63,702 nt of DNA from Candidatus Kapaibacterium sp. GTDB taxonomy: Bacteria > Bacteroidota > Ignavibacteria > Kapaibacteriales > UBA4661. Shown here one piece after another: positions 1 to 63,702 of this stretch. Each line of letters begins with the position of its first letter. Position 1 is the first letter of the stretch. The stretch spans positions 1-63,702 of the forward strand of contig JALONG010000022.1 in the NCBI GenBank assembly GCA_025455065.1, given 5' to 3'. The notes beneath the pieces were generated by a model. It did not search any database. It was not told where the DNA came from and worked only from the letters and a program-made list of their open reading frames with translations. The translations under genes were made by a program, and so were the position numbers.

Positions 1-57
1 AAACGACTGAGTTTACTCAAAACACTCCACAAGCACAATCCTCAAACCCAACCGTAG
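1..57 (+). pseudogene. recG: Probable 5' remnant of interrupted recG (partial)
   Basis: The first 18 codons of frame 1 read K-R-L-S-L-L-K-T-L and end at a TAG at 55-57, which lies inside the REP palindrome starting at 54. RecG proteins have a basic, helical stretch after the FGV-x-Q-R motif just before the PH-x-x-V-M-T/S-A-T-P motif, and this peptide would fit there. The RecG C-terminal half continues at about 675 in a different frame. I infer that this is the right-hand end of the native upstream recG sequence, cut by the RAYT/REP insertion. Frame 3 is also open through this stretch, so the assignment is not certain. Confidence 0.4.
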
Positions 58-80
58 CACAGACATTCTTGTCTGTGCAA
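54..80. repeat. Left REP palindrome of the RAYT element
   Basis: GTAGCACAGACA, loop TTCT, then TGTCTGTGC. The same palindrome recurs at 564-591 in inverted orientation and in the REPIN-like dimers near 38547 and 40523. It supplies the TAG that ends the frame 1 recG remnant and the TTG at 69. Confidence 0.85.
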
Positions 81-1559
81 AATTCACAAAAACCCCAAAA
101 CCCCGAACTCCAAAAAACACGAAGAAATCTTCCTCACTGGACTCTTGAAGGTTCAACATATTTTGTTACCTTTACTGCAAGGACAATCCTACAACCTGAA
201 GAACAAAACATGGTTTATCAGCATATTACACAAGGAGATAATCATTTTTACGAACTTCAGGCTCTAGTTATCATGCCTGACCACGTACATTTGGTTTTCC
301 GACTTCAAGACCATGCCTTAGATGAGGTAATGAAAGGTATGAAGGGCGTTACGGCAAATCTTATCAATCAGCATAGGAACACACGAGGGGAAAATATCTG
401 GCAAGAAGAGTCGTTCGATAGAATTATTCGTGATGAGCGCGAGTGGCAAGAAACCGTGAAGTATATTGAGGAAAACCCTCTAAAAATTGGCTTGGTTGGT
501 GCAAATGAGCAGTATCCGTATCTATGGACAATTGGCGCTGAGGCTGCACCTGCGGTGCAAAAGGTAGCACAGACAAGAATGTCTGTGCTACGGCAGGAAG
601 ATAAACAAATGCAGCCCCAAATATCTGCTTCGACGGATGCCGGTTCCACCCTACACACACCGCAAGAAATCTCCCCTCACATCATGGTCATGTCCGCAAC
701 GCCCATTCCGCGCACCTTGTCCATGACCGTCTATGGCGACCTTGATGTTTCCATCATTGACGAATTACCGAAAAACCGTAAGCCTATAAAAACGAAAGTG
801 GTATTTGAATCAAAACTGCCCATTGTGTTTCAATTTATTCGTGAGCAGATTGAAAAAGGGCATCAGGCGTATATCGTGTATCCGCTTGTAGAAAAATCCG
901 AAAAAGTCGAGGCAAAATCTGCCGTTGAACACTTTGAACACCTCCAACACGAGGTTTTTCCAGACCTCAAATTGGGTTTGCTGCATGGACAAATGTTCTG
1001 GTACGAAAAAGAAGATGCGATGAAAGCCTTCAAAAATAAGGAGTTTCAAATACTTGTCGCAACAACAGTTGTCGAGGTGGGTATTGATGTTCCCAACGCA
1101 ACGGTGATGCTGATTGAAAACGCCGAGCGCTTTGGGTTAGCGCAGTTACACCAACTTCGCGGGCGCGTCGGACGCGGTGCGGAGCAGTCGTACTGCCTCT
1201 TGGCAACCAAAGACCATTTCAAATTTCACATCGGCAAAAAAGAAACGGCTGCGGAAGAGCGCAAATCCAGCATTATCCGGCTCAAAACAATGCAAGACAC
1301 CAGCGACGGCTTCAAAATTGCCGAAGTAGATTTGAAATTACGCGGTCCCGGAGACTTTTTAGGAACACGTCAATCGGGCATCCCCGAATTTACCTTTGCC
1401 GATTTAATCACCGACGGCGATGTTATCAGCGTAGCGCGGCGCGAAGCATTTGCGCTGGTTGCAGACGACCCGCATTTGCGCAAAACCGAAAATGCAACAA
1501 TACGAACCGAGTTTCTTCGTCAAAACCAGAAAGACTTTACGCTCTTGGATGTTGCGTAA
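69..1559 (+). CDS. RAYT transposase fused in frame to RecG helicase C-terminal half
   Basis: Residues about 18-155 form a REP-associated tyrosine transposase (Y1/HUH family), with H-V-H at 72-74, W-Q-E at 111-113 and a likely catalytic Tyr at 132 before ENPLKIGLV. Residues about 200-496 are the C-terminal RecA-like half of ATP-dependent helicase RecG: motif III SATP at 209-212, motif V-like VATTVVEVGIDVPNA near 330 and motif VI QLRGRVGRG at 362-370. The linker at about 163-177 is a translated REP palindrome. The start drawn is a TTG inside the left REP; the frame is open back to the window edge, so the true start is unknown. RecG needs both RecA-like domains to remodel forks, so this chain alone should not be an active RecG. 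It may be a dead gene, a transposase with a tail, or half of a split protein. Confidence 0.8.
   Translation: MSVQNSQKPQNPELQKTRRNLPHWTLEGSTYFVTFTARTILQPEEQNMVYQHITQGDNHFYELQALVIMPDHVHLVFRLQDHALDEVMKGMKGVTANLINQHRNTRGENIWQEESFDRIIRDEREWQETVKYIEENPLKIGLVGANEQYPYLWTIGAEAAPAVQKVAQTRMSVLRQEDKQMQPQISASTDAGSTLHTPQEISPHIMVMSATPIPRTLSMTVYGDLDVSIIDELPKNRKPIKTKVVFESKLPIVFQFIREQIEKGHQAYIVYPLVEKSEKVEAKSAVEHFEHLQHEVFPDLKLGLLHGQMFWYEKEDAMKAFKNKEFQILVATTVVEVGIDVPNATVMLIENAERFGLAQLHQLRGRVGRGAEQSYCLLATKDHFKFHIGKKETAAEERKSSIIRLKTMQDTSDGFKIAEVDLKLRGPGDFLGTRQSGIPEFTFADLITDGDVISVARREAFALVADDPHLRKTENATIRTEFLRQNQKDFTLLDVA
564..591. repeat. Right REP palindrome of the RAYT element
   Basis: Perfect 12-bp stem GTAGCACAGACA / TGTCTGTGCTAC with loop AGAA, the reverse complement of the left loop TTCT. 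With the left copy it brackets the RAYT domain, giving an element of about 538 bp. It is translated as part of the linker between the transposase and RecG domains. Confidence 0.85.
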
Positions 1560-1570
1560 ATACCTAAAAA

Positions 1571-1712
1571 GTTTTGAGTGTTGAGTTTTGAGTGTTGAAT
1601 GTGACGCGATAAGTTTAGTGCAAAACATCATAACCTCAACCCAGAAAAGACTTTACTCAATATGCACAGACAGAATACAACGCGGAAACTAAACACTCAA
1701 AACTCAACACTG
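1571..1712. repeat. Inverted simple-sequence repeat in recG/ABC gap
   Basis: The 176-base gap holds TTGAGTGTTGAGTTTTGAG-type sequence at 1571-1600 and its near reverse complement at 1691-1712. A related copy lies at 59455-59496 upstream of the efflux adaptor. The rest of the gap shows no gene. Confidence 0.6.
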
Positions 1713-1735
1713 TATTTCACTGTATTTCTTCTTCT

Positions 1736-3509
1736 ATGGCAGATTTCCACAACAACGGACAGGCGCACTCACATCCCGAACACGCCGCTCACGCTCACGG
1801 TCATCATCACGAGCCTACGGCATGGGAGTTGCTGAAAAAGCTCTCGCATCTTGTTCAAGCAGAAAAGAAGGATATTTGGGTGCTGGTAACGTATTCGATT
1901 ATTTCGGGTTTGCTAAGTTTGGTGGTGCCGCTTTCGTCGCAAGCGATTGTGAATGCGGTACAACTTGGTGTTGTAACGCCGCAGCTCATCGTCTTATGCG
2001 TCGTTATAGGCTTGGGAATGTTGCTCATGGGAACGCCGATTGTTTGTTCGTGCAGCGATGGACGTAGCAACACGATTGCCCAAAATCCGCATGGATGCTC
2101 TTGCCGGCGAATACACCCCCGAACTTGTCAATCGGTTTTTTGACGTGATTAACATCCAAAAATCACTCAGTAAAATGATGCTCGACGGCTTGAGTGCGCT
2201 GCTTATAGCGCTTGTAGGCTTGGTCTTGTTGGCAATTTATCATCCCGTTTTTATCCTCTTTGATTTTGCCCTCTTTTTCTTTGCAGGCATTGTGATTTTT
2301 GTTTTGTCCTACAACGGCTTAAAAACAAGCATCAAAGAATCCAAGAAAAAATACGCGCTGGTGGAATGGCTTGAAGAAATAGCCCGTAGTCACACAAGTT
2401 TTAAGGTATATGCAACCGAACAGTTCATTATTCATCGAGTAGATCATATCACCGATGAATATGTGAAAGCACGGGCGCTGCATTTTGCCGTCCTAGCACG
2501 GCAACTCATCGGTTCTGCATTTTTTCGCGCTCTGGCAAGTGCAGGGATTCTGGGTTTGGGGGGCTTTTTGGTGATTGAACAAAGTATTTCCATTGGGCAA
2601 CTTGTCGCGGCAGAACTTGTGATTTTGTCTATTCTGAGTTCGCTCGAAAAACTTATCAGCCAATTCGATATTTACTACGATTTGCTCACCGCCGTTGATA
2701 AAGTCTCGCACATCACAGACAAACCACTTGAAGACCAAGACGGAGAACCCTTTGAACGGCGTTTTGGACCTGCTGCATTGCGCTTGCAAAACGTCTATTT
2801 TTCCTACCCCAACGGGCATCATGCGCTAAACGGCTTGTCGTTTGAAGTAGAGCCATGCTCGCACACAAGCATCGTCGGTGAAGCCGGTGCAGGCAAAACA
2901 ACGATTACCAGTTTACTCGCACGTCTTTACGAACCACAAAGTGGCGGAATGTTGCTCAACGGTCAGGAAATACGCCATTTGCGCATTGCCGACACCCGTG
3001 CTGCGATTGGCATCGTTACGACCAATTTAGAAATTTTCGATGGCTCGGTACGCGATAATATAACGCTCGGAAGAATATTTGACATTGAGGAAATTGAATG
3101 GGCGCTCAAAACCGCGAATTTGTATGAGGAGGTTATTCAGCTTCCCGACGGCTTAAATACAGAGATTTTGGCAACAGGGGTAAATTTTTCGGAGAGTATT
3201 CTCTGCCGCATTATGATTGCCCGCGCTATCATTGCCCGTCCGCAACTGCTGGTCATTGACGAAGCGTTGCACACGCTCGACCAAGCACGAAAGCTCCAAA
3301 TCCTTGACCAAATATACGCTTGCGGCAATTGGACGATTTTGGATATTTCCAATGACATCGAAAATATCCGCCGTGCAGATAATGTGATTGTTCTCGCCGA
3401 CGGTGTTGCTGTGGAACGCGGCACAGTCAGTGAACTTTCTGCGAATCCTGAAAGCCTCTTCTCCCGCTTATTCCCTATGCTTTCAGAGGATATGCGCTCG
3501 GCGGCGTAA
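1736..3509 (+). pseudogene. ABC exporter (membrane + ATPase domains), frameshifted and degenerate
   Basis: A His-rich N-terminus and first membrane segment read in frame 2 from ATG 1736 to about 2030. The rest (membrane domain and ATPase) reads in frame 3 from about 2028 to 3509. At the junction L-G-M-L-L-M-G is followed at once by E-R-R-L-F-V-R-A-A-M-D. Relatives as I remember them have about 20 more residues here, so a deletion may have caused the shift. The ATPase has Walker A GEAGAGKTT and Walker B LLVIDEA. The signature region reads F-S-E-S-I-L-C-R-I instead of LSGGQ, and the H-loop position has Asn (DISND). In this FCB exporter family the signature is often weak, so activity cannot be excluded if the frameshift is a sequencing error. 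Confidence 0.7.
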
Positions 3510-3528
3510 ATGAATTTACGAGATTATG

Positions 3529-3574
3529 AGGTAAAAAAAAGGCGAACAGATTGAATCTGCTCGCCTTTTCTTTT
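3529..3574. terminator. Bidirectional intrinsic terminator
   Basis: The hairpin AAAAGGCGAACAGATT / AATCTGCTCGCCTTTT has A and T tracts on both sides. It lies between the converging ABC exporter and S9 peptidase genes and can serve both strands. Confidence 0.85.
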
Positions 3575-3589
3575 GTGCGTTGTTGTGCT

Positions 3590-6526
3590 TTACCGCCCTT
3601 TGTAGGGAACACCTGATTTTATCCACTCTGCGGGCGCTAAACCTTTCAGGTGATAATCAAAAAAGTCCTTCATTTTGGTCGCATAATCGTAACGATTGGC
3701 AAATTTACGCGGGTTGTGAGGTTCTTTGCGGTATTGCAGCAAATACGCCTCTTTGTTCAAACGCCGCATTGCCAAATACATTTCGATTCCTTGCGTAAAC
3801 GGTACGGCATCGTCTTCATCGCCAAACATCATCAAAAGCGGTGTATTGATGCGGTCTGCAAAGAAAAGCGGGGAATTGTCAAGGTACAAATCCCGACGCT
3901 CCCAAAGCGAAGCACCGATGCGGCTTTGTGAGCGTTCATACTGAAACATCCTCGCTAGTCCCGTTCCGTAGCGGATGCCACCGTAAGCACTGGTCATATT
4001 TGCCACCGGAGCGCCTGCTACTGCGGCTTTGAACATATTCGTCTGCGTAATCATGTACAGCGACTGATACCCGCCCCACGAATGTCCCTGAATCCCAATC
4101 GCCTTCGGGTCGGCAATGCCCATATCCACTATCTTTTGCGCTGCCGGAACGATACATTTCAGCGCCGACGCACCCGGCAGACCGTCTTGATAAACAATAT
4201 CGGGAATCAGCACTGCGTAGCCGTTGCTGGCAAAAAAACTCGGCATAATCGCCGAAGCAAAACGCGGAAAACGGAAGCTGTAAAGCGTTTCGGAGAGGAT
4301 TTCGTAGTAGTAAATGAGCATCGGATAACGCTTGCCTTTTTCGTAGTTCGCCGGCTTAATCAAAATGCCCTGAAGTGACTTCCCATCTGTGCTTTGCCAT
4401 TCAACAAGTTCAGCGCTGCCCCAGGCGAGAGGCTCAACTTGCTTTTGCAAATCGGTAATTTTCACGGGGCTTGCAAACGTCGTGTCTGTGAGCCACACAT
4501 CGGGAAAACGGGTAAAGGATGATTGCCGAAACACCAGCGTTGAAGCGCCTTGCGCCTTCACAGGCTGACTAAATCCCGCCGCCGTATTTTCCAGTAATTT
4601 CCGAACACCGGATTTTCCGACGCTTGCCGAGAAATATGCCGAATGTTTTTTCTCGTCATGCTGCCCGGCAAGCATCATAAAATCACCATTTTGATAGAAT
4701 TTTTTCGTCGAGTCCAATTCCTGCACCCGCAACACAACATTTTGCTTGCGTCCTTCGCCGGAAGTGAGGTTTAATGCTGTCTCTGAGTTTCCTGCCTGCG
4801 GAGCGCTCGCTTGTGGAGCAAAACCAAATTGCCAAACGTCAAATTTATCATACAGCATCACAGCCGCATCATTACTGCCGTTCACAACCCAGCCAGCAAA
4901 GCCGTAAGGCGGCTTCTCGGCAGGGTGGTCGTCGCTCTCGTCCCAAAATGCAACGTTCATTTTTTCGGTCAAATTGCGTGTGGAGTTTTGTGCAATATCA
5001 TGGAGAAACCAGTGTTTATCGCGGTAATAGAGGATAAACTGCCCGTTGGGCGAAATGGTCGAATTATACTGCACATTTTCTGCAATGCGCTTACGCTCTA
5101 GGGTTTGAAGGTTTACCGCATACAAATCCTCATACGAACCGTCCCACGTAATTTTCTGACGATGCGGCGCGTCGGCTCTTCCCAAGGCAAACTGCGCTGA
5201 AGGGCTGACGGGAAGGGCAATAGAAGGCATATCACGCGCTGCAATGAGCGACGGCTTTTGTGCGTCGAAGTCGTAGAAGGCTTGATACGTCTGGTCTTTG
5301 ACGTTTTCCCAGCGCTTTTTCTGGTGGATGTTGGTGTAATCCTCATTCCACTTCCACACATCTATTTCTGCGCTTTTCAGGATTTTTTCGGGATTGTAGA
5401 GGTCGCTATCCAGCGTGTCGGCGGAAACATCCAATTCCGGCTCGGTTACTGCTTTGTGAATTTCATTAGGTTTTACGCCGAATGCAAGGCGTTTTCCGTT
5501 TTGCGTCCACGAAAGCGTATTTTTGGAGGGAAGCGTCCATGTCGCAAATGTTCCCGTTGAGGAAGCAAGTATTTGTGCGCTATTGGAAGGTGATTGTGCG
5601 TTCCACAATTTCAGCGATGCGGCGGAAATAATATTGGTCGTGCTAACGCTTGCTGCGCAGTATGCCAGCAAACTCTTAGTTTGATGCCACATTGGGTGGG
5701 TAAAAATGCCGCGCCCCGCAGAATCAAGCACCAAGAGGCGTTTTTCTCCGGAAAGCATTCTGACGGCGATGCTTCCTTTTGCCGCACTGTCGAAGGTTGT
5801 TATCGCAAGCGCCGTCGAGAGTGAATCAAAGGCAAAATCCTTCACAAACGGCATCCAGACTTCTTCGCCGGAAGCAAGATTGCGCAGAAGCAGCATCGTT
5901 CCCGGGTCGGGCTTTTTGTCTTTCGGCGGAGCAGTTTTTTTTGCTGTTGCGGAATCTTTGGGCGTAGAAGCCGCTTTGGTACTATCTTTCGGGGCAGCTT
6001 TCGCTTTGCTTGTATCTTTCGGTTCTTTGCGGTTTTTGGTGAACTGCACCGCTAACCACTGCCCATTATCCGAAAGCGCGAATTTACTGACGTTCTCGAA
6101 CATTGTTTGTTTGCCGGAAGTCGTCTGCACAAGGCACAGAGCGTTATCGGGGCGATTATCGGGTTTGGCTTTTTCGGCAACCAAAAACTTTGGCGCAACC
6201 GTAACCGCCGCCCACGCGGCATCCCGCGTAAAACTTACCCGTGTGCCGCGTTCAATGGTGAAAAGTTGTTTACCAACGCCGCCTTTTTGCAAGGATTGAA
6301 GGCGCGCTACGGGGTCGCCTCTGTCGGGACGCTCCACGTAGCCCAGCCATGAGCCGTTGTACGAAAGCGTAACGCCGTCCAAAGCGCGGAATTTCATTAC
6401 GTCCTCAAAGGTCATCGGGCGCTGATTTTTTGCGGGTTGTGCGGTTGTGGAATAGGGTGCAGTTGTGTGAACTGCGAGGGCAATAAACATCGCACAAACA
6501 AGTGTGCGCAAGAAGCGAGGTTTCAT
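3590..6526 (-). CDS. Secreted S9 family (prolyl oligopeptidase-like) peptidase
   Basis: 978-residue serine peptidase of the S9 family, which cleaves peptides with a C-terminal alpha/beta-hydrolase domain behind a beta-propeller. A signal peptide is seen at residues 1-30. The middle third is WD40-like beta-propeller sequence, with a Lys/Ala/Pro-rich insert near 170-210. The catalytic triad can be placed: Ser816 in GHSWGG, Asp905 in GDEDDAVP and His937 in KEPHNPR. The protein probably acts in the periplasm or outside the cell. It starts 34 bases after the xanthine dehydrogenase large subunit gene and may share its transcript. The 3' end faces the bidirectional terminator at 3529. Confidence 0.88.
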   Translation of the reverse strand: MKPRFLRTLVCAMFIALAVHTTAPYSTTAQPAKNQRPMTFEDVMKFRALDGVTLSYNGSWLGYVERPDRGDPVARLQSLQKGGVGKQLFTIERGTRVSFTRDAAWAAVTVAPKFLVAEKAKPDNRPDNALCLVQTTSGKQTMFENVSKFALSDNGQWLAVQFTKNRKEPKDTSKAKAAPKDSTKAASTPKDSATAKKTAPPKDKKPDPGTMLLLRNLASGEEVWMPFVKDFAFDSLSTALAITTFDSAAKGSIAVRMLSGEKRLLVLDSAGRGIFTHPMWHQTKSLLAYCAASVSTTNIISAASLKLWNAQSPSNSAQILASSTGTFATWTLPSKNTLSWTQNGKRLAFGVKPNEIHKAVTEPELDVSADTLDSDLYNPEKILKSAEIDVWKWNEDYTNIHQKKRWENVKDQTYQAFYDFDAQKPSLIAARDMPSIALPVSPSAQFALGRADAPHRQKITWDGSYEDLYAVNLQTLERKRIAENVQYNSTISPNGQFILYYRDKHWFLHDIAQNSTRNLTEKMNVAFWDESDDHPAEKPPYGFAGWVVNGSNDAAVMLYDKFDVWQFGFAPQASAPQAGNSETALNLTSGEGRKQNVVLRVQELDSTKKFYQNGDFMMLAGQHDEKKHSAYFSASVGKSGVRKLLENTAAGFSQPVKAQGASTLVFRQSSFTRFPDVWLTDTTFASPVKITDLQKQVEPLAWGSAELVEWQSTDGKSLQGILIKPANYEKGKRYPMLIYYYEILSETLYSFRFPRFASAIMPSFFASNGYAVLIPDIVYQDGLPGASALKCIVPAAQKIVDMGIADPKAIGIQGHSWGGYQSLYMITQTNMFKAAVAGAPVANMTSAYGGIRYGTGLARMFQYERSQSRIGASLWERRDLYLDNSPLFFADRINTPLLMMFGDEDDAVPFTQGIEMYLAMRRLNKEAYLLQYRKEPHNPRKFANRYDYATKMKDFFDYHLKGLAPAEWIKSGVPYKGR

Positions 6527-6559
6527 GCGGGTAGTGTGGATGGTGAAAAAAAATAAAAA

Positions 6560-8848
6560 TCAAGCAATTTCCATAACAGTCTCATACAATTCCGTCAAGA
6601 CGCGCTCCGGCGACATAGGCGCTTTCAAAAGCAAGGTAGCATCAGGTCTGAAGGCTTTCATCGCGTTCATAAGTGCAAAATATGCTCCGATGCCATACAT
6701 GAACGGCGGTTCGCCGACGGCTTTAGAATTCATCAACCCCAGAGGGTTATCGGAGTTTTCCAAAAAACGCACGTCAATATGCTTCGGTGCGGCGTAAATA
6801 TCGGGAATTTTGTAGGTAGAAAGTGCATCAGTGAGCAGTCGCCCGTTTTCGGCATAGATAACCTCCTCCATCGTCATCCAGCCAATCCCCTGCATTATTG
6901 CGCCTTCTGCTTGTCCCAAATCAACGGTGCGGTTAAAACTTTGTCCAAAATCATGCACCACCTGAACACTATCTACTTCGTAAATTCCCCTGAGGCAATC
7001 CACCGTAACTTCAATCAAAGCAGTGCCATAGACGTGATAGGCAAATGGTCGCCCCTGCATCGTTGTTTTATCAAAATGGATAAGCGGCGTGGAATACTGG
7101 GCTTGTTCGGAGAGTTTCACACGCTGCATAAACGCTGTATGGACAAGTTTCTTCCACGTGAGGTCAGTGTTTACGCCGTTTTTGCGAACAATCTCGTTTT
7201 GCAGAACAAGCTCATCATTCTCATTCGCGGCAAGTTCTTTTCGGGCAACTGCCAAAAGCCTGTCACGGAGCGCTTCTGCGGCAAGTTTCGTCGCTTGCCC
7301 GTTGAGGTCAGCTCCGGCGCTGGCGGCTGTGGGCGAAGTATTAGCAGCACGGCTTGTATTGGTGCTTTGAACTTTAACGGTTTCCTCGTTCACACCCAGC
7401 ACCGCCATTGCTGTTTGGGCGATTTTGGTATTCACACCCTGCCCCATTTCCACCGCGCCTGTGCTGACGCTTACACTGCCGTCAGAATACACGTGAATGA
7501 GCGCCGATGCTTGATTCATCATGGTATTGGTGAAGGAAATCCCGAAACAAATCGGCTGAACGGCAATACCTTTTTTCTGAAGCAAATTAGCTGCATTAAA
7601 GGCTGCAACGCGCTTTTGAGCGTTCGCAAAATCAAATGCGGCATCAGCGCTTTTCCAAGCGTTTTCGGCTTGACAGCGCTCTGTGACTTGCCCATAAGCA
7701 AACGTATCACCATCGCGGAGAAGGTTTTTACGTTGAATTTCACTTGCTTCCACGCCCATTTGTTCGGCTGCGCGGTAGATTGCCGCTTCAATCAAAAACA
7801 TTCCTTGCGGTCCGCCAAAGCCACGAAATGCTGTGTTTGGCGGAACATTCGTCTTACAGGAAATACCCGTAGCACGGACGTTTGGGATAAAATAGCTGTT
7901 GGTACAATGAAAAAGCGTTCTGTCCAGAACACCCGGCGAAAGGTCTGCCGCAGCACCGGCATCCTGATAAATCGTTGCTTCAAAGGCGAGAATTTTGCCG
8001 TCTCTGGTAAGACCAATTTTGAAATCCGACGAGTATGGATGCCGCTTTCCGGTCATGCGCATATCTTCTTGGCGTGGCAGCACGAGTTTTACAGCGCGTT
8101 TCGTTGCCAACGCCGCCAACGCTGCCATGACAGCCCAGGGCGTGGCTTGGTCTTCTTTTCCGCCAAAACCACCGCCAAGGCGCAGAGTATCTACTTCCAC
8201 AAGGTGCATCGGCAAACCCAGAACACGTGCGGCAGTGCGCTGTACGGCGGTCGGTCCTTGCGTGGAAGAAACAATTTTTACACCGCCGCCTTCGGTCGGC
8301 ACGGAAAATGCGCCTTGCGTTTCGAGATACAAATGCTCTTGTCCGCCTGATTCTGCCTTGTCTTCAACGATAACATCACATTTTGCCCACGCTTCATCCA
8401 CATTTCCGCACTGAACGGTGCGCGGCGGCATGATAAGCAAGTTTTGTGCGGCTGCTTCGCGGGGATTGGTAATGACGGGGAGTGCTTCAATGTCACATTC
8501 AATCAAATGCAGTGCTTCCCGCGCCAATACTTGCGTTTCCGCTACAACAATCGCAAGGGGCTGCCCCCAAAAATGAATATCCTTGTCTGCCAAAAGCTGC
8601 TCGTCAGGAATGATGCCGCCTATCTGGTTTTCGCCGCGAATGTCTTTTGCCGTCAAAACAGCATGAATACCTTCCAACGCAAGTGCCGGAGCGGTATTCA
8701 GGCTACGGATATGTGCATGAGCCGTTTTTGCATAAAACACTGCCGCGTGGAGTGTTCCTTCGGGAACGGTCATATCATCCAGAAATTGCGACAAGCCGCT
8801 GACGTGGCGGGCTGCGTCAAAATGTTTGTTGTGAGAGTGAGTATTCAT
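6560..8848 (-). CDS. xdhB: Xanthine dehydrogenase, molybdopterin-binding large subunit
   Basis: 762 residues from the ATG at 8848. An upstream in-frame start at 8920 would overlap the preceding gene and adds an atypical leader, so 8848 is preferred. The protein is the Mo-cofactor subunit that hydroxylates hypoxanthine and xanthine. It shows the aldehyde-oxidase/XDH hammerhead domain, then the Mo-binding domains with the glycine-rich R-L-G-G-G-F-G-G-K-E motif, the E-M-G-Q-G-V-N motif and the catalytic Glu in V-G-E-P-P-F near the C-terminus. Partner subunit and XdhC chaperone genes lie upstream in the same operon, but a nuclease gene (8871-9806) separates the two subunit genes. Confidence 0.93.
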   Translation of the reverse strand: MNTHSHNKHFDAARHVSGLSQFLDDMTVPEGTLHAAVFYAKTAHAHIRSLNTAPALALEGIHAVLTAKDIRGENQIGGIIPDEQLLADKDIHFWGQPLAIVVAETQVLAREALHLIECDIEALPVITNPREAAAQNLLIMPPRTVQCGNVDEAWAKCDVIVEDKAESGGQEHLYLETQGAFSVPTEGGGVKIVSSTQGPTAVQRTAARVLGLPMHLVEVDTLRLGGGFGGKEDQATPWAVMAALAALATKRAVKLVLPRQEDMRMTGKRHPYSSDFKIGLTRDGKILAFEATIYQDAGAAADLSPGVLDRTLFHCTNSYFIPNVRATGISCKTNVPPNTAFRGFGGPQGMFLIEAAIYRAAEQMGVEASEIQRKNLLRDGDTFAYGQVTERCQAENAWKSADAAFDFANAQKRVAAFNAANLLQKKGIAVQPICFGISFTNTMMNQASALIHVYSDGSVSVSTGAVEMGQGVNTKIAQTAMAVLGVNEETVKVQSTNTSRAANTSPTAASAGADLNGQATKLAAEALRDRLLAVARKELAANENDELVLQNEIVRKNGVNTDLTWKKLVHTAFMQRVKLSEQAQYSTPLIHFDKTTMQGRPFAYHVYGTALIEVTVDCLRGIYEVDSVQVVHDFGQSFNRTVDLGQAEGAIMQGIGWMTMEEVIYAENGRLLTDALSTYKIPDIYAAPKHIDVRFLENSDNPLGLMNSKAVGEPPFMYGIGAYFALMNAMKAFRPDATLLLKAPMSPERVLTELYETVMEIA

Positions 8849-8870
8849 GCTGTTTGTGCGATAATTGTGT

Positions 8871-9806
8871 TTATGAGAGCGCAGAAATTTCTGCTTCGCT
8901 GAGTCCTGTTGCCTTTGCAATATCTTGGGTGGAAATGCCGAGCGCCTTGAGATTTCGCGCTATGTTCAGGCGTTCTTCCTGCTCTCGTTGGAGGCTTGCT
9001 TGACGCTCTTCTTCACGACCTTGTTCAATTCCTTGTTCAATTCCTTGTTCAAGCCCTTGTTCAAGTCCTTTTTTCAGCGCTTCTTGAACTGCGTAATCGT
9101 AGGTGTTGATATTATCGCGGTAAGATTTCAGCGAAGCCTCGTAAATGTTGTATTCAGCGCGAGTAAACTGCGCTATTTCTGCGGTTTTGAACGCCTGCTC
9201 GAAAATCTGTTCCTGCAAAAAAGACGGAATATCGTCCAAAAGACTGAGGTGGCGTATGAAATAGAGCCATTTGTCGGTATGCGTGACGAGTTCTGCTTCC
9301 GTCTTGGTGAACTTCGGCATTTCCAAATAAATGAGCATGAGTTTGTCATAAAAAACCTGATTGCGCTGATTTTTGAGCTGTACGACGTGCATATAGTCAG
9401 TGTTGGCACGGTTTTCGTCAAAAATGAAATCCAAAATGCCGATGCAATAAACCGCAGCCAACTCAAAGTCCCAAATATCGCCGCGTTCCGCCTGCTCTTG
9501 TATAGGAAACGTCGCGTAAAACACGCTTCTGTCCTTGAAGTAGTTCTGTTTTGCTTTTTGCAGTTCGACAATAAAACGCTCACCGTTTGTGCCGATGCAA
9601 GCAATATCAAACACGGCGCGGCGGTCATACTGCGTCGCACCGGAAGCCTCATTTTTTGTGTATTCCAGATTCTGAATTTGGTGTTTCTCCGGCAAAAGCG
9701 AGTTAAGGAAGTCAATCAGCAAGTTTTTATGCGCTTCCTCGCCGAAGAGTTTTTTGAAGCCGAAATCGGTAAACGGGCTGACGTAACGTTGTTTTCGCAT
9801 TTTCAT
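8871..9806 (-). CDS. Rpn family PD-(D/E)XK nuclease / putative transposase
   Basis: 311 residues of the Rpn (recombination-promoting nuclease, formerly transposase_31/PDDEXK_2) family. The N-terminus SPFTDFGFKKLFG is typical. The nuclease core has Asp67 in DIACIG and the E-x-Q pair Glu81/Gln83 in VELQ. A (G-L/I-E-Q) repeat near 245-260 comes from a 12-bp DNA repeat, and the C-terminus ends in a short HTH-like stretch (GISTQDIAKATGLS). The gene starts 3 bases after the small-subunit gene of xanthine dehydrogenase and ends 22 bases before the large-subunit gene, so it is a passenger within an operon. No terminal repeats are visible around it. Confidence 0.85.
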   Translation of the reverse strand: MKMRKQRYVSPFTDFGFKKLFGEEAHKNLLIDFLNSLLPEKHQIQNLEYTKNEASGATQYDRRAVFDIACIGTNGERFIVELQKAKQNYFKDRSVFYATFPIQEQAERGDIWDFELAAVYCIGILDFIFDENRANTDYMHVVQLKNQRNQVFYDKLMLIYLEMPKFTKTEAELVTHTDKWLYFIRHLSLLDDIPSFLQEQIFEQAFKTAEIAQFTRAEYNIYEASLKSYRDNINTYDYAVQEALKKGLEQGLEQGIEQGIEQGREEERQASLQREQEERLNIARNLKALGISTQDIAKATGLSEAEISALS

Positions 9807-9809
9807 ATT

Positions 9810-11357
9810 TTACTCCATTTCGAGTAATTCTTGAGGTTTCAAGCGCTCCGGGAATAAATCCAGCGCATGAGCAAAAAAGAGTTGCCGGAGCAGAAGCCGC
9901 TTGTATTCTGCCGTTCCGCGAGCATCGGAAATCGGCGAAGTCTCGGAAACAGCAATGGAAGCGGCTTCACGAAAAGTTTCTTCGGAAATGGTCTTTCCCG
10001 CAAGGAATGACGAGGTTTGAGCAAGGTACAACGGAATCGGCGCTACGCCACCTGCTGAGGCATGAGCGCTAAAAATTGTGTCGCCTTCCAAACGCAGTTG
10101 TAATGCGGTGTTCACGCTGGCAATGTCCAAGTACGTGCGGCGGGAAACTTTTTCGTAATTGAACAATGTTTTGAACTCCGTCTGAGCATTGGGCAAGAGA
10201 AAACGAATGGAACGCACGGTTTCATCAGGCTTGCGGTCAAGGGTTTTGTAACCTTTGAAGTAGTGTTTGAGCATAACAACGCGCTGTTCTTCAAACGAGT
10301 TTCGCAAGGTGAGTTCGGCATCCAAAGCAAGCAAAATAGCGGTCATGTCGCCAATCGGCGAAGCGTTGTTGATGTTGCCGCCCAGCGTAGCGCGGTTGCG
10401 AATAGGGGTGGACGCAAAAAGCCTCAAAAACGAGGGCATTTGCGGGATGTGGCGATTAATGAGTTGGGATTCCAAAACAGCAGAAACAGGAGTCCGTGCG
10501 TCCAAAATGCAGTAACCGTCCTCTTCGTAGGGTATTGGGATAGATTTTACACCTGCGCCAAGCAAGCGAACACGGGATTTGACAAGGCTTTCGTGCTTTT
10601 GCACGAACAAATCCGTTCCGCCGCTAATGGTAAATTCATGCCCGTCTAGCGCATGAATACTACCGTTGGAGAGAGTTTCTTGTTCAACAAGGCGCTGCAA
10701 TCTGTCAGGAATATCAAGGAAATATGCAGGAATCATGCCTTTTTTGACAAGCGTCGGGAGGCGCTGACCGTTTGCCGCAGAAGCCTCCTGAAGCTCAGAC
10801 TCCTGAAGCTCAGACTCCTGAAGCTCAGACTCCTGAAGCTCAGTAATAGTGCGGTCTATGGCGCGTTTGATGGACGCATACCCCGTACAACGGCACACAT
10901 TTCCGTCAATCGCTTCGGTCATGCCTTCGGAACTGAGGTTTTCTGCGGTGAGTGTGTAGCCCGTCATGGAAACAATAAAGCCCGGTGTACAAAAACCGCA
11001 CTGCGTCCCGCCTTCGTCTGCCATTGCCTGCTGAACAAGGTTTAATGCGGGTTGTGTGGGGTTCTGCGCATTTCTGGTAGCAAGCGTTATGCCTTCGACC
11101 GTAACAATGTGTTTTCCGTGCATTTCACCGAGCGGCAGCAAACACGAATTTGCAGAACCATAACGCACGTGCGGCTTTCCGGCGTTTGTTTGCAATTCTC
11201 CGACAAGGACAGTACACGCGCCGCAATCTCCTTCGCGGCAGCCTTCTTTTGTTCCCGTCAAACGGGCTGTGCGGCGCACAAAATCTAGCACCGTCGTGGC
11301 GGGATGTTCAGAAGTTGTGATTTCGCGGTCATTGAGGATGAAGTGAACGGTGTGCAT
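9810..11357 (-). CDS. xdhA: Xanthine dehydrogenase small subunit (2Fe-2S and FAD)
   Basis: 515 residues from ATG 11357, where the ferredoxin fold begins with M-H-T-V-H-F; the longer reading from 11420 adds no domain. Plant-type 2Fe-2S cysteines are at 40, 45, 48 and 72. The second 2Fe-2S cluster has Cys120, 123, 155 and 157 (Q-C-G-F-C and C-R-C-T-G). An FAD-binding domain follows from about 205 with TISGGTDLFV and LGGNINNASP. The subunit passes electrons from the Mo site to FAD and NAD. The linker between the cluster and FAD domains carries a tandem L-Q-E-S-E repeat encoded by a 15-bp minisatellite. The naming of xdhA/xdhB varies between species. Confidence 0.92.
   Translation of the reverse strand: MHTVHFILNDREITTSEHPATTVLDFVRRTARLTGTKEGCREGDCGACTVLVGELQTNAGKPHVRYGSANSCLLPLGEMHGKHIVTVEGITLATRNAQNPTQPALNLVQQAMADEGGTQCGFCTPGFIVSMTGYTLTAENLSSEGMTEAIDGNVCRCTGYASIKRAIDRTITELQESELQESELQESELQEASAANGQRLPTLVKKGMIPAYFLDIPDRLQRLVEQETLSNGSIHALDGHEFTISGGTDLFVQKHESLVKSRVRLLGAGVKSIPIPYEEDGYCILDARTPVSAVLESQLINRHIPQMPSFLRLFASTPIRNRATLGGNINNASPIGDMTAILLALDAELTLRNSFEEQRVVMLKHYFKGYKTLDRKPDETVRSIRFLLPNAQTEFKTLFNYEKVSRRTYLDIASVNTALQLRLEGDTIFSAHASAGGVAPIPLYLAQTSSFLAGKTISEETFREAASIAVSETSPISDARGTAEYKRLLLRQLFFAHALDLFPERLKPQELLEME
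10786..10843. repeat. 15-bp minisatellite inside xdhA
   Basis: The unit TCCTGAAGCTCAGAC is repeated three times and a fourth copy is two bases short. It keeps the reading frame and encodes the L-Q-E-S-E linker repeats. Because the unit is a multiple of three, copy number can change linker length without a frameshift. Confidence 0.95.
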
Positions 11358-11456
11358 GATGCTTTGAATGAATGATAGCGGTTGCCGAAAATTGATGGAA
11401 CTTACGAAAGAGAACATCAATAGACAAGCGGTTTTCGCGCTTTTTGAGGGAAATTG

Positions 11457-12485
11457 TCATCGCGCATTTTTCACACAGATAATTTCCGCTGCAATACTGA
11501 CGGCAATTTCTTCGGGCGTGTCGCTGTTAATTTGCACACCAATCGGCGCAGAAACGGTTTTCAGCCACGCTTCCGGCACACCCACCAAACGTAAATCGCG
11601 GAAAATAGTGGTAATTTTTGCTTTGCTGCCCATAAGCCCGATGTATTCGATGTGTTCAGGTCTCTGTTTATCGGGCGTTGTAAATGTTTTTGATAATGAC
11701 AAAAGTGCTTCCACATCGGTTTTATACGCCGCCGTTGCGATGATGACAAATACTCTTCGGTGCAAAAACCGTTGAACAATTTCCCCAAACTCTTGATAAG
11801 AAGCGATATGCAGCTCTTTAGCAAAGGCGTTGTTCCGCATTGTGTCCACATCCGCACGGTCATCGGCAACAACGACACAAAAGCCTAATAGCGCCATTTG
11901 ACGCGACAAAGCAAGCCCAACGTGCCCGCCTCCCGCTATGACAACTGTGTCCGGCGCTCCCAAAAGTTCGGAGTATTGCCAATCTTCCTCTTCTGCACTT
12001 GCAAGCACAAAGCGAGGTATAGAGCGGCTTACGGATGATGTTGCTAAACCGCGTTGTGAAATCTGCAATCGTATGGGCTTCGATTCCGCAATCGCTGTCA
12101 CAATGCGCTTCACCGTCGGCAAATCTTCCCCCAAAAGCGTACACGCACCAATCGTCTGTGAGCCGGAACAAATCAAGCCCGATTCTTCCACGGAGCCATC
12201 TGGGCGCTTGTAGTGATGCAGTTTGCGGAGAAAGGATAGTGTTTGTCCGCTTTTCAACATATTCACTGCTTCTTCCTGCAAATTTTTCTCCATTATCCCA
12301 CCGCCGACTGTTCCCGAAACTTCTGGTTCTGCGCCATTTACAGTACTATTTAATGCAACAGCCATTGCAAAACCGGGGTTTCCCGGAGTGCCTTTTTCTG
12401 CCGCAACCACGACGTACAGAACGCACGGGGACTTGCGTTGAAGGCATTTGGCTATGAAGTTCCAAAGGAAGAGCTGGTTAGTCAT
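11457..12485 (-). CDS. xdhC: XdhC family xanthine dehydrogenase accessory protein
   Basis: 342 residues. XdhC proteins bind the molybdenum cofactor, help its sulfuration and insert it into xanthine dehydrogenase. An N-terminal XdhC/CoxI domain is seen with G-G-G-I-M-E and the Cys-containing L-I-C-S-G-S-Q motif. It is followed by a Rossmann domain with VVIAGGGHVG and VADDRADV and the family C-terminus P-I-G-V-Q-I-N-S-D-T-P-E-E-I-A. It is the first gene of the xdh operon, 99 bases before the small subunit gene. The start codon lies inside an ACCAATGACC-type short repeat. Confidence 0.92.
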   Translation of the reverse strand: MTNQLFLWNFIAKCLQRKSPCVLYVVVAAEKGTPGNPGFAMAVALNSTVNGAEPEVSGTVGGGIMEKNLQEEAVNMLKSGQTLSFLRKLHHYKRPDGSVEESGLICSGSQTIGACTLLGEDLPTVKRIVTAIAESKPIRLQISQRGLATSSVSRSIPRFVLASAEEEDWQYSELLGAPDTVVIAGGGHVGLALSRQMALLGFCVVVADDRADVDTMRNNAFAKELHIASYQEFGEIVQRFLHRRVFVIIATAAYKTDVEALLSLSKTFTTPDKQRPEHIEYIGLMGSKAKITTIFRDLRLVGVPEAWLKTVSAPIGVQINSDTPEEIAVSIAAEIICVKNAR

Positions 12486-12541
12486 TGGTCATTTGGTCAT
12501 TGGTTACTTGGGTTCTTAGTATATTTACAACCTAGAACCTA
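12480..12541. repeat. ACCAATGACC-type short repeat over the xdhC start
   Basis: On the minus strand ACCAATGACCAAATGACCAATGACTAACC contains three ATGs spaced 8 and 7 bases; the last is the xdhC start. The motif matches the tandem repeat at 63603-63702. A short imperfect repeat (AACCTAGAACCTAG) lies next to it. Confidence 0.7.
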
Positions 12542-13039
12542 GCTAAACCACGCACTACTTAGCGCATAATAAATCGCCGTCAGCCCTGAGAAAATAGCGC
12601 TTCCGAGGAAACGATGTTTTTCGGGGAGGACGTTTTGAATAAAAAAATTTCCGAGCAGAGAAATCGGGATGCTGCCTAAAAATGAATACCACGCTGTAAC
12701 CAAAAGTGCCGATGAAATCTCGCTCCCAGTGCCGGATAAGATTTTCCCAAACGCTAAATGCCGTGCTATCCAAAGCGGGTTGAAATACACCCATGCAAGC
12801 GCCGTTCTTGCTAGTGCGCCGCGCCAGCCCTGAATATGAGCGGTCTTGCGGGCTATCCATGCGAAATATGCGGGGATTTCGAGGGCATACACCCCCGCAC
12901 CAATCGTCATCATACCGAACATTCTCACGAGCAGAAATTCCCCCAGAATCAGCATCGCAATACTGTCACCGACAGCATAAACACTTGCTCCGCGAAGGAT
13001 ATTGCTTGGGGTGTAAGTTTTGGGCAAGTGAAATTTCAT
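12539..13039 (-). CDS. Small integral membrane protein, possibly AlaE-like
   Basis: 166 residues from the ATG at 13039; an earlier start at 13132 only adds a polar, Cys-rich leader. About four hydrophobic segments are visible. The layout (an early G-D-S-I-A-M-L helix, a middle W-V-Y-F-N-P segment, a late S-S-A-L-L-V-T-A-W helix) is reminiscent of the small L-alanine exporter AlaE, but I cannot show a specific motif, so function is open. It is separated from the xdh operon by a short repeat and from the radical SAM gene by about 190 bases, so it may be transcribed alone. Confidence 0.55.
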   Translation of the reverse strand: MKFHLPKTYTPSNILRGASVYAVGDSIAMLILGEFLLVRMFGMMTIGAGVYALEIPAYFAWIARKTAHIQGWRGALARTALAWVYFNPLWIARHLAFGKILSGTGSEISSALLVTAWYSFLGSIPISLLGNFFIQNVLPEKHRFLGSAIFSGLTAIYYALSSAWFS

Positions 13040-13226
13040 GGCACCGAAACGGTATTGGAATGAGAAATACGTACAGTTACAGATTTGTTCACCGATGGTT
13101 TTTACCGATGACTTGGCAAATATACGACTCACTCCATTGATACACCAGCGATGATATCGCTGAGACAGTTTACCAGCGATAATATGCCGGATGAACTCAA
13201 GTTACAGGTGAAGAGTATTACTATTC

Positions 13227-14195
13227 TCAGGCGGCATCGTTGCCTGAAGTATTGCCCGTATAATATTTTTCAAAAAACTCATCGCACCACAAACATACAT
13301 TTGCCAGTTCCTCCGCCCGCGCTCGCGCAAATGCCTCGCTTACGCCCAGTGATTCGCCCATTGTGTATGGGTCGCCCTCGTTGATTTTTTGGAATATTGC
13401 GGACTTCGCAACACGCTCCAAAATTGAGGTAATTTTTTCTTTGCGTGCATCGCCCATCGGGTACTTTGTCCCGGGGCAGCACGGATTCACCTTCCAAAGC
13501 TGAATCGAGATTTCTTGCGGCAGTTCTGTTCCGCCCAAAAAGCCCTTCCCACCGGAAAGTATCGCGCAAAAATTGTGCGAACCATCGCGTTTCCAGATGT
13601 TTTTTTCCATTGCCCGTCCCCGCGCCCAATTCCCGCCAAGCCACATTTCATCGGTTGCGCCCCAATACCCAAAGGTGAGTTTATCTGGCTGCACATAGGT
13701 TTCTTTTTCGATGAGCGGCGAAGCGTTTTCATCGGTCATCCCGCGTGATTTGAAGAGGTCTGCCAACTTTGTCAAACGCTCGCCCGCGTGTTTGTGATAG
13801 CGGTCAATACTCGCAAGGTCAATTCGCGTAACGCCTCGTCGCAAGATTTCATCAAGGATTTCACCCGTCATCAGGTCACCGTTAGTCTGGAGCATTATCT
13901 GGGTGCGGCTGCCGTACTTCGTTTGCAGAGCTTCCAAAATCGGATACAGTTTTTTGCGTTCGGCAAGCGGCTCTCCGCCCGATAAAATAAGCCTGTCCAG
14001 TTCATCAGGCAGATTTTCCACGATTGCCAAACATTCCTCCAATTCCAAGCGTTCACCGCGTGGACCGGAGAGATTGTAACAATGGGCGCACGAATCATTG
14101 CAGAGTTGCGTAAAAACCCAATAAATGCTTTCGTATTGCTTGGGCGCAGGGACAAAGCGGTTTTCAGCGTGTTGAGGATGTTCAGATATCATCAT
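13227..14195 (-). CDS. Radical SAM protein
   Basis: 322 residues. The start ATG at 14195 overlaps the TGA of the upstream ABC ATPase gene (ATGA), which decides between several nearby Met codons and implies translational coupling. Cys32, Cys36 and Cys39 (C-N-D-S-C-A-H-C) bind the 4Fe-4S/SAM cluster, followed by the LILSGGEPL motif. C-terminal cysteines in N-P-C-C-P-G and V-C-L-W-C-D suggest an auxiliary cluster of the SPASM/twitch type. The substrate is unknown. It is the last gene of the YnjBCD-like transporter operon, which suggests it acts on the imported compound or its product. Confidence 0.85.
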   Translation of the reverse strand: MMISEHPQHAENRFVPAPKQYESIYWVFTQLCNDSCAHCYNLSGPRGERLELEECLAIVENLPDELDRLILSGGEPLAERKKLYPILEALQTKYGSRTQIMLQTNGDLMTGEILDEILRRGVTRIDLASIDRYHKHAGERLTKLADLFKSRGMTDENASPLIEKETYVQPDKLTFGYWGATDEMWLGGNWARGRAMEKNIWKRDGSHNFCAILSGGKGFLGGTELPQEISIQLWKVNPCCPGTKYPMGDARKEKITSILERVAKSAIFQKINEGDPYTMGESLGVSEAFARARAEELANVCLWCDEFFEKYYTGNTSGNDAA

Positions 14196-14938
14196 AGTTT
14201 TGAAAGAGTAAAGGTTTCCCAAAAATCAATTTCGCGTTGTAAGCCCAGTTCGGGTGCGGTGAGCATCTCCTCGCGGGAAGAATACTGCCGAAGAACGCCG
14301 CTCTGCATCGAAGCAACACGGTCGCCCATAATCATGGCTTCTTTCAGGTCGTGGGTTACAAAAAGAGTCGTGATGCGGTGTTCAGCAGCAAGCGATTTGT
14401 AGAGCATTTGCATCGCGGCGCGGGTTTCGCTGTCGAGCGCGGCAAAAGGCTCATCCAGAAGCAGTACCGTAGGGCGCACCACAACTGCCCGCGCAAAGGC
14501 TACGCGCTGACGCTGTCCACCGGAAAGTTCGTGGGGTAATTTGGCTGCGTGTGCCGTCAGATCTATCTCATGCAGCATAGCACTGACACGCTCTCGCAGT
14601 TCCGCACTGTCCAAACGCCGGACGCGCAGCCCGAAAGCAATGTTCTCCCAAACGCTCAAATGCGGGAACAGAAGCGGTTCTTGGTACAAATACACGCAAT
14701 GACGCGCTTCGGCGGGTGTTTCGTTCAAACGTCTGCCTTCAAGCACAATTTCTCCCGCATCTTCCTGTTCCAAACCCGCAATAATTTTGAGCAAGGTCGT
14801 TTTTCCGCAGCCGGAACGCCCCAGAATGCTCATCGTTGCTTCGCGTTCAAGCGAGAGACTGCATGAACGCAGGACGTGTTGCGCTTCGGAGGTTTGCGAT
14901 GGATACGATTTGGAAATTTCGTGAAGATGAAGAAACAT
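14192..14938 (-). CDS. ABC importer ATP-binding protein (YnjD-like)
   Basis: 248 residues from ATG 14938. It has Walker A GRSGCGKTT, Q-loop YLYQEPLLFPHL, signature [14 protein letters not shown], Walker B VLLLDEP and H-loop FVTHD. It should energise import with the two permeases and the binding protein upstream. The gene starts 10 bases after the second permease gene and overlaps the radical SAM start by 4 bases. It resembles the ATPases of the iron/thiamine/YnjD type; the YnjD assignment rests mainly on the binding protein. Confidence 0.88.
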   Translation of the reverse strand: MFLHLHEISKSYPSQTSEAQHVLRSCSLSLEREATMSILGRSGCGKTTLLKIIAGLEQEDAGEIVLEGRRLNETPAEARHCVYLYQEPLLFPHLSVWENIAFGLRVRRLDSAELRERVSAMLHEIDLTAHAAKLPHELSGGQRQRVAFARAVVVRPTVLLLDEPFAALDSETRAAMQMLYKSLAAEHRITTLFVTHDLKEAMIMGDRVASMQSGVLRQYSSREEMLTAPELGLQREIDFWETFTLSKL

Positions 14939-14948
14939 AGCGAATATA

Positions 14949-15707
14949 TCACAAATGTTGAACAAGAGCATTTTTCTGCACAGCAATCATCACCAATGCC
15001 GGAAGCATGAGAATTGCAGCGTTTACGGCGGCATAATACGGATTTGCCTCATTGATTGCACTATACACCAGCATTGGTAAGGTCTGCACCACACCGCCGC
15101 CGATGATGAGCGTCAAACCGTACTGAAACCACGACAACAAGAATGTTTGCAGAAACGCCAAGAGTAAAAACCGCCGCGCCATTGGGACAAGCACGTATCG
15201 CCAAATGTCGCCGTGCTGTGCGCCCAGAGTCCGCGCTAAATCTTCCAGTGCAGCAACGTGGTCATTCCAAAAACCGCTTAAAACAATAACGGCAAAAGCG
15301 CAGCCGAATATCGTCTGCGCCAAAATAACACCCGCAACCGTACTTGCCAAGCCGAGTTTGATAAAAACAATATGCGCCGAAGCAGCAAATACCACAGGTG
15401 AAACGGCAAACGGCACGTAGGCAAGCAGCATCAATCTTTCCCGTTTGGGATGGCGTGCAATAAAGCGTCCCGCAAGAAAGCCGACTGACGTAGAAATGCC
15501 TGCAACCACACATGAAATCAGCACGGAAACAACAACACTGCGAAAAAGTGCTGCATCCCGCACAGCTGCTTGCCAATGGGCAGTATGCCATTCGGACGGT
15601 AGAAGTGCCAGAGCGTCCCAACGTTTGACAAGCGACAACGCAAGAATATACGCCATCGGCAGCACACACGCAAGTGCGACGGCAATTATGGAAAGGTGTT
15701 GTTTCAT
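14949..15707 (-). CDS. ABC importer permease, second subunit (YnjC C-terminal half-like)
   Basis: 252 residues from ATG 15707; the leader from 15782 is Lys-rich and not membrane-like. Six or so membrane helices are visible and the EAA loop reads E-D-L-A-R-T-L-G-A-Q-H-G-D-I-W. In E. coli YnjC both permease halves are one fused chain, while here they are separate genes. It is separated from the first permease by the nuclease-fold gene at 15881-16306 and by a gap of 173 bases. Confidence 0.85.
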   Translation of the reverse strand: MKQHLSIIAVALACVLPMAYILALSLVKRWDALALLPSEWHTAHWQAAVRDAALFRSVVVSVLISCVVAGISTSVGFLAGRFIARHPKRERLMLLAYVPFAVSPVVFAASAHIVFIKLGLASTVAGVILAQTIFGCAFAVIVLSGFWNDHVAALEDLARTLGAQHGDIWRYVLVPMARRFLLLAFLQTFLLSWFQYGLTLIIGGGVVQTLPMLVYSAINEANPYYAAVNAAILMLPALVMIAVQKNALVQHL

Positions 15708-15880
15708 GGTGCGAGTTTTGCGTAAAAAGTTTTTTTGAAGCAGCCTACTTTTTTGTAATTTTACGATGTAGAGAATAATCACAATTCGCCCCGTTTATGA
15801 CGTATAGCTTGGGATTTGCCAGCGTAGCAACCAGCATTGCTTTGGCGGCAAGTATCAAACAGGTTGAAGAAGGTTATTCT

Positions 15881-16306
15881 CTATTTTTTTGTTTTGTACA
15901 TCGTAACAAGTGCCAACGTTTTTTTTCTTTTGCGAATTTCCGTTACAAAATACGTCGTATTGCCAATCGTTTTTGCGTATTTCACCGTTTCGTTTTTGTC
16001 TTTTGACAAGCGTTCATGCGTGATGTGGTCATAGTTTTGAACAATGTCCGGCAATAACTCAAAATCTTCTGCTGTGATAGCAATGTTCCCTCTTTGTGCT
16101 TCTGAAACCTCGTTACCGTGTTCCTTAAAAATGTGCCGTATTCTGTCCGTTTCAATAATGTGCCGAAAACCCGAAGCGTCAATGCCTGTGTACTGAAGAA
16201 TCACCGCAGCTTCTTGTGGCGAAATCGTCGCAAATGCAATGTTTTCTTTCGTGTTTTCTATCCTTGCTTTTTCAACAAGTGCAGCAATTTCTTTTTGAAT
16301 GCTCAT
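15881..16306 (-). CDS. PBECR-like (barnase/EndoU/colicin-type) nuclease-fold protein
   Basis: 141 residues. An N-terminal helical part is followed by G-F-R-H-I-I-E-T-D and I-R-H-I-F-K-E-H-G with His49, His58 and His63. Next come an I-T-A-E-D-F-E-L-L-P-D-I-V segment and a C-terminal beta/basic stretch (Y-F-V-T-E-I-R-K-R-K-K). This pattern matches the PBECR nuclease-fold domains found in phage polyvalent proteins and toxin-like RNases. I see no partner immunity gene. It starts 7 bases after the first permease gene of the transporter, so it sits within that operon. Confidence 0.55.
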   Translation of the reverse strand: MSIQKEIAALVEKARIENTKENIAFATISPQEAAVILQYTGIDASGFRHIIETDRIRHIFKEHGNEVSEAQRGNIAITAEDFELLPDIVQNYDHITHERLSKDKNETVKYAKTIGNTTYFVTEIRKRKKTLALVTMYKTKK

Positions 16307-16313
16307 TGTTCAT

Positions 16314-17168
16314 TCACCGTTTTTTCTTCATAAAAAAAACCAGCAACACCATCACCAATGCGGTATAGACGACTGCCAGCACAAATGCCTGCGGTTTTTC
16401 GGCAAGGTCGAACATGGCGTATTTCCGATGTGCCAGCACTGACAGCATTTGCGGGGATTGTAGCCCAAGCAGGAGCGGAATTTCGTACCCGCCAAGCACT
16501 GCCACGAAGAGCAGCGTGATATTTGCTCCGGCGCGGCGCACCAAAAGCGGAATACTTACGCGCCAACGTCGTTGCAGGCGACTTGCACCAAGCGTTGCCG
16601 CAAGTTCTTCCAAATGGCGGACGTTCTCGCTTTCGTATAATGCTGCAAAAAGGAGCGCGAAAAATGGTGCTGCCGTCAGCGTGAAAGCGCAGACAATCCC
16701 GATTCCAAGCGTGTCGTGGACAAGCGAGGGAAATTCCGCCAAAGAACCGATAACGCCACAGGCGAGCAGAAGCCTTGCGGCAAAGCCACTTCCCGAGCAT
16801 AGCTGGATAATGGCAAACGCCGCCACGACGGGCGGTATGGCAAGTGGGATGTGCGCGATTGTCGAAAATACGCCCTTTCGCAAGTGTTCATGCAGCGCAA
16901 GCCCAGTCAGTAAGCCTATAAAAACTGATAGAAGCGTTGTGAAAAAAGCAAGAACAATACTCAGTCCGATGGATCGCGCAAGTTCGGATGAAGAAAACAA
17001 TGCCGCCCAATGCCGCACCGTTACGCCCTCGCTGAAAACACCGACGACGCCAAAACTGTACAAAAACGCATAGACGAAGGCTGCAAGCATGGGAAACACC
17101 ACAAGCAAGCAGTAAAGCGCGATTCCGCCGTTATTGGCGAGGGAGATGATGCTTTTTTTTGTCGTCAT
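16314..17168 (-). CDS. ABC importer permease, first subunit (YnjC N-terminal half-like)
   Basis: 284 residues. The ATG at 17168 overlaps the TGA of the binding-protein gene (ATGA), so the longer reading from 17309 is rejected. About six membrane helices are seen, with an EAA-type cytoplasmic loop E-E-L-A-A-T-L-G-A-S-R-L-Q-R-R-W that docks the ATPase. It pairs with the permease at 14949-15707. Confidence 0.88.
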   Translation of the reverse strand: MTTKKSIISLANNGGIALYCLLVVFPMLAAFVYAFLYSFGVVGVFSEGVTVRHWAALFSSSELARSIGLSIVLAFFTTLLSVFIGLLTGLALHEHLRKGVFSTIAHIPLAIPPVVAAFAIIQLCSGSGFAARLLLACGVIGSLAEFPSLVHDTLGIGIVCAFTLTAAPFFALLFAALYESENVRHLEELAATLGASRLQRRWRVSIPLLVRRAGANITLLFVAVLGGYEIPLLLGLQSPQMLSVLAHRKYAMFDLAEKPQAFVLAVVYTALVMVLLVFFMKKKR

Positions 17169-18376
17169 TGTTCGATAATTTCTTTCCGAAAATCGGCAAA
17201 AAGGCGAATCATGTATTCCGGTGCAAGTTCTTTCAACGCTTTGGACTGAATGTCCTCGCGGCGTGGTGAATACCTGCGTGTGGGAATGGTGGCAAATTTT
17301 TCGCGCCATTCTGCGGACAGTTTATCCATTGCCAAAACCGTGCCGTCGCCCCAAATTTCGGGATTGAACTTACGCAACTGTGCTTCCGGCGAAATGAGGA
17401 AATTCACTACCACCATTGCTGCGTCTTTGTGCGCAGAGTTTGCCGGAATACCCATGTAGTGCGAGTTTTGAATCGTGCCGCCGTCCAAAACAAACGCCCG
17501 TGCGCTTTTGGGGAACAAGCCCTGAAGCACCTTATTATCTACTTCACCGTCGTTGTTGCTCATGGTAAAATCAAGTTCGCCCGCCACAAAAAGCTGGTGC
17601 ATCTCCGCAACACCGCTTGGGAAGACGCGCCCTTGCTTCCACAGGTGCGGTTTGAGTTCGCGGAGATAGTGCCAAAGTTCGCGGGAGTGCTTTTCGTAGA
17701 GTTCGGGCTTGAAAGCGCCTTGCAATGCCGCTTCACCGCCTGCGATGTCAATGAGCAGTGCTTTCAAAAACGTCATTCCGGTAAAAAAATTATCGAAAGT
17801 GAAACGTCCGGGATGAGCCTTGACGTACTCTTTGAGCGCGGTGCGGGTACGGGGCGGATTGGGCGTGCGCAAGGTGTCGTAGATAATTGCCATTTGCACA
17901 TTGCCCCATGGACACTCGTAGCCATCGGTTGTTTGCTGAAAATCTTGCCCAATAAAGGGATTCTTAAAATCAATTAAGGCAGCATTGGGCAAACGCTCTA
18001 CAAACCGCTCCAACACACTCATTTGACGCAGTTGGTAGAAGGTTTCACCGTTAATCCACATCGCATCAATGCTGCTTTCCGTTTTTCCTGCTTCGCGCTC
18101 CGAAGCCATGAGTGAAACCAGCTGCGGACCTTGCCCGCTTAGGAGTTCCAGCGTGATACCGTAGCGTTTTTGCACCTCCGGCACGACGTAGGTTTTCATG
18201 TAGGCATTGATGTACGGGTCGCCTTGCCACATCATAAGGCGCACCGTTGCGCCCTTTGCGGATTGTTCAATTGCTTGCCACGATTGCTTTGCTGCCTCTG
18301 GCTCACGGGTAGGTTTTGTGCAGGAAGCGAGGAATAATGCGGCTATGAAGAGAAAATAACGTATCTGAATATTCAT
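17165..18376 (-). CDS. YnjB-like ABC transporter substrate-binding lipoprotein
   Basis: 403 residues from ATG 18376. A lipoprotein signal peptide ends in the lipobox L-A-S-C. The mature protein is an extracellular solute-binding protein with M-M-W-Q-G-D-P-Y-I-N near the N-terminus and T-M-S-N-N-D and F-V-L-D-G-G-T-I-Q-N-S-H further on. These features recall E. coli YnjB, whose substrate has not been established to my knowledge. It would deliver ligand in the periplasm to the permease pair encoded downstream, and it heads the operon 17165, 16314, 15881, 14949, 14192, 13227. Confidence 0.82.
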   Translation of the reverse strand: MNIQIRYFLFIAALFLASCTKPTREPEAAKQSWQAIEQSAKGATVRLMMWQGDPYINAYMKTYVVPEVQKRYGITLELLSGQGPQLVSLMASEREAGKTESSIDAMWINGETFYQLRQMSVLERFVERLPNAALIDFKNPFIGQDFQQTTDGYECPWGNVQMAIIYDTLRTPNPPRTRTALKEYVKAHPGRFTFDNFFTGMTFLKALLIDIAGGEAALQGAFKPELYEKHSRELWHYLRELKPHLWKQGRVFPSGVAEMHQLFVAGELDFTMSNNDGEVDNKVLQGLFPKSARAFVLDGGTIQNSHYMGIPANSAHKDAAMVVVNFLISPEAQLRKFNPEIWGDGTVLAMDKLSAEWREKFATIPTRRYSPRREDIQSKALKELAPEYMIRLFADFRKEIIEQ

Positions 18377-18405
18377 ATTTTCGGGAAAAATAGAGATTGT
18401 ATCAG

Positions 18406-18437
18406 CCCGTGCGAAGGTTTCTTCACCGTCGTACGGG
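18406..18437 (-). repeat. 32-nt palindrome, copy A
   Basis: Read on the minus strand: arm CCCGTACGACGGT, loop GAAGAA, arm ACCTTCGCACGGG, so 13+6+13. It forms an inverted pair with copy B at 18477, and the 39-base spacer holds a direct repeat of ACGGGTTTTCTT. The pair fills the gap between the binding-protein gene and the TonB receptor gene. Confidence 0.8.
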
Positions 18438-18476
18438 TTTTCTTTACAGGCGCACGGGTTTTCTTCAGGCACAGAA

Positions 18477-18508
18477 CCCGCCCGACGGTGAAGAAACCGC
18501 CGGACGGG
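18477..18508 (+). repeat. 32-nt palindrome, copy B
   Basis: Arm CCCGCCCGACGGT, loop GAAGAA, arm ACCGCCGGACGGG. It has the same length, the same loop and the same CCCG / ACGGG ends as copies A, C and D. Confidence 0.85.
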
Positions 18509-18537
18509 AAAGTATTGTGCGTCAAGATTTTAAGCTA

Positions 18538-21510
18538 CTAAAACACATACCGCACACCAAATTGAAACTGGCGCGGCGGGCTGAAACTTTTCGCTTGAAA
18601 CGCCGTGCCGCCCACTTGAATTTGATTACTCTGTGTGGCATTGTTCGAGAAACCGCTTACATTCGCGGTATTAAGAACGTTAAACACATCGGCACGAATT
18701 TCCACACGCCCTGTACCGCCGAGCGCAAGATTGTACTGCAAGCCCAAATCTATGACCGATGACCACGCCAAACGCCCGCTATTACGCGATTCTCCGGGTG
18801 CGCGGTCGCTATTGCCCACATAGGCATCGCCAAATGCTTGTCCGTCGCCATTGAGGTCGGTTGTACCGTAGCGGCGAGCATCGGGAATGAAATTTATCGG
18901 CTGACCGCTCTGTGCTAAAATAGCAAGATTGACGGCAAATGCTTCACCAAAAAAGTACGTTCCGAAAGCATTGATAAGGTGGGTGCGGTCGTTGATGGAC
19001 GGTCCCCACTCAGCATCGAAGCGGTTTGCGTCTTGTGCGCGGAAATTGATGTCGTCGGTATTATTCTCGCTGCGGGAAAGCGTGTAGGAGACGCGGAATG
19101 AATACGCATCGTCGCCTTTGTCCTTCAGTAAATTCAACGAAGCCGCATAAAACCTGCCTTGCCCGGCTGTCTCGGTAACGGTGATACCGCGCACTGCTCC
19201 GCCCGCCACAGGCTGTACGGGACGTGTAGCATCCGCCTGTGCTTGCGTGCGAACGACCACATTGTTTGGGTCAATCGGATACGCCGCCGGCGCGTTCAAA
19301 TCCCGCGTAAAATAAAGGTTGTCGGTGCGAGTGTGGATGAAGTCCGTAAAAAAGAGCCATTTGTCGCTGAGTTGGTATTGATAGCCCAGCGTGTACTGCT
19401 GCGTCATGGGATTTTGATAGCCGTTCGGATTCAAAATACGGCGCTCGCCAAACGACAAACCGCCGCGTTGTTCTTGCAAAGCCGCGCCGTTAGGTGCTTG
19501 CAAAAAGCGAATGGGTGTGCGAGAACCATCCAAAAATGCAACTGCATTGCCCTCAAAGGTCATGCGCGAAATATCGGCATTCGCAGGCAGAATTCCTTTG
19601 TCTTTGAGTTGCTGAAGTTGCCGTTTGAAGCCGTCTGACGTGGTGCTTTGCTGAAGCGCGTCGCTGTAAATCGCATAGACAATTTTGTCGTAAAAAATTC
19701 CCGCGCCGCCGCGAATGACGCTCCGCTCATTCAGTTTGTAATTGAAGCTGAAGCGTGGTGCAATATTGTTCAGGTCGCCCTGTGTTGCTGCGCCTTGCGA
19801 GAGATTGTCACAATCATAGCGCAAACCCAGCGTGATGTTCAAATCACTCGACACCGACCATAAATCTTCGGCATACACCGAAAAAATTGTTTGATTCGCG
19901 CCGTAGCTTCTGGGCTGAAGTTCGACGTTGTAATCAATCACACGCACATCGGCGGGCAGGTCGGTCGGCAAGAGCGCGGTGCCTCTGCCGCTTGCAATCA
20001 AGGCTCGTTGTTGTGCGCCTGTCAGACGAACCTGATAATTGCCGTTCACGTTACCACCACCAAATAAACCATGGTCGGTCGAAACGATTTCGCCGCCAAA
20101 TTTTAATCGGTGATTATCGGCTTGAATACTCACTTTCGGCTGAATGTGGAGCGTTGCCTGCTGCGAATCGAACACATAACCCGGATGCCCAAGCACCGCA
20201 ACGACTTGATTGGTGGAATCATAGACCACAACCTGTGGGCTGTTCAGATTATTCGCTCTGCCGTAATTCCAGCGAAAAGTGCTGTATTGGGCGTTCAGTT
20301 CCGCGCTCAAATTGCCGCTTGCGTAAACGTTGGTGAGCGCGATGTTCAGCGAATTGCGGTCTTGCGAATTACCCGCCGACGGGAAGGTAACGCCGCCATC
20401 CAAGCCGCCGCCGGCGCGTTGGACGTTCACCTGCCCCACATTCACGCGCAGTGCGGACTTGAAAGCATCGCTCCAGAGATAATCCAGTTTTCCCGAAATG
20501 TACAAAAACGTATTCGTCGCCGGAACTGTCCCGGAAACGCCTAATTGCGGCACGTTCAGAGCATTTGATTTGAGGTCGTGAATATACTCGGCATTGACGT
20601 AAAAAAACGCTTTATCACGCACGAGTGCGCCTCCCAAGCCAAATCCCGCTTGGTGCCGCATAAAACCGTCGCGCACGAGATTTCCCGTCAAATCGCGCTG
20701 CAAATAATCGGCGCTATCGCCTAAGAACCGCCCCGGACGGTACATATAGAACGCCTCGCCCGTAAGGTCGTTGCTGCCGGAGCGCGTGGTCATATTCACA
20801 ATACCGTTCCCGCTTCTGCCAAATTCGGTGGAATAATTGTTCGTCAGCACGGTAATATCTTGCGTGAAACCCGCAGGAATCGCAAAACGCTGCCCACCCA
20901 AAAACTGCTCGTTGTTGTCCAAGCCGTCAATCATGTAGTTCGTGTAGAGCGAATTTACGCCGTTGATGCTCACATTCGGATTTTCGGGATAAAAACCCGT
21001 TGCTGGAGCGACGTTGGGAAAACGGAACAGAACCCTCGTCATATCTCGCGCTTCGATGGGAATTTGCTCAAGCTCACGGCGTGAAAGCGTTGAGGAAACT
21101 TCCGCATTGACGGTATTAATTTGCGCCACGCTGCGGCTGGATTCCACCGAAACCGCATCCAGACTTGCTTCTTTGGTCGGTGTGAGAACAAGGTTCACAC
21201 TTCGCTCAAAACTCGTTCTGAGGACAATGTTGGTGATTTTTGCTGCACGGAAATTATCCGTCGCCTCAGCCGAGACAGTGTATTTTCCTGCAGTGGAAAG
21301 CCCCGTAAAGCGCACCTTTCCTTGTGCGTTGGATTGCAGTTGTGCTTTGAAGCCGATGTCGGTATTGGAGAGCATTACAGGCGTGTTCACCACAGGGCTT
21401 TTATCGGTGCCGTTCAGCACGGTGATTTCGAGTGAGACTTGTGCCATTGCTGTTCCAAATGTCAGAAACACGAGGAATAACAAGGCATGAAGAGTATTTT
21501 TCCAATTCAT
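18538..21510 (-). CDS. TonB-dependent receptor with carboxypeptidase-like N-terminal domain
   Basis: 990 residues: signal peptide at 1-23, then a carboxypeptidase-regulatory-like beta-sandwich (about 25-115), a plug domain with V-S-I-N-G-V-N-S-L-Y and M-I-D-G-L-D-N, and a long beta-barrel rich in alternating aromatic residues that ends in R-Q-F-Q-F-G-V-R-Y-V-F. Such outer-membrane proteins import large or scarce substrates using TonB energy; some in this group have unknown ligands. No SusD-like partner is next to it, so a glycan role is not supported. The gene stands alone between palindrome repeats on both sides. Confidence 0.88.
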   Translation of the reverse strand: MNWKNTLHALLFLVFLTFGTAMAQVSLEITVLNGTDKSPVVNTPVMLSNTDIGFKAQLQSNAQGKVRFTGLSTAGKYTVSAEATDNFRAAKITNIVLRTSFERSVNLVLTPTKEASLDAVSVESSRSVAQINTVNAEVSSTLSRRELEQIPIEARDMTRVLFRFPNVAPATGFYPENPNVSINGVNSLYTNYMIDGLDNNEQFLGGQRFAIPAGFTQDITVLTNNYSTEFGRSGNGIVNMTTRSGSNDLTGEAFYMYRPGRFLGDSADYLQRDLTGNLVRDGFMRHQAGFGLGGALVRDKAFFYVNAEYIHDLKSNALNVPQLGVSGTVPATNTFLYISGKLDYLWSDAFKSALRVNVGQVNVQRAGGGLDGGVTFPSAGNSQDRNSLNIALTNVYASGNLSAELNAQYSTFRWNYGRANNLNSPQVVVYDSTNQVVAVLGHPGYVFDSQQATLHIQPKVSIQADNHRLKFGGEIVSTDHGLFGGGNVNGNYQVRLTGAQQRALIASGRGTALLPTDLPADVRVIDYNVELQPRSYGANQTIFSVYAEDLWSVSSDLNITLGLRYDCDNLSQGAATQGDLNNIAPRFSFNYKLNERSVIRGGAGIFYDKIVYAIYSDALQQSTTSDGFKRQLQQLKDKGILPANADISRMTFEGNAVAFLDGSRTPIRFLQAPNGAALQEQRGGLSFGERRILNPNGYQNPMTQQYTLGYQYQLSDKWLFFTDFIHTRTDNLYFTRDLNAPAAYPIDPNNVVVRTQAQADATRPVQPVAGGAVRGITVTETAGQGRFYAASLNLLKDKGDDAYSFRVSYTLSRSENNTDDINFRAQDANRFDAEWGPSINDRTHLINAFGTYFFGEAFAVNLAILAQSGQPINFIPDARRYGTTDLNGDGQAFGDAYVGNSDRAPGESRNSGRLAWSSVIDLGLQYNLALGGTGRVEIRADVFNVLNTANVSGFSNNATQSNQIQVGGTAFQAKSFSPPRQFQFGVRYVF

Positions 21511-21561
21511 ACAAGAAGAGTAAATGCGTGAAAAATTTGTAAAATAACAAAAAGCACGTGC

Positions 21562-21582
21562 AGCCCGATGTCAAAACGGGCT
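21562..21582. terminator. Weak hairpin downstream of the DUF2064 gene
   Basis: The 6-bp stem AGCCCG / CGGGCT, read on the minus strand, is followed ten bases later by a short T run. It may end the transcript of the gene at 21611-22429, or it may only be a degenerate palindromic repeat. Confidence 0.35.
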
Positions 21583-21610
21583 ATGACGAAGAAACCGTAG
21601 AGGCAAGTAT

Positions 21611-22429
21611 TTACGCTATTGGTGGGGCTTTTTGCATCTGAATACGGAGCCGTTTCAGGCGTGGGACAGCCGGAAAGGATTGTGCCGTAAAGCTAAGTTT
21701 TGTGCGGCGTGTGGCGAGAATTGCCGTAATGCGGCGTTGTAACGCGGCAAGCGAGGAATCATGCGCCTTAGCAAGCCATTGCGCAAGGTCGGCAAGTGTG
21801 TCTATATCGTCAAACGGCGGCAGGAAGTGAGCAGTAAAACGATGTTCACGGACATTGCGCTGAACGTCTGCAAAAACATTGGCACTTTGCCAGCGAATAT
21901 CTTCTAAAAGCTGAGGAATAATGCGGCTTTGAGCACCAATCACATAAACACCGCCGTCGGTGGATTCCCCAAGCACTACCGACTTTTCCCCCGAAGAAAG
22001 TGCCACAAATGCTGATGTAATCTCGTGTGCAGACAATTCGGGTGTGTCTGCGCCAATGACGACGATATGCTCGTAGCCAAGATTTGATACGCTTTTGAGG
22101 GTATGGTGTAGTCGTTCCTCAAAAGATTCGCCTTGCTGTTGTACAAAAACGGTGGTAAAATCAAGCAGGAGAGAATTGTTGCTCAAAAGAATTGAGGCAA
22201 TATTTTCCGGTGCATCGCTTGAGATAATGACATCAAAAACTGTATCGGTAAGGGCAGAATAAATCTGTTCAATCGTAGATTCCAACAGTGCGGAATGAAT
22301 ATTTTCATTCTGCGCTTTGTCTGCACGCGAAACAAAAAACCGCTTTGAAGCAACTTCTTTTTTGGGCGAATGGGCGAACAGCACCAGCGCTTGCTTGAGA
22401 ATCGTCGGCACCGACGGAGAATGTGTCAT
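21611..22429 (-). CDS. DUF2064 (TIGR04282-type) glycosyltransferase-like protein
   Basis: 272 residues. The central motif V-V-I-G-A-D-T-P-E-L-S, followed by V-L-G-E-S-T-D-G-G-V-Y-V-I-G, is typical of DUF2064, a GT-A-like fold. It is annotated in some genomes as an arsenosugar-biosynthesis glycosyltransferase, but no arsenic genes are near. The last 70 residues are Arg-rich and atypical for the family core (FTAQSFPAVPRLKRLRIQ). The nucleotide-sugar substrate is unknown. It is transcribed away from nuoG, with which it shares a 483-base intergenic region. Confidence 0.75.
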   Translation of the reverse strand: MTHSPSVPTILKQALVLFAHSPKKEVASKRFFVSRADKAQNENIHSALLESTIEQIYSALTDTVFDVIISSDAPENIASILLSNNSLLLDFTTVFVQQQGESFEERLHHTLKSVSNLGYEHIVVIGADTPELSAHEITSAFVALSSGEKSVVLGESTDGGVYVIGAQSRIIPQLLEDIRWQSANVFADVQRNVREHRFTAHFLPPFDDIDTLADLAQWLAKAHDSSLAALQRRITAILATRRTKLSFTAQSFPAVPRLKRLRIQMQKAPPIA

Positions 22430-22912
22430 AACAAAAAAACTGATGGAACAAAGTTCAGATTCAACCTCAATCCTCTTGAAGATAGTGACAAATATAGGTC
22501 TGATATGCAGGCTATTTTTTTGCAGAAATTTTTTGCAGAAATTTTTTGCAGACCATATTTCGACTGTACGAAGAGGAACTGTTTTCGGATTGCTTTTGAC
22601 AGTTCATCGCTGAATGAGCGTTTTATTTACACGGAGAGGGCAGAGACAAGAAATACTGACCGACAATGACCCTTTTCTCAACTTATCCCACAAAAAGAAA
22701 AAAAACAGGCAAAATGTAGTCTCTGCGGCAATTATTGGAACTTTTTTTGTGTATTTCGGCTTAATCTTGCTATCTTACGCATTGAAATTTGCAACCGACT
22801 TCGTTATGCGGCTATCGTATTTGCGCCGCTTTCCTGCAAATTTCACCAAACTTCGCACAAAATCTTGCATCAAAATTCCTTCTAATTTCACCTTGCACAA
22901 CGACGTATCACT
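22430..22912. promoter_or_regulatory. 483-base divergent intergenic region upstream of nuoG
   Basis: No convincing gene. It holds a 13-bp AT-rich repeat (unit GCAGAAATTTTTT) at 22515-22550. A weak match to a Bacteroidota-type promoter, TTTG and TATCTTAC separated by 21 bases, lies near 22750-22780, about 135 bases before nuoG. The divergent layout suggests promoters for both neighbours, but neither is certain. Confidence 0.4.
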
Positions 22913-24697
22913 ATGCCAACATTTACCATAGACGACCGCACGCTCGAAGCAAAACCCGGACAAACTATTATCCAAGCCGCATCAGAAAACGGCATTGATG
23001 TGCCGCATTTTTGCTGGCATCCGTCGCTGTCGGTGGCGGGAAACTGCCGTATGTGCCTTGTGGATGTGGGAACGCCAAAAATGAATCCCGACCGCACCCC
23101 GGCGCTGGATGACAATGGCAACCCAATTATTATGTTCATGCCGAAACTCCAGATTGCGTGCGCTACGCAGGTGAGCGAAGGCATGGTTGTGCGGCTCAAT
23201 CACCCCAAAGTGAAGCCCGCACAGGAAGCCGTTATGGAGTTCCTGCTTATCAATCACCCGCTTGATTGCCCGATTTGCGACGAAGCGGGGCAGTGCAAAC
23301 TCCAAGAATACGGCTACAAACACTCCAAAGGCGAAAGCCGTTTTACCGAAACGAAAAATCACAAAGACAAGCGTGTACCGCTCGGACCGAACGTCCTTTT
23401 TGATGCGGAGCGCTGTATTTCTTGCTCGCGTTGTATTCGGTATGCGAAAGAAGAAGCAAATCAGCCTGTGCTGACGTTTGTGGACAGAGGCGACCACGTT
23501 ACGATTGAAACCTTCCCAGGAACGCAGTTCGACAGCCCCTATTCAATGAATGTTATCGAAATCTGCCCGGTCGGTGCGCTCACAAGCCAAGATTTCCGCT
23601 TCAAAGCACGGGTTTGGGATATGTCGTTCAATGAAAGTGTTTGTACAGGCTGTGCGCGTGGTTGCAACACACAAGCAGGAGTGCGCAACAACGAGGTGCT
23701 GCGCCTTGAGCCGAATACGAACATGGACGTGAATCAGTATTGGATGTGCGACCATGGACGGCTTTCGCAGTTCAAATTTGTGAATGAAAACCGTGTTAAA
23801 AAACCGCTCATCCGCGACAATGGCGTACTTGTGGAAGCAGAATGGGACGCAGCCACCGCAAAAACCGTAGAATTACTGAAGTCTGTGAAGGCAGGTGAGA
23901 TTATGGTTGTAGGTTCGGCAAAAGCGACAAATGAGGACAATTACGCACTTGTGCGCTTTGCGAAGGAAGTTTTGAACACGACCAACGTAGATTTCTTCCG
24001 TCACGAAAATCCGTCTTTCGGCGATGAAAAATTGCGCCGTTCCGATATGACACCCAACAGCGCAGGTGCGCTTGAAGTGGGCGTAAAACCTGCTTCTGGC
24101 GGTGTTTCTGCCAAAGATTTGGCAGCGAAAATTTCCTCCGGTGCAATTAAAGCGCTCTACGTGATGGAAGACGATATTGCGGCAATTTCCTCAGAACTCG
24201 CTTCCGCGCTGAATAAACTCACGGTCCTGATTGTTCACGCAAGCAATCACACCGAAACAGCGAAAAAAGCGCACGTCGTCTTTGCCGCAGCCACCTACGC
24301 GGAGTTGGAAGGCACTTACACTAATTTCCAAAACCGCGTTCAACACGTGGAGCCGTTTATCGTCACGCCTGAAAATGAGCGTAGAATGGGCATGAAACTG
24401 AGCCGTTTGGACAAATTCGGCGCTCACAATGACCGTTGGACGCAAGGCGAACGCCGCAACTGCCGCCAAAGCTGGCGCGTTATCACAGGCTTGGCAAAAG
24501 CAATGGGCGCTGAAGCAGACGCATGGCGCTACCGCTCCAGCGAAGACGTATTCGAGGCGCTTGCCGATAACGTACCGTTCTTTAGCGGAATGAGTTACGG
24601 GCTTTTGGACGAGCGAAAAGGCGTGGTTTCAGGCGAAGCAGAGAAAGAATTTGCAGAAGTGTTTGAATATGAATCGCACACGTTGAAGCCGAATTGA
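22913..24697 (+). CDS. nuoG: NADH-quinone oxidoreductase subunit G
   Basis: 594 residues, at the short end for NuoG. This is the iron-sulfur subunit of complex I's peripheral arm. All N-terminal clusters are present: 2Fe-2S (Cys34, 45, 48, 83), N5 (His115, Cys119, 122, 128), N4 (Cys168, 171, 174, 218) and an N7-type set (Cys244, 247, 251, 279). The C-terminal molybdopterin-oxidoreductase-like domain is truncated compared with E. coli. The N7 set is found only in some bacteria. nuoH follows 985 bases downstream, after a broken small gene and a DUF2628 gene; no other nuo genes are in the window. Confidence 0.95.
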   Translation: MPTFTIDDRTLEAKPGQTIIQAASENGIDVPHFCWHPSLSVAGNCRMCLVDVGTPKMNPDRTPALDDNGNPIIMFMPKLQIACATQVSEGMVVRLNHPKVKPAQEAVMEFLLINHPLDCPICDEAGQCKLQEYGYKHSKGESRFTETKNHKDKRVPLGPNVLFDAERCISCSRCIRYAKEEANQPVLTFVDRGDHVTIETFPGTQFDSPYSMNVIEICPVGALTSQDFRFKARVWDMSFNESVCTGCARGCNTQAGVRNNEVLRLEPNTNMDVNQYWMCDHGRLSQFKFVNENRVKKPLIRDNGVLVEAEWDAATAKTVELLKSVKAGEIMVVGSAKATNEDNYALVRFAKEVLNTTNVDFFRHENPSFGDEKLRRSDMTPNSAGALEVGVKPASGGVSAKDLAAKISSGAIKALYVMEDDIAAISSELASALNKLTVLIVHASNHTETAKKAHVVFAAATYAELEGTYTNFQNRVQHVEPFIVTPENERRMGMKLSRLDKFGAHNDRWTQGERRNCRQSWRVITGLAKAMGAEADAWRYRSSEDVFEALADNVPFFSGMSYGLLDERKGVVSGEAEKEFAEVFEYESHTLKPN

Positions 24698-24698
24698 T

Positions 24699-24944
24699 AT
24701 GAGCAATTCTCAGCGACATATTGACGCACTTTTTGCAGTAGAAGTAATTGAAAATCATCGCGCACTCAAGCGTGAATGTGCGGAGATATTGTTTACTCAA
24801 CATCAGCAATGAAGCGCCCTTCAGCGTATTGTACAAAACCAGCTACAACTGAGTACAAAAGATGATTCCATTCTTGCTGAACTGCGCAGCTTGAACATTT
24901 TTGTTGATGAAGTTCTCCAAGAAATGAACAAAGGAATAGATTGA
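24699..24944 (+). pseudogene. Small Gln-rich helical protein with in-frame TGA
   Basis: A reading frame starts at ATG 24699, two bases after nuoG. It runs 37 codons to TGA 24810-24812, then continues in the same frame for 43 codons (S-A-L-Q-R-I-V-Q-N-Q-L ... L-Q-E-M-N-K-G-I-D) to TGA at 24942. Both halves look like one amphipathic helical protein of about 81 residues. The TGA is in a C-A-A-T-G-A context and may be a CGA-to-TGA change. I do not recognise the family. It may be a sequencing error, a true nonsense mutation, or two small proteins. Confidence 0.5.
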
Positions 24945-24993
24945 TTACCGAAAACTCAGAATTCACGTGATTTTTAACAGAATTCAAGAAATT

Positions 24994-25518
24994 ATGACCT
25001 CGCTCAACCGCGAAGAAAACTTCGCCACTTTTATCGCAGAGAAAACCGATTACTACCTCGCCAAATGGGATATTTTCGATAATTCTAATGAGAAAGTATC
25101 GTGGAATTGGGCAGCTTTTTTCTTTTCCGCGTATTGGATGATGTACCGCAAAATGTATGCACCTGCCATTACCGTCTTTGTCGGTATTCGCATTGCAAAA
25201 TACATGGTTGCGTTGGGTGGCGGCGAGTTTTACCGCTTGGTAGCGGTTGTCGGCTTGCTTGCCACCGGAGCGCTTGGAAACTGGATTTATTACGTCTATG
25301 CTTCACGGAAAATCGCCGATATTGCTGACACTGCCGGAACTGATGACCCAAGCGTTATCGGGCGCACAGTGCGGGAAGTGGGCGGCACATCGTGGGTCTG
25401 GGTGATTATGCTTATGATTATCGGTAGCTTCGTGGATAAAATCTTGAAGTATGCCCTCTTGAAACGCGAAATTTCGATTGAAAACTTTGATGCCGACACG
25501 TTCTGGGATATACTTTGA
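24994..25518 (+). CDS. DUF2628 membrane protein
   Basis: 174 residues from ATG 24994; a GTG at 24967 is possible. A soluble N-terminal part leads into the DUF2628 signature N-W-A-A-F-F-F-S-A-Y-W-M-M-Y-R-K-M-Y, then three or four membrane helices (G-I-R-I-A-K-Y, A-V-V-G-L-L-A-T-G-A-L-G-N and W-V-W-V-I-M-L-M-I-I-G). The family has no established function; it is common near membrane-complex genes. It lies between nuoG and nuoH on the same strand and may be carried on their transcript. Confidence 0.75.
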   Translation: MTSLNREENFATFIAEKTDYYLAKWDIFDNSNEKVSWNWAAFFFSAYWMMYRKMYAPAITVFVGIRIAKYMVALGGGEFYRLVAVVGLLATGALGNWIYYVYASRKIADIADTAGTDDPSVIGRTVREVGGTSWVWVIMLMIIGSFVDKILKYALLKREISIENFDADTFWDIL

Positions 25519-25530
25519 GAATCCTCAATT

Positions 25531-25638
25531 TTGTCCACAAATCACACGAATCTGCACGAATACAGAAATATCAATTCTGAAATATCCATGAAAAATATCA
25601 CGAGTGATTCGTGTCAATTCGTGAAATTCGTGGACAAC
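25531..25638. repeat. Inverted repeat with TTGTCCAC / GTGGACAA ends
   Basis: The left part 25531-25561 (TTGTCCACAAATCACACGAA...) pairs with 25608-25638 (...AATTCGTGGACAA). Each arm contains repeats of CACGAA or TTCGTG. The centre has GAAATATC twice. It fills most of the 163-base gap before nuoH; a long cruciform or RNA hairpin is possible. Confidence 0.7.
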
Positions 25639-25681
25639 AAACGAAAATACTATTCAAAACCCCACTTTTCGATAAAACGCT

Positions 25682-26734
25682 ATGGAATTTTTGATGCTTG
25701 TTGGAATCGCCTTGCTGAAAGCCGCATTGGTTGTGTTTTTGGTCATGCTGCCCGGCGCAGTAATTGCGGTGTATAGTGAACGCCGTTTGGCGGCGTTTAT
25801 TCAAATGCGCATTGGTCCAAACCGCGTTGGTCCTTTCGGGCTGATGCAAGCCTTTGCCGACGTGGCAAAACTTATCTTCAAAGAAGATATTGTGCCGTCG
25901 GAAGCAAATAAATTTTTCCATACCCTTGCACCGCTTATCGCCGTAACCACGACGGCTGCGCTCTTTGCGGTGATTCCCTTTGCGGATTATTTGATGATTG
26001 GCGACACGCGCATAGATTTTGCCGTTGCACCAAACGTCAATCTTGCCGTCTTGTATATCCTCGCGGTCAGTTCTGTTGCAGTCTATGGAATGACCTTTGC
26101 TGGCTGGTCTTCAGGCAGTAAATACTCGCTTTTGGGCAGTTTACGCTCGTCGGCGCAGATGATTTCCTACGAACTCACGCTCGGTTCGTCGCTTATCGGC
26201 ATTATGATGATGACGGGTTCAATGAACTTGGGTGATATTGTGCAAGCGCAAGGTAATTTGAAGTGGAATCTGTTTTATCAGCCGCTTGCCTTCATTATCT
26301 TTCTTGTTGCCTCATTTGCTGAAACCAATCGCGCCCCTTTTGACCTCGTAGAAGCAGAGCCGGAGTTGGTTGGCGGGTATCACACCGAATATACCGGCAT
26401 GAAATTCGGCTTGTTTATGCTTGTGGAATTTGTGCATATCATCATTGCGCCGTGTATCATCGTAACGCTCTTTTTGGGTGGTTGGCAGCCGCCAATTCCG
26501 ACCTTTGTGCTGGATGCAATCGGCATCAAAGCAGGTACGCTGCCGATGGTGCTGCTGCAACTCGGCTCTTTTGCCGGAAAAGTGCTGTTTATGATGGCAT
26601 TTTTTATCTGGGTACGCTGGTCACTCCCACGCTTCCGTTATGACCAACTCATGAACTTGGGCTGGAAAGTGATGTTGCCGCTTTCGCTGGTGAATATCAT
26701 CATTACGGCAGTGGTGATGTTTTTCTTGAAGTAA
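25682..26734 (+). CDS. nuoH: NADH-quinone oxidoreductase subunit H
   Basis: 350 residues, about eight membrane helices. NuoH links the peripheral arm to the membrane arm of complex I and forms part of the quinone site. The family motifs E-R-R-L-A-A-F-I-Q-M-R-I-G-P-N-R-V-G-P and A-E-T-N-R-A-P-F-D-L-V-E-A-E-P-E-L-V are intact, as is G-Y-H-T-E-Y-T-G-M. The 163-base gap before it holds a long inverted repeat instead of a gene. Confidence 0.96.
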   Translation: MEFLMLVGIALLKAALVVFLVMLPGAVIAVYSERRLAAFIQMRIGPNRVGPFGLMQAFADVAKLIFKEDIVPSEANKFFHTLAPLIAVTTTAALFAVIPFADYLMIGDTRIDFAVAPNVNLAVLYILAVSSVAVYGMTFAGWSSGSKYSLLGSLRSSAQMISYELTLGSSLIGIMMMTGSMNLGDIVQAQGNLKWNLFYQPLAFIIFLVASFAETNRAPFDLVEAEPELVGGYHTEYTGMKFGLFMLVEFVHIIIAPCIIVTLFLGGWQPPIPTFVLDAIGIKAGTLPMVLLQLGSFAGKVLFMMAFFIWVRWSLPRFRYDQLMNLGWKVMLPLSLVNIIITAVVMFFLK

Positions 26735-26755
26735 GAATTTTTCTCGCGGTAACGT

Positions 26756-27394
26756 ATGGACACACTTGTTGCACAATCAGAAACGATGCAGACTCTGCGA
26801 CACGAGGCTCTAAACAGCGAGTACGCAAAGCGTTGGCGCTTCTCCGTTGAAGATTATTACCGCATGGCGCACACAGGGATTCTACCTCAGCACGGTACGC
26901 CGCGTACCGAACTTTTAGATGGAGAAATTTTTACGATGAGTCCACTTGGCGGTCCCCATATTTGGGCAGTAAGCAGAATTTCGCAAGTACTCTCGCGCAC
27001 CTTTGCTGCACAGATAGACGCAGAAGAAATCATGCTTGTGAGCCAAGCAGCCGTGCGGCTTCTGAGCGATTCCGAGCCGGAACCCGACATAGCGCTTGTG
27101 CGGTATTCGCCTGAGCAAGACGAATCGCTTGTGCCGTTGGCATCGGATGTTCTTTTACTTATTGAAGTTGCGGATTCTTCCCTGCAATTTGACCGTATGA
27201 AGAAAGCACAGATGTACGCCAAAGCCGGAATTCCTGACTATTGGATTGTCAATTTGAACGATAAAGTCTTGGAGGTGCATCGCAAGCCACTTGGAAGCAG
27301 ATATAACGAAATTACGACGCTTCGCAATACCGATACTCTTGCTCCGCTTGCTTTTCCTGAAATTTCGATTGCCCTTTCTTCGTTTTTGCGGTGA
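26756..27394 (+). CDS. Uma2 family (DUF820) PD-(D/E)XK nuclease-like protein
   Basis: 212 residues. The Uma2 pattern is clear: L-L-D-G-E-I-F, then E-P-D-I-A-L-V, L-L-I-E-V-A-D-S-S-L and Y-A-K-A-G-I-P-D-Y-W-I-V-N-L. Asp and Glu of E-P-D and I-E-V match the nuclease active-site positions. Function is not known for most members; they are abundant in cyanobacteria and multiply in some FCB genomes. It starts 21 bases after nuoH and may be cotranscribed. A second, divergent Uma2 lies at 32726-33208. Confidence 0.85.
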   Translation: MDTLVAQSETMQTLRHEALNSEYAKRWRFSVEDYYRMAHTGILPQHGTPRTELLDGEIFTMSPLGGPHIWAVSRISQVLSRTFAAQIDAEEIMLVSQAAVRLLSDSEPEPDIALVRYSPEQDESLVPLASDVLLLIEVADSSLQFDRMKKAQMYAKAGIPDYWIVNLNDKVLEVHRKPLGSRYNEITTLRNTDTLAPLAFPEISIALSSFLR

Positions 27395-27418
27395 TGTTGT
27401 CGGGAGTTGTTTTTTCTG

Positions 27419-28852
27419 TCATTCATCAAAACTTATTTCCGTAGGCAAATACTCCGCAAAACCAATCGCCGCAAACAGCACCGACAAACAGTAAAACCCG
27501 TCCCGTGCTTCAGGAATGGCGCTCGTTACATTCAGCAATGTAAATGCCACCAAACTTCCAAATGCTCCGGCAGCCAAAATGCGCTGTAACGGGGCATTTT
27601 TTTTCTGCCGTGCGAGTGTGTATGCCCGCCGCATCATGTATGCCCACGCACCGTAAAAGGCGAGGAAGAAGGGTAAGCCAAGTTTTACCCAAATGTACAA
27701 ATAACCGTTGTGAATAAACGTTACGCGAGTGTAATAGCGCTCAAGCGGGTCGAAAATAGTAAAGGCCGCACCTAAACCAACACCGCCTAAAATGTACTGC
27801 AATAGCACATCAACTACAACACGAGTTTCATAAATCCTTGCTAATAGCGATAAATCCTGTGTTCCTGCTGCGGAAGAAGCAAATCGAGATTGAATGACTT
27901 TGATGATGAGTGCAGCGCGTTCAGGAAAGAGAATTTGTATTGCGAATAATACAAAAATCCCGCCAAGCAAGGAATAGAGAGCAACTGTGGCGACTTTTCG
28001 CTTATCAATAAGCCAAAGTGTTGCGATAATCCCGACCATGCCCGAAATCCAGAAACCCCGTGAAAAGCTTACTAATACGACGATTGCATAAAATGCTGTT
28101 AAGCATAGCATACCTAATCGTGCTTTTCGCGTGGAAGCGTATAATGCACCCATTGAACAAAGAACGGTCGCACAGAGGAAAATATGTGTGTTGAGCATCT
28201 TTCGAGAAGTCCAAACTTGATACGCATACAGCACATTTGATGCGGCTTTCACATATTGCCATAAATTTGTCGCCCCAATAAAAATAAATACCCCTGCCGT
28301 TAAACTCAGAAATGTGAAGATATGTTCACGCTTCGTAAAATGTTCTCGCCAAGGCAGATAGTACAACATTGTATAAAACAGCAGGTACTCACGAAGCCAT
28401 GTCAAAGCAGAAGATTGGTCATTAACCAGCACTAAAAGGAGATTCACGGACATTAGGAAAACCGTGAAAACAAGAACTTTATCCCCAAAATGCCGAATAA
28501 AACTACGTTTCTGAATAAACACCATTGAAAACATCCATATCCAAAGCCCACCCATGATAAAAGCAACAAGCGCATATTCCTTGAGAGTAATCGCTTCGTC
28601 GCCTTTACCGCTCGAAATCCAAAAATAATTCAGCACAGCACCTGTGTACAACCAAATACGAGGATACCTTACAAAAAGCATGAATACAAGCGCCAGCAAA
28701 GGCAGAGCCACTAACATAATGCCGCTTATCCAGCCTGTAAACAAGAGTGCAAGCGGTATTGCCGTTGCTACAATGGTGGAGAGAACTATGCTATCACGAT
28801 GAATCGCAAAGTATTGCGCACAAGGCTTGGTTGTAATCGAAATGCTTGTCAT
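27419..28852 (-). CDS. O-antigen ligase/polymerase family membrane protein
   Basis: 477 residues from ATG 28852, which overlaps the TGA of the upstream glycosyltransferase gene (ATGA). About ten to twelve membrane helices are present. A periplasmic loop region carries G-G-V-G-L-G and H-N-G-Y-L-Y-I-W-V-K-L-G, the Wzy_C/WaaL-type signature. It should ligate or polymerise lipid-linked sugar chains at the periplasmic face. With the two genes upstream it forms a surface-polysaccharide operon. Confidence 0.82.
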   Translation of the reverse strand: MTSISITTKPCAQYFAIHRDSIVLSTIVATAIPLALLFTGWISGIMLVALPLLALVFMLFVRYPRIWLYTGAVLNYFWISSGKGDEAITLKEYALVAFIMGGLWIWMFSMVFIQKRSFIRHFGDKVLVFTVFLMSVNLLLVLVNDQSSALTWLREYLLFYTMLYYLPWREHFTKREHIFTFLSLTAGVFIFIGATNLWQYVKAASNVLYAYQVWTSRKMLNTHIFLCATVLCSMGALYASTRKARLGMLCLTAFYAIVVLVSFSRGFWISGMVGIIATLWLIDKRKVATVALYSLLGGIFVLFAIQILFPERAALIIKVIQSRFASSAAGTQDLSLLARIYETRVVVDVLLQYILGGVGLGAAFTIFDPLERYYTRVTFIHNGYLYIWVKLGLPFFLAFYGAWAYMMRRAYTLARQKKNAPLQRILAAGAFGSLVAFTLLNVTSAIPEARDGFYCLSVLFAAIGFAEYLPTEISFDE

Positions 28853-29562
28853 AACTGCCCGAAAAGTGCCGCAAAACGGAGTTTCCAGACAAGCCATGCT
28901 GCTTCCCAAATGATATTTTTGCTCATTTTGGAAACGCCACTGCGCCTATCCACAAAAATAATCGGTATTTCCACTATTCGTGCGCCACGCCGCCAAAGTT
29001 TGAAGTTCATTTCGATTTGAAACGCATAACCGTTGGAGCGAATACGTTTCAAGTTTACTTTGCGCAAAATTTCCGTGCGAAAGCACTTAAAACCGCCTGT
29101 GGCATCGTGAATCGGCATTCGCGTTATCCAGCGCGTGTAAACATTTGCAAACCAACTAAGCAAAAGGCGCTGCATGGGCCAATTCACCACATTCACACCG
29201 CGACTATACCGCGAACCCAAGACCACATCAGCATTTTCAATTGCACTGAGGAAATTCGGAATTTCTTTCGGGTCGTGAGAAAAATCTGCGTCCATTTCAA
29301 AGACAATCTCGTACCCGCCTTCCATTGCCCAGAGAAAACCTTCGCAATATGCCGTTCCCAAGCCAAGTTTGCCCATGCGCTCCAAAAGATGGATGCGATT
29401 GTTTTCACCTTGCAGCGTGCGAACAATAGACCCCGTGCCGTCGGGAGAATTATCGTCCACGACGAGAATTTCCAACGTCGGATGAACAGCAAAGATTGCA
29501 TCAGTGATAGCGCGGATATTATCGCTTTCGTTGTATGTGGGGATGATAATAAGAATTTTCAT
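28849..29562 (-). CDS. Polyprenol monophosphomannose synthase-like glycosyltransferase
   Basis: 237 residues, GT2 family. I-I-P-T-Y-N-E-S-D-N-I starts the fold; D-D-N-S-P-D-G-T-G and the catalytic-site E-M-D-A-D-F-S-H-D-P are intact, then L-G-S-R-Y-S-R-G. It resembles Dpm1-type enzymes that move a sugar (usually mannose) from GDP-sugar to polyprenyl phosphate. No C-terminal membrane domain is present. It sits 27 bases after the phosphosugar transferase gene and overlaps the O-antigen ligase gene by 4 bases. Confidence 0.88.
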   Translation of the reverse strand: MKILIIIPTYNESDNIRAITDAIFAVHPTLEILVVDDNSPDGTGSIVRTLQGENNRIHLLERMGKLGLGTAYCEGFLWAMEGGYEIVFEMDADFSHDPKEIPNFLSAIENADVVLGSRYSRGVNVVNWPMQRLLLSWFANVYTRWITRMPIHDATGGFKCFRTEILRKVNLKRIRSNGYAFQIEMNFKLWRRGARIVEIPIIFVDRRSGVSKMSKNIIWEAAWLVWKLRFAALFGQL

Positions 29563-29589
29563 GCTCTTTCAATTCAGAAATCCAAGTGT

Positions 29590-31164
29590 TTAAGCCTGCC
29601 CGTGTCCTTTAAAGACTTTTATCACGGTGCGAATAATTATCTCAATGTCGAGACGAAAAGAGATATTTTCAATGTAGTAAAAATCGTAGGTGAGCCGACT
29701 ACGAATATCGTCAATCGTTTCTTGATATTGAAAATAATTAGGGCTGATTTGCCACCAACCTGTCAAACCCGGACGAACCTTGTGGCGACGTGGATAATAG
29801 GGAATAGCCTGACTAAATTTCTCCACCAATTTCGGGACTTCGGGGCGTGGTCCAACGATGCTCATATCACCTTTCAGGATGTTCCAGAGTTGCGGAATTT
29901 CGTCCAGGTGCGTTTTGCGAATAATTCTGCCAAAAGGCGTTACGCGGGCATCATTCACCTGTGTAAAGCCTGTAACCTTGTCCGAACCTTGCGCCATAGA
30001 GCGAAATTTCCATATCCGAAACGGTACACCGCCGCGTCCAATCCGAATTTGTGAGTACATCGCTCCACCAGGCGTTTCCAGCGCAACAATCACGCCGATT
30101 GCGACCCACACAGGCAAACCGACGATAATTCCCAAGAGGCTCAGAACAATGTCCATAAGGCGCTTCATCACACGCTGCCAAGGAGTCATAATTTGTGCGC
30201 TGATTTCGATAAGCGCCATGCCGTACACGTGTTGGGTACGGGTTTGACCGGAGAAAATTTCGTACAAATCCGGCACGACTTTCAGCGTAATATCGTGCTT
30301 TTCGCACTCATTCGCCAAACGCAGTAATTCTTCATGGTTCGGTGTCGCTGTGGAAACAAGCACCGTTGTCGGGCGCACAGCCGCAAGCAGTTTCGGAATC
30401 TCGCTTACCACGCCCAAAAGCGGCAGTTGTGCGGGCTTCGTCATTACATTGGAATCGCTGACGGCGCTATTGTGCCATTGTTCGGCTTCGGTAGCGTCCG
30501 ACATCACCACACCAATCGGATGAAAACCAAAGGCGGGTGCTTGCCGCACGGAAAGTTGCAACGCACGAACATTGTCCGCCGAGCCGACAAGTAGCGTCGG
30601 GAAGCTGATAATCTCTCGTATTCGGAGTACCCTCTGCGCATAGCGAGCCGTGATGCGCCCTGCACAAACACTCGCACAAAAGGCAACCCAATACAGAAAA
30701 ACAAGCAACCGGGGATTTTGTGCGGGAGCGATGTCATCCAAAAAAATCAGCAAACCCAGAATACAACAGCCGATGAAGGTTATGCGAACAATCGTAAAAA
30801 ATTCGTCAAACGGCGAACGCACGTACCAATCCTCATACAAGCCGCCAAACCAGAACAGAAGCGCCCAATAGCCATAGAGGGCAATAACAGCCGCAACAAT
30901 AAGCGTCGTGCGTTCATCCGACAACAAGGGCTGCGTAAATGCGCTGGTCGAGGTTTCAAACAAGCCGCTAAAAAACCGCAGCAGATAGTACACCACAAAA
31001 CTTGCGCTAAAGCTGAGAGCATCGAAAATAATTTGGTATAAACGCGGTGAACGCGGCACGTGCAAGCCTTTTCTACGCACTTTTGAATGCGCCACCTCAG
31101 CCGCATTCACGTTGGGATGCGGGTTCGGCGAAGAAGAGGAAAATGCTTGAGAAATGGTCGTCAT
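29590..31164 (-). CDS. Undecaprenyl-phosphate sugar phosphotransferase
   Basis: 524 residues from ATG 31164. The N-terminal half has four or five membrane helices and a CoA-binding-like domain (about 210-320). The C-terminal bacterial sugar transferase domain starts near 350 with K-R-L-M-D-I-V-L-S and has K-F-R-S-M, T-P-F-G-R-I-I-R-K-T-H-L-D-E-I-P-Q and G-P-R-P-E-V-P. It resembles WbaP/WcaJ-type enzymes that load the first phosphosugar onto undecaprenyl phosphate and so begins the pathway of this operon. Confidence 0.92.
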   Translation of the reverse strand: MTTISQAFSSSSPNPHPNVNAAEVAHSKVRRKGLHVPRSPRLYQIIFDALSFSASFVVYYLLRFFSGLFETSTSAFTQPLLSDERTTLIVAAVIALYGYWALLFWFGGLYEDWYVRSPFDEFFTIVRITFIGCCILGLLIFLDDIAPAQNPRLLVFLYWVAFCASVCAGRITARYAQRVLRIREIISFPTLLVGSADNVRALQLSVRQAPAFGFHPIGVVMSDATEAEQWHNSAVSDSNVMTKPAQLPLLGVVSEIPKLLAAVRPTTVLVSTATPNHEELLRLANECEKHDITLKVVPDLYEIFSGQTRTQHVYGMALIEISAQIMTPWQRVMKRLMDIVLSLLGIIVGLPVWVAIGVIVALETPGGAMYSQIRIGRGGVPFRIWKFRSMAQGSDKVTGFTQVNDARVTPFGRIIRKTHLDEIPQLWNILKGDMSIVGPRPEVPKLVEKFSQAIPYYPRRHKVRPGLTGWWQISPNYFQYQETIDDIRSRLTYDFYYIENISFRLDIEIIIRTVIKVFKGHGQA

Positions 31165-31271
31165 AATGACGCTGCAACAAAAAGAAGTGTCGGAGGGGAA
31201 CAAACTGCGCTACAAATATAGAACTCTGCGAGAAACCGTACAACCACGTTTTTGTAGATTCTTGTGCCTTC

Positions 31272-31316
31272 CCCGTCCGACGGCTGAAAAGTGTAAGGAC
31301 GCTGCCGTCGCACGGG
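31272..31316 (+). repeat. CCCGT palindrome with long loop, copy E
   Basis: The 13-nt arms CCCGTCCGACGGC and GCCGTCGCACGGG have one mismatch, and the loop is 19 nt. Imperfect pairing extends outward to CTTGTG / CACAAG. It is paired with the standard 32-nt copy C, 36 bases away. Confidence 0.75.
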
Positions 31317-31352
31317 TTTCCACACAAGATTTTTTTCGAGTAGCCGAGGTAA

Positions 31353-31384
31353 CCCGTACTACGCCGAAGAAGGCGTAGGACGGG
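31353..31384 (+). repeat. 32-nt palindrome, copy C
   Basis: Arm CCCGTACTACGCC, loop GAAGAA, arm GGCGTAGGACGGG. It lies in the gap between the sugar transferase and the lipoprotein gene at 31418. Confidence 0.88.
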
Positions 31385-31417
31385 GGATAGCAAACCAAAA
31401 ACGATTACTCAATAACT

Positions 31418-32068
31418 TTACCGCGCAAGCGAATCCACCACACAAAATTCCTCTTCGCCCTTGCCTGTTTGCACAAAAAACGCACAACGGCGGGCTTGCC
31501 GCACGGTATCGCTTGCGTTCACGCGCACGGCGTAGCGTGTGCCTTCTGCACCAAATGTGCGGCGAATGGTAAAATCCGTTGGCGCGTCCGTGCGCAAGCG
31601 CTTTCCTGTTTGTATCAATGTTGGCGTGAGGCGTTCAATCGGATTGGGTGCATACCGCTCCACATAACGTTTTGCGCGTTCCCACGCAATGCTGTCGGTT
31701 TCGGGCGGCATGAGAAAATCGGTGTCGCAAAAGCGCGTCAGCAGTTCGTATTCGGTTTCCGCACTTTTCCCAAAATCGCTTTTCACCGAAGCAATTTCGC
31801 CGTCATAGCGTTTCACAAAAAAATAGCGCTGCTCGCCGCTTTCATCGGAAACAATTTGTGTTGCGAAGGATGTGAGCGTGTCGCCGCGTCGCAAAAATTC
31901 TACCCACCGGCGCTGCGGATGCTGATACAACGGCACATTGGGGCGCATAATGACGATGCGTTGTCGCTGAGGAATGATGATTGTCTGCTCGGCACAAGAG
32001 CAGATGCAGAGAATGGTGACACTAAATACCAGAAAAACGTAGAAACTATGCGGTCTTCGAGGGAACAC
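31418..32068 (-). CDS. Hypothetical lipoprotein
   Basis: 216 residues starting at a GTG. A signal peptide with F-L-V-F-S-V-T-I-L and lipobox C-I-C-S-C shows a membrane-anchored periplasmic or outer-membrane protein. The rest contains V-P-L-Y-Q-H-P-Q-R-R, which looks like an SH3-type or short beta domain, then a charged helical part and paired Cys near the C-terminus (R-R-C-A-F and E-F-C-V-V). I do not recognise the family. It follows the LON-domain gene by 6 bases and is probably cotranscribed. Confidence 0.65.
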   Translation of the reverse strand: MFPRRPHSFYVFLVFSVTILCICSCAEQTIIIPQRQRIVIMRPNVPLYQHPQRRWVEFLRRGDTLTSFATQIVSDESGEQRYFFVKRYDGEIASVKSDFGKSAETEYELLTRFCDTDFLMPPETDSIAWERAKRYVERYAPNPIERLTPTLIQTGKRLRTDAPTDFTIRRTFGAEGTRYAVRVNASDTVRQARRCAFFVQTGKGEEEFCVVDSLAR

Positions 32069-32074
32069 GGAGAA

Positions 32075-32713
32075 TTATTTTTTGTTATGATTCGGGATAT
32101 AACCGTCGCTCATAATCACATCTTGCAAACGGCGTTTTTCGCGCAAATCCGGTAGCAAGCGCTCTATGTAGTCACGCAAAATTTCCAAACGACGATTTTC
32201 GGAGCGAATTTCGAGAAGTTCCTGTTTGCGCAAAATATCCAAGCCCGCTTTTTGGGCTATCACAAACGAGGCTGTAACAGCGCTGGCAATATCCAACACG
32301 TATTCATCGGCAGCACCCGGATAGACAATCTCAACAAGTTCGTTGTACAGCGTGATACATTCCGCTCGAAGCCCTGTATCAACAGGCTCGTTTTCTTCAT
32401 CACCAAAATAATCCACGATTCCCACATAATACAATTCCTCGCCTTCGCGCAGTGAACGCAAGGTGTAGCGCGACTTTCCCGTCACAATCACATCCAAACG
32501 CCCATCGGGATAACGGCGCGTAATCTCGCTGACTTCCACCGTGCAGCCCGTTTGATACAGGCGCGAAGAGTCCACGAGATTGATGCCGAAATCCTTGTGT
32601 TCGTCCATTGCCACATTCACAAGCTGCTTGTAACGCGGCTCAAAGATGTGAAGCGGCACGGAAGATTCGGGAAAAACGACGATATTAAGCGGGAATAAAC
32701 CGATTTTTTCCAT
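32075..32713 (-). CDS. LON substrate-binding domain protein (stand-alone)
   Basis: 212 residues. The fold starts with L-F-P-L-N-I-V-V-F-P and H-I-F-E-P-R-Y-K-Q-L, then G-C-T-V-E-V and D-G-R-L-D-V-I-V-T-G, the N-terminal domain of Lon proteases without the AAA or peptidase domains. Similar stand-alone proteins are common; their role is unproven. It starts 12 bases after the Uma2 gene. Confidence 0.85.
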   Translation of the reverse strand: MEKIGLFPLNIVVFPESSVPLHIFEPRYKQLVNVAMDEHKDFGINLVDSSRLYQTGCTVEVSEITRRYPDGRLDVIVTGKSRYTLRSLREGEELYYVGIVDYFGDEENEPVDTGLRAECITLYNELVEIVYPGAADEYVLDIASAVTASFVIAQKAGLDILRKQELLEIRSENRRLEILRDYIERLLPDLREKRRLQDVIMSDGYIPNHNKK

Positions 32714-32725
32714 AGCGATTGAAAA

Positions 32726-33208
32726 TTAGCGAAAAATTTCTTCCAACTGAAGAGCGATGCCCGTTGCGGGGTCGGTTAAGGTGCCGTGAGCATAGCTTAC
32801 GGGCTTTGCCTGAGTCGCAACAACAGTAATCGTGCGCGTCGGCGGCACAACAATCCAACACGAGTGAACGCCGTGCGCGAAGTATTCACGCGCTTTAGCG
32901 AATAAATCGCTCACAGGCTGCTTTGCCGAAACAACTTCAATGGCAGTAATCGGAGGAGTGAGCAGATATGCGGCTTCTTGGTCCCAATCATTCTCCATTG
33001 GAGGCATAAGCGCAATATCAGGACGAACTAACCACGAGTCCAAATTAAAGTCCGCTTCGGGAAAAACCGAGATAACGCGCTGGTCTTCATACTTTGCCAA
33101 GGCAGCACACAAGCGAAATTGCGTTTTGGAGTGATTCTTATCTGCCATAGTGCGGGCGAAATCAATCTCTTCGTCAGAAAGTTCAATATCGTGCAGAAGC
33201 GCGTTCAT
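32726..33208 (-). CDS. Uma2 family nuclease-like protein, short
   Basis: 160 residues. R-P-D-I-A-L-M-P and I-T-A-I-E-V-V-S-A-K-Q-P-V-S-D-L-F followed by Y-F-A-H-G-V-H-S-C-W-I-V-V-P fit Uma2. It is shorter than the copy at 26756. It precedes the LON-domain and lipoprotein genes in an apparent operon with small gaps (12 and 6 bases). Confidence 0.78.
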   Translation of the reverse strand: MNALLHDIELSDEEIDFARTMADKNHSKTQFRLCAALAKYEDQRVISVFPEADFNLDSWLVRPDIALMPPMENDWDQEAAYLLTPPITAIEVVSAKQPVSDLFAKAREYFAHGVHSCWIVVPPTRTITVVATQAKPVSYAHGTLTDPATGIALQLEEIFR

Positions 33209-33290
33209 AATGAGGTGTGTTCAGGTTTTGCATTATTGCCGAAAGTGATTATAAACTGCTGTGCATTTCTCTAAAACTACACATTTTTAC

Positions 33291-33336
33291 CAGAAAAAAC
33301 AAGGGAACAGCGCATAATTCCTTGCTGTTCCCTTGT
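33291..33336 (-). terminator. Intrinsic terminator of superoxide dismutase gene
   Basis: The perfect 13-bp stem ACAAGGGAACAGC / GCTGTTCCCTTGT (33299-33311 and 33324-33336) is followed on the minus strand by a T run. Confidence 0.88.
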
Positions 33337-33380
33337 AATTCATAATGCCTGAGACGAAGAACACGTTAGCGGCACAAGCC

Positions 33381-34007
33381 TTATTTTGCAAACTTCGTGT
33401 AACGCTCGTTAATGCGCCCCCAGTGGAGGTTTGCAAAGAAATTATCAAGATATTTTGCCCGCGCCGGACCGTCTTTGTGGTAATAAGCGTGTTCAAACAT
33501 ATCGCAGGAAATAAGCGGAATACCGCCCCAAATCGCGCCGTAATGATGTTCATCCACCAGCACATTCAGCAAACGACCGCTATACAGTTGGTCAAGCGTA
33601 AGAACGCCCCAACCGGAGAGTTTTGCAGCGATACAGGTTGCCTTAAAATCAGCTTTCCATGCGTCCACTGAGCCAAATTCTTTTTCGATTGCCGCTACAA
33701 CATCTTTGCCTTTCGAGGTGTCGCCATCGCCGCCCAGAACTTCCCAATACACATCATGCAGCACCGTACCCGCATGATTCCACGTTTGGCGGCGCTTGAG
33801 TTCACCGAAATCTGACCAGTTGCCGTTTGCAGCAGATTTATCCGCCGTCGGGAGTTCGGCTTCGATTTTATTCAAAAACGTAACATAGCCTTTGTGGTGC
33901 GTATTGTAGTGCCAATCAGTTGTTTCCGGCGACAATACGTCTTTGAGCAAGGTTTTTGCTTCATCGTCCGAATAGGGACGGGGATTAAATTTCCATTCGT
34001 AAGCCAT
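33381..34007 (-). CDS. Fe/Mn superoxide dismutase
   Basis: 208 residues. It dismutates superoxide in the cytoplasm. The metal ligands are visible as His33, His84, Asp169 and His173 in the contexts W-H-Y-N-T-H-H, V-L-H-D-V-Y-W, I-S-C-D-M-F-E-H. In place of the usual G-G-H-x-N-H before the second His it has A-G-T-V-L-H, which is a divergent subgroup. I cannot tell the metal used. Its own terminator at 33291 suggests a single-gene transcript, and 85 bases of AT-rich sequence lie upstream. Confidence 0.92.
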   Translation of the reverse strand: MAYEWKFNPRPYSDDEAKTLLKDVLSPETTDWHYNTHHKGYVTFLNKIEAELPTADKSAANGNWSDFGELKRRQTWNHAGTVLHDVYWEVLGGDGDTSKGKDVVAAIEKEFGSVDAWKADFKATCIAAKLSGWGVLTLDQLYSGRLLNVLVDEHHYGAIWGGIPLISCDMFEHAYYHKDGPARAKYLDNFFANLHWGRINERYTKFAK

Positions 34008-34092
34008 AAAATTTTACGTTCAATGGGAGTGAAAAAAATGAGTTATTGACATAAAGTATGAATAATGCGTTTGACCATGACAAACAACTGCG

Positions 34093-34743
34093 CTACAACA
34101 GGCTTGGAATCATGTTTTTGAAGTGTTTGAGCGTTTGAAAAAGTGCAAAAGCATTTTCTTCATCCGCCGCGTTAAATTCCTTACTGACGGCATATTCGCT
34201 GCCTTGAAGGGCAAGCAAAAACCAGAGCCGCCCAACCGTATAAGCACCATAAACAGGCTTTGTGCTTGCGTTAAATGCTTGTGCGGCAATCATCGTTGCA
34301 AGCACCTGACCAAGCGGGTCATTAGACGAACCACGCTCTTTTTTGTACTCGTGAATACACAGGAGCGGGGCTTTGGGGATACGATTCCCCCGAGCAATCA
34401 AGACATCTACCGTATCGCTCAAGATTTTTCCCTTCACCTCAGCGCTGATGGTGCGGTCAGCAAAGATTTTACAGCCTTCGGTGTCGTAATCAACTAATTC
34501 AAGCAAGTGTGCGATAAATTTCAATTTCAGTTCTTCTTCGTTCCAATTCTCGACGTTTGCCGCCAAACGCTGAGATAATGTCCGCAAACGCTCTTTTTCA
34601 CTTTCAGACAATGATGTATCAGTATGCAGAAGCAATTCTTGGAGCGGCTTGAGTGTTGGAACTTGCCGCAAAGCGAAGGTTTCTTCTACATCGTCAGCGT
34701 TCCACGCTCGAAAAGGCTTATATTTTTCGGATGCTTTTGCCAT
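34093..34743 (-). CDS. Predicted PD-(D/E)XK nuclease-like hypothetical protein
   Basis: 216 residues. The D-T-V-D-V-L-I-A-R-G segment followed by L-C-I-H-E-Y-K-K-E-R-G gives the Asp and E-x-K spacing of a PD-(D/E)XK fold, similar to restriction-type N-terminal domains. The C-terminal part (V-Y-G-A-Y-T-V-G-R-L-W-F-L-L-A-L) completes a sheet-like core. I cannot name a family. It lies between ferredoxin and superoxide dismutase on the same strand. Confidence 0.5.
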   Translation of the reverse strand: MAKASEKYKPFRAWNADDVEETFALRQVPTLKPLQELLLHTDTSLSESEKERLRTLSQRLAANVENWNEEELKLKFIAHLLELVDYDTEGCKIFADRTISAEVKGKILSDTVDVLIARGNRIPKAPLLCIHEYKKERGSSNDPLGQVLATMIAAQAFNASTKPVYGAYTVGRLWFLLALQGSEYAVSKEFNAADEENAFALFQTLKHFKNMIPSLL

Positions 34744-34767
34744 AGCAACAATGAAAAGAAGAAAAAT

Positions 34768-35046
34768 TTACGCATCATAATCCACCGAAACATCGTCGGT
34801 CGTTGGATGTGATTGGCAGGTAAGAACATAGCCATCAGCAATTTCGTCATCGGTCAGCGCTTCGCGGTCGTCCATGACAACTTCGCCGGAAAGTTTTTTC
34901 GCCCTACACGTGCAGCAAGAACCGATTTGACAGGCATATGGCGGATCAAGGTTTTGCCGAATGGCTGCTTCTAAGATTGATTCGCTGTCTTCAACAGTGA
35001 TAACGCTTTTTTTGCCGTAAAGAAGAACGGTAACAGAACGGGACAT
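34768..35046 (-). CDS. Plant-type 2Fe-2S ferredoxin
   Basis: 92 residues. The ligands Cys39, Cys44, Cys47 and Cys77 (C-Q-I-G-S-C-C-T-C and T-C-Q-S-H) match a chloroplast-type or PaaE/HCR C-terminal ferredoxin fold. The conserved acidic tail suits reductase interaction. Electron partner unknown. It is near SufE and SufT-like genes, which fits an iron-sulfur theme. Confidence 0.88.
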   Translation of the reverse strand: MSRSVTVLLYGKKSVITVEDSESILEAAIRQNLDPPYACQIGSCCTCRAKKLSGEVVMDDREALTDDEIADGYVLTCQSHPTTDDVSVDYDA

Positions 35047-35138
35047 TGAAGAGAATAAATAGTGAAAAGATAAATGATTGTAAATTGCAAAAACAGGGTG
35101 AAACGATTGGGGAATGAAGCCTTACATAAAGCTAATCC

Positions 35139-35489
35139 CTACATAAAGCCAAGTTCCAACATCGCCACTTCCGACATCATGGATTTATCCCACGTCGGCT
35201 CGAAAACGACATCCACCATCGCATCAGTAACGCCTTCTACAGCCTTCACGCGCTCTTCGACTTCGCCCGGCAGTGTTCCTGCCGAAGGGCAATTCGGTGA
35301 GGTGAGCGTCATTTCGACATAGACGCTGTTATCAGGCTTAATTTCAACGTTGTAAATCAAGCCAAGTTCATAAATATCAACAGGAATTTCCGGGTCATAG
35401 CACGTTTTGATACTGCTGATTATTTTTTCTTCCACATTCGGGATAGAGCCCTTGTTGATGAACTGTGTTCGTACTTCGGTTGTTTCCAT
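35139..35489 (-). CDS. SufT/MIP18 (DUF59) family iron-sulfur assembly protein
   Basis: 116 residues. The core has the P-E-I-P-V-D-I-Y-E-L-G-L-I-Y signature, then T-L-T-S-P-N-C-P-S-A-G with conserved Cys67 and a late acidic segment. SufT-like proteins help mature iron-sulfur proteins. It lies 100 bases downstream of sufE and 92 bases upstream of the ferredoxin gene, on the same strand. Confidence 0.85.
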   Translation of the reverse strand: METTEVRTQFINKGSIPNVEEKIISSIKTCYDPEIPVDIYELGLIYNVEIKPDNSVYVEMTLTSPNCPSAGTLPGEVEERVKAVEGVTDAMVDVVFEPTWDKSMMSEVAMLELGFM

Positions 35490-35549
35490 AATCGCAAAAA
35501 AACTGGTGATACTTTGGGTGATTCACTCGAAAACCTCAAAACATAAAGC

Positions 35550-35614
35550 ACTGATGCGCTGTTGCTGTTCTATTGCTGTTGTTGTCGTTTTATTGCTGTT
35601 GCTGTTGTATCATC
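35550..35614. repeat. GTT/GCT trinucleotide-rich tract at the sufE 3' end
   Basis: A run rich in TGTTGC and TTGCTGTTG covers the last codons of sufE and the downstream gap. It gives the Gln tail of SufE and would change its length or frame if copy number varied. Confidence 0.6.
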
Positions 35615-36021
35615 GAAAAACCAAGCGCATACATTTTGATTTTCTTTATCATTGACGCAAAACCGTTCGTTCTCGTGGGTGAAAGATGTGTGTCTAAGCC
35701 AATTTTTTTCATAAAATCCGGTTCGGTCTGAAGAATTTCCTTCGGTTCACGCCCTGAATACACCTCTAAAGCAAGTGCTACCAAACCTTTAACGATAGCC
35801 GCATCGGAATCACCTTGAAAAACCGCTTTTCCGTCATGCAGTTCCGCATGAAGCCACACTTGCGATTGACAGCCGCGCACTTTGTTGTCATCCGTGCGAT
35901 GCTCTTCGGGATAGGGCGCTAACTTGCGTCCCAGCGCAATGATGTGGGCGTATTTGTCTTCCCATTCGGTAAAATCCGCAAAGTCTTGGACGATTGCGTC
36001 TTGTGTTTCGTGGATGGTCAT
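35590..36021 (-). CDS. sufE: SufE family cysteine desulfuration protein
   Basis: 143 residues. Cys51 in V-R-G-C-Q-S-Q-V-W is the sulfur acceptor from a SufS-type desulfurase, the usual SufE motif. The protein ends in M-I-Q-Q-Q-Q-Q, which is encoded by a run of CAA/CAG codons. The sufS, sufB, sufC and sufD genes are not in the window. Confidence 0.9.
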   Translation of the reverse strand: MTIHETQDAIVQDFADFTEWEDKYAHIIALGRKLAPYPEEHRTDDNKVRGCQSQVWLHAELHDGKAVFQGDSDAAIVKGLVALALEVYSGREPKEILQTEPDFMKKIGLDTHLSPTRTNGFASMIKKIKMYALGFSMIQQQQQ

Positions 36022-36065
36022 AAAAAAGTAAACTGTTGCTGAACAATGACTTGTTGGACAATGAT

Positions 36066-38480
36066 TTACGACAACACCGTCAATTTCGCAAATTTCAACA
36101 CCAATTTTTTCCTGCCGACCCCGGGAAAATCTACCTCCACTTGCGTTGTTTCGCCTGCGCCGGAGATACGGATAACTTTTCCTTCGCCAAACATTCCGTG
36201 TTGAACACGAGAACCAATGCGAAGTGGAGCGCTTTCGTCAGGGGCAAGTTGGGAAAAATCTTCATCTGCCGGAATATCGTCAAAATCATGCTTGGGAGCG
36301 GCTTTTGCGGGTGTCCTCGAAGAATACGACGAAGATTGTGCAGAACTATTGCCAAAGGATTGATATGTTTTGCCCCCGGAAGCGCCGCTAAACCCTGTTC
36401 CCATGCTGCTTTTGGGCGCATTACTCCCCGAACTGAATTTGCTTTGAATACTCGTACCGCCGTGTTCAATCAACTCTTTGCGAATTTCCCCCAAAAACGG
36501 CGACGGAAGCGGATAGTTCAATTCCCCGAAACGATAGCGTTTTTCGGCGTGTGTGAGGTACAACTGCTCTTCGGCGCGAGTAATTCCGACGTAGAACAAA
36601 CGGCGCTCTTCCTCCATTTCCTCCTGCTGCTGCTCCGCACGAGCGCCCGGAAACAAGCCCCGCTCCATACCGGCAATAAAGACCACAGGAAATTCCAGCC
36701 CTTTTGCGGAGTGAATCGTCATCAAGGTAACGTGTTTGCCACCCGCTTTCACTTCGTCAATGTCCGCAAGCAACGATATTTCCTGCAAGTATTGGTCGAG
36801 CGTCGGGGTTTCGCCTTCGGCAGAGCGGCGCTCACAGTATTCGGCAAGATGCGACAACACGCGCTGAATGTTGTTCCAACGGTCGAGTGATTCATCTGAG
36901 CCGTCATTTTCATACATTTTCAGCAAGCCGCTTGATTCCATGAGCATTTTCGCAACTTCATCCGCACGGGCGCTTGATTGCAAAGCGCGGGCGCGTTCGA
37001 TAATCGTCGCAAAGCCTTGTGCAGCCGCCTGAGCGCGTTTTTGCATTCCTTCTGCCTGCTCTGCGTAGTGAAATGCCTCCAAAAGTGTCATATTGCGCCC
37101 TTCGGCAAACCGTTGAATATGGTCGAGCGAGGTTTTGCCAAGTCCGCGAGGCGGCTCATTGACAATGCGCATCAGGCTTTCATCGTCTTGCGGATTGACC
37201 ACAACGCGCAAATACGCGATCGTGTCTTTCACTTCCTTGCGCTTGTAAAAGGACACACCGCCAACAATCAAATACGGCACGTTTTCACGCCGGAGCGCAT
37301 CTTCGATTGCTTGCGATTGAGCATTGGTGCGGTACAGCACAGCAAAATCCTCCAAGCCGCGTTCTTGCTTGCTTTGAGCGGTTTTGATGATTCGCACGAT
37401 ACTTTCCGCTTCTTCGCGGTCATCGCGGCAACGCAAAAGTTGGATTTTGCTGCCGTCGGTGTTGTCCGTCCACAGCGCTTTCTTGATTTGGCGCGTGTTG
37501 CGGTTAATCACATCGTTTGCCGCTTCCAAAATCACTTTGGTTGAACGATAATTTTGCTCCAAACGCACAACATTTGCATCGGCGTAATCCCGCTCAAAAT
37601 CAAGGATGTTGCGAATATCCGCGCCGCGCCATTTGTAGATGCTTTGCGCGTCGTCGCCCACAACGCAGATATTACGGTACTTCCGTGCCAAAAGGTTCAC
37701 CACTTCGTATTGCGCCTTGTTGGTGTCTTGGTATTCGTCAATGAGAATGTAACGAAATTGGTCGTGATAACGCTCCAAAGCCCCAGCATTATTGCGCAAA
37801 AGGCGAATCATATTGAGCAGCAAATCATCAAAATCCATCGCATTATTTTTTGCCAAGCGCTTTTCGTAATCTTTGTAAATCATCCCGACTTGCTTTTCAA
37901 AAAGCGAATTTGCTTCGCGCTGGTATTCCTGCCACGAAAGCATTTTGTTTTTCGCACCGGAAATAGCGCCGCGCACAGCCGACGGATTGTAATTTTGTTG
38001 CGAAATTCCCAGCGTCGTCATTACTTGCTTCACAATAGACAAGGAATCATCGGCATCGTAAATCGAAAAACTGGACGAAAAGCCGATGTGTTCAGCCTCG
38101 CGGCGTAAAATTCGCGCAAAAACCGAGTGAAATGTTCCCGCCCAGATTCGCCGCGCCTTATCAGCACCAATCAGCGTTGCGATGCGCTCTTGCATCTCTC
38201 CGGCGGCTTTATTGGTAAAGGTCAAAGCAAGGATATTCCAAGGCTGTACGCCTTTTTCAATCATGTAGGCGATACGGTAGGTCAAAACACGTGTTTTTCC
38301 GCTTCCCGCACCCGCTAAAATGAGCAAAGGTCCGTTAATCACTGCGGCTGCGTCACGCTGCGTGGGGTTCAGTCCGTCTAAAATGGCGCTGTACGAGCCG
38401 TTTTCCGATGACGTTGCAGCAGCGTTTGCGATTGCATTGACAGGTTTTTCGTTCAGAGGTTTGAGAACAAGTTTTGACAT
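36066..38480 (-). CDS. pcrA: PcrA/UvrD-type superfamily 1A DNA helicase
   Basis: 804 residues. Walker A A-G-A-G-S-G-K-T is at 56-63 and D-E-Y-Q-D at 248-252; motifs G-D-D-A-Q-S-I-Y-K-W-R-G, Q-N-Y-R-S-T, T-I-H-S-A-K-G-L-E-F and V-G-I-T-R-A-E-E follow in order. It unwinds DNA 3' to 5' in repair and replication restart. The Ser/Gly-rich linker near 685-735 leads to a C-terminal Tudor-like domain (G-S-R-V-Q-H-G-M-F-G-E-G) as in PcrA. UvrD is the alternative name. The gene points toward sufE. Confidence 0.92.
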   Translation of the reverse strand: MSKLVLKPLNEKPVNAIANAAATSSENGSYSAILDGLNPTQRDAAAVINGPLLILAGAGSGKTRVLTYRIAYMIEKGVQPWNILALTFTNKAAGEMQERIATLIGADKARRIWAGTFHSVFARILRREAEHIGFSSSFSIYDADDSLSIVKQVMTTLGISQQNYNPSAVRGAISGAKNKMLSWQEYQREANSLFEKQVGMIYKDYEKRLAKNNAMDFDDLLLNMIRLLRNNAGALERYHDQFRYILIDEYQDTNKAQYEVVNLLARKYRNICVVGDDAQSIYKWRGADIRNILDFERDYADANVVRLEQNYRSTKVILEAANDVINRNTRQIKKALWTDNTDGSKIQLLRCRDDREEAESIVRIIKTAQSKQERGLEDFAVLYRTNAQSQAIEDALRRENVPYLIVGGVSFYKRKEVKDTIAYLRVVVNPQDDESLMRIVNEPPRGLGKTSLDHIQRFAEGRNMTLLEAFHYAEQAEGMQKRAQAAAQGFATIIERARALQSSARADEVAKMLMESSGLLKMYENDGSDESLDRWNNIQRVLSHLAEYCERRSAEGETPTLDQYLQEISLLADIDEVKAGGKHVTLMTIHSAKGLEFPVVFIAGMERGLFPGARAEQQQEEMEEERRLFYVGITRAEEQLYLTHAEKRYRFGELNYPLPSPFLGEIRKELIEHGGTSIQSKFSSGSNAPKSSMGTGFSGASGGKTYQSFGNSSAQSSSYSSRTPAKAAPKHDFDDIPADEDFSQLAPDESAPLRIGSRVQHGMFGEGKVIRISGAGETTQVEVDFPGVGRKKLVLKFAKLTVLS

Positions 38481-38869
38481 GGGAAGTGTGTGTGGATGCG
38501 TGGTTGTGGGTGGTTTTTGCGCGAGTATTCCGTCTTAAATCTTCCCGTAGCACAGACATTCCTGTCTGTGTCCGAAATGAGCGAAGCGAATAATCTTCTT
38601 AGCCAGTCTTTACGCTACTTTCGATAAATACGCCTATCGGCGTTAGGGGACACAGACAAGAATGTCTGTGCTACTGAAGATTGTTCATGTATTGTTTGTT
38701 CATTCCTAAAAACAAACAATGCCTGCAAAAATACGGTTTTCTCAGGCAAGTACAGATTATTTTTTTCTGTACGCAGTCTCTGTGGCGCTGTTTGGGAAAT
38801 TTTCCGTACATTTGTCCCTTTGTGTTTCATATTCCCGTTGCATCGAATACCACACAAAGGACTGTTATC
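38481..38869. promoter_or_regulatory. Intergenic region between pcrA and pyrG
   Basis: 389 bases holding a REPIN-like dimer (38547-38674). About 130 bases after it is TACATTTG (38807-38814), a match to the Bacteroidota TAnnTTTG -7 element, 56 bases before the pyrG start. The upstream TTTG (38791) is only 12 bases away rather than 19, so the promoter call is weak. No gene seen. Confidence 0.4.
38547..38674. repeat. REPIN-like dimer upstream of pyrG
   Basis: Two inverted REP palindromes, GTAGCACAGACA...TGTCTGTG and CACAGACA...TGTCTGTGCTAC, frame a spacer containing AGCGAAGCGAATAA and AGCCAGTCTTTACGCT. It is 128 bp, with the same layout and spacer as the copy at 40523. Confidence 0.88.
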
Positions 38870-40495
38870 ATGGCGACAAAAGCAAAAAAAACTAAGTACA
38901 TCTTCATCACCGGCGGCGTGTTGTCATCGTTGGGGAAGGGCATTACATCGGCATCGCTGGGCTTGCTGCTGAAAGAGCGGGGCTTATCGGTAACGATTAT
39001 GAAGTTCGACCCCTATATCAACGTGGACCCCGGCACGATGAACCCCTATCAGCACGGCGAGGTCTATGTTACCGACGACGGCGCGGAAACTGACCTTGAT
39101 TTGGGGCATTACGAGCGCTTCGTACAAGCACCCGTAGGGCGACAAAACAGCGTCAGTACGGGGCAGATTTATTTCGAGGTCATTCAGCGCGAGCGGCAAG
39201 GGAAATATCTCGGAAAAACGGTACAAGTTGTGCCTCACATCACCGATGAAATCAAGCGCCGCATGACGACGTTTGATAAAAAATTCGATGTTGTCTTGAT
39301 TGAATTAGGCGGCACGGTCGGCGATATTGAATCCATGCCTTTTCTGGAAGCCGCACGGCAACTTGGTTTGGAGCAGGGGCGTACCAATGCGCTGTTTATC
39401 CACCTCACCTACGTTCCCTTCATCAAATCCGCCGGAGAATTTAAGACCAAACCAACACAACATTCCGTGCGAATGTTGATGGAATACGGGATTCAGCCCG
39501 ATATTTTGGTCTGCCGTTGCGAAGAAGATTTGGAAAAAGACATCAAGAGCAAAATTGCGCTTTTTTGCAACGTGGATGAAGACGGCGTTATTTTGGCGCT
39601 TGATGCGGAAACAATTTACGAAGTGCCGATACATTACGCGAAAGCAAAATTGGATGATACGGTTGTGCGCAAACTCAACATTCAACGCACCTCCAAACCG
39701 ACGCTTACCGAATGGACAAAATTTGTGCAGCGCGTGAAAAAGCCCAAAAACACCGTAACAATCGGCTTTGTCGGGAAGTACGTTCAACACCAAGACGCAT
39801 ACAAAAGCATTTTGGAAGCGCTCTCCCACGCCGGAGCCGTGAATAATGCCCGCGTTCAGGTTAAATACATTGATTCCGAAAAAATCACCACGCCCGAACA
39901 AGCCGCCGAAGCGCTTGCAGGGACAAACGGCATCGTTGTTGCACCGGGCTTTGGTTCACGCGGGATTGAAGGAAAAATTTTAGCAATTCAGCACGTCCGC
40001 GAAAATGGTATTCCCTTTTTCGGCATTTGCTTGGGAATGCAGTGCGCGGTGATAGAATTTGCGCGGAATGTGTGTGGTTTAACGAATGCCAATTCCGGCG
40101 AATTTAAGAAAGTCAAAAACAACGTCATTGACCTTATGCCCGACCAACGCGGTATCACCAACAAAGGCGGTACGATGCGGCTTGGCTCGTATCCGTGCGT
40201 TCTCAAAGAAGGCACAAAATCCTTTGACGCATACAAATCGCAAATCATCCGCGAACGCCACCGCCACCGCTACGAATTTAACAATGAATTTCGTGATGAA
40301 TTGGAATCGGCTGGCTTGGTAATAAGCGGTGTTTCACCCGATGCCCGTTTGGTGGAAATGGTCGAACTGCCGAATCATCCTTGGTTTGTGGGCTGCCAAT
40401 TCCACCCCGAATTCAAGTCGGTTGCCGTTGGTGGTCATCCGCTTTTTGTCAGCTTTGTCGGCGCGGCGGTGACGAATCAGGAAAAAAGCAAGTAA
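38870..40495 (+). CDS. pyrG: CTP synthase
   Basis: 541 residues, the normal length. The start is the ATG at 38870 with AAAGGA eight bases upstream; the open frame back to 38681 runs through a repeat and is not coding. It aminates UTP to CTP using glutamine. The N-terminal synthetase domain has [10 protein letters not shown] and the C-terminal glutamine amidotransferase has Cys387 in F-F-G-I-C-L-G-M-Q. The oxyanion loop reads V-A-P-G-F-G rather than V-P-G-G-F-G, a form I believe occurs in related phyla. REPIN-like repeats lie on both sides. Confidence 0.96.
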
Positions 40496-40522
40496 TCCCA
40501 ACGTGAACGAAAAAGGGCTTCG

Positions 40523-40649
40523 GTAGCACAGACATTCTTGTCTGTGACCAAAATGAGCGGAGCGAATAGTCTTCAAAGCCAGTCTTTACGCTTCTTCCGG
40601 CAATTACGCCTAACGGCGTTAAGGACACAGACAAGAGTGTCTGTGCTAC
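40523..40649. repeat. REPIN-like dimer downstream of pyrG
   Basis: Two inverted REPs, as at 38547, with the shared spacer text AAATGAGCG-A/G-AGCGAATA and AGCCAGTCTTTACGCT. It is 127 bp. It ends 52 bases before the FKBP gene. Confidence 0.88.
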
Positions 40650-40701
40650 AAAAAGATTGCCCACTATCTCTCAAAATTTACCATTCAACACTTCCCCCAA
40701 A

Positions 40702-41049
40702 ATGGAAACAATAACAACCTCCTCCGGCTTGCAATACATTGACACCGAAATCGGCACAGGCGCAAGCCCTGAACGCGGTCAGCGCGTAACGGTGCATTAT
40801 ACAGGAACGCTCGAAAATGGCATGAAATTCGACTCTTCGCTTGACCGCAATGAGCCTTTTGCCTTCAAAATTGGCATTGGGCAGGTGATTGAGGGCTGGG
40901 ACGAAGGTGTAGCAACGATGAAAATAGGCGGCAAGCGCCGTTTGATTATTCCGGGCAATCTTGGCTACGGGCGGCAGGGTGTTCCGGGACTTATCCCTGC
41001 AAATGCAACGCTTATTTTTGATGTAGAACTTTTGAAAATTTCTCAGTAA
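40702..41049 (+). CDS. FKBP-type peptidyl-prolyl isomerase
   Basis: 115 residues from ATG 40702; an earlier ATG at 40657 would add a non-conserved leader that starts just after the REP. The FKBP fold is seen with V-T-V-H-Y-T-G-T-L, the F-D-S-S motif, G-Q-V-I-E-G-W-D-E-G and I-P-A-N-A-T-L-I-F-D-V-E-L. It has no signal peptide, so it acts in the cytoplasm. Single gene between a REPIN and a 110-base gap without features. Confidence 0.92.
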   Translation: METITTSSGLQYIDTEIGTGASPERGQRVTVHYTGTLENGMKFDSSLDRNEPFAFKIGIGQVIEGWDEGVATMKIGGKRRLIIPGNLGYGRQGVPGLIPANATLIFDVELLKISQ

Positions 41050-41159
41050 GTTACGGGGCAAATTTTATCGTTGAGGTTGTGAAGAGCGTAGTAAGGATGC
41101 GCTGTTTACAGCTTCGCTATAAAAACACAGGTTGAATCACACCTTGAAGGCGAATTGTT

Positions 41160-41567
41160 ATGATGACACTCCCACCTGATGCACTCCTCAGTCAGCTTCG
41201 CTCCGCTGCACAGGGTTTGCTCTATCCCAGCGAAACCGACGCAGCATTTGAGGCGTTTGCATGGCAAACGATGCGCGATTTTTCGATAGACAAACTGCTC
41301 CTTGCCACGCGGCACGACCGCAATACGCCTGTGGACGGTACAGAGCCGGAGGACTTCTTTGCCCCGCTAACCCGCATGGAAGAATGGTTTGATGACACCG
41401 AGCGAGAGACTGCCGAACAGTTTCAAAACCTTTTCGACACACTCCAAGACTATCTGAGCGAACTTTCGGTGTACCGCGTCGGGACAGTGAACATTGATAT
41501 TTACATCATTGGAAAAACTGCTGACGGTTATTTCGCCGGAGTATCTACTAAAGCCGTAGAAACCTGA
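41160..41567 (+). CDS. NuiA-like nuclease inhibitor family protein
   Basis: 135 residues. L-L-Y-P-S-E-T-D-A-A-F-E-A-F, then F-F-A-P-L, and a C-terminal Y-R-V-G-T-V-N-I-D-I-Y-I-I-G-K-T-A-D-G match the NuiA family (inhibitor of the sugar-nonspecific nuclease NucA of Anabaena). Many family members are not tested as inhibitors. No NucA-like nuclease is seen in the window. It starts the plus-strand group with the YdeI-like and glycosyltransferase genes. Confidence 0.75.
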   Translation: MMTLPPDALLSQLRSAAQGLLYPSETDAAFEAFAWQTMRDFSIDKLLLATRHDRNTPVDGTEPEDFFAPLTRMEEWFDDTERETAEQFQNLFDTLQDYLSELSVYRVGTVNIDIYIIGKTADGYFAGVSTKAVET

Positions 41568-41585
41568 TAATTCCCTGCAACCTTC

Positions 41586-42185
41586 ATGCCCTCCACTGCT
41601 CAATCTCACCAACAATTCTACGCCAAAGACCGCGCAGAATGGCGTACATGGCTCATGGAACACCACGCGAGGGAAAAAGGCGTGTGGCTCATTTACTACA
41701 AAAAAGAGAGCGGAAAGCCGCGTGTCAGCTATGACGAATCTGTCGAAGAGGCGCTGTGCTTCGGGTGGATTGACTCTGTTGCGAGAAAAATTGACGATGA
41801 GCGTTTTATGCAGCTTTTTTCGCCGCGCAAAGCCTCAAGCGGTTGGTCGAGACCGAATAAAATCCGTGTGGAGCGCCTCATTGCTGAAGGTTTGATGATG
41901 CCTGCGGGATTAAAAACTATCGAAACAGCAAAAGCAAATGGCAAGTGGGAATCACTGGACGAGGTAGAAAATCTCACTATTCCCGATGACCTGCAAGCCG
42001 CATTGGAACAGCACCCTCCGGCTTTAGAGTATTTCACGGCATTTTCTCGCTCGACAAAACGTGGCATTTTGGAATGGATTCACAACGCAAAACGCCCCGA
42101 AACCCGCGAAAAACGTGTCGTTGAGACGGCAACGCTCGCCGCACAAAACATCAAAGCAAACCAATTTACGCCCAAAAACCGATGA
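41586..42185 (+). CDS. YdeI/OmdA family protein
   Basis: 199 residues. G-V-W-L-I-Y-Y-K-K and E-E-A-L-C-F-G-W-I-D-S are the YdeI core motifs, followed by F-S-P-R-K-A-S-S-G-W-S and the C-terminal helix R-P-E-T-R-E-K-R-V. These proteins are tied to bacteriocin and peptide resistance in some species, but no mechanism is firm. The stop overlaps the start of the next glycosyltransferase gene (ATGA). Confidence 0.85.
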   Translation: MPSTAQSHQQFYAKDRAEWRTWLMEHHAREKGVWLIYYKKESGKPRVSYDESVEEALCFGWIDSVARKIDDERFMQLFSPRKASSGWSRPNKIRVERLIAEGLMMPAGLKTIETAKANGKWESLDEVENLTIPDDLQAALEQHPPALEYFTAFSRSTKRGILEWIHNAKRPETREKRVVETATLAAQNIKANQFTPKNR

Positions 42186-43507
42186 CTTCTCTTCTCATTC
42201 TTTGGGCGCGGTATCCCTTTCCGCCGCAAAGCGGACGCACAAAACTTCTCGCGCAGCGCCTTGCCTTCTGTGCCGGCGCGAATTGCACCGTGCATTTGGT
42301 CATTTTCGATACAGCCTCCGAAGAAGAGCAGAAGCGGCGCAAAACCTTTCTCCAAGAGCAGTTTCCTTTTGTGCAAAGTGTCCGTTTTTTGCCGCTGCCC
42401 TCGCTCCCGCATGCGGCATGGAATATGCTCCGCTACTCGCTTTTGAGCGATGCAAAAACGCTGCAAGAGTCGCTCTTTTTTTCTCCCGCCTACAAACGCC
42501 TCATTGACGAGGAAATACACCGCTTGCAGCCTACGACGATTTACTGCGATACCTTTCGCATGGCGCAGTATCTCGAAGATTTTCAGCAAAGTGCGACATT
42601 GCGCAATCTACCTCACAAGCCGCATATCGTCTTTGATTGGGACGATATTTTTTCGCAGAAATACCAAAATTATTTAGAGCGAACCGACGACGATACGCCG
42701 CTTTTGGGCTATTTGTCGAAATATGTTCCGGCGTTTATTCAGAAACTTGCGAACCACGTTTTACGCCGCACATTGCTCAAAATCGAAATTGCACGGTCGT
42801 TGCAACGTGAAACCGTGCTACCGCCTCATGCCGACGAAACGATATTAGTTTCGCCCCGCGAAGTCGAAACGCTGCAAAAGCGCAGCAATACTGCTTCGGT
42901 GAGTGCAATGTTGCCTGCGGTGCATTTCCCCACGCTTCCCGAAAACTGCCCGGAGCGCCCACAGAGCCTTGTGTTTATGGGCTTGCTGAATTTTATGCCC
43001 AATGAAGAAGGCTTGCTGCATTTTTTGGAAGTTATTTTCCCGCTTGTGCAGAAAAAATTAGCCCAAAACAAGGTTTCAAGAGCTTCCCTGACCATTATCG
43101 GAGCAAACCCCACACCACGTTTACTCGCAGCAGCAGAAAAACACGGTGAACTCGTCAAATTTACGGGATTCGTACCGGAACCCGCATCAATACTTTGCTC
43201 GTCAGAAGTATTCATCGCTCCGGTCTATTACGGAACAGGCATCAAAACGAAAATTTTGGATGGAATGGCGTACCACGTTCCCGTGGTTACCACGCCACAG
43301 GGCGCAGAAGGGCTTGCCCTTCGGAGCGGTGAAGAAGCCATCATCGCCAAAAGCGACGAAGAGTTTGCCGAAGCCTGTACCCGCCTTATCCTCAACCCCG
43401 CAGAGCGCTCCCATATTCGCGCCCAAGCATTACGCTACGTGCAAACACACCATACCGAAGAGGCGCTCCGCACAAGGTTTTTGAGCATTTGTCGCATTTC
43501 GTCTTGA
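42182..43507 (+). CDS. GT4-type glycosyltransferase
   Basis: 441 residues. The N-terminal half starts with I-L-W-A-R-Y-P-F-P-P-Q-S-G-R-T; the C-terminal half has F-M-G-L-L-N-F-M-P-N-E-E-G and L-V-K-F-T-G-F-V-P-E-P-A-S-I, then P-V-Y-Y-G-T-G-I-K-T-K-I-L-D-G-M-A, the usual GT4 nucleotide-sugar region. The substrate is unknown; a surface-glycan role is likely from family knowledge. It begins by ATGA overlap with the YdeI-like gene. Confidence 0.85.
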   Translation: MTSLLILWARYPFPPQSGRTKLLAQRLAFCAGANCTVHLVIFDTASEEEQKRRKTFLQEQFPFVQSVRFLPLPSLPHAAWNMLRYSLLSDAKTLQESLFFSPAYKRLIDEEIHRLQPTTIYCDTFRMAQYLEDFQQSATLRNLPHKPHIVFDWDDIFSQKYQNYLERTDDDTPLLGYLSKYVPAFIQKLANHVLRRTLLKIEIARSLQRETVLPPHADETILVSPREVETLQKRSNTASVSAMLPAVHFPTLPENCPERPQSLVFMGLLNFMPNEEGLLHFLEVIFPLVQKKLAQNKVSRASLTIIGANPTPRLLAAAEKHGELVKFTGFVPEPASILCSSEVFIAPVYYGTGIKTKILDGMAYHVPVVTTPQGAEGLALRSGEEAIIAKSDEEFAEACTRLILNPAERSHIRAQALRYVQTHHTEEALRTRFLSICRISS

Positions 43508-43554
43508 TTGTTGCTGAAAAGTATTGCCAAGAATGAAATAATGTTACACATTCA

Positions 43555-43632
43555 GTGGCACAGGCATTTTTGCCTGTGCGAATTGCCTTACAACAGCATC
43601 AATACTCGCACAGGCAAAAATGCCTGTGCCAC
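43555..43632. repeat. REPIN-like dimer, GTGGCACAGGCA subtype
   Basis: Two inverted palindromes GTGGCACAGGCA-TTTT-TGCCTGTGC and GCACAGGCA-AAAA-TGCCTGTGCCAC, 78 bp overall. They match the GTAGCACAGACA REP except for A-to-G changes balanced in the opposite arm, so this is a subtype. Confidence 0.85.
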
Positions 43633-43789
43633 TAAAGTTTTTTAGTGCCATTCTATGCGGCGAACACGTATTTTTCTGGTATTTCTGCCGTAAATTCAGC
43701 ATATTCGCCTTTGGCAGCACTACTGCGCAGCACTACTTTTCGACTACTCACGTTATTACGATATTTCTCACTTTTTCTGTGTGTTCACT

Positions 43790-44581
43790 ATGGCAAATGC
43801 TTCTTTTTCGCGCTTCCGCGCAATTTCTCGGCATACCACGCTTCAACACAAGGCAATCCACCATTTGCGGGCAATCGGCTCACTGTGTTTGCTGCTCGGA
43901 TGTTTGGCGTGTAGCGTTGTTCAGCCTGTGCGAGTGCTGCCCGAAGGCACAACGCAAATTACGGGTTCGCTGGGCGGTCCGTGGCTTCCTAATTCAAGTC
44001 CCGCAATTATCGCTCCGTATCTCAATATTGGCGCAATGCACGGCGTTTCCGAAAGCGTAACACTGACAGGCAGTCTGCACGGCACAATGCTTCCTTTTGG
44101 TGTTCTTGGCTTAGATTTGGGTGCAGCGGCGCGGCTTTTGAAGCAGCAAGGAGCAGTGCCGGAATTGACCGCAAAAGCGCAGTTTTACGGCTTCTATGAT
44201 TTCACTCCCGGCGCTACGACGGCTCGCCCCGCAACGCCGGACGGCGCTACTGCGGCGGGTGCTGTGCGCATTTATCCATATCTTTCGCTCAATGCAAGTT
44301 ATGAGCTAACACAAGGGTTACTGGGATATTTGGCGTTAGAAAATCTCTTCCAACTCACCAACTCGCCCAATTACTACTTCACGCCCACCGTTGGCTTGCA
44401 ATATGCTCTTTCGCCAACATTTAGCTTGCAAGGCGAATGGAAGTGGATGGCTGCAAATGTGAATACGATGAACGGCATTTTTCAAGGGCAGTCCACGATA
44501 GGCACGACGGGCAACTGGGGCGTATTTTTGGGCTTTAATTGGACGATTGCACAGAAATCTACGACTTCCGATACAAAATAA
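43790..44581 (+). CDS. Predicted outer-membrane lipoprotein
   Basis: 263 residues from ATG 43790. A hydrophobic stretch I-G-S-L-C-L-L-L-G-C-L-A-C with lipobox-like C-L-A-C at the end. The mature part has Gly/Ser/Tyr-rich beta strands (Y-P-Y-L-S-L-N-A-S-Y, Y-F-T-P-T-V-G-L-Q-Y) and ends W-G-V-F-L-G-F-N-W-T. This fits a small beta-barrel or surface lipoprotein. The start may be downstream, because about 30 residues precede the hydrophobic core. Function unknown. Confidence 0.65.
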   Translation: MANASFSRFRAISRHTTLQHKAIHHLRAIGSLCLLLGCLACSVVQPVRVLPEGTTQITGSLGGPWLPNSSPAIIAPYLNIGAMHGVSESVTLTGSLHGTMLPFGVLGLDLGAAARLLKQQGAVPELTAKAQFYGFYDFTPGATTARPATPDGATAAGAVRIYPYLSLNASYELTQGLLGYLALENLFQLTNSPNYYFTPTVGLQYALSPTFSLQGEWKWMAANVNTMNGIFQGQSTIGTTGNWGVFLGFNWTIAQKSTTSDTK

Positions 44582-44657
44582 ACCAATAAGTGTCTAATAA
44601 ATCCAAGCGCAATATCAAGTTTTCGCTATTTTTCCACTTTATTAGGAATCACTCACT

Positions 44658-44930
44658 ATGGCTGCTTCATCTATAAATTTTCATTTACCAGAGTTTGTAC
44701 AGCAAATTCAAGCATTGGCTAAAGAACAAAAGAAAAAAGGTAATGCCGCATCATTTGTAAGGATTTCTGACGAAACTAAAGAATGGGTTTGGCAAGAAGG
44801 TTATCGGACAGCCTCTGAAGATATACAACAATCAATGAAATCCGCCAGTTTAGAATCGCTCAACAATATTATTGGACTTAAAATAACCATTGATAACTCG
44901 TTACGCCCATTCCAATTTATCATTGGTTAA
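44658..44930 (+). CDS. Small hypothetical protein
   Basis: 90 residues. It has a helical N-terminal half (F-V-Q-Q-I-Q-A-L-A-K-E-Q-K-K-K) and a basic middle. The last part (L-E-S-L-N-N-I-I-G-L-K-I-T-I-D-N) may form a beta hairpin. I recognise no family. The gene lies 76 bases after the lipoprotein gene and the frame is well separated from other open frames. Confidence 0.5.
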   Translation: MAASSINFHLPEFVQQIQALAKEQKKKGNAASFVRISDETKEWVWQEGYRTASEDIQQSMKSASLESLNNIIGLKITIDNSLRPFQFIIG

Positions 44931-44972
44931 ATCTTGCTTTTTACTTCTTCACTTTTTTTTCAATACGTTCCC

Positions 44973-45839
44973 ATGAAACGCTCTTTTTTACACTTCGCCT
45001 ACGCAGCCCTGATTGTATGCGGTCTGCAAAGCTGCGCAACAATGGACGGCTTTCTTTTTAACACGCAGCAAGTTTCGGAATATATTCTTCCCGACAGTGT
45101 GATTCCGAAATCCGCAATGGAAGCAGTTACGCTGACTTCAGGCGGTTTCAAACTGTACGGCTTTTTCGTAAAATCGCCCCGTGCGACTGCCGCAACACCG
45201 ACAATTTTTTATCATCACGGCAATTTTCAGGGTATTCAAGCATATTGGGACAGAATGGAATACTTCTACAAAGCTGGCTACAACACGTTTATTTATGATT
45301 ATCGTGGTTTCGGTAAAAGCGAAGGGAAGTCCTCGCAAGAAGGCTTAGAAGCCGATGCCGAGGCAGCATTAGCATATTTGCTATCACGCCCCGACGTTGA
45401 TAGAACCAATATCGTCTTGTATGGTTATTCGCTCGGTGGTGTGCCGTCAGTCTATCTCGCAAGCAAATATGCGGCTCCGAACCCGACGTTTCAGCCCAAA
45501 GGCTTGATAACCGAAGCAATTTTTGCCTCCACAACAGACCTTGTGCAAAGCGGCTCTCTGCTTGACATTCCGGGCGGTTTTGTGATGAAAGACGAGTTTG
45601 CCAATGTTGTGCGCATAGCGCAAATACGCTGCCCGCTACTACTCATGCACGGCACGGCTGACCGTTTTATTGACATCACGCGGCATGGTGAAAAACTCTT
45701 TGCAGCAGCACCGAATAATCTTCGCCCCGCTAAAGAATTTTTCCGTATTTCGGGCGCTGGACACAGCACCATTCCTGAAACGATGGTGTTGAATAATTAC
45801 ATCGCTAAACTGCAAGATTTTACGACCAAAATTCGCTAA
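44973..45839 (+). CDS. Alpha/beta hydrolase lipoprotein
   Basis: 288 residues from ATG 44973. The signal peptide ends L-Q-S-C-A (Cys21 lipobox). The hydrolase core has F-Y-H-H-G-N, D-Y-R-G-F-G-K-S, nucleophile G-Y-S-L-G-G, Asp in H-G-T-A-D-R-F-I and His in G-A-G-H-S-T-I-P. It resembles the YfhR/BEM46 type of serine hydrolase. The substrate is unknown. A terminator follows. Confidence 0.87.
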   Translation: MKRSFLHFAYAALIVCGLQSCATMDGFLFNTQQVSEYILPDSVIPKSAMEAVTLTSGGFKLYGFFVKSPRATAATPTIFYHHGNFQGIQAYWDRMEYFYKAGYNTFIYDYRGFGKSEGKSSQEGLEADAEAALAYLLSRPDVDRTNIVLYGYSLGGVPSVYLASKYAAPNPTFQPKGLITEAIFASTTDLVQSGSLLDIPGGFVMKDEFANVVRIAQIRCPLLLMHGTADRFIDITRHGEKLFAAAPNNLRPAKEFFRISGAGHSTIPETMVLNNYIAKLQDFTTKIR

Positions 45840-45853
45840 CAATCGCTTTTGCA

Positions 45854-45905
45854 GGGGGATTCTGCTGATTTCACCAAAGCATCGCAGAATCTCCCTTTTT
45901 CTTCT
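45854..45905 (+). terminator. Intrinsic terminator after the hydrolase gene
   Basis: The stem GGGGGATTCTGC / GCAGAATCTCCC (one mismatch) is followed by TTTTTCTTCT. Confidence 0.85.
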
Positions 45906-45917
45906 AAACCAGCTACT

Positions 45918-46646
45918 ATGCGCTTCCCAGACCTCAAAGCAATCGTTTTTGACCTCGATAACACTCTTCTTGATCACAATGCCGCCGAAAAGCAAGCAAT
46001 CACCGCTTTCCTCCCGCTCTATTACCACGAACCCCTGATTGGAAGCCTTTTGCAAACAGCACCGCAGGAATTTCTCAGCCGTTATCGGCACTGGAACGAA
46101 ATTCTTTGGCGAGATTTAGCAATGAAGCGCCTTTCAGCCGATGACCTCAAATGGCAACGTTTTGCAAAAACACTCCTTGATGTGGCTCCGGTGTTTACGG
46201 ACGAGGATGCGAAGCGACTCGGCAAAGAAATGGGAAAAACGTACTTAGAGTTGTACGCCGACCATTGGTCAATGATTCCGAAAGCAGATGAAACCTTACT
46301 TGCATTAAAAGACCGCTTCAAACTTGGTTTAATTACTAACGGCTTCACCGAGCAACAAGAAGGCAAACTCGCCCGATTCGGCTGGCAAACAAGATTTGAT
46401 GCCGCATTACTCTCCGGTAAGGTTGGCGTGATGAAACCCCACAAAGAAATTTTCGATATGACTTTGGCGGCGTTAGGCGTAAAAGCGCATGAAATCGTCT
46501 ATGTCGGCGACCATTATGAAACCGATATTGTGGGTGCGCAAAACGCGGGCTGGCGGGCAATTTGGTTTAATCCGGCAAACAGTGTTCGCCCTGAAAACCG
46601 CGCAGATTGGACGATTGCAGGGTTGAAAGAATTGCTGGAGTTGTAA
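45918..46646 (+). CDS. HAD family hydrolase, YjjG-like
   Basis: 242 residues from ATG 45918. Motif I F-D-L-D-N-T-L-L-D, motif II L-I-T-N-G, the Lys of M-K-P-H-K-E-I-F and motif IV V-G-D-H-Y-E-T-D-I-V-G-A are present, matching YjjG/HDHD4-type nucleotidases that remove phosphate from odd pyrimidine nucleotides. The exact substrate is inferred. It starts 12 bases after the terminator and precedes fic by 26 bases, so it begins the HAD-Fic-cytochrome b transcript. Confidence 0.87.
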   Translation: MRFPDLKAIVFDLDNTLLDHNAAEKQAITAFLPLYYHEPLIGSLLQTAPQEFLSRYRHWNEILWRDLAMKRLSADDLKWQRFAKTLLDVAPVFTDEDAKRLGKEMGKTYLELYADHWSMIPKADETLLALKDRFKLGLITNGFTEQQEGKLARFGWQTRFDAALLSGKVGVMKPHKEIFDMTLAALGVKAHEIVYVGDHYETDIVGAQNAGWRAIWFNPANSVRPENRADWTIAGLKELLEL

Positions 46647-46672
46647 GAGTCGTTACACCATTGTTACGCACC

Positions 46673-47434
46673 ATGACCAATCTTGATGCCATATTGCAGA
46701 TCATAGATGACCGCAAAGCCAGACTTGACGGTCTTCGCAGAACATTGGACAATGAACGCATCCGCGAGGCTTTGAGAATTGAATTTCTTTACGAAAGCAA
46801 TCGTATCGAAGGCAATACGCTCACGCTCCGCGAAACGCACCTCGTTGTGCAAGAAGGCATGACCATTAGCGGGCGCAGTCTGCGTGAGCATTTGGAGGCA
46901 ATCAACCACAAAGAAGCGATTGCGCTCATTGAGGAAATTATTCAGCAAAAGCAAGATTTTTCGGAATACGTGTTGAAGCAAATTCACGCACTAGTACTGC
47001 ACGGTATAGACCGCGATAATGCAGGGCGTTACCGCATCCAGCCTGTACTTATCTCCGGCAGCAGGCACATACCCCCACAAGCGCACACACTACAAAGCCT
47101 GATGGATGCGTACTTTGCATGGTACAATGAGCATCAAAGCCGTTTGCATCCTGTTGAACTGGCTGCAAACCTACATGAACGCTTAGTAACAATTCACCCG
47201 TTTATTGACGGAAACGGCAGAACGGCGCGGCTCGTGATGAACTTGGTTTTGCTGCGTCATGGCTACCCCTTAGCTATCATCGGCGGCGATTCCGAAAGCC
47301 GCATCGCATATTACGATGCCTTGGAAGAAGCGCAAATAAGAGGTAATTCTGAAGGTTTTACGCGGTTTATTGCAGAAATTGTGCTGAGTTCGCTGGAACG
47401 CTATTGCGATATTCTGGGAGGCAAAACAGCATGA
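46673..47434 (+). CDS. Fic domain protein
   Basis: 253 residues from ATG 46673. The Fic motif H-P-F-I-D-G-N-G-R-T-A-R is at 175-186 and the N-terminal inhibitory motif S-N-R-I-E-G-N at 42-48, as in class II Fic enzymes. Fic proteins transfer AMP or other nucleotides to protein hydroxyls. Intact motifs suggest activity under self-inhibition. Its stop TGA overlaps the start of the cytochrome b-like gene (ATGA), so translation is probably coupled, an odd pairing. Confidence 0.9.
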   Translation: MTNLDAILQIIDDRKARLDGLRRTLDNERIREALRIEFLYESNRIEGNTLTLRETHLVVQEGMTISGRSLREHLEAINHKEAIALIEEIIQQKQDFSEYVLKQIHALVLHGIDRDNAGRYRIQPVLISGSRHIPPQAHTLQSLMDAYFAWYNEHQSRLHPVELAANLHERLVTIHPFIDGNGRTARLVMNLVLLRHGYPLAIIGGDSESRIAYYDALEEAQIRGNSEGFTRFIAEIVLSSLERYCDILGGKTA

Positions 47435-48687
47435 TTTCACCGTTGCATCAACTCAGACAACAAGCCTTAGCGTGTCTTCTCGGCAGCGCTGCCGTGTGTT
47501 TTTTTCTACAACTCCTGACAGGATTGCTCCTCTCCCTCAACTACGAACCATCGCTGCGCCCCGCACAAACACTTGCCGGAAAGTCAATCGTCGCGCTAGA
47601 AATAACAAAAAATTTCCGTGACAAAACCACACAAAACCGCTTCAACGCAGGAGAAATCGTCTTTGCAGAATTTGACACTGCCACAAAAGCGCCATTCTAC
47701 GCGCCGGACACGCTCCGCACTCTTTCACGTATTATCACCGATACGGCATCACAACAGCCTTTGCAGCCGACTATTGCCTATTTCAGCGTGGAGCAAGCTA
47801 TCATGCGCTCTTCAGACTTTGGTGGTCTAGTGCGTGGTATGCACCGAGCGGCGGCAAGTGTCGGCATTGTCGCGCTCACGCTATGGATGCTGCTGTACCT
47901 TCTCCCGTTTTTTCCACACGAAACCCTGATAAAACCTCATATTGCAGGCACACTCCTCTTTGCGCTCGTTTTTGGTACAAGCCTTTTAGGCTACATTCTC
48001 CCAATGAACCTGCAAAGCCGTGCCGCGCTGGATATTGTGCTGGCAACGGTGGAATCCTTCCCGCTTTTGGGAACAGTGCTGACAAAACTACTCAAAGGTG
48101 CTTCCGCACTAAGTTCCACGACGCTTGTGCGCGTGTATATCTTGCACATTCTTGTTGTGCCTCTGCTTATCGGGGCTTGTTGGTTTCTTCTGAAACATAC
48201 ATTGTGGGAGCGTACCAAGAGCATACAAAGCCTGATGATGAGCGTGGGTGTGGTATGGCTTTGTACGATGATTGCGTGTTCCACTGCCCTTCCCAGCCAA
48301 GACATCATGCGGCTTCCGGCAGATTTGACGAAAGTGATGAGCATGGGCGGCATGGCACAACCGGAATGGTATGCACTAGGTTTTGCGGCACTTTTGAATG
48401 TATTTCCTGCTTGGGGGGTCAGTGTTGGTGCGGTGTTGTGGTTTACTCTTGTGTTTATCATACCGTTGCTGGAACGGTTTCCAGCGTTTGTAGGGAATAG
48501 CACAAAAGCCTTGTCTGCGGCATTATTGCTTATGTTTTGCGTACTTACGGTATGGGAATTACGCGCATGGCGCTTCCCACGTTTTGGATTTACCGATGAA
48601 AGCCTTGAAGTGGCGCTGGTGGTGAGTATTTTGAGCGCAGCGTTTATTGGTGCGGCTTGGGCGTATTGTCGTCAAAGTGAGAAATGA
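47431..48687 (+). CDS. Cytochrome b-like protein lacking two heme-ligand His
   Basis: 418 residues, eight or more membrane helices. The order matches a fused cytochrome b6/subunit IV: Q-L-L-T-G-L-L-L-S-L helix A, R-G-M-H138 helix B, the V-E-S-F-P-L-L-G loop, helix D H239-I-L-V-V-P, and P-E-W-Y at 311-314. However, position 152 (H138+14) is Trp and positions 253-254 (H239+14/15) are Leu, so the second His of each bis-His pair seems lost; H256 is at +17. A loop of about 80 residues lies between helices A and B. Heme binding is therefore doubtful. No Rieske protein is near. The gene overlaps fic by 4 bases. Confidence 0.75.
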   Translation: MISPLHQLRQQALACLLGSAAVCFFLQLLTGLLLSLNYEPSLRPAQTLAGKSIVALEITKNFRDKTTQNRFNAGEIVFAEFDTATKAPFYAPDTLRTLSRIITDTASQQPLQPTIAYFSVEQAIMRSSDFGGLVRGMHRAAASVGIVALTLWMLLYLLPFFPHETLIKPHIAGTLLFALVFGTSLLGYILPMNLQSRAALDIVLATVESFPLLGTVLTKLLKGASALSSTTLVRVYILHILVVPLLIGACWFLLKHTLWERTKSIQSLMMSVGVVWLCTMIACSTALPSQDIMRLPADLTKVMSMGGMAQPEWYALGFAALLNVFPAWGVSVGAVLWFTLVFIIPLLERFPAFVGNSTKALSAALLLMFCVLTVWELRAWRFPRFGFTDESLEVALVVSILSAAFIGAAWAYCRQSEK

Positions 48688-48732
48688 CGCAGTTCAAAAA
48701 TCCGACAGCCCGCTCAGAAGCGGACAGCCGGA

Positions 48733-49152
48733 TTATGCTCTATCCAAAACCTGCACCGTTAAACGACTCACACACACGAGTTTCCCGTCTTCGGTTGAAA
48801 TGGTAATGTCCCAGACTTGCGTTGTTTTGCCGACGTGGCGCGGTGTTGCCCGACCAACCACAAAACCCTCGCGCACCGAGCGAATGTGATTCGCATTGAT
48901 TTCCAGCCCCACACACGCCTTTTCTGCGGGATTCACGCATAAATATCCCGCAAAACTCCCCAACGTTTCTGCCAGCACCACCGATGCCCCGCCGTGCAGC
49001 AATCCCATAGGCTGATGTGTGCGTTTGTCCACCGGCATTCGTGCTTCGATATAATCATCACCGATTGCCGTAACGACGATTCCCAAATGTTCGACCATGG
49101 TATTTCGAGACATTGCGTTAATTTCGTCGAGAGTAGGTTTTATGAGCCACAT
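48733..49152 (-). CDS. PaaI-type hotdog-fold thioesterase
   Basis: 139 residues. E-A-R-M-P-V-D-K-R-T-H-Q-P-M-G-L-L-H-G-G-A-S-V-V-L-A-E is the hotdog signature, then I-N-A-N-H-I-R-S-V-R-E-G. Such enzymes hydrolyse acyl-CoA such as 1,4-dihydroxynaphthoyl-CoA or aromatic CoA thioesters; which one cannot be told here. It is transcribed alone and faces the cytochrome b-like gene (3' ends 45 bases apart). Confidence 0.9.
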   Translation of the reverse strand: MWLIKPTLDEINAMSRNTMVEHLGIVVTAIGDDYIEARMPVDKRTHQPMGLLHGGASVVLAETLGSFAGYLCVNPAEKACVGLEINANHIRSVREGFVVGRATPRHVGKTTQVWDITISTEDGKLVCVSRLTVQVLDRA

Positions 49153-49228
49153 AGAATGAATACCTTGTTTGAATTGATACTTGTTTTTCTGATTTGCAGT
49201 TCCTGTTTGTTCAAAACAATGTTGGACG

Positions 49229-50077
49229 TTACCGATTCAAAAATTCGTTGTATAGCTGACGTGCCTGTGGGCTGTCAAATAAGGCAGTATGCCCATATTG
49301 CGGCACATCTAGGAAAAGACGGGATTGACAATTGGTACAGTTCCTTACTTGTTGTACAAAAATGGGCCATGAAGTTAATTGGATTTGCGCATCATCCAAG
49401 CCTTGGATGAAAAGCATATCGGACATAAAATTACTGGTAAAATACAAGAGCGAGCGAACATTGTATGCCTCTGCGTTGCTTGCAACCGTGCCATATTGCC
49501 GACGCATTAAAGCGCAGGTTACTGAGCCGGGTATTTGACCAGAATCTTCAAATTGACAGCGCAGGGCAAGGTTTAATGGTCCCGGAGCATTTGCAACAAT
49601 ACCATTTGTTGCGTGCATACTACTCAGCCGTGTTACAATATAGCCACCTTGAGAATGCCCCACTAAAAATATCTTTTGAATACGAATCCCTAATTCTTTT
49701 GCTGCCTGATTTTTTACCCAAAGTAATGCCGCTTCAGATTCTCGGACATTATCCCCCATTAACAACCCTTCTTCGGGATATGCCACACTAACTATCATCA
49801 TGTTTTTACGTGCAGTAATCTCTTTTATTCTGCTCAAAGTGGTTTGGGCTGCTTCCAAGATTTTACTATCCAAAAAAACTGTTCCGTGATATGCAATAAT
49901 GATATCAAGAGTGTCGTTTATTGGTTTATCAATAACAATCTCAACACTTACATTATTATAAGTAATTTTTTTGACAACTTGATATGCTTGTTGTGTCGCA
50001 ATAGTATTTGTAACATTGGCACAAGCACTATGAACAATGAGCATAGCACCCCAGAGTAGAAGATAATATTTTTTCAT
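49229..50077 (-). CDS. Alpha/beta hydrolase lipoprotein
   Basis: 282 residues. Signal peptide with H-S-A-C lipobox (Cys19). The core has I-I-A-Y-H-G-T, nucleophile G-H-S-Q-G-G, a later Asp in G-L-D-D-A-Q and His in Y-G-H-T-A-L-F. It is not closely similar to the hydrolase at 44973. The substrate is unknown. The sequence is lower in GC than its neighbours, judged by eye, which may hint at transfer. Confidence 0.82.
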   Translation of the reverse strand: MKKYYLLLWGAMLIVHSACANVTNTIATQQAYQVVKKITYNNVSVEIVIDKPINDTLDIIIAYHGTVFLDSKILEAAQTTLSRIKEITARKNMMIVSVAYPEEGLLMGDNVRESEAALLWVKNQAAKELGIRIQKIFLVGHSQGGYIVTRLSSMHATNGIVANAPGPLNLALRCQFEDSGQIPGSVTCALMRRQYGTVASNAEAYNVRSLLYFTSNFMSDMLFIQGLDDAQIQLTSWPIFVQQVRNCTNCQSRLFLDVPQYGHTALFDSPQARQLYNEFLNR

Positions 50078-50153
50078 GTAACACCTCTTGAAAAAGTCTC
50101 CTATGTAGCATCATTACTGAGTATTCACAATTTATTACTTCTCTTACATCATA

Positions 50154-52664
50154 TTACCACTTCACCGAAAACGCTTCATCACTTAGTGCGAAGGTAAGCG
50201 TTTTTGCCTGTAAACGCTGTGCGCTGCCTGCTTGCGCTCCAAGCGGGTCGTAGCCTGCGCTTGGCTTCAAAAGCGGCACTGCGTCATTCGTCAAAGCTAC
50301 TTTTTTACCCGCAACCGTGATTTCTTGCGGTAGCCCGTCAAATCCGTGCAGCACCAAACGCACCTGCTTGAATTTGGAAGAACGCTTGCCGTCGGGCTTT
50401 GCGAAACGCAAGGTCTTCTGAGCCGCATCATAGCTTAATGTTCGCTTGTAAAAATCACCTTTTTCGTACAAATACGTCTCGCCGTCGTCTTCGTAATACA
50501 CAAAGTCTGAGCCTTGTTTTCCGGCGTACAGATGAACGGTCAAAACGTCGCTCGGCTGTTCTTTGGTGGACTGTACGACGGACTGCATAACCAGCATTTG
50601 CCCACCTTTGGCAAAAACAGGCAAGCGTTCAAGCGGGGTTTCGACGACGATTGTTTGTTTACCCGCATATTTGCTATCGCTGTGAATATCGTACCATTCG
50701 CCTTCGGGTAGATACACTTTTGCAAAGTCTTTATTGCTCCGAACAGGCGCAATCATCAGGCTTTGACCAAACATATACTGCGATTCAAAAGCACGGTCGT
50801 AAATGTTCCCATCAAACGCATAATTCAACGCCAGTGAACGTGCCACAGGCAAGCCTGTTTGTGCGGCTTCGTGGAAGGCGGAATACAAGTACGGAAGCAG
50901 TTTGTAGCGGAGTTCGATGTAGTTTTTGCAAATTTCCTCAACATCTTCGCCAAACGACCAAGGGTCTTGTTCTTTGGTGTAAACAGCAGCGTGGGTGCGG
51001 AAAAACGGCGTAAATGCGCCAACGCTTATCCAACGGGCAAAAAGTTCGCGTGAACCGTTACCGTTGAAACCGCCAATATCCACGCCCGCAAACGGTACAC
51101 CTGCTAATCCGAGATTGGCGACAAGTTGCGCACCCAGCATCAAATGGTCATCCGACGAGGTATTATCACCCGTCCAGACCGCAGAATAACGCTGCACACC
51201 GGAATAAAAGGCGCGAGTGAGGTTAAACGGGCGTTTGCCGCCATTGGGATTGAGCGCCGCGAGATGCTTTTTTGAGCCTTCAAACGTTGCACGTGCCATT
51301 TGCAAACCATAGACGTTATGCGCCTTCTTGTGGGTTGCTTTGTTGCCGTCGAAATCAAATTCTACCATATCGGGAAAACGGCTTCCCCACGTTGCCGGTT
51401 CGTTCATATCCGTCCAAAAGCCGTCCAAACCGTCTTCTACAAGCGGTTTCAGCTTATCGCCCCACCACAAACGCGCAGATTCTTTCGTGAAATCAGGGAA
51501 ATGACACCAGCCGGGCCAAACCTCGCTTGTATGGTATGTTCCGTCGGGGTACTTCGCAAAAACGTCCTTTTGTACGCCGTCGTCGTAGCCGTCGTAGCCT
51601 TTTTCCACTTTAATTCCCGGGTCGGTAATTGCCACCGTGCGAAAGCCCATGGTTTCAAGGTCGGCAAGCATTTTTTTCGGATTGGAAAAGCGCTCAGGAT
51701 GCCACGTAAAGACTTTGTACGCATCCATGTAGTGAATGTCGAACCACAGCACATCAGCCGGGATCTGCTTTTCGCGGAAGGTGCGGGCAACGGTCATCAC
51801 TTCTTTGTCGGGGAAATAGCTGTAACGGCATTGGTGATAGCCCAACGACCACAACGGCGGCATTTCCATGCGCCCCGTCAGCCACGTGTAATCCTGCACA
51901 ATTTCCGCCACCGTCGGGCGGTAAATAAGATAATAATTCATCTCGCCGCCTTCCACCGTAAAGGCAGAGAAACGCCGATTTGATGCGCCGAAGTTGAAAT
52001 GGGATTTGTAGCTGTTATCCAAAAACACGCCGTAGGCAAGATTTTTTCCTGCTGAGGATGAACCTGATGTGTGCAAACCCATGTAAAACGGCGTTGTGCC
52101 ATAAAGCGGGTCTGAGCCTGGTCCGTAGCCGAAAGCATCGGTATTCCAATTCGTGTAGCCGTTGCCGAGTTTGTTCAAACCGCCTTTTTCGCCAAGCCCG
52201 ATAAAACGCTCATTCGGCAGTAAGCGTTTGTAGGTGGTGGTTTCACCGCCCATCCACGCCGTGCCAAAAGCGAGTTCGTCTTCGTTCAAGAGTTCACCTT
52301 GTTTGGTGAACAGTTGAATACGCACGGGATTTTTCTTCAGCACAAGTTTGATTTCATCGGTCAAAAGCGTGATTGCTTCGCCGTTTTCGGTTACCGTAAA
52401 TTTCGTTTTTTGTGGCTTCGCAATAACGGCAAAGGAATGGTCATCCCATTGCGCCACGCCATTCAAAAGCCTTGCAACCCGCACCCGCACTATTGTTGGC
52501 GAATAAACCACAATGCGCACGTGTGCTTCTGCGGTTTTGAGAAGCAGACCTTGTTCGTCGGCGCTCCAATCGGTGAGTTTGGAAAGGGATTGTTGGAGGT
52601 TTTGAGCGGACATACCGATTGCGACAAAAAACAGTAGAAAAAGAGTTATGATGCGGTGTTGCAT
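50154..52664 (-). CDS. Secreted GH31 alpha-glucosidase
   Basis: 836 residues with a signal peptide (1-19). GH31 glycosidases hydrolyse alpha-glucosidic or related bonds. The nucleophile is Asp419 in F-W-T-D-M-N-E-P and the acid/base is Asp500 in V-W-T-G-D-N; N-terminal beta-sandwich and C-terminal beta domains are present. It is the longer, periplasmic-type member. The gene follows the GT-C-like gene by 32 bases on the same strand, which suggests shared transcription. Confidence 0.92.
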   Translation of the reverse strand: MQHRIITLFLLFFVAIGMSAQNLQQSLSKLTDWSADEQGLLLKTAEAHVRIVVYSPTIVRVRVARLLNGVAQWDDHSFAVIAKPQKTKFTVTENGEAITLLTDEIKLVLKKNPVRIQLFTKQGELLNEDELAFGTAWMGGETTTYKRLLPNERFIGLGEKGGLNKLGNGYTNWNTDAFGYGPGSDPLYGTTPFYMGLHTSGSSSAGKNLAYGVFLDNSYKSHFNFGASNRRFSAFTVEGGEMNYYLIYRPTVAEIVQDYTWLTGRMEMPPLWSLGYHQCRYSYFPDKEVMTVARTFREKQIPADVLWFDIHYMDAYKVFTWHPERFSNPKKMLADLETMGFRTVAITDPGIKVEKGYDGYDDGVQKDVFAKYPDGTYHTSEVWPGWCHFPDFTKESARLWWGDKLKPLVEDGLDGFWTDMNEPATWGSRFPDMVEFDFDGNKATHKKAHNVYGLQMARATFEGSKKHLAALNPNGGKRPFNLTRAFYSGVQRYSAVWTGDNTSSDDHLMLGAQLVANLGLAGVPFAGVDIGGFNGNGSRELFARWISVGAFTPFFRTHAAVYTKEQDPWSFGEDVEEICKNYIELRYKLLPYLYSAFHEAAQTGLPVARSLALNYAFDGNIYDRAFESQYMFGQSLMIAPVRSNKDFAKVYLPEGEWYDIHSDSKYAGKQTIVVETPLERLPVFAKGGQMLVMQSVVQSTKEQPSDVLTVHLYAGKQGSDFVYYEDDGETYLYEKGDFYKRTLSYDAAQKTLRFAKPDGKRSSKFKQVRLVLHGFDGLPQEITVAGKKVALTNDAVPLLKPSAGYDPLGAQAGSAQRLQAKTLTFALSDEAFSVKW

Positions 52665-52696
52665 GGAATTATTTCCCGTAAAAAATGCAGAGAAGG

Positions 52697-54433
52697 TTAT
52701 TTTTTCGCGCCGAGCATTGCTTTGATGCTATTGCGAAAGCGCTCCGTTACAGGCAGTCGTGCTATATTGACGCTGCCCTGACGGTTTGCCGTCACAATAG
52801 AATCAAAGTGCAGCGTGTCGCGGATGCGCATGAATGCTGAATTTCGAGTGTATTGGTCGTATTCGTACCACCAGACGTTGCCGTGCAGAGGGCGCTTCAT
52901 AACACCCGTTAAATTGCCTGTCAAGATAGTATCTGCCTTGCGGCTGAGGAAAAAGCGCGTGGTATCGTTTATCGGGGATTCGCGATTGATATTGACCACC
53001 TGTCCTTCATCAATCGCCGTGCGGCTTCCGAGGCGCATTTTGAGCTGTCCGCCAAAATCATGCCTATAAGCAAACACCACTTCATTGTTAAAATTTTCAT
53101 TGGCATACACAGGCACATTCCCCACAATAAACGGTTTTTCTGCATCAGCCCGAAACGCCTGACGTTGTGCGGTTTGCAGATATTTCATGCAGTCAGCAAT
53201 CACCGCTTCTTGCAAACGGCGATTCGCCACGTAATTATGCGCCTGAATGAGAAACGACGCATAAACCATAAACACCACAAGCGCAGGAAATATCACCTTC
53301 CAAGAACGCTGCATCTGCGCAAAAGCGCTTCCCATGAGGACGGAAAGCAAAATCCACGTCGAACCCAAAAAGCGATTTTCGATGCCTTCAATCCGCATAT
53401 TAAAGCCCGAAAGCACCGACAAAATCGAACAGGAAACAAGCGTCAGCAGAATAAGCACAAGGAATAATCGGCGTTCTCGCGGTGTTTTTTCGTTTGACTG
53501 CATTGCGGCTTCACTAGTACGCAACAGCAACACAAACGCAACAATCGCAGCAAGCAGCGCCCACGTTTCCCACCGCGCCACAATGCCCCAACCGTAATGC
53601 GTCAGCGACGAACCAAGCATCACAGGAGTATCGGCAACAACGCTAAAAAGCCAGCGAAAAAACGACCGAGCCATATCGCCCAAAGGGCGCATGGAAAGCC
53701 GCGATGTAGCATATCCAAAGAGCGGAACAACTAATTTTTGATATGCTCCCAGTAATGCAATAATAGCAATCACGGGCGCAATAAATTTTAACGCTTCCCG
53801 CCGCAACCCCGCATTGTTCCAACCGTTCTGAGCAACTATTGGCAACAGAGGCAGCGTCATGGTGATAAGCAAAAGCGGTGCGCTCACTTCGTAAATGAGC
53901 AGTCCGACAATGATTAGCACATACGTGAGAACAAGGTGCAAAGCGCGTTTCGTGGCGAGATACCGTTGTAAATTCCACAGCGACACCGCCCAACAAAGCG
54001 TGCTGGCTGTGCCGATAATCATCACCATCGGCTCAAAGATTGTGGAAGACGCAATCGTAGGAACGCTTGCCAAGACAATAAACCACAGGCTTGCCGCATC
54101 ACCCAAATACTCCCGCACAACGCGGCTGAAAAGCAGCACAGCCGCAAGCCAGCAAGCGGTATTCAGCACAATATACGGCACAGGATTTGTCCCAAAGAGC
54201 GCAGGAGTGAGAGCAAACAGCACCGAAGCCAAAGGACGATTACCACCACCGCCGACCGTGTTCCAATAGTTTACCGTTGTTGCAAAGTTTTGGTCAAACT
54301 GCACTTGCGCTATCATCAGCCAATCATCAATCATCAAACTCCCTCCGCTCATGATGTATTGCGCAAAAGCAATAACGACAAAAGCGAAAAGAACAGGTGC
54401 AAAGCGGCGTAGCGTCATGCGAAAAAAGCTCAA
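52697..54433 (-). CDS. GT-C-like polytopic membrane protein
   Basis: 578 residues with about ten to eleven membrane helices. The first periplasmic loop has S-L-M-I-D-D-W, an Asp-Asp pair typical of GT-C glycosyltransferases that use lipid-linked sugar donors, and the C-terminal 170 residues form a soluble periplasmic part. The GT-C assignment rests on topology and the loop only. It stands 32 bases before the GH31 gene. The start may be Met1 or Met6. Confidence 0.6.
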   Translation of the reverse strand: MSFFRMTLRRFAPVLFAFVVIAFAQYIMSGGSLMIDDWLMIAQVQFDQNFATTVNYWNTVGGGGNRPLASVLFALTPALFGTNPVPYIVLNTACWLAAVLLFSRVVREYLGDAASLWFIVLASVPTIASSTIFEPMVMIIGTASTLCWAVSLWNLQRYLATKRALHLVLTYVLIIVGLLIYEVSAPLLLITMTLPLLPIVAQNGWNNAGLRREALKFIAPVIAIIALLGAYQKLVVPLFGYATSRLSMRPLGDMARSFFRWLFSVVADTPVMLGSSLTHYGWGIVARWETWALLAAIVAFVLLLRTSEAAMQSNEKTPRERRLFLVLILLTLVSCSILSVLSGFNMRIEGIENRFLGSTWILLSVLMGSAFAQMQRSWKVIFPALVVFMVYASFLIQAHNYVANRRLQEAVIADCMKYLQTAQRQAFRADAEKPFIVGNVPVYANENFNNEVVFAYRHDFGGQLKMRLGSRTAIDEGQVVNINRESPINDTTRFFLSRKADTILTGNLTGVMKRPLHGNVWWYEYDQYTRNSAFMRIRDTLHFDSIVTANRQGSVNIARLPVTERFRNSIKAMLGAKK

Positions 54434-54530
54434 TGATACAACAACATGGTTTGTGTGAAAAAGTCGTACAAAGATACAATCTTCATGGTAACTTTAGCGA
54501 AGGATTTTTCACTCGGCAGGCACTCACCAT

Positions 54531-54570
54531 AAAAAAACGTGCAGCCCTGCAATGATGAGGACTACACGTT
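54531..54570 (-). terminator. Intrinsic terminator of the efflux operon
   Basis: On the minus strand the hairpin AACGTGTAGTCCT ... AGGGCTGCACGTT pairs fully, with two G-U pairs, and is followed by seven T. It lies about 235 bases after the last permease gene. Confidence 0.82.
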
Positions 54571-54640
54571 GTTGGTTCTAGTTGGATTCAGTTGGAAACA
54601 AAAATACAAGCGTCTCAAACGCAAGTAATGAAGCACTCTT

Positions 54641-54710
54641 TGTAACAAGGAGTTTCAACCCCTTGCCTCACGAATTATCGCCGACAAGGGGCTGAAGCCG
54701 CCTTGTTACA
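54641..54710. repeat. TGTAACAAGG palindromic repeat
   Basis: The outer arms TGTAACAAGG / CCTTGTTACA and inner arms CCCCTTG / CAAGGGG are symmetric around a 19-base centre. It belongs to neither of the other palindrome families in this window. Confidence 0.8.
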
Positions 54711-54806
54711 GGCGTGACTGAGGTAATAATGGAAAAGTACCTTTCCAACTAAAACCAAGTAGAACCACGTTGTTTCATTTTTCAATGTTATACTTCATAC
54801 TTTTCT

Positions 54807-56039
54807 TCACTCATACCGCAGCGCTTCAATCGGGTCTAAGGAAGCGGCTTTCCATGCGGGATAGCTGCCGAAAAGGATTCCTAGGAATGTGCAAATTACC
54901 ACACTGCCCACAACCCAATTCATCGGCACGGAGGCTTGCTGGAAGCCAAGCGCAGAACCGAGCGCCAAGCCGCCCAGTAACCCCAGAATGATACCAAACA
55001 CACCACCGATTTGGCACAAGGTAATTGCTTCAATCACAAACTGCGACATAATGTTCCAGCGCTTCGCGCCTATCGCCTTGCGTACACCGATTTCCCGCGT
55101 CCGCTCTTTGACCGAAACGAGCATGATGTTCATAATGCCCACGCCCGCCGCAATAAGCGCGATTGCGCCCGATGCGAAGCCGAAAATGGTGAGATAATCC
55201 GTCAATCCCGAAAATGAGGCAGCAAGGGATTCGTTGGTTTCTACGACAAAATTGTTATCCTCACCCGGCTTCACGTTGCGAATCGTGCGCATAATGCCGA
55301 TTGCTTCATCGGTAACAAAGCTAAGAGCCTCTTTGTTAGGGGCTTTAACGTAGATTGTCAGCGTGATATATTCCGCGAAATATTTTTGATACATCGTTAT
55401 CGGCACATAGACAACATCATCCAAACTGCTGCCTAAAATCGAGCCGCGTTTTTTCTGAAGCCCAATCACCGTGAACCGATGCCCTTTCACGCTGACTTGC
55501 TGCCCAAGCGGAGAAATTGCAGGAAATAAGCGTTCTGCAACGTCGCGCCCGATGATAATGATGGGGCGATTGAGGTTAATATCCTCTGCCGTAAATTCGC
55601 GTCCTTCGTCAATTATCACGTTATTGCAGATAAAATAGCCCTCGTCAATGCCTTCCACTGTTACCGTCGGGTCAGTGGCAAGGTTATTCGCTTTCACAAT
55701 AAAGCGCTGTTCATTATCATTCACGCTGACTGCTTCAGCGCTTTCCATCTGGCGTTTGAAATCTTTTGCCTGCGCGAAATCAATCGGCTTGCGTCCGCGA
55801 TACCGCATAGATTCTCGATTGCTTGTTACGATGCTTGGTCTGTGGCGGACTTGGAAGGTGTTCTGACCCAGCGAGGCGAGTTCACCATTAACGGAATTAT
55901 TCAGCGACGTAACCGCCGTTCCCGCGCCGATAATAGCAAATATGCCGATAGCAATACTGAGCAGCGTCAAGCCTGAACGCAGTTTATTTGCTCGGACGGC
56001 ATCGAATGCCATGATAATACTTTCGATGAAAATTTTCAT
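54807..56039 (-). CDS. MacB-type ABC permease, second copy
   Basis: 410 residues. It has one N-terminal membrane helix, a periplasmic MacB core of about 220 residues and three C-terminal helices with K-E-R-T-R-E-I-G-V-R-K-A-I-G-A, the FtsX-like motif. It forms an efflux or lipoprotein-release pump with the separate ATPase at 58696. It is the last gene of the operon. The permease at 56680 is a paralogue, so the pair may act as a heterodimer. Confidence 0.9.
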   Translation of the reverse strand: MKIFIESIIMAFDAVRANKLRSGLTLLSIAIGIFAIIGAGTAVTSLNNSVNGELASLGQNTFQVRHRPSIVTSNRESMRYRGRKPIDFAQAKDFKRQMESAEAVSVNDNEQRFIVKANNLATDPTVTVEGIDEGYFICNNVIIDEGREFTAEDINLNRPIIIIGRDVAERLFPAISPLGQQVSVKGHRFTVIGLQKKRGSILGSSLDDVVYVPITMYQKYFAEYITLTIYVKAPNKEALSFVTDEAIGIMRTIRNVKPGEDNNFVVETNESLAASFSGLTDYLTIFGFASGAIALIAAGVGIMNIMLVSVKERTREIGVRKAIGAKRWNIMSQFVIEAITLCQIGGVFGIILGLLGGLALGSALGFQQASVPMNWVVGSVVICTFLGILFGSYPAWKAASLDPIEALRYE

Positions 56040-56063
56040 GAGTTAAGAAAAAGATTCGAGGTT

Positions 56064-56402
56064 TTAAGGATGTTGTTGGCGAACTTCAATGACCGTTGAG
56101 GGCAGAACACCTTGCTCTAGGTGGCGTAAAATCTGGGGAATCAGGTTTTGAAGGGCTTGGTAGCGATTATCGAAATGTACAAGAACAAAAATGGTAATCG
56201 GAAAACGGTAGAGGTTTTGTTGAAACTGCAAGTTTCTATCAAGAGTGATGAAGGCATCAAAACCATTCAAGGTCATCAAGCCTAGTAGTTCTCCATTCTT
56301 CTTACCAAGCCACTTCATAGCTTGCATCGTTACGACTTCATGCGCTTCGCCGAAGTCTAAACGCAGTTTGCGGGGGACATTTTCATCAAGCAAAATTTTC
56401 AT
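56064..56402 (-). CDS. DUF5615 PIN-like protein (putative toxin)
   Basis: 112 residues from ATG 56402. M-K-I-L-L-D-E-N-V-P-R-K-L is the DUF5615 start, with Asp6 and Glu7 acidic residues, then F-I-T-L-D-R-N-L-Q-F-Q-Q. DUF5615 is a PIN-like predicted nuclease, often next to a DUF433 gene as here. The start overlaps the end of the DUF433 gene by 17 bases. Activity is inferred from the family. Confidence 0.82.
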   Translation of the reverse strand: MKILLDENVPRKLRLDFGEAHEVVTMQAMKWLGKKNGELLGLMTLNGFDAFITLDRNLQFQQNLYRFPITIFVLVHFDNRYQALQNLIPQILRHLEQGVLPSTVIEVRQQHP

Positions 56403-56637
56403 GGGCTTCCATTTCACGAGCCATTCGGTGAAGCAGTTCTTGATGCAAAAATTCATTCGTTTCTGCAAGCACTGAAAGCGCTTGTTCGCGGCGAACACTA
56501 GGGAAGTTTTCCAAAAAATCTTCCAACGTGCTTGTTTGCAAATACTCAAACAAAAACGCCACTGGAACACGTGTCCCGACAAAAACAGGCGTTCCGCTCA
56601 TTGTTTCGGGGTCAATAGAAATAGCTTCAAAACTCAT
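56386..56637 (-). CDS. DUF433 protein (putative antitoxin)
   Basis: 83 residues. I-D-P-E-T-M-S-G-T-P-V-F-V-G-T-R-V-P-V-A-F-L-F-E-Y-L is the DUF433 motif, a winged or ribbon-helix type region. It precedes the DUF5615 gene and likely controls it as in VapBC-like pairs. Both lie between two MacB-type permease genes. Confidence 0.85.
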   Translation of the reverse strand: MSFEAISIDPETMSGTPVFVGTRVPVAFLFEYLQTSTLEDFLENFPSVRREQALSVLAETNEFLHQELLHRMAREMEAHENFA

Positions 56638-56679
56638 TGTTCAATCTTTCAATAAAGAGGAAGAACACCAACGCACAAT

Positions 56680-57930
56680 TTATTCATACCGCAGCGCATC
56701 CACAGGGTCGAGTTTCGATGCCCGCATAGCAGGAATCATGCCCGCCAGAACGCCCACGACAATCGAAACTACCGTTGCAATAATGAGCAGATTCGGCGGA
56801 ATATACGGCGTGAGGAACGTTACTTCACCGAATTTCACCACCGCAAACATCACCACTGAACACAACACAAATGCCAACAGTGCGCCCAGAAAACACAGTG
56901 CCGAGGCTTCCACGAGAAATTGAAAGAGAATTGAGCGGCGACGCGCCCCCAGCGCTTTACGGATGCCGATTTCTTTTGTGCGCTCTGTTACCGACACAAA
57001 CATAATGTTCATAATGCCGATAATCCCTACCAAAAACGAAAGCGCCGTCAGACCAATACCCACCGCCCAAATACCGGTGCGGATATTGGCGATGTTGTCC
57101 CGAAACGCCTGCGTGGAATTGATACCGAAATTATTTTCTTCATCGGGACGCAAACGGCGTATTTGTCGCATATGTCCTATTGCTTCCATTTGCGCGTTTT
57201 CGATGTTGTCTTCGCCTCCGGCTTTGATAGCAACGGAAATATTTTTCATCATTTTGTTGCTGCTGGCATAGATGTTCAAAAATGATTTAATTGGGACAAT
57301 AATTTGATTATCAATCCATGGCGGAGCAAACATCGAACCTTGCTTTTCGATTTTTCCGATAACGGTAAAGGTTATGCCCTTGATTTTAATTTCTTTGCCA
57401 AGCGGGTCTGCGCCTTCGCCAAAGAAATTTTTTACCACATCATGCCCGACAACGCAAACATTCGAGCTGTACATATCCTCCACAGGCGAGAAAAAGCGCC
57501 CTGTTTTGATGATGCCTGCCGCAATGTCCGCATAGACACTATTGGCGCCGACAACCGTTATTCCGGTGTAATTTTCGCTACCGTATTTGATGGTCGCATT
57601 CCACTTCCGTGCAAGGATGGATGTAGCTTCGGCGCTTTGCATCTTTTCGGCAAGCTCTTCGCATTGGCGCAAGGTAATATCGGGACGATTCATGGTTTCG
57701 CGCCAAGACTTGCGCCCTGTCCAATCCCATTTGTCCACGTAGAGAACGTCCGTTCCCAGCGTCGAAATGGCTTGCTCAAAGGCGTAATCCAGCCCTTGCA
57801 AAAACCAACCCATAAAAATCACAAACGCAATACCAATCACCACCCCAAGCGATGTCAAGCCGGAGCGGAGTTTATTGGAGCGGATAGCGCTGAAGGCGAT
57901 TTTCATGCCTTCGAGAAGTTGTTGGAACAT
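56680..57930 (-). CDS. MacB-type ABC permease, first copy
   Basis: 416 residues with the same architecture as the copy at 54807: N-terminal helix, large periplasmic domain and three C-terminal helices with T-E-R-T-K-E-I-G-I-R-K-A-L-G-A. It is upstream of the toxin-antitoxin-like pair and directly downstream of the beta-barrel gene. It may form a hetero-oligomer with the second permease. Confidence 0.9.
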   Translation of the reverse strand: MFQQLLEGMKIAFSAIRSNKLRSGLTSLGVVIGIAFVIFMGWFLQGLDYAFEQAISTLGTDVLYVDKWDWTGRKSWRETMNRPDITLRQCEELAEKMQSAEATSILARKWNATIKYGSENYTGITVVGANSVYADIAAGIIKTGRFFSPVEDMYSSNVCVVGHDVVKNFFGEGADPLGKEIKIKGITFTVIGKIEKQGSMFAPPWIDNQIIVPIKSFLNIYASSNKMMKNISVAIKAGGEDNIENAQMEAIGHMRQIRRLRPDEENNFGINSTQAFRDNIANIRTGIWAVGIGLTALSFLVGIIGIMNIMFVSVTERTKEIGIRKALGARRRSILFQFLVEASALCFLGALLAFVLCSVVMFAVVKFGEVTFLTPYIPPNLLIIATVVSIVVGVLAGMIPAMRASKLDPVDALRYE

Positions 57931-57951
57931 GACTTTGTGTAAAGGAAAAAT

Positions 57952-58653
57952 TTAGAAAACTTTGTCGAGGAAAATTTGGAAGCCGATATTGAGACGAAGT
58001 GCACCAGTATTTGACGAAGGTGCTGTATACAAGATTGGAAAGCCTGAAGCTGCGGTGAGACGGTTGTCTACGCCAAGGAAGAACCGTCGGTCATAGTTCA
58101 CCAGTAATTCCAACGCTACATCACGCGACACAAACCATGTAGAGCCGAGTGTCAGCGTTGGTGTGATGTTGTGTAACGTCAGTTGCGAACCGGGAAAAAA
58201 AGACTCCAATGAAAGCGCGTACTGCACAGCAACACCACCAAATAGTGCAGCATGGGAGCCAACATTAGCGAAATAATAGCGAGCAAACGGACCGACTCCA
58301 ACCCCTAATCCGGAATTAGCTCCGGCAAAATTTTCACCGCCAGCAATACCATAATTCATTCCCAGAGAACCGCCAATAACAACATTTTGTGCTACCAAAA
58401 AGCCAAGAGTTGTTCCGGCATTAACATTTATAGAGGAAAATATCCGTGTGCTAGTGCTACCGCCAATAACAATGCTTTGCTGCTCATTGAAAGCAAAATT
58501 TGCACCACCCAAACTTCCGCCAACAAGCCAACGTCCCTGCACTAAACCTTGCGGAGTGACTTGTTCGGTTTGCGCAAGCATGATATTTGAACGGAAGCAA
58601 AGCACGGCAAGCAATAGCAGCGCTTTCAATGAAGCGCGTGTCAGGTTATTCAT
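57952..58653 (-). CDS. Outer-membrane beta-barrel protein
   Basis: 233 residues. Signal peptide 1-27, then Gly-rich amphipathic strands (W-L-V-G-G-S-L-G-G-A-N-F, G-P-F-A-R-Y-Y-F-A) and a C-terminal L-N-I-G-F-Q-I-F-L-D-K-V-F ending in Phe, as outer-membrane barrels do. Its place inside the efflux operon suggests a helper in the outer membrane, but this is a guess. Confidence 0.75.
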   Translation of the reverse strand: MNNLTRASLKALLLLAVLCFRSNIMLAQTEQVTPQGLVQGRWLVGGSLGGANFAFNEQQSIVIGGSTSTRIFSSINVNAGTTLGFLVAQNVVIGGSLGMNYGIAGGENFAGANSGLGVGVGPFARYYFANVGSHAALFGGVAVQYALSLESFFPGSQLTLHNITPTLTLGSTWFVSRDVALELLVNYDRRFFLGVDNRLTAASGFPILYTAPSSNTGALRLNIGFQIFLDKVF

Positions 58654-58695
58654 GGAGAAACTCCTGTGAAAAATAGAAATGAGGAAGTGGATTCG

Positions 58696-59445
58696 CTACT
58701 CTGTAGCCGTTTCTTCCGGCTTGCGCAGTTCCGAAACATATGTCTCGTTGATAATATCGGATTCGATAAGACCGTCGCGGACGCGGATAACGCGGTGGGC
58801 GTGGGCAGCAATGTCCGGTTCGTGCGTTACGACGATAATCGTGTTGCCTTTTTCCCAGAGTTCTTCAAACATCCGCATTACTTCGTCACCCGTCTTGGAA
58901 TCAAGGTTTCCTGTGGGTTCGTCGGCGAGAATGATAGACGGGTCATTCACCAGCGCACGGGCAATCGCCACACGCTGACGCTGACCGCCGGAAAGTTCGT
59001 TGGGCTTATGTTCCATGCGGTTTTCCAAGCCGACATTCGCAAGCGCCTTTTCCGCTTTTTCCTGACGCTGTGCGGCGCTCAACCCCGCATAAACAAGCGG
59101 AAGTTCGACGTTTTTAAGCGTGGAATAGCGCGGCAAAAGGTTGAACGTTTGAAAAACGAAGCCGATTTCTTTGTTGCGAATGTCGGCAAGGTCGTTATCA
59201 TCCATTTCGCTGACAACGTTACCGTTCAGCGTATATGCGCCTGTTGTGGGCGTGTCGAGGCAGCCCAGAATGTTCATCAGCGTTGATTTTCCTGAGCCGG
59301 AAGGACCCATTATCGCTACATATTCGTTTTTGCGAATTTGTAGCGAAATATCCTTCACCGCATGAACTTTTTCCTCACCCATAACGTAGGTTTTGGAAAT
59401 ATGCTCAATGTCAATAATGACGGGCTGTTCGGTCGTTGTGGACAT
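58696..59445 (-). CDS. MacB/LolD-type ABC ATPase
   Basis: 249 residues. Walker [11 protein letters not shown]-loop [11 protein letters not shown], signature [14 protein letters not shown], Walker B I-I-L-A-D-E-P, H-loop V-V-T-H-E. It energises the two MacB-type permeases. It lies between the barrel and adaptor genes. Confidence 0.93.
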
Positions 59446-59454
59446 AGTTTTTTT

Positions 59455-59496
59455 CAGTGTTGAGTGTTGAGTTTTACGTGCTGAGTTTTGGGTGCT
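59455..59496. repeat. TTGAGTGTTGAG-type short repeat
   Basis: CAGTGTTGAGTGTTGAGTTTT resembles the repeat at 1571-1600. It lies between the ATPase and adaptor genes. Confidence 0.5.
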
Positions 59497-59501
59497 ACAA
59501 T

Positions 59502-60797
59502 TTAATTCTTCTTGAATTTCTTTGCACCGACAGAATCTACCTTCACAAGCGCCCCGTCTTCCAATTCCTTGGAAATGGCGCGAAAATTACCGCTAATCAC
59601 CGTCTGTCCTTCTTTCAAGCCGTCTTTGATTTCGATGTATCCGCCGTCGCTGATGCCTGTTTCCACGCGCACCATTTTTGCTTTATTGCCTTCTTTGAGG
59701 AATACCACTTGCGGAGGCTTCGCGTTAGCGCTTTCGGCAGCTTTCTTTTTCGCACTTTCTTGTTTGCGAGCGCCGCCGTCGAGCTGTTCGGCTTCGCCTT
59801 CTTTTTCTTGCGGCTTGCGGATCGTTACCGATTGAAGCGGCACAGAGATAGAGTTGGGGCGGGTTTCGGTTTCAATATCAACATCACAACTCATGCCCGG
59901 ACGCAAGCGCCCATCAAGGTCAATGAGGCGAATTTTGATAGCAAAATTTACGACTTCTTCCTGCGTTCCGGCAGCAGCGCGTTTTGCGGAATTACCGATT
60001 TGATAGACATAACCGCGAAACACGCGATTCGGAAAAGCATCAATGCGGACGCGAGCGGTGTCGCCAATCGAAATCATCACCACGTCGTTTTCATCCACAT
60101 CAATTTCTGCGTTCATAATGCTGAGGTCAGCAATTTGCATAATCTCTGTACCTTGAAATTGCTGCGTTCCCAGCACTTTTTCGCCTTTTTCTACCGGAAG
60201 CGCCACAACGATAGCATTATTCGGCGAATACACGGTTGTTCTGCCGGAAGTTACACTGGACTGGCGCACGACAGCCTGAGAACGCTCGAAATCCTTCTGA
60301 CTGGCTTCAAATCGTGCTTGAGCGCTGCCCAGTGCGGCATTGGCTTGGTCATATTCGCCTTTGGAAGCGAACTGTTTTTCGTACAAGCCTTTAACGCGGT
60401 CAAATTCAAGTTTTGCACGCTCAAGGTCAGCACGAACCGTGTTAATCTGCGCTTTTGCGGATTCCGACGCATAGCGAGCTTGCTCCAACTGCGCTTGCAC
60501 CAAGTCGGGCTGGATTTTCACCAGCAAATCGCCCTTGCGCACGGTATCGCCTTCTTTGACGGGCAAGGTAATAATCTCGCCGCTTACTTCCGATGAGATT
60601 TTTACTAAAATTTCCGGCTGAATTTTTCCCGTCGCCGACACGGTTTGCGTGATAGTGCGCCGCCCCACTTGTTCAACCGTAACTTCGATGGATTTATCAC
60701 TTCTGCCCAGAACAGCAGCCGTGATGCCACCTCCGACGATAACAAGGCCAATAATCAGTAAAATCACATTGCGACGTTTGTTGTTTTTCTTTGCCAT
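59502..60797 (-). CDS. MacA-like efflux adaptor (HlyD family)
   Basis: 431 residues. N-terminal membrane anchor, lipoyl-like [17 protein letters not shown] region, a coiled-coil hairpin around 95-185, beta-barrel domain and a C-terminal [14 protein letters not shown] segment. It has a Glu/Lys-rich insert near 330-365. It links the inner-membrane pump to TolC. It lies 98 bases downstream of tolC, on the same strand. Confidence 0.93.
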
Positions 60798-60895
60798 GAC
60801 AGTAATTCGTAGAAAATGAGATGTGTAGTGTTATTAAATTCATAAACAAAGTTGGTGCGAAAATCAATTCAGACCACCGAAGGTGCAAGCACTTA

Positions 60896-62254
60896 CTATT
60901 CTTCCAATAGCCCTAGAGCAAATCGCATCTGGTATTGTGCAGCAATGTAGTTGTAGATAGCATTAGCACGATTAATCTTAGCAGTAGCCAGATTACCGTT
61001 TGCAGTTGTATAATCCAAGATATTTGCAGCACCAACTTTGAATCGTTCTTCTGCGGCATCAAAATTTTGTTGTGCTGCTTTGATAGCACGGGCAGTAATA
61101 TCAAGGCTTTTTTCAGCAGCAGTAAGTTGGATAAAGGCATTCTGTACATCGGCATTTATCCGTTGTTCCGCTTGGCGCTTCTGAATCATCGCCTGTTGCT
61201 CGACTATTTGTGCGCGTTGGATAGACACATCACGCTGGAACCCGTTAAAAATTGTATAATCCAAGGAAAGTCCTAATCCTTGACGACCATACTCGAATCC
61301 ACTCAGAGCATTTCCGTTCCAATTATATTGGTAACCGGCACTCAGCGTTGGAAGCCATGATGCTTGTGCAGCTTTTACCGACGATTGTGCAGCTTCTACC
61401 GACGACTGCGCAGCAACAATATCAAGACGCTTATTTGTAGCGGTTTCCGCCGCGGTGCCTAAATCACCAATGGCATTACGAAATGCTTTTATATCGTTTT
61501 CGCTAATAGTAGCAGGTATTTGAATATCAGCAAAATCAGCATTAACCGATGGATTCATTCCTAAGGTCGTGAGCAGCGTTCCTTTTGCAAGTTCGAGGTC
61601 ATTTTCTGCTTGTACAATTGCCAATTCACGATTTGCGACATCCGCTTCTTGTGTGAGAACAGGTGCAACTGCAATAACTCCTGCTTCGTATTGCGCACGA
61701 AGGCGCTCAACTTGTTTTTTTCCTACCTCAAAGTCTTCACGTCGGATACGCAGAGTCTGCTTTGCGCGTAGGACAGTAATGTACTGAGAGCGAACCGTAT
61801 TCAAGATACGGCGGCGTGTTTGATTTAAGGTATTATCAGCAGCAGTTTGACTTGAGAGTGCAGCAGCGTTATTATTTTCTCGTGCAAAGCCATCGAAAAT
61901 TGTGTAACCGATATTTCCAGAAGCAAAAAAAAGATTTTGGTTTGTAATAGGGATTTCCTGCACTTGTCCGCCAAGATTAAATCCTGTAACGGTATTCAAT
62001 GTTCGACTATAACCTAAAGAAATACTCGCATTAGGCAAGTAGCCAGCGAAGGCAGAACGCTTCCGAGCAGCAGCATCAAGAGAAGAAGCAATAGCGTTCT
62101 GAACCTCTAAATTGTCTCCAGCAGCAATTTTCAGGCATTCTTCCAATGTGTAAACACGTACTGCGCCAGCAACTTGCTGTTGAGCATACAAAACAGAGCA
62201 AGTAATCATGCAATAACAGCATATCACCAATGCAAAAAGTCGAAATGTTTTCAT
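60896..62254 (-). CDS. TolC family outer-membrane efflux protein
   Basis: 452 residues from ATG 62254. Signal peptide 1-26; two repeats of long coiled-coil helices with L-E-E-C-L-K-I-A-A near the start and A-E-E-R-F-K-V-G-A-A-N-I-L-D-Y near the end. It forms the exit duct for the pump encoded downstream and heads the operon. Confidence 0.93.
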   Translation of the reverse strand: MKTFRLFALVICCYCMITCSVLYAQQQVAGAVRVYTLEECLKIAAGDNLEVQNAIASSLDAAARKRSAFAGYLPNASISLGYSRTLNTVTGFNLGGQVQEIPITNQNLFFASGNIGYTIFDGFARENNNAAALSSQTAADNTLNQTRRRILNTVRSQYITVLRAKQTLRIRREDFEVGKKQVERLRAQYEAGVIAVAPVLTQEADVANRELAIVQAENDLELAKGTLLTTLGMNPSVNADFADIQIPATISENDIKAFRNAIGDLGTAAETATNKRLDIVAAQSSVEAAQSSVKAAQASWLPTLSAGYQYNWNGNALSGFEYGRQGLGLSLDYTIFNGFQRDVSIQRAQIVEQQAMIQKRQAEQRINADVQNAFIQLTAAEKSLDITARAIKAAQQNFDAAEERFKVGAANILDYTTANGNLATAKINRANAIYNYIAAQYQMRFALGLLEE

Positions 62255-62314
62255 AACCAATCCAATAGAACGTAAAGAAGTTAGTAATTGCAAAAGTAGA
62301 AGGCTTGAATTCAA

Positions 62315-62572
62315 GAGGTTTTATCAGCATCCATAGACTATGTAACGAAAAGTGTTAAAATTTGTTACAAGCCTTGCAGAAAAAAAATTGTGTGTTTTTA
62401 CGTTTGATAGCGCTTCAATGCTGGATTCTTTGGTTCAACGTCAGTATGTGTGCGGGTTACATCATACTATTTCCATCACCGAAAAGCCCTACGAAAAATC
62501 TTGGACTACCGCGCCGAAATGAATAAATTGCCCGTTCAAAACAACCTTCCAACCACATTCACGGGAACTTTG
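62315..62572. promoter_or_regulatory. Divergent intergenic region between tolC and MDR gene
   Basis: 258 bases without a gene. It holds direct TGTTAAAATTTGTTAC text and an A-tract near 62385. It probably carries promoters for both sides, but I see no clear element. Confidence 0.4.
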
Positions 62573-63553
62573 ATGAACGCTATACAATTCGATACCGTTG
62601 GCGAACCCGCATCCGTCCTAACCTTGCGCGACATTCCCGAACCCCAAGCAGCAGAGGGCGAAGTTCTCATTCGCGTCAAAGCCCGTTCTATCAATCCTTC
62701 CGACCTCGCGTTTATTCGCGGCGGGTATGGGATTCGCCCGAAACTCCCTTCGGGCGCGGGTTTCGAGGCAATGGGAGAAATCGCGGCACACGGCGTGGGA
62801 GTAGATAGCGCAAAACTACCCATTGGACAGCGTGTAGCATTTACAGCGCTACAAGGCGCTTGGCAGGAATATATCTGCGTTCCCGCACAAACACTTATTC
62901 CTCTGCCGCCTACCATCAGCGATGACGTTGGAGCGCAACTTTTTGTGAATCCGCTCACTGCATTTGCGATGCTGCATGAATGTGGCTTGCAAGCAGGGGA
63001 TTGGCTTTTGCTTACTGCCGGTGCGTCCACCTTCAGCCAACTCGTCGTGCAGCTTGCCGCAGCGCAAGGCATCAAGGTTATCTGCACCGTTAGGCGGGAT
63101 GATTTTACCGAACACCTTATGCAACTTGGCGCGGCAGCCGTTGTGAACACAGCAAAAGAAAATCTCCAAGCAACAGTGAAAGAACTCACCGGACGCGGTG
63201 CAAAAGCAGCGCTCGAAGCTATAGGCGGAAAAGCAGGCGCGGAGGCAATAGAATGTCTCGCACGAAACGGTATTATGCTTGTCTATGGAATGCTCAGTTT
63301 AGAGCCGATTCCGCTTAATAGCGCAGTGATGATTTTCAAGCAAGTTACGCTGCGTGGTTTTTGGCTCACCGAATGGATGAAAACCGCCGAACCCGCCTTG
63401 CAACACAAAGCCGCTTCAACGCTGCTGTCGCTCTTTGCAAGCGGCAAACTCAACGTCAGCGTTGATGCGAAATACCCTCTGGAACAGTGGAAAGAAGCCG
63501 TTCTCCATGCGGAAAAACCCGGACGCGGAGGGAAAATTTTGCTTGTTGATTAG
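62573..63553 (+). CDS. MDR family NADPH-dependent quinone/enoyl reductase
   Basis: 326 residues from ATG 62573, where M-N-A-I-Q-F-D matches the family start; ATGs at 62519 and 62450 would add atypical leaders. N-terminal GroES-like domain with G-F-E-A-M-G-E-I-A-A-H-G, then Rossmann L-L-L-T-A-G-A-S-T-F and a V-I-C-T-V-R-R-D pocket. No Zn-binding Cys cluster is seen, as in quinone/MECR-type reductases. The electron acceptor is not known. Confidence 0.85.
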   Translation: MNAIQFDTVGEPASVLTLRDIPEPQAAEGEVLIRVKARSINPSDLAFIRGGYGIRPKLPSGAGFEAMGEIAAHGVGVDSAKLPIGQRVAFTALQGAWQEYICVPAQTLIPLPPTISDDVGAQLFVNPLTAFAMLHECGLQAGDWLLLTAGASTFSQLVVQLAAAQGIKVICTVRRDDFTEHLMQLGAAAVVNTAKENLQATVKELTGRGAKAALEAIGGKAGAEAIECLARNGIMLVYGMLSLEPIPLNSAVMIFKQVTLRGFWLTEWMKTAEPALQHKAASTLLSLFASGKLNVSVDAKYPLEQWKEAVLHAEKPGRGGKILLVD

Positions 63554-63568
63554 CTCCCACGACGGGAA

Positions 63569-63600
63569 CCCGTTCTACGTTTAAGAAAACGTAGGACGGG
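63569..63600 (+). repeat. 32-nt palindrome, copy D
   Basis: Arm CCCGTTCTACGTT, loop TAAGAA, arm AACGTAGGACGGG. Its outer arms match copy C while the inner TT/AA replaces CC/GG, so the pairing is kept. Confidence 0.88.
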
Positions 63601-63602
63601 GC

Positions 63603-63702
63603 AACCAATGTACCAATGACCAATGTACCAATGACCAATGTACCAATGACCAATGTACCAATGACCAATGTACCAATGACCAATGTACCAATGACCAATG
63701 TA
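63603..63702. repeat. 15-bp tandem repeat ACCAATGTACCAATG
   Basis: About 6.6 copies of the unit ACCAATGTACCAATG run to the window edge and beyond. The motif matches the shorter repeat at the xdhC start. Confidence 0.92.

Follow-up and report, generated by a model that had tools for sequence, protein, structure and literature searches.

The only recG gene found in the draft genome of Candidatus Kapaibacterium sp. (G000; 5.6 Mb in 131 contigs, 99.5% complete) carries a complete REP–RAYT–REP unit, or REPtron, in frame within its coding sequence, i.e., a REP-associated tyrosine transposase (RAYT) together with its inverted REPs. The reading preferred here, with a probability of about 0.7, is that RecG still works and carries this RAYT as a passenger that is translated and not spliced out. 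The window, by which is meant the whole stretch of 63,702 nucleotides that was analyzed, is an entire contig (C58) of this genome, and recG is divided between its first bases and the end of a second contig.

In a RecG profile search of the genome, the start of C58 was found to carry the C-terminal half of RecG (profile positions 383–629), with the N-terminal half (2–385) at the very end of contig C20. Read on the reverse strand, C20 closes with 46 bases that recur without a mismatch at the beginning of C58, and this 46-mer is present in the genome solely at these two ends when up to 2 mismatches are allowed. Joining the contigs gives a single stop-free recG frame of 1031 codons, in which the order of parts is RecG N-half, REP, spacer, REP, complete RAYT, inverted REP, and RecG C-half. 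The left junction depends on the 46-bp overlap, and the true copy number of the tandem REP and spacer may differ from that in the joined sequence; the repeated REP may also be what caused the contig to break here. The features of the locus that lie in the window are given below.

1–46, + strand: exact overlap with the end of C20, which holds the RecG N-half in the same frame (sequence comparison)
1–53, + strand: in-frame spacer, preceded on C20 by a first copy of the left REP (joined sequence)
54–78, + strand: left REP with GTAG foot and in-frame peptide VAQTFLSV; the TAG at 55–57 is out of frame
114–545, + strand: RAYT core, with no ATG upstream of the conserved RRNLPHW motif
282–290, + strand: HUH motif (His-Val-His), both histidines invariant
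462–464, + strand: presumed catalytic tyrosine of the YIxxNP motif, invariant
564–591, + strand: right REP, inverted relative to the left REP, with double foot GTAG...CTAC and in-frame peptide QTRMSV
592–662, + strand: variable in-frame linker
663–1559, + strand: RecG C-terminal half, from motif III (693–716) on to motif VI and RecG domain 3; stop codon at 1557–1559

The initial annotation had recognized two inverted REPs bracketing a RAYT, and a frame that reads across the right REP into the RecG C-half; both observations stand, the frame (3–1559) running without a stop from the first bases of the window to its terminal codon. Its further reading, of a RAYT set into recG, holds for the presence of the RAYT and its REPs inside the gene, in a position that is frame-preserving and unusual, and fails for the proposal that recG was stopped and the RAYT supplied a new upstream frame. 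The TAG of the left REP, at which the upstream frame had been supposed to end, lies in another frame, and the sequence to the left of position 1 that the annotation had wanted found is the RecG N-half on C20, in frame with the RAYT, such that the insertion leaves recG open over all 1031 codons. Instead of a two-part fusion of transposase and RecG C-half, the encoded protein would be a complete RecG, one loop of which holds a RAYT domain. An intact recG elsewhere, which had been named as a possible objection, was not found in this 99.5% complete genome. The strongest match to the RecG profile, a 1181-codon frame on contig C97 that is 35% identical to the RecG of the window, is taken for Mfd from its length and likeness, and in each of two related genomes with the same arrangement (G006 and G007) the only match besides recG is a frame of 1177 or 1215 codons, likewise taken for Mfd. 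To judge from the sequence, the G000 locus is real and is more than a two-part fusion, namely a REPtron in frame inside the only recG found.

The insertion site lies between residues 513 and 519 of Thermotoga maritima RecG (1gm5), between the stretches of helicase motifs II and III. The loop concerned, measured from DEQHRF to ATPIPR and readable in 30 of 31 RecG loci, is 21–85 amino acids long in 28 other RecGs and 245 and 273 amino acids long where a RAYT is present. In G005 (L043), the same loop holds a different in-frame palindromic element (peptide PTLLPEGEG...PSGRGLGEG), and the loop is therefore a repeated landing place. All nine helicase signature patterns were found in each of the nine genus and family sequences checked, that of G000 included, and the wedge, helicase motifs, and domain 3 are recognizable by Pfam in L040 and L044 (the loci of G007 and G006) and by motif patterns in G000. 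The two halves of the G000 protein score 341.3 and 365.6 bits against TIGR00643, each below the cut-off of 659.4, with a sum above it. Comparison of sister pairs that differ in the insert indicates that RecG is under strong constraint in them: the RecGs of G001 and G007 are 98.0% identical (dN 0.009, dS 0.60) and those of G005 and G006 95.5% identical (dN 0.024, dS 0.53), for which the insert-free pair G002 and G004 provides a reference (dN 0.006, dS 0.26). An AlphaFold model of the L040 fusion (980 residues, 23 rows) has a mean pLDDT of 73 and a pTM of 0.59, with values of about 80–95 over most of the host, about 57–69 over the RAYT part, and low values in the linkers; its best PDB match as a whole is 1gm5 (E 6e-42, TM 0.42/0.52).

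The inserted domain is a RAYT by several measures. That of G000 scores 92.3 bits against the family profile NF047646 (cut-off 80) and also matches Pfam Y1_Tnp, which bears out the initial identification, and its counterparts in G006 and G007 score slightly below the cut-off (78.3 and 79.3 bits). The HUH motif and the single tyrosine followed by NP that are expected of RAYT/TnpAREP proteins are present, and both HUH histidines, the tyrosine, the asparagine, and the proline are invariant in the three recG copies. Modeled alone, the domain reaches a pLDDT of 84 and a pTM of 0.80, and the PDB entry that it matches best is 4er8, in which a RAYT is bound to a REP hairpin (E 7.8e-7, TM 0.69/0.61). 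The recG RAYT is single copy in G000, the next match being 28% identical; elsewhere the genome has one RAYT-family gene that exceeds the cut-off (C96, 104.7 bits) and another that falls short. Mutual identities of the three recG RAYTs are about 47–54%. In a drift simulation of 500 runs per pair, in which only stop codons were forbidden and third-position divergence was matched, mean identities were 10, 14, and 16% (maximum 26%), compared with 47, 53, and 53% observed. The RAYT protein was therefore under selection, although this constraint may in part be older than its residence in recG.

A gene of its own, with its own start codon, is not what the recG RAYT resembles, since its frame is continuous with RecG and none of the three recG copies has an ATG ahead of the conserved core; each of them does have in-frame TTG or GTG codons 4–31 codons before that core. 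When every row with a legible N-terminal core is counted, two of seven embedded RAYTs have an ATG in the 40 codons preceding the core, as against 21 of 22 stand-alone ones. At E 0.001, Pfam gave no match to a self-splicing domain in L040 or L044.

The distribution of the arrangement was followed with a RecG C-half search of 41 genomes (G000 and 40 relatives), seven of which, besides G000 itself, belong to its genus. G007 (997 codons) and G006 (1060 codons) have the same architecture at the same RecG loop, each within one contig, and their frames likewise hold a VAQTFLSV REP peptide, a RAYT, and an inverted QTRMSV REP peptide. By frame length and loop sequence, G007 corresponds to Ignavibacteria MAG Clear-D13 (L040) and G006 to Candidatus Kapaibacterium MAG PH2015_12D_48_15 (L044). 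RAYT-free loops of 35–49 amino acids are found in G001, G002, G003, and G004 and in the family member G009, and the closest relatives of G006 and G007 are without the insert, sister RecGs being 95–98% identical. Outside the genus, no recG with a RAYT was seen among the matches listed from 391 genomes of the class, 18 of which, with split or odd matches, were searched again and five frames read. The recG frame of G012 is extended upstream, and that of G271 is fused with its neighbor and contains unresolved bases; neither has a RAYT. A Ser/Gly/Thr-rich in-frame insert, also without a RAYT, occurs at another site in the RecG of G368 (L144).

How the RAYT came to be shared by three species is less straightforward. 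A single entry is favored by the tree, in which the three recG RAYTs form one clade (support 100/88). A search of G000–G006 with the G007 RAYT gave strong matches only at the recG loci of G000 and G006 (54%), with one weak match at C96 of G000 (24%). RAYT identity does not track that of the hosts, being 53% for both G000–G007 and G006–G007 where the hosts are 88% and 78% identical. Changed synonymous sites, RAYT versus host, amount to 0.83/0.65 for G000–G006, 0.76/0.65 for G000–G007, and 0.71/0.68 for G006–G007, both being near saturation. These identities and synonymous changes would speak against simple co-inheritance with recG. Reasoned by hand, one gain with three losses requires four steps and three gains require three.

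REPs of the same kind are abundant in the genome, and inverted copies flank the recG RAYT in G006 and G007 as well as in G000. In the window, the REP pattern has 9 matches with up to 3 mismatches, compared with 0.01 expected from shuffles. Two pairs, 38550/38650 and 40526/40625, are located between frames of at least 120 codons, as is a pair at 43558/43608, the second member of which overlaps a frame start by about 10 bases; the ninth match is at 50843. Genome counts with up to 2 mismatches are 265 in G000, 520 in G006, and 97 in G007, all with a recG RAYT, and 209 in G001, 715 in G005, 6 in G002, 0 in G003, 3 in G004, and 1 in G009, all without one; G008 has 0. The expectation that REP number follows the recG RAYT thus failed in part. 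The link between RAYT and REPs is indirect because REPs are abundant also in G001 and G005, which may have lost a recG RAYT. With NF047646, the genus yielded nine RAYT-family matches besides those in recG, of which one in G000 lies above the cut-off; in the five of these nine that were checked, no such REP occurs within up to 1.5 kb on each side.

Two further features of the window were noted. The ABC transporter gene that follows recG (1736–3509) is split by a frameshift near 2030–2060, where relatives such as L040 and L042 have one frame, and is either a pseudogene or an assembly error. At the end of the window, positions 63604–63702 form a perfect 15-bp tandem repeat of 6.6 copies.

RAYT-like domains are also embedded in other enzymes. 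Host-blind searches of 41, 391, and 395 genomes, in overlapping sets, gave, among the matches listed, at least 15 distinct RAYT frames of at least 400 codons, 14 of which are host enzymes. These comprise RecG (three, in G000, G006, and G007, the G000 frame being listed at 518 codons as cut by the contig end), DUF1156/HmaB-type methylases (four: G120, G012, and G661 by Pfam, and G578 by likeness to G661), HsdR or parts of it (three: G617, G504, and G587), type IIG/Eco57I enzymes (three: G343, G027, and G596), and an N6/N4 methylase matching PglXI (G632). The 11 cases outside RecG are thus, among the matches listed, all restriction or DNA-methylation enzymes. The frames of G343, G617, and G587 are truncated by a contig end, which leaves only one flank of the insertion visible. 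A single genus (g198: G632, G587, G661, G617, G504, and G578) accounts for six of the 11, so that independent events number fewer than 14. Long host frames make up nine of the 120 rows listed from the 395-genome search (hand count), and the seven phylum cases from that search were identified by a custom profile (A1) rather than by NF047646. Two of the domains are atypical: that of G027 is a weak family member (35 bits against the cut-off of 80) with no NP after the tyrosine, and that of G596 has a histidine in the expected tyrosine position and seems to have lost the tyrosine. The remaining long frame, of 402 codons in G039 (L177, G039:C17), was rejected as a host fusion as it is swollen by peptide repeats, a long NANDNVQL-like run lying between its HUH and Tyr motifs.

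In a test of ten embedded cases, each against eight mononucleotide shuffles, flanking inverted repeats were clearly above the shuffles in six (G120, G661, G578, G632, G007, and G006), borderline in G504 and G596, and within them in G012 and G027. A RAYT tree of 80 rows and 139 columns, 13 of the rows embedded and G027 left out, has many unresolved forks; on it the label embedded or alone changes 5 times, compared with 12.3 in shuffles, and seven embedded RAYTs (three HsdR, three HmaB-type, and one IIG) form a clade without stand-alone members (96/96). As a rough control for host bias, 190 flanking frames of stand-alone RAYTs were taken, 120 of the longer ones submitted to Pfam, and the 25 commonest families considered; these mechanically called frames, some of them fragments, mostly belong to other kinds (ResIII 4, DEAD 3, and N6_Mtase 1–2 of 120). 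That all embedding hosts seem to act on DNA is striking, if from a small sample, and agrees with the intragenic REPs in DNA synthesis and repair genes described in the available text of PMC3733652. Several other associations were seen in passing. The HsdR frames of G617 and G504 (L211 and L212) have REP-like peptides (GGQECPPS and RAGFPTRH, by eye) at more than one site besides the RAYT. In L174 (G020:C22), the start of a RAYT of the same wider clade overlaps the stop of an Eco57I-like methylase frame (by eye) by a few bases, the two being coupled and not fused. Viral contigs gave two weak RAYT matches.

On the preferred reading, the REPtron would have inserted in frame in the loop between helicase motifs II and III, and the host RecG would have remained functional despite it. 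The RAYT would then be made as a domain of RecG, from the recG promoter and start codon. With its HUH and tyrosine residues kept, it most likely still cuts and joins the single-stranded GTAGCACAGACA REP, and therefore is, or was, the source of the 265 REPs of G000. The host gene would protect the element, as recG itself would be lost through any frameshift, stop, or sloppy deletion. A broader proposal, put forward tentatively and at rather less than even odds, is that some RAYT lineages live mainly in host genes, passing between and persisting in DNA-processing enzymes (RecG, HsdR, type IIG enzymes, and HmaB-type methylases). They would be translated with the host and stay unspliced, with no start codon of their own, which would make them the splice-free equivalent of inteins; in RecG, the tether may aim the transposase at forks.

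Other explanations of the recG locus differ in what they make of the same frame. It is unlikely that the RAYT is a nested gene, translated separately, whether also or only, with a TTG or GTG within or close to the left REP as its start: such codons do lie shortly before the core in all three copies, but an ATG is absent from every one of them, in contrast to the stand-alone RAYTs, and the RecG frame continues through the RAYT regardless. Very little probability attaches to a damaged recG, with RecG inactivated by the insert and the frame still open only by recent accident. The size of the insert and its position between two ATPase motifs would suit such damage, and RecG is dispensable in many bacteria; against it, the frame is stop-free in three species, the helicase patterns are kept, dN/dS is not raised, and the loop tolerates another in-frame insert in the palindrome of G005. 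A chimera of assembly or binning is scarcely credible. The recG halves of G000 do lie on two contigs, but their overlap is exact and unique in the genome, and an ABC transporter gene downstream of recG is common to all six genus loci examined, although the upstream neighbor of the G000 recG (SecD-like by eye) is present in only one of eight. As an account of the arrangement as such, the assembly error that the initial annotation had raised against itself can be dismissed, since in each of two other MAGs a single contig holds the whole arrangement.

The explanation with the same anatomy as the passenger reading is co-option, according to which the RAYT has become a working part of RecG, the tether bringing a nuclease for single-stranded REPs to stalled forks, where RecG acts and Y1 transposases meet single-stranded DNA. 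It is consistent with one RAYT clade at one site in three species even though their RecGs have diverged to 78–88% identity, with a RAYT constraint above that of the drift simulation, and with the use of the lagging-strand template by Y1 transposases, which may be aimed by fork proteins, according to the available text of PMC6006769. Sister species with RecGs 95–98% identical do without the RAYT, so it is dispensable, and the same wider RAYT-like group occurs in methylases and HsdR, where a fork role is not obvious. Co-option is judged unlikely, and the passenger reading is retained.

The recG unit corresponds in most respects to the known RAYT/TnpAREP proteins and REPtrons, sharing their HUH and Y...NP core, the 4er8 fold, flanking inverted GTAG REPs, a single copy of its kind, and a genome-wide REP family. 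In the available text of PMC6006769, its REP resembles the "double foot" type described for RAYT subclass 2.4, and its DHVH, WQ, and YIxxNP motifs look nearest to subclass 2.7 of the table there, a likeness by motif only. The same text records in-frame REPs within subclass 2.4 RAYT genes, notes loops as tolerant sites, and states that unexpectedly long RAYT proteins were discarded as fusions or annotation errors; the present case suggests that long RAYTs so dismissed can be real. RAYTs have been described as genes of their own with mostly intergenic REPs, whereas the recG RAYT lies inside RecG without its own ATG. Searches of the open-licence literature turned up no description of an in-frame RAYT within RecG or a restriction enzyme.

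In-frame palindromes in coding regions, many of them in replication and repair genes, are shared with the intragenic REPs and Rickettsia palindromic elements of PMC3733652, where REPs in frame inside uvrA, recBCD, dnaE2, and other genes are described. As far as the available text of that paper goes, those inserts encode only REP sequence (20 to 82 amino acids), with no RAYT in a host gene and no RecG named, whereas the recG insert has a whole RAYT. Its Y1 transposase is related to that of IS200, but the recG RAYT is single copy in G000, unlike the several near-identical copies of IS200/IS605 elements. IStrons, as presented in the available text of PMC4227781, likewise make an insertion harmless, as the recG insert, with its open frame, would be.

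According to the available text of PMC8266576, TnpAREP genes are mostly single copy and show no evidence of mobility, whereas the presence of the recG RAYT differs between sister species. Several species of one genus have retained a transposase gene within a repair helicase that apparently still works, which connects two findings reported separately: the in-frame REPs of repair genes and the supposed immobility of RAYT genes. Inteins are nuclease-type domains carried in frame in host enzymes. The recG RAYT shares this property and differs in that the Pfam matches of L040 and L044 include no splicing domain, and the locus offers a testable system for the survival of a mobile-element gene inside an enzyme without splicing.
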